From positions 5,239 to 53,921 of the forward strand of contig JAKUOU010000024.1 in assembly GCA_022451065.1 (NCBI GenBank): DNA of 48,683 nt, in the 5' to 3' direction. The notes under the pieces were generated by a model. That model searched no databases, was not told the DNA's origin, and was given only the letters and a program-made list of their open reading frames with translations. Source of the DNA: Pedosphaera sp. (GTDB lineage: Bacteria > Verrucomicrobiota > Verrucomicrobiia > Limisphaerales > UBA1096). Positions within the stretch are counted from its first letter, which is position 1. The number at the start of each line of letters is the position of its first letter. The translations under genes were made by a program, and so were the position numbers. This document shows positions 1-48,683 of the stretch, one piece after another.

Positions 1-1
1 A

Positions 2-775
2 ATGCTTCCGGGAATTAAACAGTTTGATTTGAATGGGAAAGTCGCCGTGATTACAGGCGGCTCGAAAGGATTAGGCGAGGCGATGGCTGCCGGCTTGGCC
101 AGTGCAGGTGCGAACCTCATACTGGTCAGTCGCAATGATGCTGAAGCCAAGGCCAAGGCAGTAAAACTCGCCAAGGAATACGACTGCAAGGCGATCGGTT
201 TTGCAGCAGATGTCTCCAAGCAAGCCGACATGGAGGCGATGGTAGCAGAGGCAATTGATACGCTAGGGCAGGTGGACATTCTCATCAACAATGCCGGCAT
301 CAACACGCGCGGCCCAATTGATGAATTGTCTTACGAACAGTTCTCTGAAGTGCAGCGGATCAATGTGGACGGCATTTGGCTGGCCTGCCGCGCGGTGTTG
401 CCGCACATGAAGCAGCGGCAATACGGACGCATCGTCAACATGGCCAGTGCGCTTGGCCTGGTTGCGATTCCAAACCGCACTCCGTATGCAACGAGCAAAG
501 GAGGTGTGGTGCAGTTGACGCGGGCGTTGGCGCTGGAGTTGGCCGGCAGCGGGATCACGGTAAACGCAATTTGTCCCGGCCCGTTCCTTACGCCGATGAA
601 TATCCCGATCGCGGACACGGAGGAGGGTAAAAAGTTTATCGTTGGCGCAACAGCGCTCAAACGCTGGGGTGACCTGAAGGAAATTCAAGGCGCAGCGATT
701 TATTTGGCGAGCGACGCTTCCAGCTACACCACCGGTGCCATGCTCAGCGTAGACGGCGGCTGGACAGCTCAGTAG
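2..775 (+). CDS. SDR-family NAD(P)-dependent oxidoreductase
   Basis: Classical short-chain dehydrogenase/reductase of 257 aa, the usual length for the family. The Rossmann glycine motif TGGSKGLG is at residues 18-25, NNAG at 96-99, and the catalytic Ser149, Tyr162 and Lys166 lie in the expected order with a YATSK active-site motif. The C-terminus ends in SVDGGW, as in gluconate 5-dehydrogenase and 3-oxoacyl-ACP-reductase-like members. It should be a cytosolic oxidoreductase for a hydroxyl/ketone pair; the substrate cannot be read from sequence. The ATG is the second base of the window, so the promoter and any operon partner upstream are not visible. The start fits the family, because the glycine motif usually begins about 15-20 residues in. 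It converges on the next gene with three bases between the stop codons. Confidence 0.93.
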
Positions 776-778
776 GCC

Positions 779-1531
779 TCAGAAAAAAAGGAGCCGCACT
801 CCGGCAATGACCGAAAAGCCGTAAAGCAAAAACTCAAATAGTTTTTGCTGGATGAGCTGAATGATTTTTCGTCCAACAAAAATGCCCGCGAAGATGCCGG
901 GGAAAATGAGAAGACTAATCTTGATCGAATTGGCATTGATCAGATCGATACTGGCCACAAGTGGCAGCTTGATGACATTCACCAAAAGGAAACACCGGGC
1001 ACCCACTCCGAGAAACGTTTCCTTGGTCATTTTTTCAACCAGCGCGTAGATCGAAAAGACCGGACCCGCGGCGTTGGCCATGATGGTTGAGGTACCGATC
1101 ATCATACCGCTGCCCCATCTAAACCCGATAGATTTCGGTAGCCTGGCCAGCGCCTGGCCAAACCGAAGCCGAACCAATTGAAGGGCGAACATCAACAGGA
1201 CAATAAGACCGATCCCCTTCCGGGCAGTGGCTTCCTCGATATAGTCCAATAAAAAATAACCGGCGGCCAAACCGACAAAGATCGGTGGCAATAAGGGTAG
1301 CACCTCCTTCCAAGAAGAGTATTGGCGGAACAGAGGATAGACGGTCAGATCACAAGCAACTAGGAGCGGAACAATGATGCCAACCGATTGCTTGGCCCCG
1401 AACAGCTCAGCCAGAATCAGCACGTTGACCATGGCCAAGCCGGGAAAACCGGTCTTGGAAAAACCCAGACTGAACGCTCCAAACAGGGCAATCAGCCAGG
1501 TTGCAACGGAAATGTCGTCGAAAAAATCCAA
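779..1531 (-). CDS. TauE/SafE (TSUP) family membrane exporter
   Basis: Integral membrane protein of 250 aa with roughly eight hydrophobic segments. The N-terminal half contains the family's GFSKTGFPGLAM-type repeat (residues 23-34) and the C-terminal half ends in a second hydrophobic repeat, as expected for the TauE/SafE/TSUP fold, whose members export sulfite, sulfoacetate or related small anions. It is the last gene of a minus-strand run: 19 bases separate it from the stop of the transglutaminase/hydrolase gene, so co-transcription is likely. With two sulfatases in the window a sulfur-anion role is tempting, but nothing in the sequence fixes the substrate. Confidence 0.85.
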   Translation of the reverse strand: MDFFDDISVATWLIALFGAFSLGFSKTGFPGLAMVNVLILAELFGAKQSVGIIVPLLVACDLTVYPLFRQYSSWKEVLPLLPPIFVGLAAGYFLLDYIEEATARKGIGLIVLLMFALQLVRLRFGQALARLPKSIGFRWGSGMMIGTSTIMANAAGPVFSIYALVEKMTKETFLGVGARCFLLVNVIKLPLVASIDLINANSIKISLLIFPGIFAGIFVGRKIIQLIQQKLFEFLLYGFSVIAGVRLLFF

Positions 1532-1550
1532 GCGCTTTGCCTCGGCAAAC

Positions 1551-3902
1551 TTAGAGCTTCACCGTCACAGTCGCCGTGGCTATCGACGCGAGGTCGCCGC
1601 GCTGCTCCAGCGACTTGATGATCTCCCGAGCCGAACGCTTCACCTTGCCGCTGAACTTTTCCTCGCCGTTGACAGTGATCATCACAGGCTTATCGAGGTT
1701 CAACAATTGATCGGACAAACGAACCACCAAGCGTGGTGTTTTCTCAGCGGTGATGTTGATCGTCTGGCCATCGATCGTTGCTTCCATTCTTTGCCCGTTG
1801 ACCAAGTGCTTCTCCGGAATCTGAAGCCAATAAAACCGGGATGTGATGCCCTTGGCCTGGCGCCAAATAATTTTTTTCGGCCATGGGTTTCGGGTGAACT
1901 TGGCCATCCACGGCAGAGACTCGGCATCCTTTCCTTTCATCCAGTGCTGCATCTCGGGGTAAATACGCACCAAGTGATCGTAGCCCTCAGGGTCGGCATT
2001 GCGCAGGTCAGCCAACAAGCCCTCCCATTTCTCGGCGACCTTATTGCGATTGTAGGCCCCGTCCTTTCCACCCATGAACAAACCGAAACCGATGTTTCGC
2101 AGGTTGTCCGGCTTGGCATCGTTCGGATGCCCGGCCATCATCGAGGCCGCCGCCCAGCGATCCGCCATTCGCGGCGCAAGTTGGTAGACGCCATCACCCC
2201 CAGCAGAGTAGCCCATCAGATAAACACGGTTCGGGTTTACGCCGCGAGTCGCCACGTAATTCTCAATCAAGCGATCAAACAAGCCGTCGATGTGAGACTG
2301 ATGCCATAGGTTCCAGGTGTCGGTCGGCGCACGCGGTGCGACATAAATTCCCTCGGCCGGTTGATAGAGCTTAATCTGGTTTTTCCATTGGCTGTCATTC
2401 ACGCGGGTCGGCGCACCACCACCACCGTGCATCGAGATCCACAACGAACGCCCACCCTCCGGCGCATCGCCGAAAACTTTCTCGAGATAGCGTAGTTTCT
2501 TGTTCCCCAATTGGATAGACTTGGCCTCGATCTCGGCGGCACGCTGCTTGGCCAGGCGCTTGCAGTGATCAGCCCAAAGCAGCTCGATCGCCTTTTTGGC
2601 GTCTACCTTGGACAGGTCGCCCTTGGTCCAATCACCAGGGAGTGTGTCCGGGCGCACATTGGAAGGAGCGGCCAACCAAGCGGTTACGGCGGCGAGTTGC
2701 GACTTCTCAATCTCCACCCGTTCAGGCAACTCGTCCCACTGAACATCGACCGTCACCTCACCGCCCTTGCTTCGGCGTATCGGGATTTGTTTGACCTTAT
2801 TCCCCTTTGTGAACCGAAGCCAAAGTGGTGTGTTCGGATTACAGGTAAAGCCAGTAATATCGTTCAGATCAGCCCGACCGGCCTTGGTTTTTCGGGAGGC
2901 GAGCACCTTGTTTTTTGAGTCGAGCAAATCGGCTTGCACTTCGAGTCGCTTGCCACCCTGCCGTTCAAGCACGCGCACCAATAAATCATCCTCGACGTTG
3001 CTCCTGCTGCTTTTGCCGGTGTAACGATCGGTGACGTTGATGGCGTTGACCTGTTTGGCATCGATATCCCAAACCATCGGAAAACGCGTGCCAGTTTTTT
3101 TCCACGATGTCGCATAGATCGAGTTCTGCCAGTTGGACTTGTCGGCCTTTGCTGCAGCCCCGACAAACCAGCCACGATTCAACCCGGCGGCGTTGTATTC
3201 GTCTGATCCTGTGAAGTGCCAGCCCTCGTCCCAGATCTCCGACCATGTATGATTGCCGCGATTGTTCGTCCACAGCGGCGTTCCGGCGACTCGCGATGCG
3301 ATACCCACCGAGCGACAGGCATCGACGAGAATGATCGACAAGCCGGTGCAGGTCGCCCTGCCCTGCGCGATCGACTCAGCCGGACTTTGGTTCGGCTGTT
3401 TTCGGCCGGTGTTGTAGTGGACGTTAATGAGGTTAAAGATCTTGCTGTTGAGCGCCTGCACCGCCTCGGTGGCGGTCGATGACTTGGCCACGATGGCTCG
3501 GCATTTTTTGTAAAAGTCCGGCCGCCAACGCTCACGCGTCTCGTCGAGGCTGGCATACGGTAGCACCTCGTTAAAAAAAAGCGCCTCGGGCAACTGAGCA
3601 CACCAGGGGAACTCCTCGCGCGCCTTCATCGCCAGATCGAGATTCTCAGTGAGGAATTGGCGATTGAGCGACGTGAGGTCTCTTTCGGGCATGCCCTCGA
3701 CAAGAAACTCGGCGGCACGTTGGCCAAGATCGCTATGCGTTTTTTCGGCTGTGGAAATGAATGCCTCGAGCTCGGCACGATTGTCGCCGGCCTTGACCAA
3801 GGCGGCTTCCAACTCCTCTTTCGCTTGGCCAAGCGCAACGGTACCGGCCAAAAAGGCGGCGGCGAAAAAAAGTTTCAACCGTGTCAGAAACTGTGTCGGC
3901 AT
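1551..3902 (-). CDS. Exported transglutaminase-like / alpha-beta hydrolase fusion protein
   Basis: A 783-aa protein with a signal peptide (residues 1-27, ending around LGQA). An N-terminal transglutaminase-like domain has a candidate triad of Cys185 (GRATCTGLS), His218 (NHTWSEIW) and Asp225. A C-terminal alpha/beta-hydrolase domain starts near residue 487, with an HGGGG oxyanion loop at 492-496, the nucleophile elbow GYSAGG (Ser566) and a late His653 (EMQHWM), as in PHB-depolymerase/feruloyl-esterase-like enzymes. I chose ATG 3902 because it starts a normal signal peptide; the open frame reaches a TTG 12 codons upstream. Both active sites look intact, so a periplasmic or surface enzyme with amide- and ester-bond activities is inferred. 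It lies 32 bases downstream of an ABC-2 permease gene, probably in one operon. Confidence 0.85.
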   Translation of the reverse strand: MPTQFLTRLKLFFAAAFLAGTVALGQAKEELEAALVKAGDNRAELEAFISTAEKTHSDLGQRAAEFLVEGMPERDLTSLNRQFLTENLDLAMKAREEFPWCAQLPEALFFNEVLPYASLDETRERWRPDFYKKCRAIVAKSSTATEAVQALNSKIFNLINVHYNTGRKQPNQSPAESIAQGRATCTGLSIILVDACRSVGIASRVAGTPLWTNNRGNHTWSEIWDEGWHFTGSDEYNAAGLNRGWFVGAAAKADKSNWQNSIYATSWKKTGTRFPMVWDIDAKQVNAINVTDRYTGKSSRSNVEDDLLVRVLERQGGKRLEVQADLLDSKNKVLASRKTKAGRADLNDITGFTCNPNTPLWLRFTKGNKVKQIPIRRSKGGEVTVDVQWDELPERVEIEKSQLAAVTAWLAAPSNVRPDTLPGDWTKGDLSKVDAKKAIELLWADHCKRLAKQRAAEIEAKSIQLGNKKLRYLEKVFGDAPEGGRSLWISMHGGGGAPTRVNDSQWKNQIKLYQPAEGIYVAPRAPTDTWNLWHQSHIDGLFDRLIENYVATRGVNPNRVYLMGYSAGGDGVYQLAPRMADRWAAASMMAGHPNDAKPDNLRNIGFGLFMGGKDGAYNRNKVAEKWEGLLADLRNADPEGYDHLVRIYPEMQHWMKGKDAESLPWMAKFTRNPWPKKIIWRQAKGITSRFYWLQIPEKHLVNGQRMEATIDGQTINITAEKTPRLVVRLSDQLLNLDKPVMITVNGEEKFSGKVKRSAREIIKSLEQRGDLASIATATVTVKL
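3822..3835. repeat. Iterated palindrome CGCTTGGCCAAGCG, exact copy
   Basis: Perfect 14-bp palindrome inside the signal-peptide coding region of the transglutaminase/hydrolase gene, where the minus strand reads Leu-Gly-Gln-Ala. A further core copy TTGGCCAA begins at 3720, 105 bases away. It is one of six exact copies in the window. Confidence 0.85.
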
Positions 3903-3934
3903 AAACGGGAGCTTACCCGCCTTCCTGGGCAAGA

Positions 3935-5554
3935 TCAACGGTTGGGAGAGTCGATGACCGGCGGCGTGGGCGCGGTTGCGGGCGAAGGAAGCGGCCGCGC
4001 ATAGCGGATGCCGTATTCACCGGAGACAGCACGGCGGAAGTTGCCCTGCAAACTGGTGAGCGGCCAGACGATGAAGATGATATCGGTGATCAGCCAGATG
4101 AACTGCCCCATCCAGCAGAACAACACCGATCCAATGGTCGGCAGCAGGTAAACAAACCCGAACGTTTTCCAAAATGCCGCCGAGTAGTTGCTGCTACGAA
4201 GCGCAAACCAGCAGCCGGAGTAGTACAATGCAAAAAGATCTCCAAAGAACACCACGGCAATCAGGCCGCTCATCAATCCCATAATTGAAACGCCAAATAG
4301 AGCGTCATCAAAAATCCAGCCCTCCATAAACATGCTAAACAAAGCCGCCACGATGGGGAGCGATGCCAGCAGGATCACTGGCCACATCCAAAACCGCACC
4401 ATCGCGGCGAAGTGACCGCGCCGGAACTCCTTCTCATCCACCGGTGTCACGAGAATCTGCTCAAGCGCGCCACTGGCCTTGGCCTCGTGGATGGTCGTCA
4501 CCGCGTGGCGTGCCACCTCGAGCCGAATCCAAAACGAGCCCACCCAAACCAACGAGCCCATAAATATCCACAAGTCGTCAATTCCGGCTCCAGCCAAGAC
4601 CACGAAACCCGGCAACACCAATCCAATTGTGATCATCAAAGCCATCAGCAACCGTCGAGAGGTGCGAAAGGAGCGCACGCGCCACACCAACCAGCCGACC
4701 GGGTTGGCGTTCAGTATCGCTGACTGCCTCTCGGCACTTGACTGTAAACGGTCACCGTCGGTCCGTTCGCCCAAGCTGGGGGTCTGTGGTCTTAGCTTAG
4801 TCTCGCGCCAGCGGTGCGAGATAGTCCATGAGGCCAAGACGAGCAGCATTCCAGAGACGGCCAGGCCGCTGCCCAACCAAGCCCAATGCCCACTGAAACC
4901 AGCCGCGGGCGTCCCTATCACCGGGGCGGAGGCGTTGGCCATGGCGAATCCGGGGCTGACAAAATTCAAGGCGCTCGCAGTGCCACCCAACCACAGGTGA
5001 ATCAACGGCAGCATCGTCACGCTGAACAGAGAGAAGAACGTCCAGAAAACCGCCCGGCCACTACTCAAACTGAGCGCCGAGAAAAACATCCCCATTGAAA
5101 GCGAAAAAATGAGGATGTTCAGTAGCGCGCCTGCCGTCCGCCAGAACTGATCGTTCGTCACGCCACCCATCAGCAGTGGCAACGCCAGTACCGGCAGCAC
5201 CGCCAGCACGCCGTAAAACGACTTGAGCGACGCGGTGATCATCTTGCCCAGCACCACATCGTACCCGCGTAGGTCGGTCAGGAACAGTAGGCCAAGCGTA
5301 CCATCGGTTTTCTCGCGCGTGAGCGTGTCAGAGGTCGTCCACAGGCCGGCCAGCAGGCAGTAAACGAAACAGGCCCAGGCGAGGATCGCGAAGAACACAT
5401 CGCCCTTCATCATGCCGCCCACCGAATACGCCATTCCGAGCCAGAGACCACCGAAGCACACCGCCACGATAGCGATGATCCAGCGCGACAACCACGAGCC
5501 AAGGTTACGGGAGGCAATCCCAAGTTCGCGCTCAACGATGGGCAGGCTAATCAT
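3935..5554 (-). CDS. ABC-2-type permease, internally duplicated
   Basis: A 539-aa polytopic membrane protein. It carries the ABC-2 permease coupling motif twice: EKTDGTLGLLFLTDLRG around residues 80-96 and the diverged EAKASGALEQILVTPV around 355-370. Each is followed by LGK- or RGH-type residues and a cluster of hydrophobic helices, so the protein looks like two ABC-2 halves in one chain, about 12 membrane segments in all. The C-terminus is proline-rich and probably disordered. It is 15 bases downstream of a homologous gene, so the two could form a heteromeric exporter channel. No ATPase is adjacent; the nearest DrrA/CcmA-type ATPase is about 39 kb away at 44755. The cargo is unknown. Confidence 0.82.
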   Translation of the reverse strand: MISLPIVERELGIASRNLGSWLSRWIIAIVAVCFGGLWLGMAYSVGGMMKGDVFFAILAWACFVYCLLAGLWTTSDTLTREKTDGTLGLLFLTDLRGYDVVLGKMITASLKSFYGVLAVLPVLALPLLMGGVTNDQFWRTAGALLNILIFSLSMGMFFSALSLSSGRAVFWTFFSLFSVTMLPLIHLWLGGTASALNFVSPGFAMANASAPVIGTPAAGFSGHWAWLGSGLAVSGMLLVLASWTISHRWRETKLRPQTPSLGERTDGDRLQSSAERQSAILNANPVGWLVWRVRSFRTSRRLLMALMITIGLVLPGFVVLAGAGIDDLWIFMGSLVWVGSFWIRLEVARHAVTTIHEAKASGALEQILVTPVDEKEFRRGHFAAMVRFWMWPVILLASLPIVAALFSMFMEGWIFDDALFGVSIMGLMSGLIAVVFFGDLFALYYSGCWFALRSSNYSAAFWKTFGFVYLLPTIGSVLFCWMGQFIWLITDIIFIVWPLTSLQGNFRRAVSGEYGIRYARPLPSPATAPTPPVIDSPNR

Positions 5555-5569
5555 GTCTCGGGTTCCAAG

Positions 5570-7132
5570 CTAGGCACCGGCGGCCCGAGCGGCCATTTGG
5601 CGAAAATTGGCTTTCAAATTGTTCATGGCACGCATCCCCCAAAAAAGATTGTTGCCAAGGCAAATAAAAAACCAGAGTCCCAATACAAATTCTTCATCCG
5701 GTCCGGTTTGAGCAGGTCCAAAGAGAGCAAAAGCAAGGAACAGCATCATTCCTGCCCATATAATCCATGGCAGGAACAGGATGCGTAAAGCCACTCCACT
5801 CGCACTGAAGGATGGTTTGCGGGAAGTCAAACTGAGCTGCATGCCAACAAAGTGCATTGCCCATATGTCCATCGCCAATATCGTCAGTCCGACGATATAG
5901 TAGGGCCAAGTGTCCCTATCCGAGTCAAACATCATGAACGGGACGGTGGCCAGCACGAGGCCAAGCGGTAAGCCAAACTGCCACAAAAGTCGCCGCGCCT
6001 GACCAAGTGAGAAATCGCTAAAGTTCAGCGGGGTTGCCAGCAGCAGTTCCAACGAACTCTGCTGTCGATCCTCCCGGAAACGATCACACACCGCTAAGAC
6101 GATCCAACATTTGAAACAGGCAAACGTGCACCATAGCGTGGTGAGGTGCACTCCGTCATCCAGCCACCATCTGCCATTTTCCAGCAATCCCCATAACCAC
6201 AACATAAACCCAGCAAACAAAGCCGCCCAAACCAGCAAGGGCCGCAAACGCCACCGCGCTCCCAGCCAATAAGCCGGGTTATCGTTGAGTAGCTTGGTTC
6301 GGCGTGAAATCGCCTCGGCCGGGCGCAGCTTGTCGACAGCGCTTGGCTTCGTCTCCCGATCCTGCCAGGCACGCGGCGTCCGCCAAACCGAAAACCCAAG
6401 CGACACCACGCCAACGCCCAGTGCTGTCGTGAGCGACTGATAAAAAAAATGGGGGTTTCCAGAGAAGTTACCACTGAATGCGAGCGGGAACATCGCCCCC
6501 GAACTGAAACAGGCCAAAAACTGAGACGCTGAACTGTCGATATGGTTGTACGCTTCCAACACGATACTGATCATCGGCAACCCAAAGTTGAGCAGGAGGA
6601 TGATAAGAAGCGTCATACCGATCGCCGCCCTGGTCACCTTGAACTGTGCCGAGCAGGCCATACCCACCGAGAGTGACATGAACAGCGCCGCAAACAATAC
6701 CCCGACCATCCTGCCCACCTCCGCCGGATCCACGCCACCCATCAGCAGCGGCACCATTAGCACCGGTGCAACCGCCATCAGGCCAAACACCGCCTGCAAC
6801 GAGCAGGCACTCATTTTGCCCAGCACCACGTCGAGCCCGCGCAGATTCGTGAGGAACAGTAGACCGAGCGTGCCATTGCGCTTCTCCTCGCTGAGCGTGT
6901 CGGCCGTCAACCGCACGCCGGCCAGGTTGCAGAAGAAAAAGGCAAAGCCGGCAATCACGCCGAAAATAATCTGACTGAATTGATGCGGCGGCGCGTTATC
7001 CATCCGCATGACAATTAACATCCAAGCAAGAACCACAATGGCAGTGAGCGCCGTGATAAAACGAATGAGCTGGGTTTCTCGCCTGCGGGAAGCCACCAGC
7101 AACTCACGACCAACGATGGGAAAGGGATTCAC
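5570..7132 (-). CDS. ABC-2-type permease, internally duplicated (paralogue of the next gene)
   Basis: A 520-aa polytopic membrane protein similar over its whole length to the downstream gene. Shared elements include the N-terminal PIVGREL/PIVEREL, the motif EKRNGTLGLLFLTNLRG near residues 82-98, VVLGKM, and PLLMGGV. A second ABC-2 motif, DRQQSSLELLLATPL, lies near 355-370. It therefore also looks like a two-in-one ABC-2 permease. The start codon is GTG and no strong ribosome-binding site is visible. It is the first gene of the minus-strand cluster that runs to 779; the 69 bases between it and the symporter gene contain one copy of the iterated palindrome core. Confidence 0.82.
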   Translation of the reverse strand: MNPFPIVGRELLVASRRRETQLIRFITALTAIVVLAWMLIVMRMDNAPPHQFSQIIFGVIAGFAFFFCNLAGVRLTADTLSEEKRNGTLGLLFLTNLRGLDVVLGKMSACSLQAVFGLMAVAPVLMVPLLMGGVDPAEVGRMVGVLFAALFMSLSVGMACSAQFKVTRAAIGMTLLIILLLNFGLPMISIVLEAYNHIDSSASQFLACFSSGAMFPLAFSGNFSGNPHFFYQSLTTALGVGVVSLGFSVWRTPRAWQDRETKPSAVDKLRPAEAISRRTKLLNDNPAYWLGARWRLRPLLVWAALFAGFMLWLWGLLENGRWWLDDGVHLTTLWCTFACFKCWIVLAVCDRFREDRQQSSLELLLATPLNFSDFSLGQARRLLWQFGLPLGLVLATVPFMMFDSDRDTWPYYIVGLTILAMDIWAMHFVGMQLSLTSRKPSFSASGVALRILFLPWIIWAGMMLFLAFALFGPAQTGPDEEFVLGLWFFICLGNNLFWGMRAMNNLKANFRQMAARAAGA

Positions 7133-7189
7133 CTTGGGAATTTCAAGTTATCGGTCTCAAGTTTGAAGCCAACCCGTGAACCGGCAGCA

Positions 7190-7200
7190 CTTGGCCAAGC
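7190..7200. repeat. Iterated palindrome, shortened copy CTTGGCCAAGC
   Basis: Intergenic copy of the palindromic core between the permease gene and the stop of the AGCS symporter gene. It is too short and too poor in flanking T residues to act as a terminator. Confidence 0.6.
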
Positions 7201-7201
7201 C

Positions 7202-8803
7202 CTACTGTGTTTTTTCAAACTCGCCTTTTTTCAGCTTGTCGAGGTAGTCGTTCAAGTCGGACTTCACGCCACCGGCAAGGAAGTAGAGGCCAAGCACATT
7301 CGGAAATGCCATGCCAAGTATCATTAGGTCACCGAAGTCAAGGACGTTGGTCGAGGTGATGATCGACCCAAGGAAAACCATCAGCAGGAACAGCCACCGA
7401 TAGACCATCGAAGAACCGTCGCCAAACAGCCAGGCCCAACAACGCTCGCCGTAATACGACCACGATATCATCGTGCTGAAGGCGAACAAAACCACGGCTG
7501 CCGAAAGGATATAGGGGAACCAAGTAATCTCAGACTTGAAGACGGTCGAAGTCAGGCCGGCACCGTTGTTGGCCTCGGCAAACGGCTTGGCCACCTCAGC
7601 CGCCGAGCCGCCCTCATAGTGCCCGGTGATGACGATCACCAGGCCGGTCATGGTGCAGACGATGATCGTGTCGATGAATGGCTCGAGCAGCGCCACAATG
7701 CCCTCGCGGACAGGATGCTTTGTCCTGGCCGCCGAATGGGCAATCGCCGCCGAGCCAACACCGGCCTCATTGGAAAACGCCGCCCGCTTGAACCCTATCA
7801 CCAGCACGCCGATGAAGCCGCCCCAGGCCGCTCCCGGGTTGAAGGCACTGTCGATGATCGTCGCAAACGCAGCGGGAATTTCTGAAGTGTGCTTTAACAA
7901 CACCACCAAGCAGGTCAGCAGGTAAATGCCGCACATGGCCGGCACAATCTTCTCGGCAGTCAGCGCAATGCGCTTGATGCCACCTATAATGACCAGGCCG
8001 GTGAGCACCGCCATGACCAGCCCAAAGACCCAGCGGTGATCCGCCAGCCAAGGTAGCGTCTCCTGCACCGCATTCAGCGACTGGTTGACCTGAAACGTGT
8101 TGCCACCGCCAAACGAGCCGCCAATGCATAGGATGGCAAACAGGACGGCGAGCACCTTGCCGAACCCACCGAACCCCTTTTCAGCCATGCCCTTGGTAAG
8201 ATAAAACATCGCCCCGCCCATGACGCGGCCGTCTGGCCTTGTCTCACGGTACTTTTGGCCGAGCGTACACTCGGTGAACTTCGACGACATGCCGAGGAAG
8301 CCGGCGATGATCATCCAGAAAATCGCACCCGGCCCACCTAGGCTGACGGCGATGGCCACGCCGGCGATGTTACCCAGGCCAACCGTCGCCGAAAGCGCAG
8401 AGGAGAGCGCTTGAAAATGGCTGACCTCGCCCTCGTCGTCGGTGTTGTCGTATTTGCCACGGACGACATCGATCGCATGCTTGAAACCGCGAAAGTTGAT
8501 GAACCCCATCCGGATAGTGAAGAAGATGGCCCCCACGACCAGCCAAGCAACCACCAGCGGAATTTCCGTGCCTGATGACGAAGTGTAAATGGGAAAGAAA
8601 AATGCTGAGGCGATCCAGCCCACCAGTGTTCCGGCTATGGCATCCACCTGATCGAACATTCCACCTTCCTTCGCTAACTCCTGTGCAAATGCCGGAGCAA
8701 CGGAAAGATTAAAAGCCATGCATACGACCAAGAAACGGCGGATCGCGCTCGCTGGCGTAACACAATTTTTTTTCTCTGAAAACGCTTCAGTAGTTTGTTT
8801 CAT
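7202..8803 (-). CDS. Sodium:alanine/glycine symporter (AGCS family)
   Basis: A 533-aa membrane protein of the alanine-or-glycine:cation symporter family, taking up small amino acids with sodium. The family signature GGPGAIFWMIIAGFLGMSSK is present about one third of the way in, with the preceding ALSATVGLGNIAGVA loop and many hydrophobic helices. The first 41 residues are unusual for the family: a polar stretch followed by a hydrophobic segment ending in APAFAQ looks like a cleavable signal peptide. ATG 8803 is used; only some 20 bases separate it from a strong terminator upstream, so its promoter position is a puzzle (see findings). The family is generally a secondary transporter acting as a single subunit. 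Confidence 0.93.
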   Translation of the reverse strand: MKQTTEAFSEKKNCVTPASAIRRFLVVCMAFNLSVAPAFAQELAKEGGMFDQVDAIAGTLVGWIASAFFFPIYTSSSGTEIPLVVAWLVVGAIFFTIRMGFINFRGFKHAIDVVRGKYDNTDDEGEVSHFQALSSALSATVGLGNIAGVAIAVSLGGPGAIFWMIIAGFLGMSSKFTECTLGQKYRETRPDGRVMGGAMFYLTKGMAEKGFGGFGKVLAVLFAILCIGGSFGGGNTFQVNQSLNAVQETLPWLADHRWVFGLVMAVLTGLVIIGGIKRIALTAEKIVPAMCGIYLLTCLVVLLKHTSEIPAAFATIIDSAFNPGAAWGGFIGVLVIGFKRAAFSNEAGVGSAAIAHSAARTKHPVREGIVALLEPFIDTIIVCTMTGLVIVITGHYEGGSAAEVAKPFAEANNGAGLTSTVFKSEITWFPYILSAAVVLFAFSTMISWSYYGERCWAWLFGDGSSMVYRWLFLLMVFLGSIITSTNVLDFGDLMILGMAFPNVLGLYFLAGGVKSDLNDYLDKLKKGEFEKTQ

Positions 8804-8824
8804 TTCGGTTGTTCGGGTTTGTCC

Positions 8825-8860
8825 AAAAAAAAAGAGCCGGGTCTCAGCCCGGCCCTTTTT
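8825..8860 (-). terminator. Rho-independent terminator (usable on both strands)
   Basis: Stem GCCGGG/CCCGGC (8836-8841 with 8848-8853) and a 6-base loop. On the minus strand the stem is followed by nine T residues (A-run at 8825-8833 on the plus strand); on the plus strand by five T residues. It lies directly after the pseudopilin gene and is best read as its terminator. Confidence 0.85.
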
Positions 8861-8887
8861 GCCAAAAATATTGATTCAAAGCGACCC

Positions 8888-9700
8888 TCACTTGAACGGG
8901 TTGAAATACTTGTCGATCAATTGCGGGCTATTCTGTATTTCCATGATCCGTTCATGCCGAATGCTCTCGGCGTGGCCGTCAAAGTAGGCGGCGTTGATGC
9001 CGGTCTTGTGCATGGTGTGAATTTTCTCTCCCATTGCATTGACTCCCTCTGCCTGGCCTGCTCGGTTTCCAAAAGCAGTCCCATGCGGGTGAAAACTGGC
9101 GTTGCGCATCGAGTGCGGATCCTCATTGAGCAGCAGGAACTTGTCAGACGGACTCTTGACAGCCGTGTACTTGATACCAGGATTCACGCCACTAGTCTGA
9201 CCGTTCATGAAACTCGTCATACTGAAATTGACTCGTAGCGCCAGGCCGATCGCCCCCGTGCTCGGGCAGCGATAAACACCGTAAACCGTCTTGTTGCGGG
9301 TATTGGGCATCCTGTTTTTGCGGATAATGTCCTGACCCGTCACATGGGTGAATATCGATCCCGCCTCGGCATGGAAGGGTATGTTTGGATCATACCTGTT
9401 CCAGTCCCTGTTACGTTGCAGCACTGCATCGCCCGGGCCGCCCCATACCCAGTCCTCATACCAGTTTCGGTCGGTCGAACCAGCGAAGGGTAAAAACCCA
9501 CCATAATCATCCTTGTACATGTAGATGCCGAGGCCGACCTGCCGCATATTACTGAGGCACTTAATCGCGCGTCCACTTTCCTTCGCACTGGCCAGGGCCG
9601 GCATCAATAACGCAGCCAAAATCGCGATGATAGCGATCACAACCAATAATTCGATCAGAGTGAAGCCCCTTTTTTTTTGCGGAGATATTAACGTATTCAT
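8888..9700 (-). CDS. Prepilin-like exported protein (type II/IV pseudopilin N-terminus, H-x-DG C-terminus)
   Basis: A 270-aa protein with a typical type IV prepilin leader: basic residues QKKRG, cleavage expected after Gly12, then FTLIE (Glu at mature position 5) and a long hydrophobic helix to about residue 36. The C-terminal part contains FDGHAESI, the H-x-DG-type element of the large families of such proteins in Planctomycetes and Verrucomicrobiota. The middle is rich in Trp, Gly and Asn and probably folds as a beta-rich pilin head. These families are usually present in many copies per genome, and their role (pseudopilus, surface display or export) is not settled. It is monocistronic, with its own terminator just downstream. 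Confidence 0.88.
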
Positions 9701-9741
9701 TCTTTCGCAGCGGAAAAATTAGACTCAGCTCCGACAAATTA

Positions 9742-9766
9742 CCAATTTTTTTGGCTAAAAAATTGG
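9742..9766. repeat. AT-rich inverted repeat (hairpin) downstream of the ThiF-like gene
   Basis: A perfect 10-bp inverted repeat, CCAATTTTTT and AAAAAATTGG, around a 5-base loop. It begins three bases beyond the stop of the ThiF-like gene on the minus strand, and in the upstream region of the pseudopilin gene. It could act as a weak terminator or an operator; the stem is AT-rich and no clean T-run follows on the minus strand. Confidence 0.5.
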
Positions 9767-9768
9767 CA

Positions 9769-10527
9769 CTATTTGCCACAAATCGGACAATCCGACCTCT
9801 GTTGTAACCGCACCGAGTTGAAAGTCATTGCCCGTAAATCACAGGTGACGAGTCGATTAAAAAGAGGTTCGCCCAACCCGGTGATGATCTTAATTGCTTC
9901 CATCGCACCGAAACAACCGACCGCACCCGACACTGCGCCGATCACCGGGAAGCGTCGCTTCCAATCGTCCGGCTCCTCCGGATACAGGCACCGAAGACAG
10001 CCGGTTCTACCTGGAGCAAAACTGGTAATGTGCGCCTCCGTCTCGTACATCGCACACTCGACCATCGGCTTGGCTAGGCGCACACAAGCTGCATTCATCG
10101 CAAAGCGCTCCTCGAACAACGGCGCGCAATCCACCACCACGTCCGCCTGCCCGACGAGTTTGGCGGCGTTGGCCTCGGTGACGTTCCCTGGCACGGCAAC
10201 GATCTCAAGCCTTGGGTTCAGTGCCTTCAGCGACTCGACGGCCGTGTCGATTCGCGCTTGGCCAAGCGCGTCGTGCCGCATAAGCAACTGGCGGTTCAAA
10301 TCGCTTGGCTTAAGCTTTCCCGCATGGGCCAACACCAACCGACCCACCCCGACCGCCGCCAATTCATAAGCCACCAGGCCGCCCACGCCACCAATGCGGC
10401 TTACCATCACCGTGGCCGCCTTGAGACGCCGCTGCCCCTCCTCGCCAAAGCCGGCGACTGTCGTCTGCCACGAGTAAACTTCGCGCTCAGCATCGGTCAG
10501 TTTCGGCAGATCGCTTGGCTTACTCAT
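9769..10527 (-). CDS. ThiF/MoeB-like E1-family protein with altered nucleotide-binding motifs
   Basis: A 252-aa member of the HesA/MoeB/ThiF family, which adenylates the C-terminus of ubiquitin-like sulfur carriers (MoaD, ThiS). Preserved features are the helix after RIGGVGG (44-50), the arginine motif LNRQ (77-80), VVDC (131-134) and both zinc CxxC pairs, Cys177/Cys180 and Cys247/Cys250. The usual GxGGxG has Arg in place of the first Gly, and the acidic D-x-D loop of MoeB is replaced by AHAG, so ATP handling may differ. It overlaps the end of the transporter ATPase gene by 8 bases (ATGAGTAA), the last gene of the oxyanion-uptake operon. That fits molybdopterin synthase activation, but a regulatory or degenerate role is possible. 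Confidence 0.82.
   Translation of the reverse strand: MSKPSDLPKLTDAEREVYSWQTTVAGFGEEGQRRLKAATVMVSRIGGVGGLVAYELAAVGVGRLVLAHAGKLKPSDLNRQLLMRHDALGQARIDTAVESLKALNPRLEIVAVPGNVTEANAAKLVGQADVVVDCAPLFEERFAMNAACVRLAKPMVECAMYETEAHITSFAPGRTGCLRCLYPEEPDDWKRRFPVIGAVSGAVGCFGAMEAIKIITGLGEPLFNRLVTCDLRAMTFNSVRLQQRSDCPICGK
10255..10268. repeat. Iterated palindrome CGCTTGGCCAAGCG, exact copy
   Basis: Perfect palindrome within the ThiF-like gene, where the minus strand encodes Leu-Gly-Gln-Ala (part of DALGQARID). The symmetry extends to 16 bp with flanking G and C. Confidence 0.85.
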
Positions 10528-11161
10528 CGCGCTGCACCTGTCCGTCGGCCAGGCGGAAATGGCAGCCGCCCAAGCGCCTGGCTTCGCTTGGACTGTGTGT
10601 GATGTGCAGAATCGTCACGCCGGTTTCACGGTGTACACGCTCGAGCAATCGACACATCTCCCCGTGCAACTCCTCATCAAGCGCGGCCAGCGGTTCGTCG
10701 AGGCACAGCACCGACGGCCGATGGGCCAGCGCACGACCAAGGGCAACGCGCTGCGCCTCACCGCCACTGATCTTGTCCGGCATGCGGTCGAGCAAGCCGG
10801 TAATCCCGAGCAACTCCGCCAGTTCGTTGACTCGCTTGGCGATCTGCGCCTGGCTAAGCGCGCGCAGCACAAGCCCGAAGGCCAGTTGCTCACGTACAAG
10901 CATCATCGGGAACAACGCCCGATCCTGCGGCACATAGCCAACCCCACGCTCGGCTGGCGGCAGTTGGCTGACATCACGCTCGCCAAGAGTAATTCGACCG
11001 CTGGTAATTTTGCGCAAGCCGCAGATCGCCTCGAGCAGCGTCGTTTTGCCGCTGCCGCTGCCGCCCATCAGTACGCCATACTCGCCAGCGGCCAGTTCAA
11101 GGCCAATGTTGCGCAGCTCAAAACTGCCCTGCCGCAGCACGATGTTTTCAAGGGCAATCAT
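10520..11161 (-). CDS. modC: ABC transporter ATP-binding protein, molybdate type
   Basis: A 213-aa ABC ATPase with Walker A GGSGSGKT (residues 33-40), Q-loop PQDRALFP, signature ISGGEAQR and Walker B VLCLDEP followed by an H-loop (ITHS). It lacks the C-terminal TOBE/MOP domain of long ModC proteins, as many short ModC/TupC/CysA-like subunits do. The longer open frame upstream is not part of the protein: ATG 11161 begins MIALENIVL, the normal start of the domain, and overlaps the permease stop in an ATGA junction. It energises the permease encoded immediately upstream. Molybdate as the substrate is inferred from the family and from the ThiF/MoeB-like neighbour; tungstate or sulfate cannot be excluded. 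Confidence 0.86.
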   Translation of the reverse strand: MIALENIVLRQGSFELRNIGLELAAGEYGVLMGGSGSGKTTLLEAICGLRKITSGRITLGERDVSQLPPAERGVGYVPQDRALFPMMLVREQLAFGLVLRALSQAQIAKRVNELAELLGITGLLDRMPDKISGGEAQRVALGRALAHRPSVLCLDEPLAALDEELHGEMCRLLERVHRETGVTILHITHSPSEARRLGGCHFRLADGQVQRDE

Positions 11162-12420
11162 GCGAAAATCCGTTTCATACCAAGGGTTCGGGCGGTGATG
11201 AATACCACGACGGCGGCGGCGATCATGATGAGTGACACCGCCAGCATCCCCTCGGTGCGCCCGGCCTGTAGCTCGAGAAAGGCACTCGTCGGTAGCACCT
11301 CTGTTTTCTGCCGTGTGGCCCCGGCAAAGACGAGAATAGGCCCGAACTCGCCAAGCGCCCGCGCCCACGCCAGCGTGCCGGCTGCCAACAGGCCGCCCCT
11401 GGCCTGCGGCATGATCACACGCCAAAACGCCTGCCGCCTGTTGCAGCCAAGAGTGAGGGCAACCTGCTCGAAACGCTGCGGGATCTGGTCGAACGTCACG
11501 CGCATCGTCCGCACAGCAAACGCGCACGCCACCATGAATTGCGCCAGCACCACCGCCGGCCATTTGTACACCACCGCGTCGCTGAGCCACTCCGGCATGT
11601 AGCGAAACAGGATGAGCAAGCTAAGGCCCACCACCAGCGGCGGCAGCACGATCGGGATGTCGAGCAGCGTGTCAATGACCGGTTTGCCGCGAAACTCGAA
11701 CCGGCTCATCAAGTATCCGATCGGCACCGCAACCCACAACGACAACAGTGTCGTGAGCGTGCAGCTGATGAGGCTAAGCTTGATCGAAAAACGAATGTCG
11801 CGACTCCGCAGCGCCTGCACGAGCGGGTTGGGCTTGGAGAACGAAAGTTTCGTCGCCGACGGCGCGCCGTTTGCCACCGCGAAGGAAATTTGATTCGTTG
11901 TCGTGTCGGTGATTTCGCGGACGCCGTCCCACCCGGGCCCACCTGCATCGCTCACACGGATGAACTCGCCCCACAACAACCCGTGAGCCACGTCAGTCGT
12001 CACGGTGGCAACATCATTCGTGACGGCGATGCGCAACACGCGCGCCTCCGGCCTCAGGGATGCCGTAATCGGCCTGCCGCTAGCGCGCGGTAGCAGGACG
12101 GCTTGGCCGGCCGCCGCCCGGAACAGGCCGTCACTGGCGATGTGCTGTTCGCCAAGTTGCAGCCCCGCATCATTTTTGCCCTTCCGAAAAAAATAACCCC
12201 GGCTGGGCTCAACCGAGACAGTGACTTCGCCGCCGGTGTATCGCCCCTGCTTCACCATTTCCGGGCCAAGCACCGGCCGATCGCTGTAATTCAAAAACAC
12301 CAAATCGGCCAAGACCATTGCGCCGATAATAAGCAAATAGCTGCCGCCCAGCACGGCCAATCCAACAAGAAACGGCTTGTCGGAAGCGGTACGATAACCG
12401 GGTGGCGCCGGGTCGCTCAC
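11158..12420 (-). CDS. modB: ABC transporter permease, molybdate type, with large extra domain after TM1
   Basis: A 420-aa permease. Residues 210-420 form a normal ModB/CysT-like core with the coupling loop around FEQVALTLGCNRRQAFW. Unusually, a first membrane segment (about 17-40) is followed by an insertion of about 160 residues (45-208) before the core. Within it, residues 132-182 match the pattern of small beta-barrel repeats with an HGL signature (VATVTTDVAHGL, then a Gly-Trp-Asp-Gly turn and TNQISF), as in E1 FCCH-like and phage-virion repeats. The start is GTG 12420: it overlaps the previous stop as GTGA and has GGAGG ten bases upstream. Topology places the insertion outside the membrane. 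Confidence 0.85.
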   Translation of the reverse strand: MSDPAPPGYRTASDKPFLVGLAVLGGSYLLIIGAMVLADLVFLNYSDRPVLGPEMVKQGRYTGGEVTVSVEPSRGYFFRKGKNDAGLQLGEQHIASDGLFRAAAGQAVLLPRASGRPITASLRPEARVLRIAVTNDVATVTTDVAHGLLWGEFIRVSDAGGPGWDGVREITDTTTNQISFAVANGAPSATKLSFSKPNPLVQALRSRDIRFSIKLSLISCTLTTLLSLWVAVPIGYLMSRFEFRGKPVIDTLLDIPIVLPPLVVGLSLLILFRYMPEWLSDAVVYKWPAVVLAQFMVACAFAVRTMRVTFDQIPQRFEQVALTLGCNRRQAFWRVIMPQARGGLLAAGTLAWARALGEFGPILVFAGATRQKTEVLPTSAFLELQAGRTEGMLAVSLIMIAAAVVVFITARTLGMKRIFA

Positions 12421-13967
12421 TGACCGTTGGCCTCCCAACTGAAGCCAAGCTGCTCAAACCGCCGTCGCGATGTCTGCGACGTCAACCACTCCATCAGCCG
12501 CCCGGCCAACTGCGGGTAAGGCGTGGTTTTTCGGGCGGCGACGTTTTGTACGGCGAGTGCACGCTTGGGCTGCAACGGCACGGCGTCGAACCGATCCATT
12601 AGGTGTTGTATGTTTGCCTCGTAAACGAGCGCCACGTCGAGTTTTTGACCTGCCTCCATCGTTTGTACCAGCGTGTGCGCCGTGTCGGCCATCATTGCGA
12701 TGTTCTGCTTGATGGTGTCAAACTGCCCGGTCTCACGGCACAATTCGTGGCTCAACGCGCCAAGCGTGCTCGCCTTGGGATCAGTTGTTCCGACACGCAG
12801 CCCGCGCTTGGCCAAATCGGCGAGCGAGCCGATGCCGTGCGGGTTGCCCTTGGCCACGAGCATCACGATGCGAGTGCTAGACACCTTCAGATCGATACCG
12901 AACGGGTTGCCCATCTTTGCTTGCGCCATGTTGAGGTATGACGCGTCGCACGTCATGAAAATATCCGGCAGTCCCTGCTCGCTGGTCTGCATCTTGCCGA
13001 CCAGTGTACCGCAACCGGCATACACCACGTCGATCCTCGCGCCTTCACGCTTCTGAAACTCGCGGATGGTTTTCTCCACCGCCTCACGGTTCACACCGCC
13101 ACAATCGATGCGCAACGTGGGTGCATCGGCCCACTCGTCGCCGGGTATTGGCACGTAGTGGTGCTTGGCAAATACCGCCCCGCCCCTCGTCTGCGCAGCA
13201 AGGTAGCGGGCAAACTTCAGCGCCAGGACCGAACGCTGGGTCGTTGTCGTGACCGCCACGGAAATGTCCGCCTTGCTTGCCGCCAACTCCGGCAACTCGA
13301 CCACCCGCAGCCCAAACTGCCGTGCGACCGAGTCCCATACAAACGCCGCCCGTGTGCCTGCATTTTCCTTCACCGCCAATGCGGCCTCCGTCACGGTCGG
13401 AAATGAAGCCGCCTTGGCCGCATCCACCGCCGCCCAGTGGCCGGATCGCTCGAGCATCTTTTTTGTCTTCTTGCCAACGCCGGTAAGTGGATCGCATATC
13501 ACGAACGAAAGTTTTTGCGCCAGCACATCGTCGCAGTTGTCCAGGGTCAGGTCGCTGCCCGGCTTGGTACCAAGCACAACCTTCCAAGTGGCGATCTTCA
13601 GTGACTCGGCGGTGAGTCCGTCGACGCGTGCGCGCTCGGCATAAACGTAGTCCGCCGGAATATAGACATCCGCCCGGGGTAAACCGCCCTCCTTGTCTAT
13701 CTTGAGCTTGTTCGCCAGCACACCGCTGCTGCCGTACTCAAGGGACATCTTCGTACCGGTCTCCTGCTCAAATTTCCCGGCCGCCTCCTCGACGGCCTTC
13801 TTAACCCCAGCCGCACAATAGACGACCAATGTCTTCTCGCCGCCCTGTCCATCATCGGCATCCCGATTCAGGAAATACACCAGCGCTCCCACCAGCACTG
13901 CCGTCAACACAAGCCATACCACGCCGCCCTGTCCGCTGCGGCCATATCTGTAATCAGGATCGCCCAT
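12417..13967 (-). CDS. modA: Membrane-anchored tandem (double) molybdate/oxyanion-binding protein
   Basis: A 516-aa protein built from an N-terminal membrane segment (residues 15-33) and two consecutive ModA/SBP_bac_11-like domains. Domain 1 (about 45-285) has YGSSGVLANKL and domain 2 (about 285-505) has YAGCGTLVGKM at the equivalent place. Usual ModA proteins are single-domain, about 250 aa and freely periplasmic or lipid-anchored. Here the signal segment has no cleavage motif or lipobox, so both domains are probably tethered to the inner membrane beside the permease. ATG 13967 has AAGGT three bases upstream; the much longer open frame antisense to the PhzF gene is rejected. It is the first gene of a four-gene overlapping operon, and the promoter should lie within 13968-14069. 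Confidence 0.87.
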   Translation of the reverse strand: MGDPDYRYGRSGQGGVVWLVLTAVLVGALVYFLNRDADDGQGGEKTLVVYCAAGVKKAVEEAAGKFEQETGTKMSLEYGSSGVLANKLKIDKEGGLPRADVYIPADYVYAERARVDGLTAESLKIATWKVVLGTKPGSDLTLDNCDDVLAQKLSFVICDPLTGVGKKTKKMLERSGHWAAVDAAKAASFPTVTEAALAVKENAGTRAAFVWDSVARQFGLRVVELPELAASKADISVAVTTTTQRSVLALKFARYLAAQTRGGAVFAKHHYVPIPGDEWADAPTLRIDCGGVNREAVEKTIREFQKREGARIDVVYAGCGTLVGKMQTSEQGLPDIFMTCDASYLNMAQAKMGNPFGIDLKVSSTRIVMLVAKGNPHGIGSLADLAKRGLRVGTTDPKASTLGALSHELCRETGQFDTIKQNIAMMADTAHTLVQTMEAGQKLDVALVYEANIQHLMDRFDAVPLQPKRALAVQNVAARKTTPYPQLAGRLMEWLTSQTSRRRFEQLGFSWEANGQ

Positions 13968-14069
13968 CGTACCTTCTTCGCGGCGGCAGACAATGCCGTC
14001 AGCCGCACCCCGAAACAAGTTTGCAAAAAGACTTGTTCGGCAGCCACGCCCAGCAATCATTCCCGCCGC

Positions 14070-14888
14070 GTGCCAAGCCAAGCGAAATTGCCCGTTTTGC
14101 AGGTCGACGCATTTGCCGACAAGCCGTTCACCGGCAACCCAGCCGCTGTCTGCTTGCCCGACACCGAACCGCCGGCCGACTGGATGCAGCGGGTCGCCGC
14201 CGAGATGAATCTCTCCGAGACAGCATTCGCCTGGCCAAGCGGTGACGGCTTCGGGCTGCGGTGGTTTACGCCAGTTGACGAGGTAGATCTTTGCGGCCAC
14301 GCCACCCTGGCCTCGGCTCATGCGCTCTGGGAAACCAGGCGCCTGAATAACGACAAGCCGGCTATCTTTCAAACCCGCAGCGGCACACTGACTGCCAGGC
14401 AAAACGACCAACTCATCGAGATGGATTTTCCCGCCGAACCGGCTGTCGAATGTGCCCCGCCCGACGACCTGGCCAAGCCGCTTGGCTCGGAAATTCTTTG
14501 GTGCGGCCAAAACCGGATGGACATCCTCGTACAAATCACCAATGAACAAGCGATTCGCAACCTGGCTCCAGACCTTGCCTGCTTGGCCAGGCTTGGAACG
14601 CGCGGCGTGATCGTCACTGCAATTTCAGAAAACGGCCCAGCTGATTTTGTCTCCAGGTTTTTTTGCCCCTCACTCGGCATCGACGAGGATCCGGTGACTG
14701 GCTCGGCTCATTGTTGTCTCGCACCATTCTGGGCCGAGCGGATTGGTTGCAACGAGCTCGTTGGCTTTCAGGCCTCCAGACGCGGCGGCTTTGTCCGGTG
14801 CACACTCGCCGGAGACCGGGTCCTCCTCGGCGGCCAAGCGGTGACAATTCTCTCCGGCGAGATGGTCGCCCCTCCACCGGGGACTTGA
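14070..14888 (+). CDS. PhzF-family isomerase-like protein
   Basis: A 272-aa protein of the PhzF/diaminopimelate-epimerase fold. The N-terminal VDAFADKPFTGNPAAV, the catalytic Glu50 in NLSETAF, the FTPVDEVDLCGHATLA loop and the C-terminal DEDPVTGSAHCCLAPFW are all present in order, so it should be an active member. PhzF itself isomerises a phenazine precursor; most homologues outside phenazine clusters have unknown substrates, and no phenazine genes occur here. The start is GTG 14070; no clear ribosome-binding site is seen. It diverges from the binding-protein gene across a gap of 102 bases that must hold both promoters. Confidence 0.9.
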   Translation: MPSQAKLPVLQVDAFADKPFTGNPAAVCLPDTEPPADWMQRVAAEMNLSETAFAWPSGDGFGLRWFTPVDEVDLCGHATLASAHALWETRRLNNDKPAIFQTRSGTLTARQNDQLIEMDFPAEPAVECAPPDDLAKPLGSEILWCGQNRMDILVQITNEQAIRNLAPDLACLARLGTRGVIVTAISENGPADFVSRFFCPSLGIDEDPVTGSAHCCLAPFWAERIGCNELVGFQASRRGGFVRCTLAGDRVLLGGQAVTILSGEMVAPPPGT

Positions 14889-14925
14889 CCCGCGATGGGG
14901 CGAGGCTTCACGTTGGCTCCAGCTG

Positions 14926-16260
14926 ATGGGAACCAATTCCCAACTTTCGCCTGAACAAACCGCGCAACATGTCCGGCAAAGCCTGCCCGCCGACGGACTC
15001 TTCGCCGGGCACCAGTGGCGCATCGCCACGCGACCGTTCCTGCTCGACAAAAAAACCGTCAAGCAACTTGAGCAACTGGGCCGCGTGCTGCTTAAGTTCT
15101 ATCAGGCCGCGAATATGCTTTATCACTGGAGTGCTGAGGGAAGACTCCCCGCTTGGCCAAGCGCCTGGCTCGATCGCGGCAAGCCCCAGTCAATCATCGA
15201 CCTCCAGCGCAGCAAAGCGTTTCGAGCCGAGCTTCCGCGTGTAATCCGGCCTGACATTTTGCTGACCGACGACGGCCTACAAATCACCGAGCTGGACAGC
15301 GTCCCCGGGGGCATCGGCCTCACCGCCTGGCTCAACCACGCCTACGCCGGTGCCGGTGCCGAAGTGCTCGGCGGCGCGACCGGCATGCTTGAAAATTTCG
15401 CCGGCATCTTCGGCGATGCGGCTAACGTGCGTTTAGTTGTCTCCGACGAATCCTCCACCTACAAGCCGGAGATGAAATGGCTCGCCGAGCAGATCGACCC
15501 CGATCGCTTCAGCGTCCACGGGCAGGGTTTTACCAACTTGAGCGATGGCGATGCGGTCTATCGTTTTTTTGAACTGTTCGACCTCCCAAACGTGCCCGCC
15601 GCCGAGCTACTGTTTGCCACCGCGGCCGACAAGCGCATTAGCGTGACACCGCCACCCAAAGCATTCCTTGAGGAGAAAATGCTCTTCGCACTGTTCCACA
15701 ACCGCAACCTCGCCGAGACATGGCGGCAGCAGCTTGGCGAGAGTTTCAAGCGCACGCTCGAGTCGCTCCTGCCACAAACGTGGGTGATCGATCCCGCACC
15801 GCTTCCGCCGCACGCCGCCTTTCCCGGCCTTGGCCTGACCGACTGGCAACAGCTCAAGGAACTCTCGCAAAAAGAGCGCAGCTTGGTCCTGAAAATCTCC
15901 GGCTTCTCCGAACAAGCCTGGGGGGCGCGCGGTGTCTGGCTCGGTAGCGACCTGCGAAGCGAAGAATGGGCGGGAGCAGTCGACCAGGCGATCGACGACT
16001 TCGACAAGTCTCCACGGATACTCCAACGCTACCACCACCCTACCCGCGTCAAGACCGAATGGTTCGACTTCGAGCTTGGCCAAGCGGCACCGATGCAGGG
16101 CCGCGTCAGGCTTTGCCCGTACTACTTCGTCCACGGTGAATTTGACACGGCCAAGGCCAAGCTTGGCGGCGTTCTAGCCACAATCTGTCCCGCCGACAAA
16201 AAAATCATCCACGGCATGAGCGAAGCTATCCTTGCCCCATGCGCCCTTGGTCAGGCGTAA
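14926..16260 (+). CDS. Conserved-looking protein of unknown function, possibly ATP-grasp fold
   Basis: A 444-aa soluble protein without signal peptide or membrane segment. I do not recognise a named family. The order of motifs resembles permuted ATP-grasp enzymes such as glutathionylspermidine-synthase-like proteins: ITELDSVPGGIGL (about residues 125-137), a Lys-containing block EEKMLFALFHN, then LVLKISGFSEQAWGARGV followed by ILQRYHHP and a late acidic stretch WFDFEL. In that reading LVLK and QRY would contribute to nucleotide binding, but this is inference. ATG 14926 is 37 bases after the PhzF stop, so the two may share a transcript. One exact copy of the iterated palindrome lies inside the gene. 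Confidence 0.7.
   Translation: MGTNSQLSPEQTAQHVRQSLPADGLFAGHQWRIATRPFLLDKKTVKQLEQLGRVLLKFYQAANMLYHWSAEGRLPAWPSAWLDRGKPQSIIDLQRSKAFRAELPRVIRPDILLTDDGLQITELDSVPGGIGLTAWLNHAYAGAGAEVLGGATGMLENFAGIFGDAANVRLVVSDESSTYKPEMKWLAEQIDPDRFSVHGQGFTNLSDGDAVYRFFELFDLPNVPAAELLFATAADKRISVTPPPKAFLEEKMLFALFHNRNLAETWRQQLGESFKRTLESLLPQTWVIDPAPLPPHAAFPGLGLTDWQQLKELSQKERSLVLKISGFSEQAWGARGVWLGSDLRSEEWAGAVDQAIDDFDKSPRILQRYHHPTRVKTEWFDFELGQAAPMQGRVRLCPYYFVHGEFDTAKAKLGGVLATICPADKKIIHGMSEAILAPCALGQA
15150..15163. repeat. Iterated palindrome CGCTTGGCCAAGCG, exact copy
   Basis: Perfect palindrome within the unknown 444-aa gene, read here as Ala-Trp-Pro-Ser, a third reading frame compared with other copies. Conservation therefore lies in the DNA and not in one peptide. 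Confidence 0.85.
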
Positions 16261-16294
16261 TCAAGAGAGATTACCTCTTGGCCGCTTGACAACT

Positions 16295-16308
16295 CGCTTG
16301 GCCAGGCG
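16295..16308. repeat. Iterated palindrome, one-mismatch copy
   Basis: CGCTTGGCCAGGCG in the 63-base gap before the small lipoprotein gene, shortly upstream of its start codon at 16324. Confidence 0.6.
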
Positions 16309-16323
16309 AACCCTGCGCGCGAC

Positions 16324-16617
16324 ATGAAACAGGTTTTCAATATTGCTGCACTCCTTTTTGCGGGACTGCTTCTCATCGGCTGCGCCACCGACAAGGAATT
16401 GCGCAAACTCGAGTCCGCCTATCAGGCGCAGCTTGGGGAATATGCTGCCGCGCTGAAGAGCGGCGAAATCACCAAGGCCGAGCACGATAAAAAAGTCAAC
16501 CAACTCAACGGCCGCTACGGCCGACGACGCGCCATGATGGAGCGGGATATTTACGGGAGCGGCATCAAGTCGCCTGGCCGCCGCCCAACAGTCGGCCGTG
16601 GTGGCCGCCGCTACTGA
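16324..16617 (+). CDS. Small lipoprotein, charged, unknown function
   Basis: A 97-aa predicted lipoprotein: MKQ, a hydrophobic stretch and the lipobox LIGC, with Cys20 as the lipidated residue. The mature part is helical and highly charged (KELRKLESAYQAQL, AEHDKKVNQL), probably a short coiled coil, and ends in a Gly/Arg-rich tail. It should be attached to the inner or outer membrane. No named family is recognised. The ATG follows the unknown 444-aa gene by 63 bases, and the sulfatase gene comes 62 bases later. Confidence 0.75.
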   Translation: MKQVFNIAALLFAGLLLIGCATDKELRKLESAYQAQLGEYAAALKSGEITKAEHDKKVNQLNGRYGRRRAMMERDIYGSGIKSPGRRPTVGRGGRRY

Positions 16618-16679
16618 GCTCAGCGTCGATCGTCAAAAGGTTTTTGCCAGCGGCAAGTCTCCCGCCTATCGTCGTCCGC

Positions 16680-18095
16680 ATGAGCCGATTTTTTTGTTCT
16701 CTACTCTTCTTTGTCGGTTTGGTCGGTAACTTTGCCGCTGAAAAGCCCAACATCATCCTCATCATGTGCGATGATCTTGGCTGGGGGGACGTTGGGTTTA
16801 ACGGGAACAAAACCATTCGCACGCCGCACTTGGATGCGATGGCCAAGGCGGGGCTGAAATTCAACCGCTTTTATGCCGCGGCGCCGGTTTGCAGTCCGAC
16901 CCGCGGGAGCTGCATCACCGGCCGGCATCCGTATCGCTACGGCATTCCGTTCGCCAACAGCGGCCACATGAAGCCGGAGGAATTGACGCTGGCGGAATTG
17001 CTCAAGAAACAAGGCTACTCCACCGGTCATTTTGGCAAGTGGCACCTCGGTACATTGTCCAAAACCGGGAAGGACTCCAACCGTGGAGGGGCACGCAGTG
17101 CCAAGCATTTCTCGCCCCCACAGGCCAACGGCTTCGATGTATGTTTCTCGACCGAGGCTAAGGTACCGACCTGGGACCCGCTGCTCCAGCCCAAGGGCAA
17201 CAACTCCAACAAGTGGTGGGATGCCCTTACAGCCACCAGCGAGACCAAGCCGTACGGCACGGCTTACTGGAACGAGCGCAGCGAACCTGTCACACAAAAC
17301 ACCCGTGGCAACAACTCGCGCGTGATCATGGATCGCGCGATCCCGTTTATTCGCAGCGCAGCCAAACGCGATCAGCCGTTCTTCAGCGTTGTATGGTTTC
17401 ACGCGCCGCACCTGCCGGTCGTTGCCGGGCCAAGACACACAGCAATGTACGCCGGGTATCCGAAATACGCACAGCATTACTACGGCTGCATCACCGCACT
17501 CGATGAACAGATCGGACGACTCCGGACCGAACTGCGCACGTTGGGTGTGGCTGAAAATACGCTCCTCTTTTTTTGCAGCGACAATGGTCCCGAGGGTCAA
17601 GCCGGCCAGGCGCCAGGAACGGCCGGGTATCTCAGCGGCCGTAAACGCTCGCTGCTCGAGGGTGGCATCCGCGTGCCGGGTATCGTCGAGTGGCCCGCGC
17701 GTGTGAAAGCCGGTCGCATAACGGACATCCCCTGTGTCACGAGCGACTATTTACCGACCCTTCTCGACCTCGTGGGCGCCAAGCCGGTGGCCGACCGGCC
17801 GATCGACGGCATGAGCCTGGTGCCACTGATCGACGGCAGCTTGGCCAAGCGCGGCAAGCCAATCGGGTTTGAGTCAAAAGGGCAATTGGCCTGGGTTGGG
17901 GACCAGTACAAGATTTATTCCAGCGGCAAAGCCAAGAATGGCCAGCCGAAGTTCAAACTGTTCGATCTAGTCGCTGATCCATCCGAGAAGAACGACTTGG
18001 CCAAGACCATGCCGCGATTGGCCAAGCGCTTGACCGGCGAGCTGGCGGCGTGGCGCGCCTCCTGCCAAGCGAGCGCCGACGGAAAGGATTACTGA
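16680..18095 (+). CDS. Exported sulfatase (arylsulfatase A type)
   Basis: A 471-aa sulfatase with a signal peptide (residues 1-20). The metal-binding start KPNIILIMCDDLGWGD is at 22-37, and the formylglycine motif C-x-P-x-R is CSPTR with Cys71, so it needs the aerobic or anaerobic maturation enzyme, which is not in this window. Further conserved blocks are HFGKWHLG and the second metal site CSDNGPEG. It should hydrolyse sulfate esters, presumably on algal or other marine polysaccharides, outside the cytoplasm. ATG 16680 is chosen over TTG 16644 because it gives a clean signal peptide. The lytic transglycosylase gene starts three bases after its stop. Core copies of the iterated palindrome fall in the gene at 17841, 17997 and 18018. 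Confidence 0.93.
   Translation: MSRFFCSLLFFVGLVGNFAAEKPNIILIMCDDLGWGDVGFNGNKTIRTPHLDAMAKAGLKFNRFYAAAPVCSPTRGSCITGRHPYRYGIPFANSGHMKPEELTLAELLKKQGYSTGHFGKWHLGTLSKTGKDSNRGGARSAKHFSPPQANGFDVCFSTEAKVPTWDPLLQPKGNNSNKWWDALTATSETKPYGTAYWNERSEPVTQNTRGNNSRVIMDRAIPFIRSAAKRDQPFFSVVWFHAPHLPVVAGPRHTAMYAGYPKYAQHYYGCITALDEQIGRLRTELRTLGVAENTLLFFCSDNGPEGQAGQAPGTAGYLSGRKRSLLEGGIRVPGIVEWPARVKAGRITDIPCVTSDYLPTLLDLVGAKPVADRPIDGMSLVPLIDGSLAKRGKPIGFESKGQLAWVGDQYKIYSSGKAKNGQPKFKLFDLVADPSEKNDLAKTMPRLAKRLTGELAAWRASCQASADGKDY
17838..17851. repeat. Iterated palindrome, one-mismatch copy
   Basis: AGCTTGGCCAAGCG inside the sulfatase gene, encoding Ser-Leu-Ala-Lys-Arg. Two further cores at 17997 and 18018 lie 21 bases apart, two turns of the helix. 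Confidence 0.65.
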
Positions 18096-18097
18096 CA

Positions 18098-18652
18098 GTG
18101 CGCCGACGACGCTCAAAAGGCCGTTGGCTGCGTTGGCTGCTGTTGTTGGCAGTGCTCGATGCCGCGGTATTTTACTGGTGGTGGAACAACCAGGCGGAGC
18201 GTCGTTACAATTCAATCATCCGAGTTGCAGCGGAAGAGTTCGACGTGGAGTATGCACTGATCAAGGCCGTCATCTGGCAGGAGAGTCGTTTCCGGGAAAA
18301 CGCCTTGGGCAAGGCCGGAGAGATCGGGCTGATGCAGTTGATGGAACTGGCCGCGTTCGAGTGGGCCGACAACCACGGCGTGCACGACTTCGAGCACTCG
18401 CACGTCTACGATCCGCGCACGAACATCCTCGCTGGCACCTACTACCTCAAGACGCGGCTCGACCGCTATCCGCACGCCGACAATCCGCTGCCGTACGCCT
18501 TGGCCGACTACAACGCAGGGCGCGCCCGAGTAGTTCGCTGGGCCAAGGAGGCAGCCCACACCAACAGCACCGCCTTCCTCCGAAACATCGACTACCCCTC
18601 GACGCGCCGATACATTGACCAAGTCATTAGTCGCCGCAGTCATTATCAGTAA
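18098..18652 (+). CDS. Membrane-anchored lytic transglycosylase (SLT domain)
   Basis: A 184-aa protein: a basic N-terminus, one membrane segment (WLLLLAVLDAAVFYWWW) and a compact SLT-type lysozyme-like domain. The catalytic Glu is in AVIWQESRF, followed by the family motifs GLMQLM, NILAGTYYL and ALADYNAG. It should cleave the glycan strands of peptidoglycan from the outer face of the inner membrane. The start is taken as GTG 18098, three bases after the sulfatase stop, with GGAAAGGA upstream; the longer open frame overlaps the sulfatase and has no better start. Coupling to the sulfatase gene looks translational, though the functions are not obviously related. Confidence 0.9.
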   Translation: MRRRRSKGRWLRWLLLLAVLDAAVFYWWWNNQAERRYNSIIRVAAEEFDVEYALIKAVIWQESRFRENALGKAGEIGLMQLMELAAFEWADNHGVHDFEHSHVYDPRTNILAGTYYLKTRLDRYPHADNPLPYALADYNAGRARVVRWAKEAAHTNSTAFLRNIDYPSTRRYIDQVISRRSHYQ

Positions 18653-18670
18653 TAATCGGCCTACTTGCCG

Positions 18671-18682
18671 GCTTGGCCAAGC
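18671..18682. repeat. Iterated palindrome, 12-bp copy GCTTGGCCAAGC
   Basis: Intergenic copy between the lytic transglycosylase stop and the dapF start, 12 bases before the first possible GTG of dapF. Confidence 0.6.
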
Positions 18683-18693
18683 TTGGGTAAACT

Positions 18694-19503
18694 GTGTGCG
18701 TGCTGGTTGACTTCACAAAAATGAACGGGGCCGGGAACGATTTTGTGCTGATCGACAACCGCGAAATTGGCCTTCAACTCACGCCGGAACAGATTCAAAG
18801 AATCTGCCATCGCCAACGCGGCATCGGCGCGGACGGCGTGCTTTTGCTACGCTTGGCCAAGGGAGACGCTGACCTGGGCTGGGACTTTTTCAACAAAGAC
18901 GGCAGCGAGGCGGAGATGTGTGGCAACGGCGCGCGCTGCTTCGCGCGTTTCGCCCAGCGTCACCTCGACGGACAGGAGGAGGTTTCATTCGAGACGTTGG
19001 CCGGCGTAATCAAGGCTAGACTCGACGGCGAGAGCGTCACCATCAGCCTCACGCCGCCGGAGGATTTTCGCATCGGCGACCGTATCAGCACCTCGGCCGG
19101 TGAGTTAGAGATTCACTCGGTCAACACCGGCGTGCCGCACGCAGTGTTATTCGTCGATGACGCCGATCAGGCGATGGTCTCCCAACTCGGGAAAGAGATT
19201 CGCTATCACGAACGCTACGCGCCGGACGGTACAAATGTGAACTTTGTTCAGCTCACCGGTGAAGACTCGATACGCGTGCGCACCTACGAACGCGGTGTCG
19301 GCGAGACACTCGCGTGCGGCACCGGCGTGACAGCGGCGGGATTGATCACCGCCAAGCTGCACGACTGTGGTTCACCGATCCGCGTGCGCGTGCTCGGCGG
19401 CGAAGACTTGAACGTGGCGTTTGAGCCGGACGATGACTCGTTAACCAACGTGCGACTCACCGGCCCGGCGGAATTCGTTTTCAGCGGCCAGATCGAAATC
19501 TAA
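18694..19503 (+). CDS. dapF: Diaminopimelate epimerase
   Basis: Converts LL- to meso-diaminopimelate for lysine and peptidoglycan synthesis in the cytosol. The 269-aa length is normal. Both catalytic cysteines are visible: Cys76 in MCGNGARC and Cys208 in ETLACGTG; the N-terminal FTKMNGAGNDF block is intact. GTG 18694 is used, but GTG 18700, two codons later, is equally plausible; neither has a strong ribosome-binding site. Meso-DAP peptidoglycan is consistent with the lytic transglycosylase gene 41 bases upstream. The downstream bidirectional terminator at 19726 may end this transcript. Confidence 0.95.
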   Translation: MCVLVDFTKMNGAGNDFVLIDNREIGLQLTPEQIQRICHRQRGIGADGVLLLRLAKGDADLGWDFFNKDGSEAEMCGNGARCFARFAQRHLDGQEEVSFETLAGVIKARLDGESVTISLTPPEDFRIGDRISTSAGELEIHSVNTGVPHAVLFVDDADQAMVSQLGKEIRYHERYAPDGTNVNFVQLTGEDSIRVRTYERGVGETLACGTGVTAAGLITAKLHDCGSPIRVRVLGGEDLNVAFEPDDDSLTNVRLTGPAEFVFSGQIEI

Positions 19504-19524
19504 ATCGCCACCGCACAGCTGAGC

Positions 19525-19707
19525 ATGGAACAAACTCAACCCACATGCATGGTTCGGAACAGTCGAGAGGTTCGACCGATGAGGATATGGGGGCCGGATT
19601 GGGTGACCGAGTTCCTGCTGCGCAGCGAGCGCTACGGAGACGTGATCTGCATGGTCCCGACGATTGAGAAAACCGCCTGTCAATTGGGCCGCGAACTCGA
19701 TGTCTGA
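19525..19707 (+). CDS. Possible small protein downstream of dapF
   Basis: A 60-codon open frame starting with ATG 19525, 21 bases after dapF and ending about 20 bases before a strong terminator, so it would be the last gene of the dapF transcript. The peptide is mixed in composition with a plausible folded stretch (RIWGPDWVTEFLLRSERYGD) but has no recognised domain, and no ribosome-binding site is convincing. It may be only a dapF 3' untranslated region. Confidence 0.35.
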   Translation: MEQTQPTCMVRNSREVRPMRIWGPDWVTEFLLRSERYGDVICMVPTIEKTACQLGRELDV

Positions 19708-19725
19708 ACCAAGCTCTCAGTCGAC

Positions 19726-19757
19726 AAAAAAAGGCTCCCGCCGCGGGAGCCTTTTTG
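19726..19757. terminator. Bidirectional rho-independent terminator
   Basis: A perfect 13-bp inverted repeat, AAAAAGGCTCCCG and CGGGAGCCTTTTT, with a 3-base loop. The T-runs on both strands make it suitable for dapF and the small ORF on the plus strand and for the exported 166-aa protein gene on the minus strand. Confidence 0.9.
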
Positions 19758-19778
19758 TTTGAAAGATATTGTGACGAA

Positions 19779-20279
19779 TTACTTCTTCTCTTTCTTACGC
19801 TTCATTTCAAAACTGAAAGTGGAGAAGTCGCCCGTGTTGCCGGAAGCATCAACTTCGAAGATTTGAGCTTCGATGTTGTTCTCGTCGATCTTGCGAAAAG
19901 CCACGGCCATGCTTTGCTTTTCGTCCGTGTCAGACGTGCTTGTGACAATAAGCATGGGCATATCCCCCTTTGGACCCCATTTGCCGGTGCTCTTCTTGCC
20001 TTGGCTGTCATATCCGGTTTGCTCGATCTCACCTGTTTTTGGGTTTAACCCTATGAGACTATACGACTCGTTGTCGTTGGTTTTAAGATGGGAAGCCACC
20101 ACGTGATCCTTCACAACCCATTTATAGGATAAGGAGAGCGCGTTTCCATCTATGTCAGCCTCCCAAGCTCCCAGCAACCAATCGGTTTGGTTTTCGCTGA
20201 TTTGATCAGCGAGTGATGCCTGGGCCTGGGCACTGAATGCCATTCCAACGATGGCCAATACGGTCAGTAACTTTTTCAT
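19779..20279 (-). CDS. Small exported protein, lipocalin-like/DUF1579-like, unknown function
   Basis: A 166-aa protein with a clear signal peptide (MKKLLTVLAIVGMAFSAQAQA). The mature part starts with a DWLLGAWEADIDG block and alternates short hydrophobic strands (LSLSYKWVVKDHVVASH, YSLIGLNPKTGEIEQ), as in periplasmic beta-barrel proteins of the DUF1579 or lipocalin-like kind often found in PVC bacteria. It ends in a lysine-rich tail (MKRKKEKK). No catalytic motif is visible. The gene is monocistronic and ends at the bidirectional terminator; its promoter must lie in 20280-20530. Confidence 0.78.
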   Translation of the reverse strand: MKKLLTVLAIVGMAFSAQAQASLADQISENQTDWLLGAWEADIDGNALSLSYKWVVKDHVVASHLKTNDNESYSLIGLNPKTGEIEQTGYDSQGKKSTGKWGPKGDMPMLIVTSTSDTDEKQSMAVAFRKIDENNIEAQIFEVDASGNTGDFSTFSFEMKRKKEKK

Positions 20280-20530
20280 GATAATCTGATTTATTTGAAT
20301 TCGGTTAACCGACGAGAGACCTTTGGCGCTCCGGCCGGGCCGGTCAGGCTGGCCGCTTGGTCATGGCTGTGCAAGCCAAAACAAGGCCATTGCAGATCTC
20401 TGAACCAGGAGAGCGGGAACCTTGACCTTCACGGGTCGAGTACGAAGGCTCCGCCTCGCCACGAGGGCCTTGTTCAGAATATTTAAGAGACCCGTCGTGG
20501 TTCGACCATCAACTTCCGTTGAGTTAGCCA
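20280..20530. other. 251-base gap with several inverted repeats; possible structured RNA
   Basis: No coding frame is convincing. The stretch carries nested complementarity: ACAAGGCC at 20381-20388 pairs with GGCCTTGT at 20466-20473 and encloses a GACC/GGTC hairpin and other short stems, and a GC-rich palindromic patch (CCGGCCGGGCCGG) lies at 20331-20343. It separates two minus-strand genes and must include the promoter of the 166-aa gene. A dispersed repeat or a small RNA is possible. Confidence 0.35.
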
Positions 20531-22033
20531 CTACCGGCTGCGGCCGTTGGCGCGGATGGCCTCAAGTTTCCTTGTCAGCTTCCCGACCAAGTCCGGGTTA
20601 GCCGCAGCCAAGTCGTTGCTCTCTCCGGTGTCGCTCGACAGGTTGAACAGCCGGTACGGCTTGCCAAACGGCTTGCCCTTGGGCACTTCACGCCCGCCGG
20701 AGCCATTGCCGGCCACCAGCTTCCACGGGCCGCTGCGCAGTGCGAACATGCCACTCGCGCTGTGGTTGATCACTGGCGCACGTGGCTTGGCCCAATCGCC
20801 GCCCCGGAACAGAGGTAGCCAACTGAAACTGTCCTCCGCTGCGTCGCCCGGCAGCTCGGCCCCGGCGATCTCGGCGCAGGTCGCAAACAGATCGACATGG
20901 GCGGTGGTTCGTTCGCATTTCGAGCCGGCCGCGATCACCCCCGGCCAACGAGCAAAAAACGGTACCCGATGGCCGGCCTCCCACACATCCGCCTTGGTGC
21001 CGCGCAGGTCGCCGTTAGCGGTGTGATGCGTTTTGTTGTACGCCTGGATCGTCGGGTCGCTGAGGTGATCCTCCTTCTCGTTGGCGCCGAGGCGATACAT
21101 GAATGAGCCGTTGTCGCTCGTATAAATCAACAACGTGTTTTTCTCGATGCCCGCCTCGCGGATTGCCCTCATCACTTGGCCAACCGTCCAATCCACCTGC
21201 ATCACAAAATCGCCGTACAGGCCGAGCTTCGACTTGCCGATGAAACGTGGATGCGGCTGGACCGGCTTGTGTGGCGCGGACAGCGGGAAGTAGAGGAAAA
21301 ACGGCTGATCTTTTTTGGCACGTTGCCGGATGACGTCGGTTGCCTTTCGCGTGAGATCATCGAGGCAGTCATCCATCACCAGGCCGGGCTGGCGGGGGCC
21401 TTGTCGCAGAAAGCCGGGGAACCTCACCGCAGGCTGGTCGATCGTCGGCAGCTCGATGATCCTGCCATTCTCAATGTACACGTACGGCGGGAAGTCGAGA
21501 GACGCCGGGATGATGTGCGAGTAATCAAAGCCGTGTTCGTTCGGCCCGTCAGTGATCGGCTTGGCATAGTCAATCTTTTCGTCAGCACCCTTTTGGAAGC
21601 CAAGCCCCAAGTGCCACTTACCAACGACGCTGGTGTGGTAGCCGCTGGCGCGCAACATTCCGGAGACTGTCAACCTGCCGGGCTCAAGCAGCGGCGCACT
21701 GTAGCCATTGAGCACCCCTCGCTTCAGCCGCGAGCGCCAGCAGTATCGACCGGTGAGCGTGCCGTAGCGCGTGGGCGTGCAGACCGCTGATGGCGAGTGG
21801 GCATCGGTGAAGGTCATACCCTGCCCAGCCAAGCGATTGAGATTCGGCGTCGGCACGGTGGAACGGGAGTTAAGCGCCTGCACATCGCCGTAGCCCATGT
21901 CGTCGGCGAGCACGAACACAATATTTGGCTTGGCCGCAGCCAGCGCTTGACCAAGCGTCACTGCCAAAGCCACAGCAATGACTCCACCGACCAAGCGAAC
22001 TGAAGCGACTCGATACAGATTGTTTTGTTTCAT
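20531..22033 (-). CDS. Exported sulfatase (arylsulfatase A type)
   Basis: A 500-aa sulfatase with a signal peptide (residues 1-33, ending near LGQALAAA). It has AKPNIVFVLADDMGYGD at the first metal site, the formylglycine motif CTPTR (Cys85), VVGKWHLG, and YTSDNGSF at the second metal site. It is clearly a different subfamily from the sulfatase at 16680, so the two probably act on different sulfated sugars. ATG 22033 starts a standard signal peptide; the open frame extends 34 codons further through a hairpin region and is rejected there. A one-mismatch copy of the iterated palindrome (21944-21957) falls exactly on the signal-peptide end. Confidence 0.93.
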   Translation of the reverse strand: MKQNNLYRVASVRLVGGVIAVALAVTLGQALAAAKPNIVFVLADDMGYGDVQALNSRSTVPTPNLNRLAGQGMTFTDAHSPSAVCTPTRYGTLTGRYCWRSRLKRGVLNGYSAPLLEPGRLTVSGMLRASGYHTSVVGKWHLGLGFQKGADEKIDYAKPITDGPNEHGFDYSHIIPASLDFPPYVYIENGRIIELPTIDQPAVRFPGFLRQGPRQPGLVMDDCLDDLTRKATDVIRQRAKKDQPFFLYFPLSAPHKPVQPHPRFIGKSKLGLYGDFVMQVDWTVGQVMRAIREAGIEKNTLLIYTSDNGSFMYRLGANEKEDHLSDPTIQAYNKTHHTANGDLRGTKADVWEAGHRVPFFARWPGVIAAGSKCERTTAHVDLFATCAEIAGAELPGDAAEDSFSWLPLFRGGDWAKPRAPVINHSASGMFALRSGPWKLVAGNGSGGREVPKGKPFGKPYRLFNLSSDTGESNDLAAANPDLVGKLTRKLEAIRANGRSR

Positions 22034-22086
22034 ATAGACGGAAAGCCTACGGACAGTTGATGGGTTGGCCAAGCCGCTCCTCGATC

Positions 22087-22133
22087 GGGGATTATTCCCC
22101 AATGAGAGCCGCCAGAGTTGGGGAATAATCCCC
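22087..22133. repeat. Long inverted repeat made of two self-palindromic arms
   Basis: GGGGATTATTCCCCAA (22087-22102) is the exact reverse complement of TTGGGGAATAATCCCC (22118-22133), with a 15-base spacer. Each arm itself contains a near-palindrome (GGGG-x6-CCCC). It sits 54-100 bases upstream of the minus-strand sulfatase start and about 100 bases upstream of the sigma-54 promoter on the plus strand, where paired binding sites for a dimeric regulator would be expected. Confidence 0.75.
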
Positions 22134-22219
22134 AACTAATATTCATATGACACTTGGCCAAACGAATCTAAATTGATTAAACAACTCATTATTAGTGACT
22201 TATAAATATAATCAGAAAG

Positions 22220-22235
22220 TGGCACATATTCTGCA
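22220..22235 (+). promoter_or_regulatory. Sigma-54 (-24/-12) promoter candidate
   Basis: TGGCACATATTCTGCA: the GG and GC elements have exactly the consensus spacing of sigma-54 promoters (TGGCAC-N5-TTGC), with one mismatch in the -12 half. Transcription would begin near 22245, about 55 bases before the ATG of the lysine-rich protein gene. Confidence 0.65.
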
Positions 22236-22299
22236 TTACGATTGATCAAGTGGCGAGGGGGGACTCGTCAATTTAACAAAAACTGAAAGGAAACTGATT

Positions 22300-22884
22300 A
22301 TGAAAATTAAAACACTACTGATCGTGAGTGCCATCGGCATCGCGTTGGCAACGCCGGAGTCATTGCAGGCACAGGCGAATCCAAAGCCGGTCAAGCCGGA
22401 TGTTGGAGATGTCAAGGATGACGCCAAGGAAGGCGGCAAGAAACGCCCGAAATTCGATACCGAAAAAGTCAAGGAGCGCCTCAAGGCCGCCTTCGACAAG
22501 CGCAAAAAGAAACGTGGTGACGCCAAGAAAAAAGGTAACAAGGTAGGTGGCAAGAAAGGTCGCAAGGGTGGCGGTGCGTTCGGGAAACTGGTTCGCGATG
22601 ACGAGAAAATCAAGGAGCTCCGCGATGCCTTCAAAGCAGCTGCAAAGGAACAACACGAAAAGGTCAAAGGTCTGCACAAACAGCTAAAGGATGCCTCCGA
22701 TGAGGATAAGGATGGCCTGCGCGAGCAGCTTAAGGGCCTGCGGGCCGATTGGGTTGAGAGCATGAAGGGCAACAGCGAAGAGGTTCGCACCCGGCTCAAG
22801 GAGATTCGTGAGGAGTTCAAGAACAAGCGTGACGATGTCATCGACGCCAATGACGATGGCGGCGACGACGACCCGGGCGAATAA
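22300..22884 (+). CDS. Exported lysine-rich low-complexity protein
   Basis: A 194-aa protein with a signal peptide (about residues 1-26, ending LQAQA). The mature chain is almost entirely charged: a very basic middle (KKKRGDAKKKGNKVGGKK), Gly-rich spacers, two long amphipathic charged helices (LRDAFKAAAKEQHEKVKGL and after) and an acidic tail (DDGGDDDPGE). No family or catalytic motif is recognised. It resembles histone-H1-like or polycation proteins in composition, but the signal peptide points outside the cytoplasm. It has its own sigma-54 promoter, a good ribosome-binding site (GAAAGGAA) and its own terminator, so it is a regulated single-gene unit. Confidence 0.82.
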   Translation: MKIKTLLIVSAIGIALATPESLQAQANPKPVKPDVGDVKDDAKEGGKKRPKFDTEKVKERLKAAFDKRKKKRGDAKKKGNKVGGKKGRKGGGAFGKLVRDDEKIKELRDAFKAAAKEQHEKVKGLHKQLKDASDEDKDGLREQLKGLRADWVESMKGNSEEVRTRLKEIREEFKNKRDDVIDANDDGGDDDPGE

Positions 22885-22911
22885 GCCCAGACTTAAGTTA
22901 ACAATTCACGG

Positions 22912-22941
22912 CAGGCAGCGTTTCCGCTGCCTGTTTTTTTT
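22912..22941 (+). terminator. Rho-independent terminator of the lysine-rich protein gene
   Basis: Stem CAGGCAGCG/CGCTGCCTG (22912-22920 and 22925-22933) with a TTTC loop, followed by eight T residues. Confidence 0.92.
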
Positions 22942-22944
22942 GAT

Positions 22945-22958
22945 CGCTTGGCCAAGCG
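22945..22958. repeat. Iterated palindrome CGCTTGGCCAAGCG, exact copy
   Basis: Intergenic exact copy four bases after the T-run of the terminator and upstream of the CbiX gene; it is not part of the terminator hairpin. Confidence 0.85.
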
Positions 22959-23013
22959 CAAAGTTCCGGCTTGCAACAGGCGAGTGACTGGACGACCAAT
23001 TTCTTCAACGGTC

Positions 23014-23859
23014 ATGCCGGACTACTTTTCAGACAGCGCACTGGTCTTAGTGGCACATGGCTCGACGCTGAACGCCGATTCAGCCAAGCCGGCACGCCAG
23101 CACGCCGCTGAACTGCGTTCGCGTCAACTGTTCGCCGAGGTGAGGGAAGGCTTCCTCAAGCAGCAACCCGCTGTGGACGGCGTGCTGCGTAGCGTCACAG
23201 CCCGGCATGTCTTCATCGTGCCGCTGTTCATCAGCGAGGGTTACTTCACGGAGGAAGTTTTGCCCCTCGAGCTTGGCTTCCAGAAAAGCGATGACGGATC
23301 GTTTGGGCGTGTCCGCCAAAACGCCGGGCAGACGCTATACTACTGCGGCGTAGTCGGCACGCACGCGAGTATGACCAGCGCATTGATGTCTCGCGCCAGG
23401 GAGATCGTGGAGAAACACCCGTTTCCCCTACGCCCAAAACCGTGTGACACAACGCTGTTAATCGCCGGGCATGGCACGTCCAAAAATGAAAACTCACGAA
23501 AGGCCATCGAGCAGCAGGTGGCATTGATTAGGAACAAGCGTGAGTATGCCGATGTGCGGGCGGTGTTTCTCGAGGAAAAGCCACGCGTTGAATCGTGCTA
23601 CGAATTGGCCGCCACGCGGAACATCGTCATCGTGCCGTTTTTTATCAGCGATGGTCTGCACTCGTGCCAGGACATCCCGATAAAGCTGGGCGAACCAGAA
23701 AAACGGGTGCAACAGCGCCTGGCCAAAGGCCAGCCGACCTGGGTGAATCCCACCGAGCGACAGGGCAAACGCATCTGGTACTCGACCAGCATCGGCACCG
23801 AGCCATTCCTTGCGGAAGTGATCCTTGAGCGGGTGAGCGAGGCGTCTGCTGGGAAATGA
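23014..23859 (+). CDS. cbiX: Two-domain CbiX-type chelatase-like protein
   Basis: A 281-aa cytosolic protein with two CbiX-like half domains: the first opens with LVLVAHGST and contains HVFIVPLFISEGYFT, the second with LLIAGHGTS and contains NIVIVPFFISDGLHS. The histidines in both halves are the expected metal/tetrapyrrole ligands. CbiX inserts cobalt (or, as SirB, iron) into sirohydrochlorin on the way to cobalamin or siroheme. No other tetrapyrrole genes are nearby, so cobalt versus iron is open. ATG 23014 starts just before the first domain; the frame extends upstream to the palindrome but without a good start. Its TGA abuts the stop of the next gene with no base between them. Confidence 0.87.
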   Translation: MPDYFSDSALVLVAHGSTLNADSAKPARQHAAELRSRQLFAEVREGFLKQQPAVDGVLRSVTARHVFIVPLFISEGYFTEEVLPLELGFQKSDDGSFGRVRQNAGQTLYYCGVVGTHASMTSALMSRAREIVEKHPFPLRPKPCDTTLLIAGHGTSKNENSRKAIEQQVALIRNKREYADVRAVFLEEKPRVESCYELAATRNIVIVPFFISDGLHSCQDIPIKLGEPEKRVQQRLAKGQPTWVNPTERQGKRIWYSTSIGTEPFLAEVILERVSEASAGK

Positions 23860-25077
23860 TCAGCCGATCTGGTGACAAAACATCCCGTCGCGCAACTTGG
23901 GTTCAAACCAAGTGCTCTTCGGCGGCATGATACCACCGTCATCGGCGATGCTCATCAGATCCTCGATGCTCGTCGGTCGCATAGAAAACGCGCAGGCGAA
24001 TTCCCCATCGTCCACCAACTTCACTAATTCTCCCGTACCCCGGATGCCGCCGACGAAGGCGATACGTTCGCTGCGGCGCGGATCGTCGATGCCCAGCAGC
24101 GGCCCCAGGGCGTGATCCTGTAAAATACTGACATCAAGTTGCTTGATCGGATTGTCCGGATCGATCGAACTGGCCTTGGGCCGCAGCGTACGCCACCGGC
24201 CCTCCAGATAGAGGCAGATTTCGTGTTTGCCGTTTGGCTTGGCCAAGCCACTATCCTCGATGTCAAACGCTTGGCCAAGCGCGCCGAGAAACACCTCCGG
24301 CGACCGGCCGTTGAGGTCGCGCACGGCACGGTTGTAGGCCAGTATTTGCACTTGATCGTGCGGGAAGAGTACAGTCAAAAAAAGATCGCTGCTTCCGCTG
24401 CTGGATCGTCGCTTGGCCACCCGCGATGCCGCGGCGCTGCGGTGATGCCCGTCGGCGATGTATAGGTTCGGGATTGAATCGAACCGACTCTTGATGAACT
24501 GGGTGTCCGATTCCGATACCAGCGTCCACGACGTGTGCTGCACGCCGTCGGGCGAGGTGAAGTCGATATCAGGTTCACCGCTGGCAATGCGATCTAACAA
24601 CTCGTCCAGCCCGGCATCGGCCGGGTAGGTCAAAAACACCGGACCGGTCTGTGCGTCGAGTGCCTCGAGATGGGCGACGCGATCGTCCTCTTTTTCAGGT
24701 CGAGTGAACTCGTGCCTGCGGATGGTGTTTTCATCGTACTCGGCGCAGTTGGCCAGGGCGACAAGGCCAAGCTGTCGATGCTCTCCCATGATTTGTCGGT
24801 AGAGATAATAGTGCGCCTGGTCATCCTTATGCAGCGTGCCCCCGGCAATGAGGCGGTCAAAGTTTTCACGGGCCTTGGCGTAAACGCTGGGGTCGGTCGG
24901 GGCGATTCCCTCGGGCAGATCGATTTCCGGCCGACTCACGCGCAGGAAGCTCTGCGGCCGCCCCTTGGCCATTTGCCTGGCCTCGGCGGCAGACATGACG
25001 TCGTAGGGGAGTTCGCAAATTTCGGAAGCCCGTCCAAAATCGGGCAAAAGAGCTTGAAAAGGCTTAACGGTCGCCAT
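23860..25077 (-). CDS. DUF1015 family protein (SerK-like)
   Basis: A 405-aa protein of the DUF1015 family. The N-terminal MATVKPFQALLPD, the PYDVMSAAEAR block, the RPEKEDDR segment and the central YIADGHHRSAAA motif are all in place; the last belongs to the ParB/sulfiredoxin-like core. Some archaeal and bacterial relatives phosphorylate free L-serine, but most members are uncharacterised, so serine kinase activity is only a possibility. ATG 25077 begins the normal family N-terminus. It is convergent with the CbiX gene and divergent from the EF-G-like gene, with 183 bases for both promoters. Confidence 0.85.
   Translation of the reverse strand: MATVKPFQALLPDFGRASEICELPYDVMSAAEARQMAKGRPQSFLRVSRPEIDLPEGIAPTDPSVYAKARENFDRLIAGGTLHKDDQAHYYLYRQIMGEHRQLGLVALANCAEYDENTIRRHEFTRPEKEDDRVAHLEALDAQTGPVFLTYPADAGLDELLDRIASGEPDIDFTSPDGVQHTSWTLVSESDTQFIKSRFDSIPNLYIADGHHRSAAASRVAKRRSSSGSSDLFLTVLFPHDQVQILAYNRAVRDLNGRSPEVFLGALGQAFDIEDSGLAKPNGKHEICLYLEGRWRTLRPKASSIDPDNPIKQLDVSILQDHALGPLLGIDDPRRSERIAFVGGIRGTGELVKLVDDGEFACAFSMRPTSIEDLMSIADDGGIMPPKSTWFEPKLRDGMFCHQIG
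24268..24281. repeat. Iterated palindrome CGCTTGGCCAAGCG, exact copy
   Basis: Exact copy within the DUF1015 gene (minus strand reads Leu-Gly-Gln-Ala), 32 bases from another core copy at 24239, which encodes Leu-Ala-Lys. The pair is spaced by three helical turns. Confidence 0.85.
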
Positions 25078-25098
25078 TGGCGCGGCACGGTAAGGGAG

Positions 25099-25112
25099 CG
25101 CTTGGCCAAGCG
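25099..25112. repeat. Iterated palindrome CGCTTGGCCAAGCG, exact copy
   Basis: Exact copy, symmetric to 16 bp, in the divergent promoter region between the DUF1015 gene and the EF-G-like gene, 21 bases upstream of the DUF1015 ATG. Confidence 0.85.
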
Positions 25113-25260
25113 CGACGAAAAAACAAGAAATCAACCTAACACGCTGTGTTCGAAACACTTGAATCAACAACCCAAACGAACCGGCCTTGCGGTGAATATC
25201 TCTTGCTTGCAAATGCTAATGCTACGGAGCCTACTACCCGCCCTTTTTTACCTAACATCA

Positions 25261-27336
25261 ATGAACAACTACACCCATTCAAATCTGAGGAATGTAGCCT
25301 TGGTTGGTCATGCTTCGTCCGGCAAGACCATGCTTGGCGAATGCATGCTAGCCTGCTCCGGCAACATCAACCGGCTCGGTAGCGTGATCGAGGGCACCAC
25401 AGCATCGGACTATCACAAGGCGGAACAGGATCGACAGTTTTCCATCCACACGTCACTGCTGCATGCCGAGTGGCTGGAGAATCGTTTCAACATTATCGAC
25501 ACCCCGGGCTATCTGGATTTCATCGCCGAGAGCCGCGCGGCACTGAAAGTGGCCGATTTGGCACTTATCGTCGTCCACGCTACGCACGGCATCGAAATCG
25601 GCACCTCAAAAGTGTGGGAGTACGCCGAGGAGTTCGGCTTGGCCAAGATGGTGGTAGTCAACGGGATCGACACCGAGAATGCGCAGTACCAGCCGATCCT
25701 GGAGGAACTGGAGGCCACGTTTGGCAAGCGGTTCTTCCCGGTCAACATTCCGACCAATCCCGGCCCAGGCTTCAACGAGGCGCTGGATGTGATCCGCAAG
25801 TCGAAGCTCACCTACAAGACGGACGGCAGCGGTAAATACGACGAAGCCAAGGTCTCCGGCGCGGAGGCGGAAGAGGTCGAGCAGTTGCACACCCAGTTGA
25901 TTGAACTTGTGGCCGAGTCGGACGACACGCTGCTGGAAAAATTTTTTGATGCAGGCATCACCGAGGAAGAGCTTCGCGGCGGGCTGCATCAGGCGTTTCA
26001 ATCCCAGATTTTTATCCCGGTGTTCTTTACATCAAGTGAGACAAACGTCGGCGTGGCACGGTTGATGGATTTCATCTCAAAGTACGCCTCCTCACCGGAC
26101 GACCATAAGGAAACAATCGCCAAGAACGGGGACGACGAAGAGGTGACTATCAGCCTTGACGACAACGAGGCCGTCGCCTTTGTCTTCAAGACCATCAACG
26201 AGCCCCATATCGGCGAGCTGTCTTTCGTCAAGGTAATGGCCGGCACGCTTAAGGCCGGCGAGGACGTCGTCAACACCAACACCGACGAACCCCAGCGGCT
26301 GGGGCAAATGTTCATCCTAAACGGCAAGAACCGCGACAAGGTCGAGCAGCTCAACGCCGGCGAAATCGGCGCGCTGGTCAAGCTGAAGAACACCCACACC
26401 GGCAACACACTCGCCTCCCCCAAGCGCAAGGTCACCGTGCCTTCGATCGACTATCCCAATCCCAACATCCACGAGGCGCTCAAGCCAAAAAACAAGGGCG
26501 ATGAGGACAAAATTGCCGTGGGGCTCTCCGCGCTGCACGAGGAGGATCCATCCTTCCAATACCACGTCGACTCCGAGTTGCACCAGACGGTCATCTCCGG
26601 TCAGGGTGAACTGCATTTGCAGGTGGCCATGGAACGGATCAAGGAACGGTTCAACACCGAGATGGAGTTGTCCGCCCCGAAGATTCCCTTCCGCGAAACC
26701 ATCCGGAGCAACGGCGAGGCGAAGTACCGACACAAAAAGCAGAGCGGCGGCGCCGGCCAGTTCGCCGAGGTCTGGATGCGCGTCGAGCCCGCATCACGCG
26801 ATCACGGGGTGGAGTTCACCCAGTCCCTCGTCGGCCAGAACGTGGATCGCGTGTTCGTGCCCTCCGTGGAAAAGGGAGTCAACAGCGCCTGTACCGACGG
26901 CATCATCGCCGGCTACCGCGTGGTGGACGTGAAAATCAACTTTTACGACGGCAAAATGCACCCGGTGGATTCCAAGGACGTCGCCTTCCAAATCGCCGGC
27001 AAGCAGGCCTTCCGCGAGGCTTTCCAGTCGGCGAAACCCTGCATGCTCGAGCCCATCACCAAGATCGAGGTCAGCGTGCCCGAGGAATTCATGGGGGCCG
27101 TCATGGGCGACCTCTCCAGCCGTCGCGGCAAAATCCTGGGCATGGACGCGGAGGGGACGTTCCAGGTCGTCCGGGCCGAGGTGCCACAGATGGAGCTGTA
27201 CCACTACTCCACCAACCTGCGCTCTCTCACCGGCGGCCGGGGCCTGCACACCGAGGAATTCAGCCACTACGAGTACATGCCCCGCGAGCTTGAGAAAAAA
27301 GTGATCGCCCAAAGCCAAGCCAAGGACGAGGAGTAG
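25261..27336 (+). CDS. EF-G-like translational GTPase (FusA2-type paralogue)
   Basis: A 691-aa protein with the five-domain layout of elongation factor G. G1 is GHASSGKT (residues 16-23), G3 is DTPGYLDF (80-87) and G4 is NGID (134-137). In canonical EF-G these are AHIDAGKT, DTPGHVDF and NKxD, so the catalytic His is Tyr84 and the guanine-specificity Lys is Gly. The later EF-G domains are well kept (GQGELHLQVAMERI, KQSGGAGQFAEV, EEFMGAVMGDLSSRRG). It matches the EF-G-like second group whose role is not translocation proper. ATG 25261 is the family start; upstream frame over the DUF1015 gene is spurious. It converges on the sugar permease gene with four bases between the stops. Confidence 0.9.
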   Translation: MNNYTHSNLRNVALVGHASSGKTMLGECMLACSGNINRLGSVIEGTTASDYHKAEQDRQFSIHTSLLHAEWLENRFNIIDTPGYLDFIAESRAALKVADLALIVVHATHGIEIGTSKVWEYAEEFGLAKMVVVNGIDTENAQYQPILEELEATFGKRFFPVNIPTNPGPGFNEALDVIRKSKLTYKTDGSGKYDEAKVSGAEAEEVEQLHTQLIELVAESDDTLLEKFFDAGITEEELRGGLHQAFQSQIFIPVFFTSSETNVGVARLMDFISKYASSPDDHKETIAKNGDDEEVTISLDDNEAVAFVFKTINEPHIGELSFVKVMAGTLKAGEDVVNTNTDEPQRLGQMFILNGKNRDKVEQLNAGEIGALVKLKNTHTGNTLASPKRKVTVPSIDYPNPNIHEALKPKNKGDEDKIAVGLSALHEEDPSFQYHVDSELHQTVISGQGELHLQVAMERIKERFNTEMELSAPKIPFRETIRSNGEAKYRHKKQSGGAGQFAEVWMRVEPASRDHGVEFTQSLVGQNVDRVFVPSVEKGVNSACTDGIIAGYRVVDVKINFYDGKMHPVDSKDVAFQIAGKQAFREAFQSAKPCMLEPITKIEVSVPEEFMGAVMGDLSSRRGKILGMDAEGTFQVVRAEVPQMELYHYSTNLRSLTGGRGLHTEEFSHYEYMPRELEKKVIAQSQAKDEE

Positions 27337-27340
27337 CCGA

Positions 27341-28177
27341 TCAATGCACCAGCATGTCGGAGAGGGATGATTTGAATTTGCGATGGCAAACCGCGAACAG
27401 CACCGCAGTCGGGATCACCGCGAAGGTTGAGGCCGCCATCTGCACGCCCTGTGGCGTTCGCTGACTGACGTCGTAGAGCTTGGCCAGGGCCAACGGCAGG
27501 GTCTGCTTGGTTTCGCTGGTCAACACCAGCATCGGGATCAGGTGTTCATGCCAGGCGAGGATGAAATGGATCATCCCGTAGCTGAGCAGTGCCGGCCAGA
27601 CCAACGGTAGCAACGTCAAGAACACCCGCAGCTCCGCCGCACCACAAACACGCGCCGCCTGCAAATACTCCACCGGCACTTGTCGAAAAACCTGTGTAAA
27701 GTAGATCACACCCAGACCGGTCACCACGCCGGGCAACATCACGCCGAGTAGCGAGTCGCTCAGGCCAAGCTCGTTCACCCACGAGAACAGTGGCACGGCA
27801 AAAAGCTGCCGTGGCACGAGAACCAACGCCACGGCCAACACGAACAACAGGCGCTTGCCAGAAAACGTAAACCGCGCAAAGGCGTACCCTGCCATCGCGG
27901 ACAAAGTCACAGCGCCAAACGCCTGGCCAAGCGAGACCGCCAGCGAGTTGCCGAACACGTCCCAAAACGGAACCCACTTGCCTTCAAGTAACTCAACCAC
28001 GTTCTGCCACTCGTAGTGAGCCGGAAAAAACGCACTGGTCAACGGCTGGAAAAACTCGGCGTTAGTCTTGAATATTCCCAGCACCATCCACAGGAATGGA
28101 ACGAACACCGCCATCAGAAACGGCCCGAGCAGCAACAGCGACAACGCGCCGCTTACAGTTTTGCCCTGCGCACTCAT
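27341..28177 (-). CDS. Sugar ABC transporter permease (CUT1, MalG-like)
   Basis: A 278-aa inner-membrane permease with about six helices. The EAA coupling loop is VPVEYLQAARVCGAAELRVF in the second half, as in MalG-type subunits. The C-terminal tail is short. ATG 28177 overlaps the upstream permease stop in an ATGA junction, so translation is coupled; the extra 11 codons upstream are rejected. Together with the adjacent permease, the binding protein at 29074 and the ATPase at 32453 it would import an oligosaccharide, glycerol phosphate or similar solute. Confidence 0.9.
   Translation of the reverse strand: MSAQGKTVSGALSLLLLGPFLMAVFVPFLWMVLGIFKTNAEFFQPLTSAFFPAHYEWQNVVELLEGKWVPFWDVFGNSLAVSLGQAFGAVTLSAMAGYAFARFTFSGKRLLFVLAVALVLVPRQLFAVPLFSWVNELGLSDSLLGVMLPGVVTGLGVIYFTQVFRQVPVEYLQAARVCGAAELRVFLTLLPLVWPALLSYGMIHFILAWHEHLIPMLVLTSETKQTLPLALAKLYDVSQRTPQGVQMAASTFAVIPTAVLFAVCHRKFKSSLSDMLVH
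27920..27933. repeat. Iterated palindrome, one-mismatch copy
   Basis: CGCCTGGCCAAGCG inside the MalG-like permease gene, again read as Leu-Gly-Gln-Ala on the minus strand. Confidence 0.6.
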
Positions 28178-29058
28178 GCCGTTCGCCTCCGTAAAAAAAG
28201 GGCAGCCCAAAGAGCCAACATCAACAGGGGCAGCAGACTGACACTGATCGCCGAAGCGGTACCGTACTCAAAGAACCGCGTTTTTTGGAACACATACGTG
28301 ACCGTCAACAGCCCTGCATCCGCCGTGCCGCCGGAGCCTCCTAGCAGCACGAACGCACCGGAGAACAGCGAGAACCCATCGACCACCAAGTACACCGCCA
28401 CGAACAACAGCACCGGCCGAAGCTGCGGCAGTGTCACGTGCCAAAAGTGTTGCCACCGACTGCCGGTGACCAAGCGTGCAGCCTCGTAGTACACGCGCGG
28501 AATGCCCTCCATGCCGGCCAAGATGAAGAACGTCATGAACCCGGTCCAGCGCCAGACCGTCTGCAGCACCAAGCCGCTAAGAATGAAATCCGGATCTTTC
28601 AGCCAGCTAACCGGCTCGAGGCCAAGCGGCATCACAAACAGTTGGTTGAGCAGTCCGTTTTTGCCGTGGAACAACATGAGAAACAGCACCGCCAAGACCG
28701 ACGGAGGCGTCAGTGCCGGCAATAGCAACGCGAAGGTCATCACCGGGCGGAGCCGCCGGGTGGTAGCGCGGAGCAGGTGCGCCAGCCAGAGTGCCAGTGG
28801 CACGATCACGACGATGGATGCCAGTGTGTAGGTGAAGCTGTTGCGTAGCGCGGTAATGTAGCGTTCGTCCTTGGCCAAGGCTTGGTAATGTTCAAGGCCG
28901 ACGAACTCCGCCCGGCCAAGCCCATTGGCGTGAAGACTCATTTTCACACCGCCAACGAGCGGGATGACCCAGAAAATCAGAAGGAAAAATAGGAACGGCA
29001 GCAGGAAAAGAAACGGCATCCAACGCGCCCCGGGAGTTCGCTGGTCGGCTGCGGCCAT
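28174..29058 (-). CDS. Sugar ABC transporter permease (CUT1, MalF-like)
   Basis: A 294-aa inner-membrane permease with about six helices. The N-terminal FLFLLPFLFFLLIFWVIPLV segment and the EAA loop IPRVYYEAARLVTGSRWQHF are typical of the MalF/UgpA partner subunit in CUT1 importers. ATG 29058 lies 15 bases after the stop of the binding-protein gene. The two permeases are translationally coupled by a 4-base overlap and should form the heterodimeric channel. Confidence 0.9.
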   Translation of the reverse strand: MAAADQRTPGARWMPFLFLLPFLFFLLIFWVIPLVGGVKMSLHANGLGRAEFVGLEHYQALAKDERYITALRNSFTYTLASIVVIVPLALWLAHLLRATTRRLRPVMTFALLLPALTPPSVLAVLFLMLFHGKNGLLNQLFVMPLGLEPVSWLKDPDFILSGLVLQTVWRWTGFMTFFILAGMEGIPRVYYEAARLVTGSRWQHFWHVTLPQLRPVLLFVAVYLVVDGFSLFSGAFVLLGGSGGTADAGLLTVTYVFQKTRFFEYGTASAISVSLLPLLMLALWAALFLRRRTA

Positions 29059-29073
29059 GGATGCGCTTGAGGC

Positions 29074-30351
29074 TTACAGGCCTGGCTCGGCCGCCTCGAG
29101 CATGGTCTTCATTTTGTCGAGCACCTCGGCCGGCTTGAGTTCGCCGTAGATGAGCGACGTGAAAAACGTTTCCTGAAACAGGAACACCGCCTTGGCACGG
29201 TTCGGGTGGCTGACGACTTCCGGCACCTCTGGCGCAAGGCGCACCAGCAGCTCGCCGAATTTCTGGTTATTGAAGAACTCATTCGGCTGCAGCAACCGCT
29301 CATCCTTCCACGCCGGCCGGTACGCCGGGAAGCTGTTGCCGTCGAGGAAACGGCGGGCGTTCGACTCCTTGTTCGTAATAACAAACTCGATGAACTTCCA
29401 CGCCGCATCCTGTTGCTTGCTGCCCTTGTTGATCATCAGCCCCTGTCCGGCGAAGGTCGATGTGCGGCGGCTCAGCCGCCCGTCCGGCAGCTTCCACGCT
29501 GGCAGCGGCATCGCGCCCCACTTGCCTTTCAGGTCGGGGGTGAACTGCTGCAACATGTCGAGCCCGTACCAGTCGGCACCGACCACCGTCAGCACCTCAC
29601 CGTACTGGATGGCGCTGTTAAAAAACAGCGGGTCAAAAATTGACGCGCGCTCCGGCACCATGCCTACGCGGGACTTCATCTGTTTCTGCATCCAGCCGAG
29701 CACCTCGATCGCCGCCTCGCGGTCGGGATACACCGAGCCGTCCCGGCCAAACAAATCACTGTCACGCTGCCGCAGCAGGATGCCGAGATACGTGGGGTCG
29801 AGCGCGATCATCGACTTGCCGTGCTTCTCCACGACCATCTTGCCGGTATCGACCAGTTTCTCCCAGGTGGTCAACGAGTCCGGATCGATGTCCAGTTCCT
29901 TGAACAAATCGACACGGTAGTAGAGCACCATCGCGCTGAGCGACTGCGCGATGCCATAGGTTTTACCCTTGTAGGCGAACAAACTTTGGCGGCTCTTTGC
30001 GATGTCCTTGTCAAGCTTGGCCTTTTTGATGCGTCCGCTCAGATCGGCGAAAGGCACCTCCCCGCCGAGGAATGCGCCGAACAGCACCTCATCAAGCTGC
30101 ACCACGTCTGGCGGGTTGATGCCGGTCTTGACCGACACCGCCAGTTTTTCCGGCATTTCACGGAACCCGAATGACTGCACCTTGGCCTCGAACTCATTGT
30201 CAACTGTCTCCTTGTACAGCTTGACCATGCCCTCGTAATAGAGCTGATCCTGAAAGGAACTAATCCAAATATCCAGCGGCTTGGCCTGCAGCGCGCCCGC
30301 AAAGGTCAGCCCAAGCGCCATCGAGCCTGCAAAAACGTGTCGAAGTTTCAT
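29074..30351 (-). CDS. Extracellular solute-binding protein (family 1, sugar type)
   Basis: A 425-aa periplasmic binding protein with a signal peptide (MKLRHVFAGSMALGLTFAGALQA). Hallmarks of family 1 sugar-binding proteins are present: PPDVVQLDEVLFGAF, a TYGIAQSLSAMVLYYR hinge-strand region, and TSTFAGQGLMINKGSK followed by a QDAAWKFIEF helix. The signal peptide ends in AxA without a lipobox Cys, so it is soluble in the periplasm. It is the first gene of the binding-protein/permease/permease transcript. The ligand cannot be read from sequence. Confidence 0.9.
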   Translation of the reverse strand: MKLRHVFAGSMALGLTFAGALQAKPLDIWISSFQDQLYYEGMVKLYKETVDNEFEAKVQSFGFREMPEKLAVSVKTGINPPDVVQLDEVLFGAFLGGEVPFADLSGRIKKAKLDKDIAKSRQSLFAYKGKTYGIAQSLSAMVLYYRVDLFKELDIDPDSLTTWEKLVDTGKMVVEKHGKSMIALDPTYLGILLRQRDSDLFGRDGSVYPDREAAIEVLGWMQKQMKSRVGMVPERASIFDPLFFNSAIQYGEVLTVVGADWYGLDMLQQFTPDLKGKWGAMPLPAWKLPDGRLSRRTSTFAGQGLMINKGSKQQDAAWKFIEFVITNKESNARRFLDGNSFPAYRPAWKDERLLQPNEFFNNQKFGELLVRLAPEVPEVVSHPNRAKAVFLFQETFFTSLIYGELKPAEVLDKMKTMLEAAEPGL

Positions 30352-30565
30352 TTGTTAAGTCGCGGCGGGAAAAATCCACCGAAGAGACGGTGGAGTCAAT
30401 GCCGTAGACGCCTCAGCCTCTCCAACATTCAATCCAAGCGCGTGGCTAAACGGATGGCCTGGCTGATATTTTTGACTGTGCTTTTTATGAATGAGACTTG
30501 ACAGTCCCAGCCTTTCCGATGAGCCCACGCACTCTCCGTGTGCAAGTATAGGAAATGATCAACTC
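30352..30565. other. Divergent upstream region between the binding-protein and CotH genes
   Basis: A 214-base non-coding region that must hold two promoters. A TTGACA hexamer at 30498-30503 and a TATAGG at 30547-30552 are visible upstream of the CotH gene but are 43 bases apart and so do not form one promoter. A short hairpin, CCACCG/CGGTGG, lies around 30376-30393. No palindrome core copy occurs here. Confidence 0.4.
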
Positions 30566-32326
30566 ATGATTAAAACGCCTAAATTCATTGCTGTTGGCCT
30601 TTGCTTTATAGCCGCCCACCAATGCACAACCGCCAAGGAACTAAAGCTGGACGATCTTTTTCCAAAGGATCGACTGTTGGAGGTCAACATTACCGTTGCT
30701 GAACAAGACTGGGATAAAATCCGTTATCAAAGGCGGACCCGCGAAAACGCGCTGCCGCCAAGCCGCCAATTCGAGCCGCCCCCTCCTCCATACTCGTACG
30801 TAGAGGCCAGCGTGACCATTGATGGCGTGACTTTCCCCAAGGTAGGACTGCGAAAAAAAGGGTTCCTCGGCTCGCAGGACACCACCCGTCCGTCGCTGAA
30901 AGTGAGACTGGATTACATTGAAAAAGAGGGAAACATCGATGGCCTGCAGAATTTAACGCTCAACAACAACCGACAGGACACAAGTCTCATGAGCCAGTTC
31001 ATGGGATACGCTATTTGGGATGCCGCCGGGGCACCCGGCTCGCGCTGCGCCTTTGCCAAGGTAATGGTCAACGGCCGCAACCTTGGCGTTTACTGCCACG
31101 TGGAAACCGTCCGCGAGCCGTTGCTCAGGCGCGAGTTTGGAAGTGACAAAGGCACGCTCTTCGAGGGGACCGTGGTGGACTTTTACCCGGAATGGGAAGG
31201 CAGCTTTGAAAGGAAAACCGGCGACGACAAAAAGGGCCGCGCGCACCTCGTCAAGGTCATCAAGGCGATGCAGGGCGGCAACGGTGAGCCGTTTTTCGGT
31301 GGTGAAGTACCGGGACGCGCCTGGGTGCCGGACAGCGGCGTCCACGATGCCGAATGGTTCCAGCCATCCTTTGACGACTCACGCTGGGTAGCCGGCACCA
31401 ACGGCGCCGGCTACGAGACGGGACAGGGATTCGAAAAGCTCATCACGCCGAATTTCAACTTCATCACGCAAATGCACAACAAGGCCACATCGTTGTATCT
31501 GCGTTTCCCCTTTGAGATCGACGATCTCGATGCGATTCACGCCAACAAAAATCTACTGCTCCGGATGAAGTGCGACGACGCCTTCGTCGCCTACATCAAC
31601 GGTCACGAGGTCGCGCGAATGAACGCACCGGAAAATGCGCAATGGAACTCGCGTGCAACGGACAGCGGCGACGACGGCGCCAACTCAACTTTCGCGTCAT
31701 TCAACATCAACAAGCATAAGGACAAGCTAAACAAGGGCCACAACCTCCTCGCGATTCACGGCATGAACATCAGCCCTGAAAGCACCGACTTGCTCGTGGT
31801 CACCGAGTTGCAGACCAGCGAGCACGACTACGAGGATGCGATCTGGGAGCTGATCGACGAGGAGGCGTTCTACAAATTCTGGGCGCTTGAGGGCCTGCTC
31901 AGTTTTTGGGATGGCTACTCCGGCAACCGCAACAATTACTTCATCTACCTCAATCCCGGGACCGGCAGACTCCACTTCATGCCCTGGGGCGCGGATTGTT
32001 TGTTCGAGAAATACAGCCGCCTCCGGGTTGACCGGCGCTCCCCGCGCTCCGTCCGGCTCAAGGGTCTCTTAGCCAACAAGCTGTACCAGATTCCGTCCGT
32101 CCGAAAAAAATATGCCGCGACGATGAAAAAACTCATGGCCGAACACTGGGACGAGGACAAGCTCCTCGCCGAAACTGAGCGCATCGAGGCCATGGTCACG
32201 CCGCACATCAGCGACTACCAGTGGCGCGGGGTCCGCTTCGAGGCCGTCCGCGACTTCATCCGCAACCGCCGCCCGGACATCGAGCGCGAAATCAACGGCG
32301 AAGACATGCCCCTCTGGCCCCGCTAA
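30566..32326 (+). CDS. Exported CotH-kinase family protein with an inserted jelly-roll-like domain
   Basis: A 586-aa exported protein with a short signal peptide (about residues 1-23). The first half of a CotH-type atypical kinase fold spans about 35-235, with VGLRKKGFLGS, LTLNNNRQDTS and NLGVYCHVETV. The second half resumes near 418, with NRNNYFIYLNPGTGRLHFMP and WGAD. Residues 245-415 between them look like a beta-sandwich of the galactose-binding/glycosidase jelly-roll kind (WFQPSFDDSRWVAG, DDAFVAYINGHEVAR, GHNLLAIHG). ATG 30566 has AGGA upstream. CotH in Bacillus phosphorylates spore coat proteins; here an extracytoplasmic role is inferred. Its stop overlaps a small membrane-protein ORF on the other strand by four bases. 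Confidence 0.85.
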   Translation: MIKTPKFIAVGLCFIAAHQCTTAKELKLDDLFPKDRLLEVNITVAEQDWDKIRYQRRTRENALPPSRQFEPPPPPYSYVEASVTIDGVTFPKVGLRKKGFLGSQDTTRPSLKVRLDYIEKEGNIDGLQNLTLNNNRQDTSLMSQFMGYAIWDAAGAPGSRCAFAKVMVNGRNLGVYCHVETVREPLLRREFGSDKGTLFEGTVVDFYPEWEGSFERKTGDDKKGRAHLVKVIKAMQGGNGEPFFGGEVPGRAWVPDSGVHDAEWFQPSFDDSRWVAGTNGAGYETGQGFEKLITPNFNFITQMHNKATSLYLRFPFEIDDLDAIHANKNLLLRMKCDDAFVAYINGHEVARMNAPENAQWNSRATDSGDDGANSTFASFNINKHKDKLNKGHNLLAIHGMNISPESTDLLVVTELQTSEHDYEDAIWELIDEEAFYKFWALEGLLSFWDGYSGNRNNYFIYLNPGTGRLHFMPWGADCLFEKYSRLRVDRRSPRSVRLKGLLANKLYQIPSVRKKYAATMKKLMAEHWDEDKLLAETERIEAMVTPHISDYQWRGVRFEAVRDFIRNRRPDIEREINGEDMPLWPR

Positions 32327-32484
32327 TTATGTGAAATTGAGCGGGAAAGCCAATGGATGACCATAAGACAAATAAGCCCCATCAGGAAGAGGCCAACCGC
32401 CATCAGCACAAAACGCTTTAATTTTGGGTCCACCTGAAATTGGCTGGCTAGTTCAATCCAGCGCCTGGCCGGAGTCAGCGTCAA
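32323..32484 (-). CDS. Possible small single-span membrane protein overlapping the sugar ATPase gene
   Basis: A 53-codon frame that overlaps the last 32 bases of the ABC ATPase gene in the +1 frame and continues to 32323. The peptide has a charged N-terminus (ARRWIELASQFQVDPKLKR) and then one long hydrophobic helix (FVLMAVGLFLMGLICLMVI) ending in HWLSRSISHN, the profile of a small inner-membrane protein. Possible starts are TTG 32484 or GTG 32433 (36 aa). It would be the last gene of the ATPase transcript, filling an otherwise empty gap. Without a clear start or known homologue this is a moderate call. Confidence 0.45.
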   Translation of the reverse strand: MTLTPARRWIELASQFQVDPKLKRFVLMAVGLFLMGLICLMVIHWLSRSISHN

Positions 32485-33547
32485 ACCAGGCGGCAGCGTC
32501 CAGGTCGAACTCCAGCCCTACCTGGGCCAAGCCGGCAGCGCCCGCGCCGGCCACTCGCACCACCAACTCGTGCCCGCTGCTCCGCACCCGCAACAGCGAC
32601 TCGTGGCCCAGCGTTTCGCAGCTTTCGACCATTGCAGAAATGCCGCGCTCGTAGTCAGTGACCAACAAATGCTCGGGGCGAATGCCCAACTCCACTTCGC
32701 GACCGTTGTGCACGGCTAGGCGTTTTGCAAAGTCGCCGTCCAAGACAAGCACGAAGCCGTCGCCCTTGCCGCTCCGTTCCACGAAAACCATACCGCCGTC
32801 GCGCTCCTCGAGGCACCCGCGGACAAAATTCATCCCCGGCGTGCCGATGAAGTCGCCGACAAACCGGTGAGACGGCCGCTGATAAAGCTCCATCGGCGAG
32901 CCAATCTGCATCACATGGCCAAGATCGAGCACGCAAAGCCGTTGGCCAAGCGTCATCGCCTCGGTCTGGTCGTGCGTGACAAAAATCATCGTCGTACCGA
33001 GCCTCTGATGCAATTCCCCGATCTCGGCACGCATCTCGGCGCGCATTCGGGCATCAAGATTCGAAAGCGGCTCATCAAGCAGGAATACCTTGGGCTGGCA
33101 GACCATCGCCCGGCCCAGCGCCACTCGCTGCCGCTGTCCGCCGGACAACTCCGCCGGCCTGCGGCGCAACAGGTCGCCGAGCCCGAGTACCTCCGCCGCC
33201 TCGGCGACGCGCGACTGGATCTCCAGCTTGGCCACCTTGCGAAACTTCAAGCTGAATGCAATGTTCTGCTCGACGTTGAGATGCGGAAACAGCGCATAAT
33301 TCTGGAACACCATCGCCACATCGCGATCCTGCGGCTTCACGCGATTCACTTCCCGATCATCTAGAAAAATATTCCCACTCGTGACCTCCTCCAGCCCGGC
33401 AATCAGGCGCAACAAAGTGGACTTGCCACAGCCGGATGGCCCCACGAGTGCCATCAACTCACCGTCTGGGATCTCGAGGCTCACCCCATCCACCGCGAGC
33501 ACAGCGCCAAAGTTTTTACAGAGATTGTCGAGTCGAACGCTTGCCAT
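32453..33547 (-). CDS. Sugar ABC transporter ATPase (MalK/UgpC/MsmK type)
   Basis: A 364-aa ATPase with Walker A GPSGCGKST, Q-loop FQNYALFPHL, signature LSGGQRQR, Walker B VFLLDEPLSNLDARMR, H-loop VTHDQ and a C-terminal TOBE/OB region (GIRPEHL near residue 280) typical of CUT1 ATPases. It is the energy subunit expected for the permeases at 27341-29058 and their binding protein, but the CotH gene on the opposite strand separates it from them, so it has its own promoter and could serve several importers. The cytochrome gene ends five bases upstream, making co-transcription likely. Confidence 0.93.
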   Translation of the reverse strand: MASVRLDNLCKNFGAVLAVDGVSLEIPDGELMALVGPSGCGKSTLLRLIAGLEEVTSGNIFLDDREVNRVKPQDRDVAMVFQNYALFPHLNVEQNIAFSLKFRKVAKLEIQSRVAEAAEVLGLGDLLRRRPAELSGGQRQRVALGRAMVCQPKVFLLDEPLSNLDARMRAEMRAEIGELHQRLGTTMIFVTHDQTEAMTLGQRLCVLDLGHVMQIGSPMELYQRPSHRFVGDFIGTPGMNFVRGCLEERDGGMVFVERSGKGDGFVLVLDGDFAKRLAVHNGREVELGIRPEHLLVTDYERGISAMVESCETLGHESLLRVRSSGHELVVRVAGAGAAGLAQVGLEFDLDAAAWFDADSGQALD

Positions 33548-33551
33548 CGAT

Positions 33552-34274
33552 TTACTTTTTCGGCGGACCGACCTTTTGCAATAGCGGGGTCACCGTCAAG
33601 TCCTTCGCGATATACGCAACCATGTTGCGCAGGTCGTTCAGTGACAAGTTTGCCGCGGCGGCCTTCATCATCACACCGCCTGCATCGCTTGGATGAACGC
33701 TGCGCTGGCCGTTGGCGTACTTGCGAAGTTGATCGAGCAAAAACCAATCCTCCTGCACATTCACTGGCGGTGACTGGATCTCCGGTTTGCCCTCACCCCT
33801 CACGCCATGGCACGACACGCATCGAATCTCGTAAAGCGTCTTGCCCACAACGGCATCGCCACGGATCACGCGGATCGATGGCTTCGGCTTGCGCCCAGCG
33901 AAATAACGCGCCAGAGCAGCGAGCTGCGCCTCCGTCTCCACCTTCGCCATCGCCACACCCATCAGCGCCTCGGCCCGGTTGAGCGCGTTTTTGCCGCGCT
34001 GGCCCGATTTAAATTTTCTCAGCTGATCAGCGAGGTACCACTCCGGCAACCCGTCAAGCACCGGCCCGCGCTGCATCTCGCGTGTGCTGTGGCAAACCAT
34101 ACAGGCATCGATCGTCGCCGTGTCCACTTGGTCAAGCGCCTGGCCAAACGCGGAGGCTACAAGCGGCGACTTTGCCTCACTTGGCCCTTGAACACACCCC
34201 GCCCAGGCCACCAGACAAAGTCCCAAGGCCAAGCCGGCAAAATACCGAAAATAAATGCACCGCTGCACCATCAC
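33552..34274 (-). CDS. Diheme cytochrome c lipoprotein
   Basis: A 240-aa protein with a lipobox (AWAGC, Cys27) and two c-type heme sites: CMVCH (Cys58, Cys61, His62) and CVSCH (Cys152, Cys155, His156). Each domain carries the same following block (WYLADQLRKFKSGQRG and WFLLDQLRKYANGQRS) and a distal Met-rich segment (LMGVAM, GGVMM) suitable as sixth ligand, so it arose by internal duplication, like cytochrome c4-type proteins. It should be membrane-tethered in the periplasm and pass electrons between respiratory complexes. ATG 34274 or the next codon ATG 34271 is the start. The ATPase gene follows after four bases. Confidence 0.9.
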   Translation of the reverse strand: MMVQRCIYFRYFAGLALGLCLVAWAGCVQGPSEAKSPLVASAFGQALDQVDTATIDACMVCHSTREMQRGPVLDGLPEWYLADQLRKFKSGQRGKNALNRAEALMGVAMAKVETEAQLAALARYFAGRKPKPSIRVIRGDAVVGKTLYEIRCVSCHGVRGEGKPEIQSPPVNVQEDWFLLDQLRKYANGQRSVHPSDAGGVMMKAAAANLSLNDLRNMVAYIAKDLTVTPLLQKVGPPKK

Positions 34275-34357
34275 GCTCGCCCGAATCTACCCCGCTTGAC
34301 TCAACGCCGCGAGTCGGCAAATCTCGCGCATCGCCCCCCGTTTCCCTAGGCTTGGCG

Positions 34358-35254
34358 GTGGTGAGTTATCCGAATGCTCCAACGGTTGTGCTGGCTTGTG
34401 GAGCACTGGCAATTAGCTTTGCGCCGGTGTTCGCGGCGTTTGCGCTTAAGCCGGAGTACGGCGGTTTCGGCCCGGCAGCGATCGGTTTTTATCGAGTATT
34501 CTTCGCGCTGCCGTTCCTGTGGTTGGTACTGCTCGCCACCCCAGTAAAATCCAATAAAACAGCGCGCACCCGCCGACCGACCGGACTGCTCGCCCTAGCC
34601 GGATTCTTCTTCGCCGTCGACCTTGTGTCGTGGCATTGGTCGATCAAATACACCACCGTCGCCAATGCAACCTTGCTGGCGAATTTCGCCCCGCTGTGGG
34701 TCACACTGTGGGCCGGCCGTCTATTCGGCGAACGCATCACCCTTCGCTTTTTCGTTGCGCTTGGCCTGGCGTTTGTCGGCGCAGCAGTGTTGATGGGCGC
34801 CAGTTTTCAAATCGGCACCCGACAACTTTTTGGCGACGGCCTCTCGCTGATCACTGCCATCGCGTACGGTTCGTACATGCTCACGGTCAAAAAGCTGCGT
34901 GAGACCTGCCCGCCGCAGGAGATCATGGCCTGGTCAGGGCTGTTCGCAGCACCAATGATGTTCGTGGTCGCTCTGGCCAGCAGCGAGACAATAGTGACCC
35001 CGCAACTCAACGGCTGGCTCGTGCTACTCGGCCTGGCACTGGTCAGCCACTTCGCCGGACAGGGGCTGATCGCCTATGCATTCGGCCACCTACCGGCATC
35101 GCTCACGTCGCTTAATCTACTGCTGCAGCCGGTATTCGCGGCGGTACTTGCCTGGGTACTGCTTGGGCAGGCGCTGGGCAGTCACCAACTCCTCGGGGCA
35201 GCGATCGTTCTTGGGGCATTGTTCCTTGCGAATCGTCCCGAAAAGTCCAAATAA
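34358..35254 (+). CDS. EamA-family (DMT) transporter
   Basis: A 298-aa membrane protein with ten predicted helices in two EamA repeats: the first around PAAIGFYRVFFALPFLWLV to VALGLAFVGAAVLMG, the second around LFGDGLSLITAIAYGSYML to LLGAAIVLGALFLANR. The family exports amino acids, nucleotides or other metabolites. The open frame begins far upstream over the cytochrome gene; the start is more likely GTG 34358 (or 34361), directly before the first helix. The divergent cytochrome start at 34274 leaves about 83 bases for two promoters. A MarR-type regulator gene follows 40 bases downstream and may control it. Confidence 0.88.
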   Translation: MVSYPNAPTVVLACGALAISFAPVFAAFALKPEYGGFGPAAIGFYRVFFALPFLWLVLLATPVKSNKTARTRRPTGLLALAGFFFAVDLVSWHWSIKYTTVANATLLANFAPLWVTLWAGRLFGERITLRFFVALGLAFVGAAVLMGASFQIGTRQLFGDGLSLITAIAYGSYMLTVKKLRETCPPQEIMAWSGLFAAPMMFVVALASSETIVTPQLNGWLVLLGLALVSHFAGQGLIAYAFGHLPASLTSLNLLLQPVFAAVLAWVLLGQALGSHQLLGAAIVLGALFLANRPEKSK

Positions 35255-35262
35255 TTTTGTGC

Positions 35263-35276
35263 GGCTTGGCCAAGCG
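35263..35276. repeat. Iterated palindrome, one-mismatch copy
   Basis: GGCTTGGCCAAGCG in the 40-base gap between the EamA transporter and MarR genes, ending 18 bases before the MarR start codon. Confidence 0.65.
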
Positions 35277-35294
35277 TGGCAGCCTTCTGGCCGA

Positions 35295-35783
35295 ATGGAT
35301 GGATTTTCGCCAGAGAAAGCCGAGATACCGCTGGACGCGCCGGGGCGACGACGCCTACCGGTGCTGCTGCGCCGCGCGTGGTACGGCTTGAATCAGGCGT
35401 TCCGCCGGCGAATCGCCGGTATGGGGCTGACGCCGGACCAGTTCACCGTCATTCGCACGCTGCTCGAGGGCGAGCCGGATGGCCTGACGCAAAAGGCGCT
35501 GGCCAATGCGATGAGCAGTGACCCCAATACCATCGCCTCGCTGCTCGAACGAATGGAAGCCAACGGCTTGGTGCAACGCCGGCCGCATGAAAAGGACCGA
35601 CGCGCCAACCGCGTTGAGTTGCGGGCTGTGGCGAAGGAGAAATACGAAGCAATCCGCAACGAGGCGGTCGGCTTACAATCGCACGTGCTGGAACAATTGC
35701 CAGAAGCCGAGCGCGAAAAATTCCTCAAGCAACTCGAGACCATCGCCAAAGCGTGCCGGAACCTCTCGAATCCTCAACGGTAG
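35295..35783 (+). CDS. MarR-family transcriptional regulator
   Basis: A 162-aa winged-helix regulator: LTPDQFTVIRTLLEGEPDGLTQ leads into the recognition helix (DPNTIASLLERMEANGLV) and the wing RRPHEKDRRANRVELRA, with long dimerisation helices at both ends. MarR proteins usually bind palindromes near their own promoter and respond to small aromatic ligands. It follows the EamA transporter in the same direction, a common arrangement for a regulated efflux pump. ATG 35295 is chosen; the longer open frame overlaps the transporter. No MarR-type operator stands out nearby apart from the iterated palindrome at 35263, which occurs too widely to be specific. Confidence 0.9.
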   Translation: MDGFSPEKAEIPLDAPGRRRLPVLLRRAWYGLNQAFRRRIAGMGLTPDQFTVIRTLLEGEPDGLTQKALANAMSSDPNTIASLLERMEANGLVQRRPHEKDRRANRVELRAVAKEKYEAIRNEAVGLQSHVLEQLPEAEREKFLKQLETIAKACRNLSNPQR

Positions 35784-35883
35784 TCGTGGCCGACTCTCCG
35801 AACCGAGTGCAATGGCTTCTTGCGAACGACTGAGGCCGCGTTTGGGCTTGGCCGCAGGACGGGGATTGCCTATTTTCACGCCT

Positions 35884-38211
35884 GTGATTCACCTTTTTCG
35901 CATCCCATCGAGCTGTGTCATTGCGACCGCTTTCTCCGTTTCCGCGCTTATCCAAGCGGACGACATCAAGCTGACCGGCAAGCCATACATCGACATGAAT
36001 TACGGCCCGTACCTGAGCGCCTCGATCGAGGTGGCCCCGGGCAACATCGCCTATAAAGGCATCGCGATCCGCCTCGACGAGGGTCCGGGCGGCGTATCCA
36101 AGGGCAGCGAGTTTGTGGTGTTCGAGACCGATACACTGCGGATGACGGCAGCGTGGAGCGGCGACAAGTTCATCGACTGGCGAAGCATTGTTTACGACGG
36201 CAGCCACGGCACTCATCCAAAGCTTGTCGGCGAACGTCTCTTCACCAACCCGGTTGCACCGGGATGGGCCAAGCCCGGCACGGATAGTTTTGAAGATCCC
36301 CGCCTGCGCGGCCTCGACAAAAAAACTTATGGCCCGCTCCCGCGCGAATGGGGCCAGTGGCAAGGGCTCGGCCTGCATGGCAACCGTGTTTTCCTTCACT
36401 ACAAAGTCGGCGGCAGACACGTGCTGGAAACACCAGCTCTCAAAAAAATCAACGGTATCAAAGCGGTTGTCCGCATATTGAATCTCGAAGAGCGTGACAG
36501 TAATTTGGTTATGCAAATCGCCAAGGGCGAAGGTAAGGCCTCGATCAAAACCGTTGACGGCAAATCGGTTGCGGCATTTGCGAATGGCCTGACAGTGGGT
36601 ATAGCAACCGACGCCAACGGAGCCAAGTTCGTTGCCACGGATGACGGGCACTTGCGCTTATCGATTCCGGCCGGTGGTGCGCTTGGATTCAACTTGGCCA
36701 TGGCGAAAGTCAGCAGTGTTGATTTGGGTTCATTTGCCAAACTGCTCGATGAACTAGGCGAGGCGGAAAAGCTGCTTGAAACCTTTCAACAAGGCAGCAG
36801 CCGTCACTGGACGGAGACCATCAAAACCAAGCCGCGCCGCATGGGCAAACCAGGCGCATTTGTGACCGAAGTCATCACAGCACCTGACAAAAACCCGTAC
36901 CGCTCGTGGATGCGCCTGGGCGGTTTTGATTTTTTCGATGGTGGCAACCGTGCTGCGGTTTGCACTTGGATGGGTGACGTCTGGATCGTCGATGGCATCA
37001 ACAGCAACCCGCAGGAGTTTACCTGGACCCGCATCGCGACCGGCATGTTCCAGCCGCTTGGCTTGAAAATTGTCGAGGGCAAAATCTTCGTGACCTGCCG
37101 CGACCAGATTACTCTGCTCACTGATACCAATGACGATGGGGAGACAGACTACTACAAGGCGTTTAACCACGACGCACAGGTGACGGAGCATTTCCACGAA
37201 TTTGCTATGGATCTGCAGACCGATGCCTACGGCAATTTCTATTACACCAAGGCGGCGCGCCATGCCAAAACCGCGCTCGTCCCGCAACATGGTACGCTGA
37301 TCAGGGTTTCGCCGGACGGCAAAACCACCGAGATCATCGCCAGCGGTTTCCGCGCACCGAACGGCGTGTGCGTGAATCCCGACGGCACATTCTACGTGAG
37401 CGACCAGGAGGGCCACTGGACGCCGAAGAACGAGATTAATCTCATCGAAAAAGGCAAATTCTACGGCAATCTCATGGGCTACCACAAAGGCCTGACCGAG
37501 GCCGACATCACCTTGCCGATGGTCTGGATGCACAACGACTTCGACCGTTCGCCCGCCGAGCAGCTTTGGGTCAACAGCGACAAGTGGGGAGGACTCGGCG
37601 GCCAACTCATCAACCTCTCCTACGGGACCGGTTATGTGTATGTGGTGATGGAGGAAAAAGTGAACGGCCGCTCCCAGGGCGGCGTGGTGCGCATCCCGGA
37701 CTTTGATTTCCCGACCGGTGTGATGCGCGGCCGCTTCCATCCCGGCGACGGCCAACTCTACGCCTGTGGCCTGTTCGGCTGGGCCGGCAACAAGACGCGC
37801 CCTGGCGGTTTCTACCGCCTCAAGCACACCGGCAAACCAGTTCACCTCCCAGTGGCCATCTACGCAACAAAGGACGGCATCTCGCTGACTTTCACAAATA
37901 AGCTCGATGCGAAGACCGCAGCTGATCCAGAGAACTATTCCGTCCATCGCTGGGGCTACAAGCGCACGCGCAACTACGGTTCGCGCGACTACAAGGCCGA
38001 CGGCAGCCAAGGCCGCGATCGCGTCGAGATCGCCAGTGTGAAACTGTCAGCCGACATGAAATCGGTGCTACTGCGAATCTCCGACATGAAGCCAACCATG
38101 CAGATGCACATCCAATACAAGATTGACGCAGCAGACGGCGCCTACCTTTCCCACCGCATTCAAAACACCATCCACGCGATAGGCAATAACGGCCCATTCG
38201 CCCGGAAATAA
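35884..38211 (+). CDS. Large exported DUF6797 / beta-propeller protein
   Basis: A 775-aa exported protein. A signal peptide (about residues 1-24) is followed by a DUF6797-like domain (KPYIDMNYGPYLSASIEVAP, DWRSIVYDGSHGTHP, YGPLPREWGQWQGLGLHG). A second half (about 330-690) reads as a sorbosone/glucose-dehydrogenase-like propeller: GFRAPNGVCVNPDGTFYVSD, ITLLTDTNDDGETDYY, and NLMGYHKGLTEADITLP. Such proteins in Planctomycetes and Verrucomicrobiota often carry a heme-c domain at the C-terminus; this one has no CxxCH. Function is unknown, probably binding or oxidising a sugar derivative. GTG 35884 is taken as start because it precedes the signal peptide; no ribosome-binding site is strong. Confidence 0.8.
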   Translation: MIHLFRIPSSCVIATAFSVSALIQADDIKLTGKPYIDMNYGPYLSASIEVAPGNIAYKGIAIRLDEGPGGVSKGSEFVVFETDTLRMTAAWSGDKFIDWRSIVYDGSHGTHPKLVGERLFTNPVAPGWAKPGTDSFEDPRLRGLDKKTYGPLPREWGQWQGLGLHGNRVFLHYKVGGRHVLETPALKKINGIKAVVRILNLEERDSNLVMQIAKGEGKASIKTVDGKSVAAFANGLTVGIATDANGAKFVATDDGHLRLSIPAGGALGFNLAMAKVSSVDLGSFAKLLDELGEAEKLLETFQQGSSRHWTETIKTKPRRMGKPGAFVTEVITAPDKNPYRSWMRLGGFDFFDGGNRAAVCTWMGDVWIVDGINSNPQEFTWTRIATGMFQPLGLKIVEGKIFVTCRDQITLLTDTNDDGETDYYKAFNHDAQVTEHFHEFAMDLQTDAYGNFYYTKAARHAKTALVPQHGTLIRVSPDGKTTEIIASGFRAPNGVCVNPDGTFYVSDQEGHWTPKNEINLIEKGKFYGNLMGYHKGLTEADITLPMVWMHNDFDRSPAEQLWVNSDKWGGLGGQLINLSYGTGYVYVVMEEKVNGRSQGGVVRIPDFDFPTGVMRGRFHPGDGQLYACGLFGWAGNKTRPGGFYRLKHTGKPVHLPVAIYATKDGISLTFTNKLDAKTAADPENYSVHRWGYKRTRNYGSRDYKADGSQGRDRVEIASVKLSADMKSVLLRISDMKPTMQMHIQYKIDAADGAYLSHRIQNTIHAIGNNGPFARK

Positions 38212-38218
38212 GACCAAG

Positions 38219-38232
38219 CGCTTGGCCGAGCG
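38219..38232. repeat. Iterated palindrome, one-mismatch copy next to the clpP promoter
   Basis: CGCTTGGCCGAGCG, ending two bases before the -35 element of the clpP promoter. It lies within a longer run of CGCTTG-like units (AAGCGCTTGGCCGAGCGCTTG). Confidence 0.65.
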
Positions 38233-38233
38233 C

Positions 38234-38263
38234 TTGACGGAGCCAAACCAAGGCCGCTATAGT
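38234..38263 (+). promoter_or_regulatory. clpP: Sigma-70-type promoter of clpP
   Basis: -35 TTGACG (38234-38239), an 18-base spacer and -10 TATAGT (38258-38263). Transcription would start about 38270-38272, on or next to the first ATG of clpP. Confidence 0.75.
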
Positions 38264-38271
38264 TTCCGGCT

Positions 38272-38916
38272 ATGAGAGGAGGTTTGGAGGCAAATAATTT
38301 CCTGGTACCGATGGTCGTCGAGCAGACCGGCCGCGGCGAACGCGGCTATGACATTTACTCGCGGCTTTTGGTGGATCGCATCGTGTTCATTGGCACGCCA
38401 ATCGATGATACGATCTCAAACCTGGTGATTGCCCAGTTGTTGTTCCTACAAATGCAGGACCCGAAGAAGGACATTCACCTGTACATCAATTCGCCAGGCG
38501 GCAGCATCACCGCCGGGCTGGCGGTGTACGACACCGTGCAGTTCCTCACCTGCGATGTGAACACGTACTGCATCGGCCAGGCGGCCAGCATGGGCGCCGT
38601 GCTACTAGCTGCCGGCACCAAGGGCAAGCGTCATGCCCTGCCCAACGCTCGCATCATGATCCACCAGCCGTGGGGCGGCGCGCAGGGCAACGCCTCTGAC
38701 ATCGAGATTCAGGCAGCGGAAATCCTGCGGCTCAAGGACAGTATCAACAAAATCCTCGCCGAGCACACCGGCAAAAAAGTCAAGCAGGTCATCACGGACT
38801 CGGATCGCGACCATTTCATGTCGCCTGAGGAAGCGAAGAAATATGGTCTCGTGGACGAGGTGGTGAAGTCCCGCAAGGACGTCGCTAGCCTCAAGGACGA
38901 GAAAAAGAAGAAATAA
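38272..38916 (+). CDS. clpP: ATP-dependent Clp protease proteolytic subunit
   Basis: Serine protease subunit that forms the tetradecameric ClpP barrel with ClpX. 214 aa. The catalytic triad is Ser106 (GQAASMGA), His131 (HQPWGG) and Asp180 (SDRDHF); YINSPGGS is the usual substrate-binding loop. The N-terminus is ambiguous. ATG 38272 lies at the predicted transcription start, so the message would be leaderless, and its codons 2-4 spell AGGAGG followed by a second GGAGG. Initiation at a later codon such as ATG 38311 ([10 protein letters not shown]) with these as leader is possible but the spacing is long. The propeptide is removed in any case. clpX follows 10 bases downstream. Confidence 0.95.
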
Positions 38917-38926
38917 TTTCATCCCC

Positions 38927-40228
38927 ATGGCACGCCCCAACCAAATCACCCTGTGCAGCTTCTGTGGGAAATCCCACTCAGAAGTCCGCAAGCTGATCGC
39001 CGGGCCGGGCGTGTACATCTGTGACAACTGTATTCTCGTCTGCAAGAACGTCCTCGACAAGGAACTGCAGGCTGAGGAGAAGAAAAAGGCGATCAAGCTC
39101 AACGTCCCAAAGCCCAAGCAGATCAAGGCGGCGCTTGACGAGCACTGCATCGGTCAGGATACCGCAAAAAAGGCGTTATCCGTCGCGGTGCACAACCACT
39201 ACAAACGCATCCAGTCTGGCCTCACGGTCAAAACCAATGGTGACGACAAAATTATCCCCAGCAAAACCAGCGGTGATGACATCGAAATCGAGAAGAGCAA
39301 CATCCTGCTGCTTGGCCCGACCGGCTCCGGCAAGACACTGCTCGCCCGCACGCTGGCACGCATGCTCGACGTGCCGTTCGCCATTGCCGATGCCACCACG
39401 CTGACCGAGGCCGGCTACGTTGGCGATGACGTCGAGAACATCGTCCTGCGCCTCCTGCAGGCGGCCGACTACGACGTGAAGCGCGCACAGATCGGCATCA
39501 TTTATGTCGACGAGATCGACAAGATCACGCGCCGCACCGAGAACGTCTCGATCACCCGCGACGTCTCCGGCGAGGGCGTACAGCAGGGCCTGCTAAAGAT
39601 TCTCGAGGGTACCGTCTGCAACGTCCCACCGCAGGGCGGACGCAAACATCCCCAGCAGGAATACATCAAACTCGACACGACAAACGTGCTGTTCATCTGC
39701 GGCGGCGCTTTCGTCGATCTCGACAACATCATCCAACGCCGAATCGGCAAACACGTGCTCGGCTTTTCCGGCAAGGACAATGCCCAGCGAGACGACAAGC
39801 CCAGCGCAGAGGACAAGGACATCCTTAGGCATGTCGAGCCGGAGGATCTGCTCAGCTACGGGTTTATACCGGAGTTCATCGGCCGGCTACCGGTGCACAC
39901 GTCGCTTGAGCAACTAGACGAGGCGCAACTCGTCCGCGTCATGACCGAGCCAAAGAACGCCCTCATCAAGCAGTTCTCCAAATTGTTCGAGATGGACGGC
40001 GTGAAACTCAACTTCACCGAGAGCGCCCTGACGGAACTGGCAAAGGCCGCCATCAAATGCGGCACCGGCGCCCGAGGTCTGCGCAGCCTGATGGAGAAAC
40101 TGATGCTCGACACGATGTACGAGATCCCCGACTCAACCGATGTCGTCTCCGTCAAAGTCACCGACAAGGTCGTGCTTGGCCAAGCGGATCCCACGTTCCA
40201 ACGCCGGCAAAAAAAGGCCGCAGCCTGA
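38927..40228 (+). CDS. clpX: ATP-dependent Clp protease ATP-binding subunit ClpX
   Basis: AAA+ unfoldase that recognises tagged substrates and feeds them to ClpP. 433 aa. The N-terminal zinc-binding domain has Cys10, Cys13, Cys32 and Cys35; Walker A is GPTGSGKT (131-138), Walker [10 protein letters not shown], and sensor/arginine-finger regions are regular, including the GYVGDDVE pore loop region and the IGF-like loop (IGKHVLGF) that docks on ClpP. It is 10 bases downstream of clpP, a standard clpP-clpX operon, and the aminotransferase gene starts nine bases after its stop. A one-mismatch copy of the iterated palindrome (40173-40186) lies near the 3' end, where it reads Leu-Gly-Gln-Ala. Confidence 0.97.
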
Positions 40229-40237
40229 CCCCCAGCC

Positions 40238-41428
40238 ATGTCGACTGACTTCAAGCCCGGCGACACTGTCGCCCAGCAGGTTCAACGCATTCCCCGCTCA
40301 GGCATCCGCGAGTTTTTCGACCTCGTGCAGGGACGGCGCGATATCATCTCGCTCGGCGTCGGTGAGCCGGACTTTGTCACGCCGTGGCACATTCGCGAGT
40401 CAGCGATCTACGCCCTGGAGCGCGGCCACACCAGTTACACTTCCAATCTAGGCCTGCCCAAGCTACGCAAGGCTATCAGCGACTACGTCGACGGGGAATT
40501 CGGTGTGCGCTACGAGCCAGAGACACAAATCCTCATTAGCGTAGGTGTCAGCGAGGCGCTCGACATTGCGCTGCGGGCAATCATCAATCCCGGCGACGAG
40601 ATCATTTACCATGAGCCGTGCTACGTCAGCTACGCGCCCAGCATCGCGCTGGCCCACGGCGTGCCGGTGGCCGTGCCATGCTTGGCTGAAAACGGATTCG
40701 CCGTCACCGCCCAGGCCATCGAGCAGGCGATCACGCCCAAGGCTAAGGCACTCGTGCTGAACTTCCCCACCAACCCCACCGGCGGCACGATGAACCGCGA
40801 GGCGCTCGAATCGATCGCCCTCTTGGCCAAACGCCACAACCTGCTGGTGATTACAGACGAGATTTACTCCGAGCTGACCTTCGAGGGGAAGCATGCCAGC
40901 ATCGCGGCGTTACCCGGCATGGCCGAACGCACGATTCTTCTGCACGGCTTTTCCAAGGCCTTCGCGATGACCGGCTTCCGCATCGGCTACGCCTGCGGCC
41001 CGCGGGAATTGATCGAGGCGATGATGCGCATCCACCAGTACTCGATACTTTGCGCGAGCATTATCAGCCAGGAAGCCGCCATCGAGGCGCTGCAAAACGG
41101 CGCCAAGCCGGTCGCCGAAATGAAGGAGCAATACCGTCTCCGCCGAAACTACATTGTCAAGGCGTTCAATGACATGGGACTCGACTGCCACCTGCCACGC
41201 GGCTCGTTCTACGCCTTCCCCAGCGTGCAATCGACCGGCCTAAACTCAAGCGAGTTTGCGTCTCGGTTGGTGAAAGAGGAGAACGTTGCCTGCGTGCCGG
41301 GCAACGCCTTCGGCCCCCATGGCGAAGGGTTTCTGCGCTGCTGCTTCGCCACCGGCCTCGAGCAGATCAAAACCGCCTGCGAACGAACCGCTCGTTTCGT
41401 CGAGTCGCTAAAAACAGAAGGCGCGTGA
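40238..41428 (+). CDS. PLP-dependent class I/II aminotransferase
   Basis: A 396-aa fold-type I aminotransferase. PLP lysine is Lys240 in LLHGFSKAFAMTGFRIGY; NFPTNPTGG (175-183) and TDEIYSEL (206-213) are the other cofactor-contacting blocks, and the N-terminal SLGVGEPDF and TSYTSNLGLPKLR are typical of AspC/PatA/DAP-aminotransferase relatives. The substrate may be aspartate, an aromatic amino acid or N-acetyl-LL-diaminopimelate; sequence alone does not decide. It is probably translated from the clpP-clpX message. The C-terminus ends 13 bases before the stop of the convergent PPIase gene. Confidence 0.93.
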   Translation: MSTDFKPGDTVAQQVQRIPRSGIREFFDLVQGRRDIISLGVGEPDFVTPWHIRESAIYALERGHTSYTSNLGLPKLRKAISDYVDGEFGVRYEPETQILISVGVSEALDIALRAIINPGDEIIYHEPCYVSYAPSIALAHGVPVAVPCLAENGFAVTAQAIEQAITPKAKALVLNFPTNPTGGTMNREALESIALLAKRHNLLVITDEIYSELTFEGKHASIAALPGMAERTILLHGFSKAFAMTGFRIGYACGPRELIEAMMRIHQYSILCASIISQEAAIEALQNGAKPVAEMKEQYRLRRNYIVKAFNDMGLDCHLPRGSFYAFPSVQSTGLNSSEFASRLVKEENVACVPGNAFGPHGEGFLRCCFATGLEQIKTACERTARFVESLKTEGA

Positions 41429-41441
41429 TGCGCTTGGCTGC

Positions 41442-42494
41442 TTACTTGATTTCCAGCAGCTCTACCTCAAACACCAGTGTCGCATTCGGCGGAATCACAC
41501 CACCTGCCCCGCGCGCGCCGTAGGCCAGATTGGACGGGATGTAGAGGATCGACTTGCCACCCTTTTTCATCAACTGCAGCCCCTCGGTCCAGCCAGGGAT
41601 CACTCGATTCAGCGGGAAGGTCGCCGGCTGGCCTCGCTGCACGGAACTGTCAAAAACTTTGCCGCTGATCAACTTGCCGGTGTAGTGGACGGTAACCTGG
41701 TTAGTGGGCTTGGGGCTGGCCCCGGTTCCGGCGGTCAACACCTTGTAGGCCAGACCGGAAGCGGTGGTCTTCACTCCCTCCTCCTTTTTGACCTTGGCAA
41801 GAAACGCCTCACCCTCGGCTTTGTTTTTGTCTACCGGCGACTTGATCGTGGCACGCAACGCAGCAAACTGAGCCTCGCCGCCCTTGAAAGCCTTGGCCTT
41901 TTCGCCAATGCGCTTGATGGTCACCTTGTTAACCTTGTCGCCCTTGGCGATGGCGTTGACCACGTCCTGCCCCTTGACAACATGACCGAACACGGTGTGC
42001 TTGCCGTCCAGCCACGGGGTGGCCTTGTGAGTGATGAAAAATTGGCTGCCGTTGGTGCCTGGGCCGGAGTTGGCCATCGAGAAAATCCCGGGGGCACCGT
42101 GTGTCAACGACGAATCGATTTCGTCCGGGAACTTGTAACCAGGCCCGCCTGTTCCGGTTCCCTGAGGGCAGCCACCCTGAATCATGAAGTCGGCAATCAC
42201 CCGGTGAAAGTTCAATCCATCGTAGTATGCCTGGCCCTTGGCATCGACCGGGTCACCACCCGTTTTTGAATAGTGCTTCGTGCCCTCCGCAAGACCGACG
42301 AAGTTGGCGACAGTCATCGGGGTTTTTTCAAACTCCAACTGTCCAAGGATGGTTCCCTTAGCTGTCTCGATCTCAGCGTACAGGCCGTCCGAGAGTTTTT
42401 CTTCCTGTTGTGCCATTACGGAAAACGACGTCAACGCCATGGCTATGGCTAGAGCGCCCTTCAAGTTTTGCTTCATTTTCACCATCAATTTCAT
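41442..42494 (-). CDS. Exported two-domain peptidyl-prolyl isomerase (cyclophilin + FKBP)
   Basis: A 350-aa protein with a signal peptide (residues 1-29, ending VMAQ). A cyclophilin domain (about 37-205) has [19 protein letters not shown] and the [10 protein letters not shown] strand. A charged linker (206-255, including [19 protein letters not shown]) leads to an FKBP domain (256-350) with [37 protein letters not shown] and FEVELLEI. Both active sites look complete. It should help fold exported proteins in the periplasm. The start is taken as ATG 42494; ATG 42476 (MKQNLKG) is nearly as good. It diverges from the large membrane protein gene at 42615. Confidence 0.92.
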
Positions 42495-42614
42495 GGGACC
42501 GCCGAGGGAACCCAAAAATGCCCTCGACCGCAATGCTTTATTCGCGCCGGGATCGCATTAAGTGTTCGGAGTTGACCGTGAACAGGTTACGCCTTTAGCT
42601 CCCGACCTGTAAAT

Positions 42615-44723
42615 GTGAACGCCGCGCATCCTCAACCTACCCGTCTTTTTACCCGCCTGGCCAAGCTGGGGCTGGTATCCCTGCTGGCTGGCAACGGCCT
42701 GGCCGACGGTGCGGTGCAGTTCGACGTGTTCATGGGGTTCGCCGGCAAGGCGCGGCAGGGCGAATGGTTTCCGGTGACATTCGAGATCTTCAACGACGGC
42801 CCAACCTTCGATGGCCAGGTCGAGTTGCGGCCGCGCTTCGGGGACGTTTACCGCTACAACGTCGAATTGGCCACCAACACACGCAAGCGGTTCACCCTCC
42901 CGGTTTTCGGCAGTGCAAACTCCAGCTGGTCGGCCAAGTTAAAAAACGGTAGCAAAACAGTAGCCAAACATGACGAACTAAAACTCGACATTTCCGACTC
43001 CACCACCGTCTTCGTCGGCGCGTTGAGCGACCAGCAGGCCGGTGGGCCGGTACTGCCTCGTACTCGTTTTAAGCGCAAATGGGAAAACGATTCATTTGCC
43101 CCGCGCGTGGCCCACATGCAGCTGGACACCTTCCCTGACGATCCCATCGCATTAAGCGGCCTGCATGTGCTCTACCTCAACTCTGCACGCGCCATCAACC
43201 TGCGCGCCGAACAGGCTGCCGCTCTGTCGACGTGGGTACTCGGCGGCGGCCACCTGATTTTGGCGGTGGACCGGCACGGCGATGTCACCGGCACGCCATG
43301 GCTGGCAAATCTCGTTCGCGCCCGGTTCGGCCCGGTGCAAAACACCGCTGTCGGCCAAGCGCTTCATCACTGGGCCGACGGAGGAGGCGACTCAATCGTT
43401 GGCAGCCCGGACGACGCTTTCGCCGCCGGCCAGCTCGCCGCAGCAGAAGTGCGCCTAGCCAACGGCATGGTGCTCTTCGAACTCGACAACCGGGTGGTCG
43501 CCGCCGAGGCCAATCGTGGCCTTGGTCGAGTGAGCGTGCTGGGCTTCAACCCCGAGCGCGAGCCGTTCAAGTCGTGGGCGAACCGTGCCTGGTTCTGGGT
43601 GAGATTGGCCAAGGTTCACGGCGCTTGGTTTGAAGAGGACGCTCCCCAGCAGTACGGCCGGTTGCATATCGACGGCGTTTACGGTGCAATGCTCGACAGC
43701 CGGCAGGTCAGCAAGCTGCCGGTCGAATGGCTGTTGCTGCTGCTCGCCGCCTACCTCGTGATCATCGGGCCGGTGGACCGAATCTGGCTAAAGCGCATCA
43801 ACAAACAGATGCTCACTTGGCTGACCTTCCCGGCGTATGTTGCGATTTTTTCGCTGCTGATTTACTTCATCGGCTACAAGCTGCGCGCCGGTCAACTTGA
43901 GTTGAACGAACTACATATCGTCGATGTGCTGCCCGGGCAGCAGGAAGTTCTGCGCGGCCGCAGTTACGTGTCCATCTACTCGCCGGTCAACGACGACTAC
44001 CAGCTCGGCGGACGATACGCGCAGGGTGCCATCCGCTCCGAGTACGCCGGCCCCAACCGGGGCGACACGGCCTCCTCCCTGCGGGTTGAGCACGCCCCCG
44101 GAAAAATCGAGGCCAGCGCCCGCGTACCGATCTGGACCAGCCGCCTGCTCTGCTCCGAATGGATCGCTCCAGACAATGGCGAGGTCATGGCGACCCTCAC
44201 CAAAAACGCATCATCCGGATATGAGCTAGCCCTCAGGAATGGACTCGATAAGGCGATCACCGGTGCAGCGCTGCTGTCGGACGGTAGAATCACCGAGTTG
44301 GAATTGCAGTCGCCGCCGCGTAGCACTCGCACGCTTAGCATTCGCACCGGTTCGTCGCCTACTGCTGAAGGTGAATTTGGAAATATCAGTCTAGACGGAG
44401 AATTTCAAACCCGCGTAAATGCTCGAAACATGGCTTTCGGCGACACCGAGAGCAGCCGAATCAAGCCAGCGATAATGAACATCGTCACATGTTCCTTCCC
44501 ATCGCTTCTCAAAACTGGTGAAAATCAAGCAGGCCCACTCGTTGCCAACTTCATCAGCTCAGGTGGGCTCGACCTGTCTGCCAACGCCCAGCGTGGCAGT
44601 GCTGTGTTGTTTTTGCTGGCGGAAGATCATGCACCAATTCCGTCCACGGGACTTTTTAAAACCAAGATAGCCCAGGCGCTAACCCTGTACCGCATCCCGA
44701 TCGAGTTTACTAAAACCGACTAA
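42615..44723 (+). CDS. Large exported/membrane protein with mid-chain helices, unknown function
   Basis: A 702-aa protein with a signal-like N-terminus (LGLVSLLAGNGLADGA). The N-terminal half has Ig-like beta strands (GQVELRPRF) and then a GATase/flavodoxin-like region (LSGLHVLYLNSARAINLRAEQ, LSTWVLGGGHLILAV). Two adjacent membrane helices lie near the middle (VEWLLLLLAAYLVIIGPVDR, WLTFPAYVAIFSLLIYFIGY), the second half being extracytoplasmic beta-rich. This architecture occurs in PVC and Bacteroidota gene sets next to an ABC ATPase, as here 31 bases downstream, and may be an accessory of an ABC-2 exporter. Function is unknown. GTG 42615 is the only reasonable start. Confidence 0.75.
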   Translation: MNAAHPQPTRLFTRLAKLGLVSLLAGNGLADGAVQFDVFMGFAGKARQGEWFPVTFEIFNDGPTFDGQVELRPRFGDVYRYNVELATNTRKRFTLPVFGSANSSWSAKLKNGSKTVAKHDELKLDISDSTTVFVGALSDQQAGGPVLPRTRFKRKWENDSFAPRVAHMQLDTFPDDPIALSGLHVLYLNSARAINLRAEQAAALSTWVLGGGHLILAVDRHGDVTGTPWLANLVRARFGPVQNTAVGQALHHWADGGGDSIVGSPDDAFAAGQLAAAEVRLANGMVLFELDNRVVAAEANRGLGRVSVLGFNPEREPFKSWANRAWFWVRLAKVHGAWFEEDAPQQYGRLHIDGVYGAMLDSRQVSKLPVEWLLLLLAAYLVIIGPVDRIWLKRINKQMLTWLTFPAYVAIFSLLIYFIGYKLRAGQLELNELHIVDVLPGQQEVLRGRSYVSIYSPVNDDYQLGGRYAQGAIRSEYAGPNRGDTASSLRVEHAPGKIEASARVPIWTSRLLCSEWIAPDNGEVMATLTKNASSGYELALRNGLDKAITGAALLSDGRITELELQSPPRSTRTLSIRTGSSPTAEGEFGNISLDGEFQTRVNARNMAFGDTESSRIKPAIMNIVTCSFPSLLKTGENQAGPLVANFISSGGLDLSANAQRGSAVLFLLAEDHAPIPSTGLFKTKIAQALTLYRIPIEFTKTD

Positions 44724-44754
44724 TACCCGGCCAAGCGCAAACGAACCAATAACT

Positions 44755-45732
44755 ATGTCAGAAGAATCACCCACCTTGCCGCCGCCTGTCTCCAGCGCTG
44801 CTGTCGAGACGTTTGGACTCACGCGCCACTACGGCAACCTCACTGCGCTGAACCAGCTCGATCTGACCGTGAACCAAGGCGACCTCTTCGGCTTCATCGG
44901 CTCGAACGGCGCCGGCAAGACCACCACGCTGCGTATTCTCTCGACTTTTCTCTCGCCCTCGACCGGCACCGCACGCGTCCTTGGCCACGACGTCGTACGC
45001 GAGGCAAATCAGGTCCGACGCATCCTTGGCTACATGCCGGATTTCTTCGGCGTGTACAAGGACATGGAAGTCACGGAGTACCTCGACTTTTTCGCCGCGT
45101 GTTACCGCATCGGCGCGGCCAGACGCGAGCAGACCATAAACGACGTGCTCGAGCTCGTCGGGCTGAGCGAAAAAAAAGGTTCACTCATCGGTGCGCTCAG
45201 CCGGGGCATGCAGCAGCGAATCGGCCTCGCACGTGTGCTCGTTCACGACCCGGAGATTCTCCTGCTCGACGAGCCGGCCAGCGGACTCGATCCGCGCGCG
45301 CGCATCGAGATGATGGCCATCCTGCAGGAGCTACAGCGTCTCGGCAAAACGATCCTCATCTCGTCGCATATTCTCAGCGAGTTGCAGTCGCTCTGTAACC
45401 GTGTTGCGATCATCGAGAAAGGCAGCCTGATTTACAGCGGGCCGGTACAGGGTGTCCAGGATCAGTTCACGCAAAAATCGGGCTACCGGCTTCGCGTGGC
45501 GGACAATCCAGAGCGCGCGCTGGAATTGCTGCACGAACGTCCCGAAATCGCCGAGGCGGAACTAGAGGAGCAGAGCAGACACATCCATGTCGCGCTGGCC
45601 GACGGCCAGACCAACGGCGGCGTGATCGCATCGATCATCGTCGACGGTGGACTTCAACTTACTGGGCTGGAGGAAATTGAAATGGATCTCGAGGATGTGT
45701 TCCTGCAGGTCACACGCGGCGAAACACAGTAG
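44755..45732 (+). CDS. ABC transporter ATP-binding protein (DrrA/CcmA type)
   Basis: A 325-aa ABC ATPase with Walker A GSNGAGKT, Q-loop-type GYMPDFFGVYKDMEV, signature LSRGMQQRIGLAR, Walker B ILLLDEPASGLDPRAR and an H-loop ISSHILSEL. The C-terminal 100 residues match the domain found in exporters driven by ABC-2 permeases. It follows the 702-aa membrane protein in one operon. No ABC-2 permease is adjacent, while two orphan ones lie at 3935-7132, so a combined system is conceivable. The cargo is unknown. The gene converges on the PIG-L gene with 12 bases between the stops. Confidence 0.92.
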   Translation: MSEESPTLPPPVSSAAVETFGLTRHYGNLTALNQLDLTVNQGDLFGFIGSNGAGKTTTLRILSTFLSPSTGTARVLGHDVVREANQVRRILGYMPDFFGVYKDMEVTEYLDFFAACYRIGAARREQTINDVLELVGLSEKKGSLIGALSRGMQQRIGLARVLVHDPEILLLDEPASGLDPRARIEMMAILQELQRLGKTILISSHILSELQSLCNRVAIIEKGSLIYSGPVQGVQDQFTQKSGYRLRVADNPERALELLHERPEIAEAELEEQSRHIHVALADGQTNGGVIASIIVDGGLQLTGLEEIEMDLEDVFLQVTRGETQ

Positions 45733-45744
45733 CCACCCTGCCGC

Positions 45745-46602
45745 TCAGTCGCCAATGAACCGGCTCACCCTCGAGCGCACGTCCTCTCGAAATCGCTCAA
45801 TGCACCCGTCAACATATCCGGCAATGTCCAGCGACGGATCGTCCACGAGCGGCTTCAAATCCATCGCATAACTGGCGAGATTCATTTCATCGACAGCGTG
45901 CGAATCGAAGAACGTCGCGTTGGAACGGAGCCGCCCTTCCAGCGCGAGGTCATAGCGTTTGCCGCCGGTAATCTGTGAATCGAAAATGCTGATGAATGCT
46001 CGCACCAGATTCGGTCGGTTGGACATATCGAGCAGCACCTTCTCGTCGTCAAGCAGCCAATTGAGGTCGCGCCAAACCTCGACGCCGTAAACCTCTGCAG
46101 GCCGCTCGTCCTCCGGTAGTTCGCGTAATGCCCGGATCAGCGGCACCACCACGGCGACATGCGTGTCGTGTTTGTCGGCGAAGTTGTGCGTATAAACTAC
46201 CTGCGGCCTGGTCTCGGCAAGGATCGTCCGCAAGTCAGCGGCGTAGTCACAATTTTGCGGCTGCTTCACCGCCGAGCTTGGGTAACCGAGTTGCGCCACG
46301 AAACCAAACTCGCCGACGACGGCTGACTTGCGCTGCTCCTCGGCACGGACAACCTGCATCTGCTCGTCAGTGTAGCCGGCATATTCGTTGGTTCGCGAAC
46401 TGCCGGCACCGTTGGTCACTGTCACACCGCCGAACCATTTCTGCGGCTGCTTGTAGCAGGCAAGGATGCCGTGCAGCGCCATCACCTCGAGGTCGTCCTG
46501 GTGCGCACCAACGCCAAGGTGCGTCGTCCGACTAAGCGCCTGGCTTGGCTCGGAATCGTCGGGAATAAACAGGTCAGCGTTTTGATTGGCAAACTGGATC
46601 AT
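45745..46602 (-). CDS. PIG-L family deacetylase
   Basis: A 285-aa zinc-dependent N-acetylglucosamine deacetylase-like protein. The zinc motif AHQDDLE (usually AHPDDE) is near residue 33, with the third ligand in THNFADKHDTH. It has no signal peptide from ATG 46602, so it should be cytosolic; members act on GlcNAc-linked lipids, mycothiol or bacillithiol precursors, or antibiotics. Gln in place of Pro in the motif is tolerated in some members. The open frame goes 16 codons further upstream but without a good start. The upstream gap before the next gene carries one palindrome core at 46638. Confidence 0.87.
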   Translation of the reverse strand: MIQFANQNADLFIPDDSEPSQALSRTTHLGVGAHQDDLEVMALHGILACYKQPQKWFGGVTVTNGAGSSRTNEYAGYTDEQMQVVRAEEQRKSAVVGEFGFVAQLGYPSSAVKQPQNCDYAADLRTILAETRPQVVYTHNFADKHDTHVAVVVPLIRALRELPEDERPAEVYGVEVWRDLNWLLDDEKVLLDMSNRPNLVRAFISIFDSQITGGKRYDLALEGRLRSNATFFDSHAVDEMNLASYAMDLKPLVDDPSLDIAGYVDGCIERFREDVRSRVSRFIGD

Positions 46603-46707
46603 GACTTCAAAAACGGAACGCGGCCGGGAAACACCCGTTGGCCAAGTCAATCCGCTTGGTCAAGTTTCGTCAACCGTCCAGTTTTAGGCGGTTTAATGAA
46701 AACTCAC

Positions 46708-48264
46708 TCAATGTTGAATGGTCAAGGCAAACAGCCTCGCATTCTTCAGGTGGAGACGCAGTTGATAGCGGCCCGCAGCCAAGTCGGTCATCGCTTTATC
46801 CTTCCAATTCACCTGGTGCAATAAACTGTTCCCGGTGATGACAACCGACTGATCCCTCGTATAACCGGCGACCCGATAACCTTCAGCGGTTAGGAGTTCA
46901 ACCCGTACATCTCCATTGGTGGCATCCGCGTTGACAGTTAACCGTTTAGCGTTGCCTAGTTGGATTGATTTAAGTGTGACTTGAGCGATAGCGTTCGTTG
47001 GTTCAATGGCGACAAACCGATCGCGTGGGAGTATTGCGAGCCCGATGCCAGTGGAATTATTTTTATAATCAGAATTCCACCCGGGATAGGCGCCATAATA
47101 AAACCGGATTTCCTCTGGCAAATGGATTGGCGTTGAACTGGTCCAAAGACAGCCAGCATCAAACGTTTTACCATCCCCTGTCACCGGGAGAAACATTTCA
47201 TCCTGAAACGAACGTTGCCAATGGATGCCATCCCTGCTCAAGGCCAACTCGGCTGGCATGTTACCGGTGCCGCCCCGGTCGAAACCACCAAAATCGAGGC
47301 GTTGCAACGTGGCAAGATAAACACCGTGAATATAAAACACAGATGCCCCGTGTATCTGTCCCAAATCGCCGTCGTCAGGGACAATAATCAACTGGGGCAT
47401 CGACCAGTCGACAAAATCTTTCGACTCTGTCCGGATAATAGCCCGCTTCCAGAAACGACGCCCATCGGGGGCGTCAATCCAAGTTTTGGCATAGATGACA
47501 AAGCAATCGCGCCGGGGATCCCACATCAGGTCAATCACATCGCTGATTGCCGGACGGGTGGGCGGCTCACCCTGACTCTTAGCGGACAATGGAGGCTGAG
47601 TGGGATCACCGTAAGCTCCCTGTAGAAGTGGCGCTTTTGAATGTTTAACCCAGTGAATCCCATCACGAGAAAAAGCAACGCAGAGCCCCGGAACCTGTCT
47701 GCCTGCAACATTCACAAAATCCCAGTAGGCCATTTTATAACGCTTCTCCGTATCGGAATCACGATGATCCACAAGGACCGACGCGCCGTAGTTGACGCTT
47801 CGTCCACCGTTGCCAACCAGGACAATGTTGGTGTTGTCGTCGCCGTTGTAATCAAAGAGGCCAAGATTCGGTTTTTCCCATACCACTCCATCATTGGAAG
47901 TCGCGTAGCAAACCACGACACGGCGCGTGGGATCATTTGCGTGATTGCCGGAATAGGACTGATACCAGCACTGGTGCAGACCGGTTTTTATATCCCGGTA
48001 AACGGTGCAATACCCAATGGCCACCTCCCAGGGCTTGGTTTCACCGATCACGGGATTGGCCGCATGTCGCTCGGGTTGTTGAACAACGCGCCGTGTTCCG
48101 GATCGATACAGAATCGCATTGTCATCGACAAACAGGATGGTCTGGTCTCCGGTTTGGGCAGAAGAACCCGAAGACGCCTTTGAGTTGGCTGCAACAGCCC
48201 CAACCGCAATGTCTTGCGGCAGCAGGGATAATACAGCCACCATGCCGATTCCTCTTACACTCAT
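46708..48264 (-). CDS. Exported glycosidase-like five-bladed beta-propeller protein
   Basis: A 518-aa protein with a signal peptide from ATG 48264 (MSVRGIGMVAVLSLLPQDIA...). Three or more blades carry the S-x-DG-x-x-W motif (SNDGVVWE, SRDGIHWV, SRDGIHWQ), as in GH32/GH43/GH68-like propellers; acidic residues in FVDDNAIL and MWDPRRD could be catalytic. A final beta-sandwich-like domain (about 430-518) follows. Such proteins are common next to sulfatases and CUT1 importers in PVC genomes, so it may trim a sugar side-chain, though activity is unproven. GTG 48336 or ATG 48333 are alternatives that give a longer n-region. Confidence 0.75.
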   Translation of the reverse strand: MSVRGIGMVAVLSLLPQDIAVGAVAANSKASSGSSAQTGDQTILFVDDNAILYRSGTRRVVQQPERHAANPVIGETKPWEVAIGYCTVYRDIKTGLHQCWYQSYSGNHANDPTRRVVVCYATSNDGVVWEKPNLGLFDYNGDDNTNIVLVGNGGRSVNYGASVLVDHRDSDTEKRYKMAYWDFVNVAGRQVPGLCVAFSRDGIHWVKHSKAPLLQGAYGDPTQPPLSAKSQGEPPTRPAISDVIDLMWDPRRDCFVIYAKTWIDAPDGRRFWKRAIIRTESKDFVDWSMPQLIIVPDDGDLGQIHGASVFYIHGVYLATLQRLDFGGFDRGGTGNMPAELALSRDGIHWQRSFQDEMFLPVTGDGKTFDAGCLWTSSTPIHLPEEIRFYYGAYPGWNSDYKNNSTGIGLAILPRDRFVAIEPTNAIAQVTLKSIQLGNAKRLTVNADATNGDVRVELLTAEGYRVAGYTRDQSVVITGNSLLHQVNWKDKAMTDLAAGRYQLRLHLKNARLFALTIQH

Positions 48265-48463
48265 AGAAAGAAAATCCCGGCACTTCCGTTGTGCCAACTC
48301 CCGGAATAACCCATGATCAAATCGTTGTAACATCACTCAGTAAGACGAAAAAAACATGTATCTATTCAAGAGATAAATTTAACTCCAACCGTGTTTTACC
48401 CCGATCGTTTGTCTTTTCATTCAAAGCCGCGCCCGAAGCAACAAAGCTATTCAGCCTTTGTTT
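48265..48463. other. Intergenic region between the ArsC-family gene and the propeller gene
   Basis: About 200 non-coding bases, AT-richer than the surroundings. It must hold the promoter of the propeller gene on the minus strand. No hairpin terminator, palindrome core or other clear motif was recognised. Confidence 0.4.
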
Positions 48464-48683
48464 TCAAAGCAATTCCTCAACGAGTTCCGGCGGACGAGCG
48501 ATGACGGCCCGGCGGCCTTTCACCACAATCGGCCGCTCGAGCAATATCGGGTGATGCGCGATGGCAGTGAGGATGTCCTCCTCCGGTGTGTCCGGCGAGA
48601 GGCCGAGCTCAGTGTACTCGTCCTCCTTGGTGCGCAGGAGATTGTGCGCCGGTACTTTGAGTCTCTGCAATAAAGCGCCTAGT
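48464..48683 (-). CDS. arsC: ArsC-family arsenate reductase, C-terminal part (cut by window edge)
   Basis: The visible 72 residues are the C-terminal part of a glutaredoxin-fold ArsC/Spx-like reductase. The three family arginines are visible in LLRTKE, LERPIVV and VIARPPE, which in E. coli ArsC hold the arsenate. The chain would continue beyond 48683, where the N-terminal N-P-R-C active-site motif should lie. Members reduce arsenate to arsenite with glutathione/glutaredoxin, or act as thiol-modulating YffB/Spx-like proteins; the arginine set favours ArsC. A TTG at 48670 is not the start. Confidence 0.85.
   Translation of the reverse strand, partial: LGALLQRLKVPAHNLLRTKEDEYTELGLSPDTPEEDILTAIAHHPILLERPIVVKGRRAVIARPPELVEELL

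Follow-up and report, generated by a model that had tools for sequence, protein, structure and literature searches.

Three described systems are close to the case presented here. In the maltose importer the P2 region of MalF is a large periplasmic part of the permease, which moves as a body beside the binding protein MalE and has been reported to be bound to it through the cycle (PMC8134467, PMC3150292). In GlnPQ tandem substrate-binding domains are fused to the permease (PMC8025302), whereas the tandem binding protein of our locus is a separate polypeptide. The Rickettsia palindromic elements are palindromic and measure about 150 bp (PMC10969869). Below we compare these systems with an ABC importer locus in a stretch of 48,683 nucleotides from Pedosphaera sp., to which we refer as the window.

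The permease and its operon

The genes of the locus are the following:

9769..10527, minus strand: ThiF/MoeB-like adenylyltransferase
10520..11163, minus strand: ABC ATPase of the same operon; the open reading frame is listed from 11590 and the domain starts near 11161
11158..12420, minus strand: ABC importer permease (ModB-like) with a predicted periplasmic insertion; GTG start at 12420, 420 aa
11161..11823, minus strand: permease core TM2-TM6 with EAA loop (residues 200-420), from profile matches and Foldseek to 3d31_C and 2onk_C
12295..12378, minus strand: permease TM1 (residues 15-42), from AlphaFold2 model me4b77930385e and the alignment; in all relatives
12417..14549, minus strand: tandem ModA-like binding protein, open reading frame of 710 aa; the start is more likely the ATG at 13967 (relatives have ~505-530 aa)
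about 13146-13835 (lobe 1) and about 12420-13145 (lobe 2), minus strand: lobes of the binding protein, 21% identical to each other

Permease residues are numbered over the 420 aa from the GTG at 12420, and the numbers of the 426-aa frame run +6. The relatives start at the same codon position with an ATG, where the window copy has GTG. Pfam BPD_transp_1 and the NCBIfam ModB/WtpB/CysW models match residues ~200-420 only, with 8.8e-19 for the match of the core to PF00528. The protein has the type I importer fold and an EAA loop, and an ABC ATPase gene lies adjacent. Among solved structures the ModB chains 3d31_C and 2onk_C come nearest to it, both by sequence and by the fold of the predicted model (Foldseek against 3d31_C: E=3.1e-10). 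The scores for TIGR02141 and TIGR01581 stayed under the curated cut-offs (150.6 vs 182.6 and 186.3 vs 210.3 bits, respectively). Judged from these profiles ModB-type is the best-matching group for the permease, but by rule it is no equivalog.

The binding protein scored 64.1 bits against the ModA model TIGR01256, just over the cut-off of 62.5. This match and the ThiS/ThiF neighbours point to an importer that would supply molybdenum or tungsten. The operon order in relatives is binding protein, permease, ATPase, ThiS and ThiF. The ThiS-like gene (about 91 aa in the relatives at loci L024 and L050) is missing here between ATPase and ThiF, and the genes of the latter two overlap at 10520-10527. 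In eukaryotic E1 enzymes the adenylation part and an FCCH domain belong to one protein. In the window a ThiF/MoeB-like gene for E1-type adenylation (9769-10527) lies in one operon with a permease (11158-12420) that carries an FCCH-like module. That the two share an operon is probably a coincidence, since ThiF is cytosolic and the module would be periplasmic.

The insertion, its kin and its distribution

Between TM1 and the core the permease contains the following parts:

11824..12291, minus strand: whole insertion (residues ~44-199) in the predicted periplasmic TM1-TM2 loop, from the alignment with insertion-less relatives and AlphaFold2 of the insertion alone
12058..12291, minus strand: N-terminal half (residues ~44-121), beta-rich, with no known relative
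11833..12057, minus strand: HGL/FCCH-like beta module (residues ~122-196) with invariant HG 146-147 and invariant Trp 150

In the alignment with 58-72% identical relatives the insertion comprises ~156 aa and is flanked by ...ADLVFLN and ...PLVQALRSRDIRFSI. It is missing from 14 aligned relatives of about 270-300 aa in which both flanks are conserved, and it is thus real and sharply bounded. The AlphaFold2 model, computed from 20 aligned insertions, is all-beta with a mean pLDDT of 87.7. The motif H-G-L ... G-W-D-G ... T-N-Q-I-S-F is present in the window copy and largely conserved across 22 related insertions, 18 of which match phrog_9998 (best 7.5e-6). Trp150 is invariant in all 22, and other modules have varying residues at this position.

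The earlier note had described an insertion of about 160 residues with an HGL repeat similar to FCCH and phage domains. The insertion, the motif and the kinship were borne out, but the FCCH-like part covers only residues ~122-196, and residues ~44-121 form a separate beta region. Genome-wide matches to the insertion profile fell into the C-terminal half only. Profile searches with the N-terminal half gave no relative, and this domain-sized part was found nowhere else. The idea that it is a degenerate copy of the HGL module was rejected by sequence.

For the kinship a profile search of the insertion had been proposed. Neither Pfam nor PDB yielded a usable match when searched directly with only the permease insertion, and the window copy matches no Pfam model, whereas the module family as a whole did lead to E1 FCCH. 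Compared by hhalign with 17 HGL modules of other bacterial proteins, the insertion profile reached a probability of 97% (P = 1e-10), which together with the phrog_9998 matches argues against a chance resemblance. The figure is mildly biased by selection as the modules were found partly with the insertion profile and otherwise with phrog_9998. The PDB search with the module family stands outside this circle. Its best solved-structure matches were E1 FCCH domains (2lzj/2v31: E=1.4e-4; 9qgg: E=2.4e-4), and with the permease rows removed from the profile we obtained 9qgg with E=1.4e-4 and the phage endosialidase 4hiz with 2.2e-3. With Pfam E1_FCCH we obtained matches to 7 of 20 modules, at best with 1.6e-6; one module of a PilO-like protein gave 7.4e-5, which is under the gathering score. 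In a Foldseek search of the insertion model Uba6 (0.98) and Uba1 (0.96) had the top probabilities of the PDB list, but with E values of about 0.05. A phage protein annotated as E1-FCCH reached a probability of 1.00, and phage virion proteins matched better than Uba6 and Uba1. Single phage modules superpose on the insertion model with an rmsd of 2.4-2.6 Å over 73-74 columns. Profiles and predicted models support a kinship of the HGL module with the E1 FCCH domain and with phage virion proteins, to which the window copy is linked through its sister modules.

Among the 20 genomes of the same genus 15 have the insertion at full length. One truncated copy includes the region, another stops short of it and the rest are without such a permease. 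We also found the insertion in the three genomes G516, G651 and G674, which belong to another genus of the order, and in MAGs titled Opitutia. Every complete permease copy of the genus has kept it, as have those of a few relatives, and permeases of many phyla with 58-72% identity are without it; nearly all genomes used are MAGs and the family counts depend on the genome set. In a tree of the core only, the insertion-bearing permeases form one clade (SH-aLRT 99). The insertion was gained once, in the ancestor of the genus and its near relatives. For transport as such it should be dispensable, because close relatives lack it.

The earlier note had further suggested a joint evolution of the insertion and the double binding protein. 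The double protein is indeed encoded at each of the 23 insertion-bearing loci for which the sequence sufficed for scoring, which would fit a matched pair. However, it is also encoded by 49 relatives without the insertion, which belong to Verrucomicrobiota, Planctomycetota, Bacteroidota and other phyla. Among the insertion-less relatives a single binding protein is present in two from Portibacter, in one from Cellulophaga and perhaps in a Verrucomicrobia MAG. The two-by-two count thus speaks against the suggestion: with 49 such loci the association is uninformative, and joint evolution as a matched pair is highly improbable. The double protein is more widespread and older, and the insertion came later in one gain, so that the two are nested and not linked.

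Modules of the same family in other proteins

Searching the window's own genome with the profile of the module family we detected four modules in three proteins. One of them is a multihaem cytochrome c of 733 aa (L105:364-2565, contig C167) with one HGL/FCCH module of 77 aa. In homologues up to 90% identical the stretch matching residues 1-280 is followed directly by that matching 358-732, and the module is absent. At the DNA level the comparison with genome G014 displays identity up to the junction and again beyond it, with 237 bp in our genome in place of 6 in G014. We found no terminal repeats of at least 7 bp in the right places at these junctions. The short AACCC/AATCCC resemblance that we noticed by eye at the two junctions seemed too weak to build on.

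Another host is a protein that we take to be Lgt, the prolipoprotein diacylglyceryl transferase; this name and that of the PilO/GspM-like protein come from our reading of the sequences and not from a family match. In the sister genome G016 it carries an HGL module of 81 aa (L191:1134-2192), which the Lgt of 18 other members of the genus, our own genome included, do not have. The PilO/GspM-like protein of our genome (549 aa; L131:550-2196, contig C79) has two HGL modules within an insertion of ~190 aa. Six genomes of the genus and G651 have this two-module form, and same-genus homologues of 349-351 aa are without both modules. Single HGL modules were also seen in a DUF4175 protein (L145:1-2388) and in a protein that is by sequence of the flagellar hook/basal-body type (L273). 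Others lie inside open reading frames of 3,424-14,158 aa from Verrucomicrobiota (L106, L107, L111 and L113), which are repeat-rich and probably encode surface proteins.

In the cytochrome, Lgt, the PilO-like protein and the permease the insertions are precise and in frame, and the module family is found in other envelope proteins of the group as clean in-frame insertions. The GC3 of the younger modules is lower than that of their host genes, namely 0.42 vs 0.76 for Lgt, 0.43 vs 0.57 for the cytochrome (flanks only) and 0.50 vs 0.57 for the PilO-like protein; these comparisons rest on short stretches and are consistent with an acquisition from an AT-richer source. For the permease we calculated 0.74 for the insertion and 0.77 for the core, again over short stretches, as expected of an old resident. 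Neither INPHARED nor IMG/VR contained a close phage donor for the permease, cytochrome or Lgt modules. One could go further and suppose that the folded FCCH/HGL domain is a mobile coding unit which marine Verrucomicrobiota spread by precise in-frame insertion into the exposed loops of envelope proteins, essential or not, and that the permease insertion is an old domesticated copy. We consider this unlikely.

The permease is one case of a wider and largely unexplained insertion of modules into unrelated envelope proteins of a group of marine bacteria. Lgt and the cytochrome provide natural pairs before and after the event, as the module is present or absent in proteins that are otherwise 80-90% identical. 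The entry of new domains into existing proteins is thereby directly testable.

The function of the insertion

According to the predicted model the permease has six TMs, and with the EAA loop inside the TM1-TM2 loop comes to lie outside. The insertion would thus be periplasmic, as is MalF P2. If the permease is a homodimer, each transporter would present two copies of the insertion on the periplasmic face beside the dock of the binding protein. There the insertion could offer an additional contact surface to the tandem binding protein, as P2 does to MalE, and Trp150, the invariant residue that is specific to the permease, would be a candidate contact residue. The precedent of MalF P2 makes a contact role the most likely specific function. 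The earlier note knew of no ABC permease with such an insertion; for the domain itself this holds in what was searched, but MalF P2 sets a precedent for large periplasmic insertions in contact with a binding protein. Two observations count against the contact role: the double binding protein is widespread without the insertion, and members of the module family sit in proteins such as Lgt, the cytochrome and the PilO-like protein that have no binding protein, which speaks against docking as a general role.

As the module has spread into proteins without a binding-protein partner, the main rival of the contact role is a tolerated decoration. In this view the exposed loops of envelope proteins would take up HGL modules, which would persist since they can fold on their own, and the permease copy would have no specific role beyond staying folded. 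The clean in-frame modules in unrelated hosts fit this well, as they are absent from close homologues (77 aa in cytochrome c, 81 aa in Lgt of one species only, about 190 aa in the PilO-like protein). So does the rate of change: pairwise dN/dS is 0.19-0.32 for the insertion and 0.05-0.07 for the core. The insertion is under purifying selection, yet with a dN/dS 3 to 6 times that of the core it is far less constrained. On the other hand every complete copy in the genus and its relatives has the insertion, its second domain-sized part occurs nowhere else and residues invariant only in the permeases have been kept. We regard mere tolerance as possible but rather doubtful.

Alternatively, HGL modules could bind a common ligand of the envelope, such as a glycan, peptidoglycan or a phage or surface component, and tether their hosts to it. 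Related modules do occur in phage tail and baseplate proteins, in the beta-barrel domain of endosialidase and in giant surface proteins, and the bacterial hosts identified are all probably exported or membrane proteins. However, across the modules there is no conserved binding site beyond the H-G and N-G positions that define the fold, and we hold such a generic binder to be improbable. The reading that we prefer is that of a homodimer-type permease from a molybdate/tungstate-like importer, whose loop gained a two-part beta insertion that most likely acts as a contact domain beside the binding-protein dock. We give it, taken as a whole, an even chance.

Compared with known importers, the core TM2-TM6, the EAA loop and an operon with a ModA-like protein and an ATPase are common to the window permease and the ModB of ModB2C2-A (PDB 2onk and 3d31), but the latter is without a periplasmic insertion, whereas our system has both the insertion and a tandem binding protein. 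With GlnPQ it shares two linked binding domains for one transporter. MalF P2 is likewise a large beta insertion in the permease of an ABC importer, with a periplasmic position next to the binding protein as proposed here; it occupies another loop, its sequence is unrelated and its contact with MalE is reported, whereas ours is proposed. Similar to the HGL modules the Rickettsia palindromic elements are in-frame coding insertions in many unrelated genes. The HGL modules, however, are folded domains of about 230-240 bp, and the single case examined had no terminal repeats of at least 7 bp. The E1 FCCH domain (Pfam PF16190; PDB 2lzj/2v31) is an HGL ... NG ... F beta module like those of the bacterial family, but it belongs to a cytosolic eukaryotic enzyme and the window module to a loop of a bacterial permease that is predicted to be periplasmic. 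Motif and fold are also the same in the HGL/FCCH domains of phage virions and in the endosialidase beta barrel (PF12195, PDB 4hiz); there they are part of virion proteins, often in repeats, and no close phage donor was found for the permease, cytochrome or Lgt modules. Here, an importer permease has gained a domain, predicted to be periplasmic, whose fold family is known elsewhere from E1 enzymes and phage tails.

Follow-up and report, generated by a model that had tools for sequence, protein, structure and literature searches.

A membrane-anchored tandem ModA-type binding protein in Verrucomicrobiota and its possible role in a two-ligand importer

A gene coding two ModA-type binding domains in one membrane-anchored chain was found in a 48,683-nucleotide stretch of a Pedosphaera sp. 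contig (JAKUOU010000024.1 of assembly GCA_022451065.1, positions 5,239 to 53,921), hereafter the window. This architecture recurs in the phylum and is part of a conserved operon, and its two domains, D1 and D2, are of separate ancestry with a fixed difference between their ligand loops. Judged from sequence, the chain could belong to a two-ligand importer in which D1 binds an oxyanion, D2 binds a different and probably thiophilic or metal ligand, and a single permease is shared. This is the reading tentatively preferred here, with the balance close to even.

Gene and fold of the tandem binding protein

The tandem substrate-binding protein (SBP) was encoded at 12417..13967 on the minus strand of the window by a single stop-free frame of 516 aa running from an ATG at 13967 to a TGA at 12417 (stop included in the coordinates), and GAAGAAGG precedes the ATG. 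The Pfam family SBP_bac_11 matched the protein twice (whole-protein E 3.8e-71), as did the NCBIfam model TIGR01256 modA, with 66.0 bits summed over the two stretches against a cut-off of 62.5. The N-terminal membrane segment (residues 16-32, 13872..13922, minus strand) was seen as a hydrophobic run of 17 residues in the sequence and as a helix at residues 14-36 in the model; it is followed by NRDADDGQGG and a lipobox was absent. This anchor was alike in most relatives, with the exception of L055, which has a lipobox-like ASC.

An AlphaFold2 model built from 13 aligned sequences (mean pLDDT 77.2) consisted of the membrane helix and two periplasmic-binding domains. D1 (residues 46-271, 13155..13832, minus strand) is of ModA type, matching ModA in VIA-align over residues 45-272 with Z of 20-21.7, and its profile reached ModA 9wgd at E 8.3e-26. 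A linker at residues 272-283 (13119..13154, minus strand), which had low pLDDT at 272-278, leads to D2 (residues 284-512, 12432..13118, minus strand), a domain of ModA/PEB3/AcfC type with VIA-align matches to PEB3, ModA and AcfC at Z of about 21.6-23.5 and a profile match to ModA 8zj6 at E 6.8e-16. In the profile comparison ModA was nearest to D1 and to D2.

An earlier note made from the sequence had described two full binding domains in one chain, a membrane segment at the N terminus with no lipobox, and unlike ligand loops. All three held, the loops being SSGVLANKL in D1 and GCGTLVGKM in D2. That note had also named structure prediction as a check, with a half that is not a periplasmic-binding fold, or a frame error joining two genes, as grounds for refutation. 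The predicted fold is present in both halves, and the joining of two genes by a frame error was ruled out by the open frame and by the fusion in relatives described below. A chance ORF was likewise ruled out by the Pfam matches, the fold and the relatives.

Distribution and ancestry of the fusion

A scan of genome contigs identified 13 loci, all in Verrucomicrobia/Verrucomicrobiota or taxa within, and in twelve of these the fusion was complete, with best-segment identities of 65-88%, while the thirteenth, L043, ends at a contig edge; this truncated locus was kept outside all pair counts below. Fifty-four of 288 sampled genomes of the phylum matched at E<=0.001, and loci were read for 31 of them, the other 23 being mostly weak single-domain matches. 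A full-length fusion was found in 17 of the 54, including the window's own genome (G000) and 16 others at 33-38% identity. On the distribution in related genomes, a check named by the earlier note, the fusion thus recurs across Verrucomicrobiota.

A tree of 88 domains, calculated without L052x and L072_b, grouped all 30 D2 domains in one clade (SH-aLRT 99) and all 30 D1 domains in another together with two singles (SH-aLRT 100). The fusion is therefore old and its domains were never interchanged. D1 and D2 are separate ancient clades with fixed, different ligand loops, so that two ligands, or a relay of one ligand, is a fair reading.

Operon context and permease

The tandem gene is the first of a tight operon on the minus strand and is followed by genes for a ModB-like permease of 420 aa (11158..12420), a ModC-like ABC ATPase of 213 aa (10520..11161) and a ThiF/MoeB-type adenylyltransferase (9769..10527). 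The GTG start of the permease overlaps the SBP stop, the ATG of the ATPase at 11161 overlaps the permease end, and the adenylyltransferase overlaps the ATPase end. One permease and one ATPase thus accompany the tandem SBP, and the proposal that a single permease serves two unlike domains agrees with the one ModB/ModC-type permease adjoining the tethered chain. Against TIGR02141 modB the permease scored 150.6 bits (152.7 in the genome-wide ModB scan), under the cut-off of 182.6, and its score of 186.3 against Mo_ABC_porter was under the cut-off of 210.3. Where the tandem gene stands apart (G004, G187, G199 and G234), the cognate permease was located elsewhere, at 53-61% identity in best segments.

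Between its first and second membrane segments the permease has an all-beta insertion of 150 residues (11830..12288, minus strand), which was present in the window and in 9 of 9 near relatives aligned and in none of 12 distant permeases. The insertion was modelled with pLDDT of about 70-84 over most of its length, the model of the whole permease was poor (pLDDT 53), and Foldseek returned weak matches only, E1 half-domains among them (E from 0.029).

The two-SBP loci L046 (3522-4325, plus strand) and L058 (11579-12403, plus strand) include a gene in which a ThiS-like domain is joined to ThiF; the frames after it are MoaD-like, as read by eye, and MoeB/ThiF. A rhodanese with a lipoprotein-like start was located immediately after the tandem SBP gene at L048:7963-8451 (-), identified by Pfam, and at L049:9787-10245 (+), identified by similarity.

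Ligand-site residues in D1 and D2

Molybdate contacts in ModA include Ser12, Ser39 and Tyr170 according to an excerpt of PMC8895017. At these positions the profile alignment placed Gly54, Ser81 and Trp211 in D1 and Val292, Cys319 and Tyr449 in D2. The tandem SBP therefore fails two tested ModA features, having two binding domains where ModA has one per protein, and neither domain having the full set of contact residues given in that excerpt. Ser81 of D1 (13725..13727, minus strand), at the Ser39 position, was serine in 28 and threonine in 2 of the 30 fused proteins, a set that leaves out the separate fusions of L060, L064, L073 and L076, and Cys51 of D1 was conserved in 27 of the 30. Cys319 in the GCG loop (13011..13013, minus strand) and Cys340 in the TCD motif (12948..12950, minus strand), both of D2, were invariant in all 30 and fell on Ser39 and Ala58, respectively, in profile alignments to solved ModA structures (E. 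coli numbering, counted by hand). Arg294 of D2 was also invariant (30/30), while Tyr449, at the Tyr170 position, was retained in 27.

The earlier note had suggested that the domains bind different oxyanions or hand over one ligand. Two ligands or a relay stand as a fair reading, while an oxyanion suits D2 poorly because of the two invariant cysteines at its site positions. The Cys340 column is presumably that of Glu57 in FbpA, a placement derived from where the 2o6a match begins and ends and from the FbpA sequence. This mapping is the main ground for regarding D2 as a putative metal or thiophile site. Glu57 is an iron ligand in FbpA according to an excerpt of PMC2632678. Cys319 and Cys340 could also have a structural role.

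Molybdenum genes in genomes with two binding proteins

Twenty-six genomes from 19 families were labelled by hand as two-SBP genomes (raw counts, kinship ignored). The window genome had matches to MoaA and to the PF00384 molybdoenzymes, no MoeA was found in its assembly (86% complete), and no ModB scored above the cut-off, the operon permease being the best ModB match. With MoaA present and no ModB over the cut-off, molybdate therefore stays plausible for D1 in this genome. A canonical ModB above cut-off was missing from 12 of the 14 MoaA-bearing fused genomes, and in G145 the cognate permease was the sole ModB match. Among distant fused loci that adjoin a ModB gene, MoeB/ThiF was present in all ten from genomes that have MoaA (L046, L047, L051, L053, L054, L056, L057, L058, L059 and L063) and in 0 of 3 from genomes without MoaA (L045, L050 and L052).

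MoaA, MoeA and PF00384 were all missing in 9 of the 26 two-SBP genomes, a search for AOR gave 0 of 26, and nitrogenase was above cut-off in one (G023). G214, G029 and G139 carry the fusion without molybdenum-cofactor genes and still have an intact D1 loop, which argues against a D1 restricted to molybdate. In G189 and G023, ModA and ModB above the NCBI cut-offs and ModC below its own shared one 18 kb stretch with a two-SBP operon, and ModB was above cut-off in G114 and G218 too. A ModA-ModB fusion of 506 aa, both parts above the NCBI cut-offs, was observed at L063:14448-15965 (+) in G023, adjoining a ModC-like gene. No molybdenum riboswitch was found upstream at gathering thresholds in nine sources (the window, L036, L040, L046, L047, L050, L053, L056 and L059).

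The claim that the tandem protein replaces the normal single ModA was too simple, given the nine genomes without the molybdenum genes tested, the AOR and nitrogenase results and the canonical ModABC-like set alongside in G189 and G023. The same findings weakened the reading as a plain molybdate importer, which stays possible for the window genome. In some hosts molybdate is probably among the cargoes, but it cannot be the whole purpose of the system. A further explanation is that both domains bind the same oxyanion, molybdate or tungstate, and the tandem merely boosts capture; ModA being nearest to both domains by profile, the tyrosine retained in most D2 domains and the frequent lack of a canonical ModB in MoaA-bearing fused genomes favor it. 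However, the loop difference is fixed and old, every D2 has cysteine instead of Ser39, and the same nine genomes and two canonical sets count against it, making this explanation quite unlikely.

Other two-receptor arrangements

Adjacent genes for two SBPs beside a ModB-like permease were found in L061, L062, L065, L066, L067, L070 and L072, and separate SBP fusions beside such a permease, in either domain order, in L060, L064, L073 and L076. In all 11 such pairs the Cys340 column had Gly or Ala in one partner, and the other partner had His in ten and Arg in one (L062). The pair of G259 was deduced from two contig ends (L068 and L077). L072 has an additional third, outlying SBP with Ser at this column. 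Ten SBPs for which no partner was seen (L052 second, L054 ModA, L062 third, L063 ModA, L069, L071, L074, L075, L078, which lies close to a contig end, and L079) had Ala or Gly at the column, with Cys or His in 0 of 10. A membrane frame at L066:2785-4113 (-), read by eye from its sequence as ACR3-type arsenite exporter-like, adjoins the SBP pair of that locus.

The PVF neighbor and the G190 locus

A secreted protein of 330-400 aa termed PVF, which begins with the conserved A-C-x-x-P-V-F-R-Y/F-A and carries a CSC motif, recurred with the two-SBP loci. Its alignment showed a conserved CxC and one further Cys, and no Pfam family was over cut-off for three members scanned. PVF matched 31 of the 288 genomes, including 25 of the 26 two-SBP genomes and 6 of the 262 others (raw counts, kinship ignored), and the PVF-bearing two-SBP genomes are spread over 18 families of the phylum. 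The sole two-SBP genome without PVF was that of the window. Two homologues of the related NVRD type are encoded on other contigs of this genome; FtsX- and LolD-like genes accompany one of them, and the other adjoins a PQQ-type protein fragment. The NVRD-type protein on contig C214 likewise gave no Pfam match above cut-off. The two-SBP loci L045, L050, L051, L052, L053, L054, L057, L063, L070, L072 and L076 each combine PVF with an FtsX-like permease and a LolD-like ATPase. PQQ_2 propeller proteins were located near the two-SBP locus in L038, L047, L064, L070 and L073, and a sixth large neighbor scanned, in L068, was a glycosidase. The cysteine domain of the SBP and these recurring neighbors point to a periplasmic pathway.

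In G190 a D1-only SBP of 283 aa (L113:7262-8110, minus strand) occupies the syntenic site. The locus order is a PolA-like gene (read from sequence), the D1-only SBP and a rhodanese, while in the congeners G187 and G199 it is the PolA-like gene, PVF, D1-D2 and the rhodanese. PVF was not found in G190 and the D2 query matched D1 alone, and the genome retains the cognate permease (53% identity) and MoaA. The loss of D2 and PVF together, with D1 and the permease kept, links D2 with PVF, and D1 with the permease, in this single case.

These neighbors bear on a relay, in which D2 takes a ligand such as a thiolated or metal-bound anion, perhaps from PVF/FtsX/LolD, and passes it to D1 and on to the permease, D2 being a feeder and not a second receptor. 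The cysteines of D2 and of PVF, the frequent sharing of a locus with FtsX and LolD, the concentration of PVF in two-SBP genomes and D1 standing alone in G190 are all consistent with it, but ligand transfer from one SBP to another is not known. The GlnPQ domains, moreover, work largely independently according to an excerpt of PMC8025302. On balance a relay is rather unlikely. D2 might also be a sensor or gate that controls D1 uptake through a metal or redox signal at its two invariant extracytoplasmic cysteines and delivers no substrate, and its loss from G190 with D1 and the permease remaining would fit; yet D2 retains the whole two-lobed fold and the adjacent-gene pairs keep two full separate SBPs, and such a role is highly doubtful.

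Proposed model and comparison with known systems

In the two-ligand reading, which we continue to prefer, the tandem SBP would act as receptor for a type I ABC importer, its N terminus anchored in the inner membrane and its domains in series with D1 near the membrane and D2 farther out. D1 and D2 would alternate in docking on one ModB-like/ModC-like permease. D1 is predicted to bind an oxyanion, which in hosts making molybdenum cofactor would be molybdate or tungstate, while D2 would use Cys319 and Cys340 to bind a second ligand, probably a metal complex or a thiophilic metal ion, presumably in cooperation with the PVF neighbor or, in the window genome, an NVRD-type homologue. One permease may thereby serve two nutrients.

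The closest known working principle is that of GlnPQ of Lactococcus, in which tethered tandem domains with a 14 aa linker bind different ligands for one type I ABC importer (excerpt of PMC8025302). Both have two domains in series, a short linker, a tether and one importer. In the GlnPQ of that excerpt, however, permease and binding domains form a single chain and the ligands are amino acids, whereas the Verrucomicrobiota chain is a separate, membrane-anchored protein of ModA type, one of whose domains has a cysteine site; it is not a member of the GlnPQ group because the SBP stop overlaps the permease GTG and no fusion exists. By sequence, both domains as well as the permease and the ATPase count ModABC and WtpABC among their closest relatives, but ModA is single-domain, the permease here is under two family cut-offs, and the two-SBP importer also occurs in hosts that lack the molybdenum-cofactor genes tested. 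PEB3 and AcfC give some of the best structural matches to D2 but are single domains, and its sequence match to them is weaker than to ModA. FbpA-type proteins share the fold class, and Cys340 or His would lie on the iron-ligand position given in the excerpt on FbpA, although a search with the D2 profile at E 0.01 did not extend to them and Glu57 is the only iron ligand mapped.

A broader and unlikely proposal is a class of two-receptor importers in Verrucomicrobiota in which an oxyanion receptor is paired with a soft-metal partner, marked by Cys or His at the ferric-binding position and coupled to a second ABC machine of PVF/NVRD protein, FtsX-like permease, LolD-like ATPase and often a PQQ-type propeller; the two ABC systems would then make up a single pathway for a nutrient or cofactor, independent of molybdenum-cofactor use.

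Tandem SBPs are known as a kind, as in GlnPQ, and the ModA-type tethered tandem is a variant within a wider gene cluster; a search of openly licensed papers turned up no tandem ModA. If two ligands do share one ModBC-type permease, the GlnPQ principle would be extended to metals and oxyanions, and two domains in one chain with a natural loss of D2 in G190 would provide a clean test system for one permease reading two receptors.
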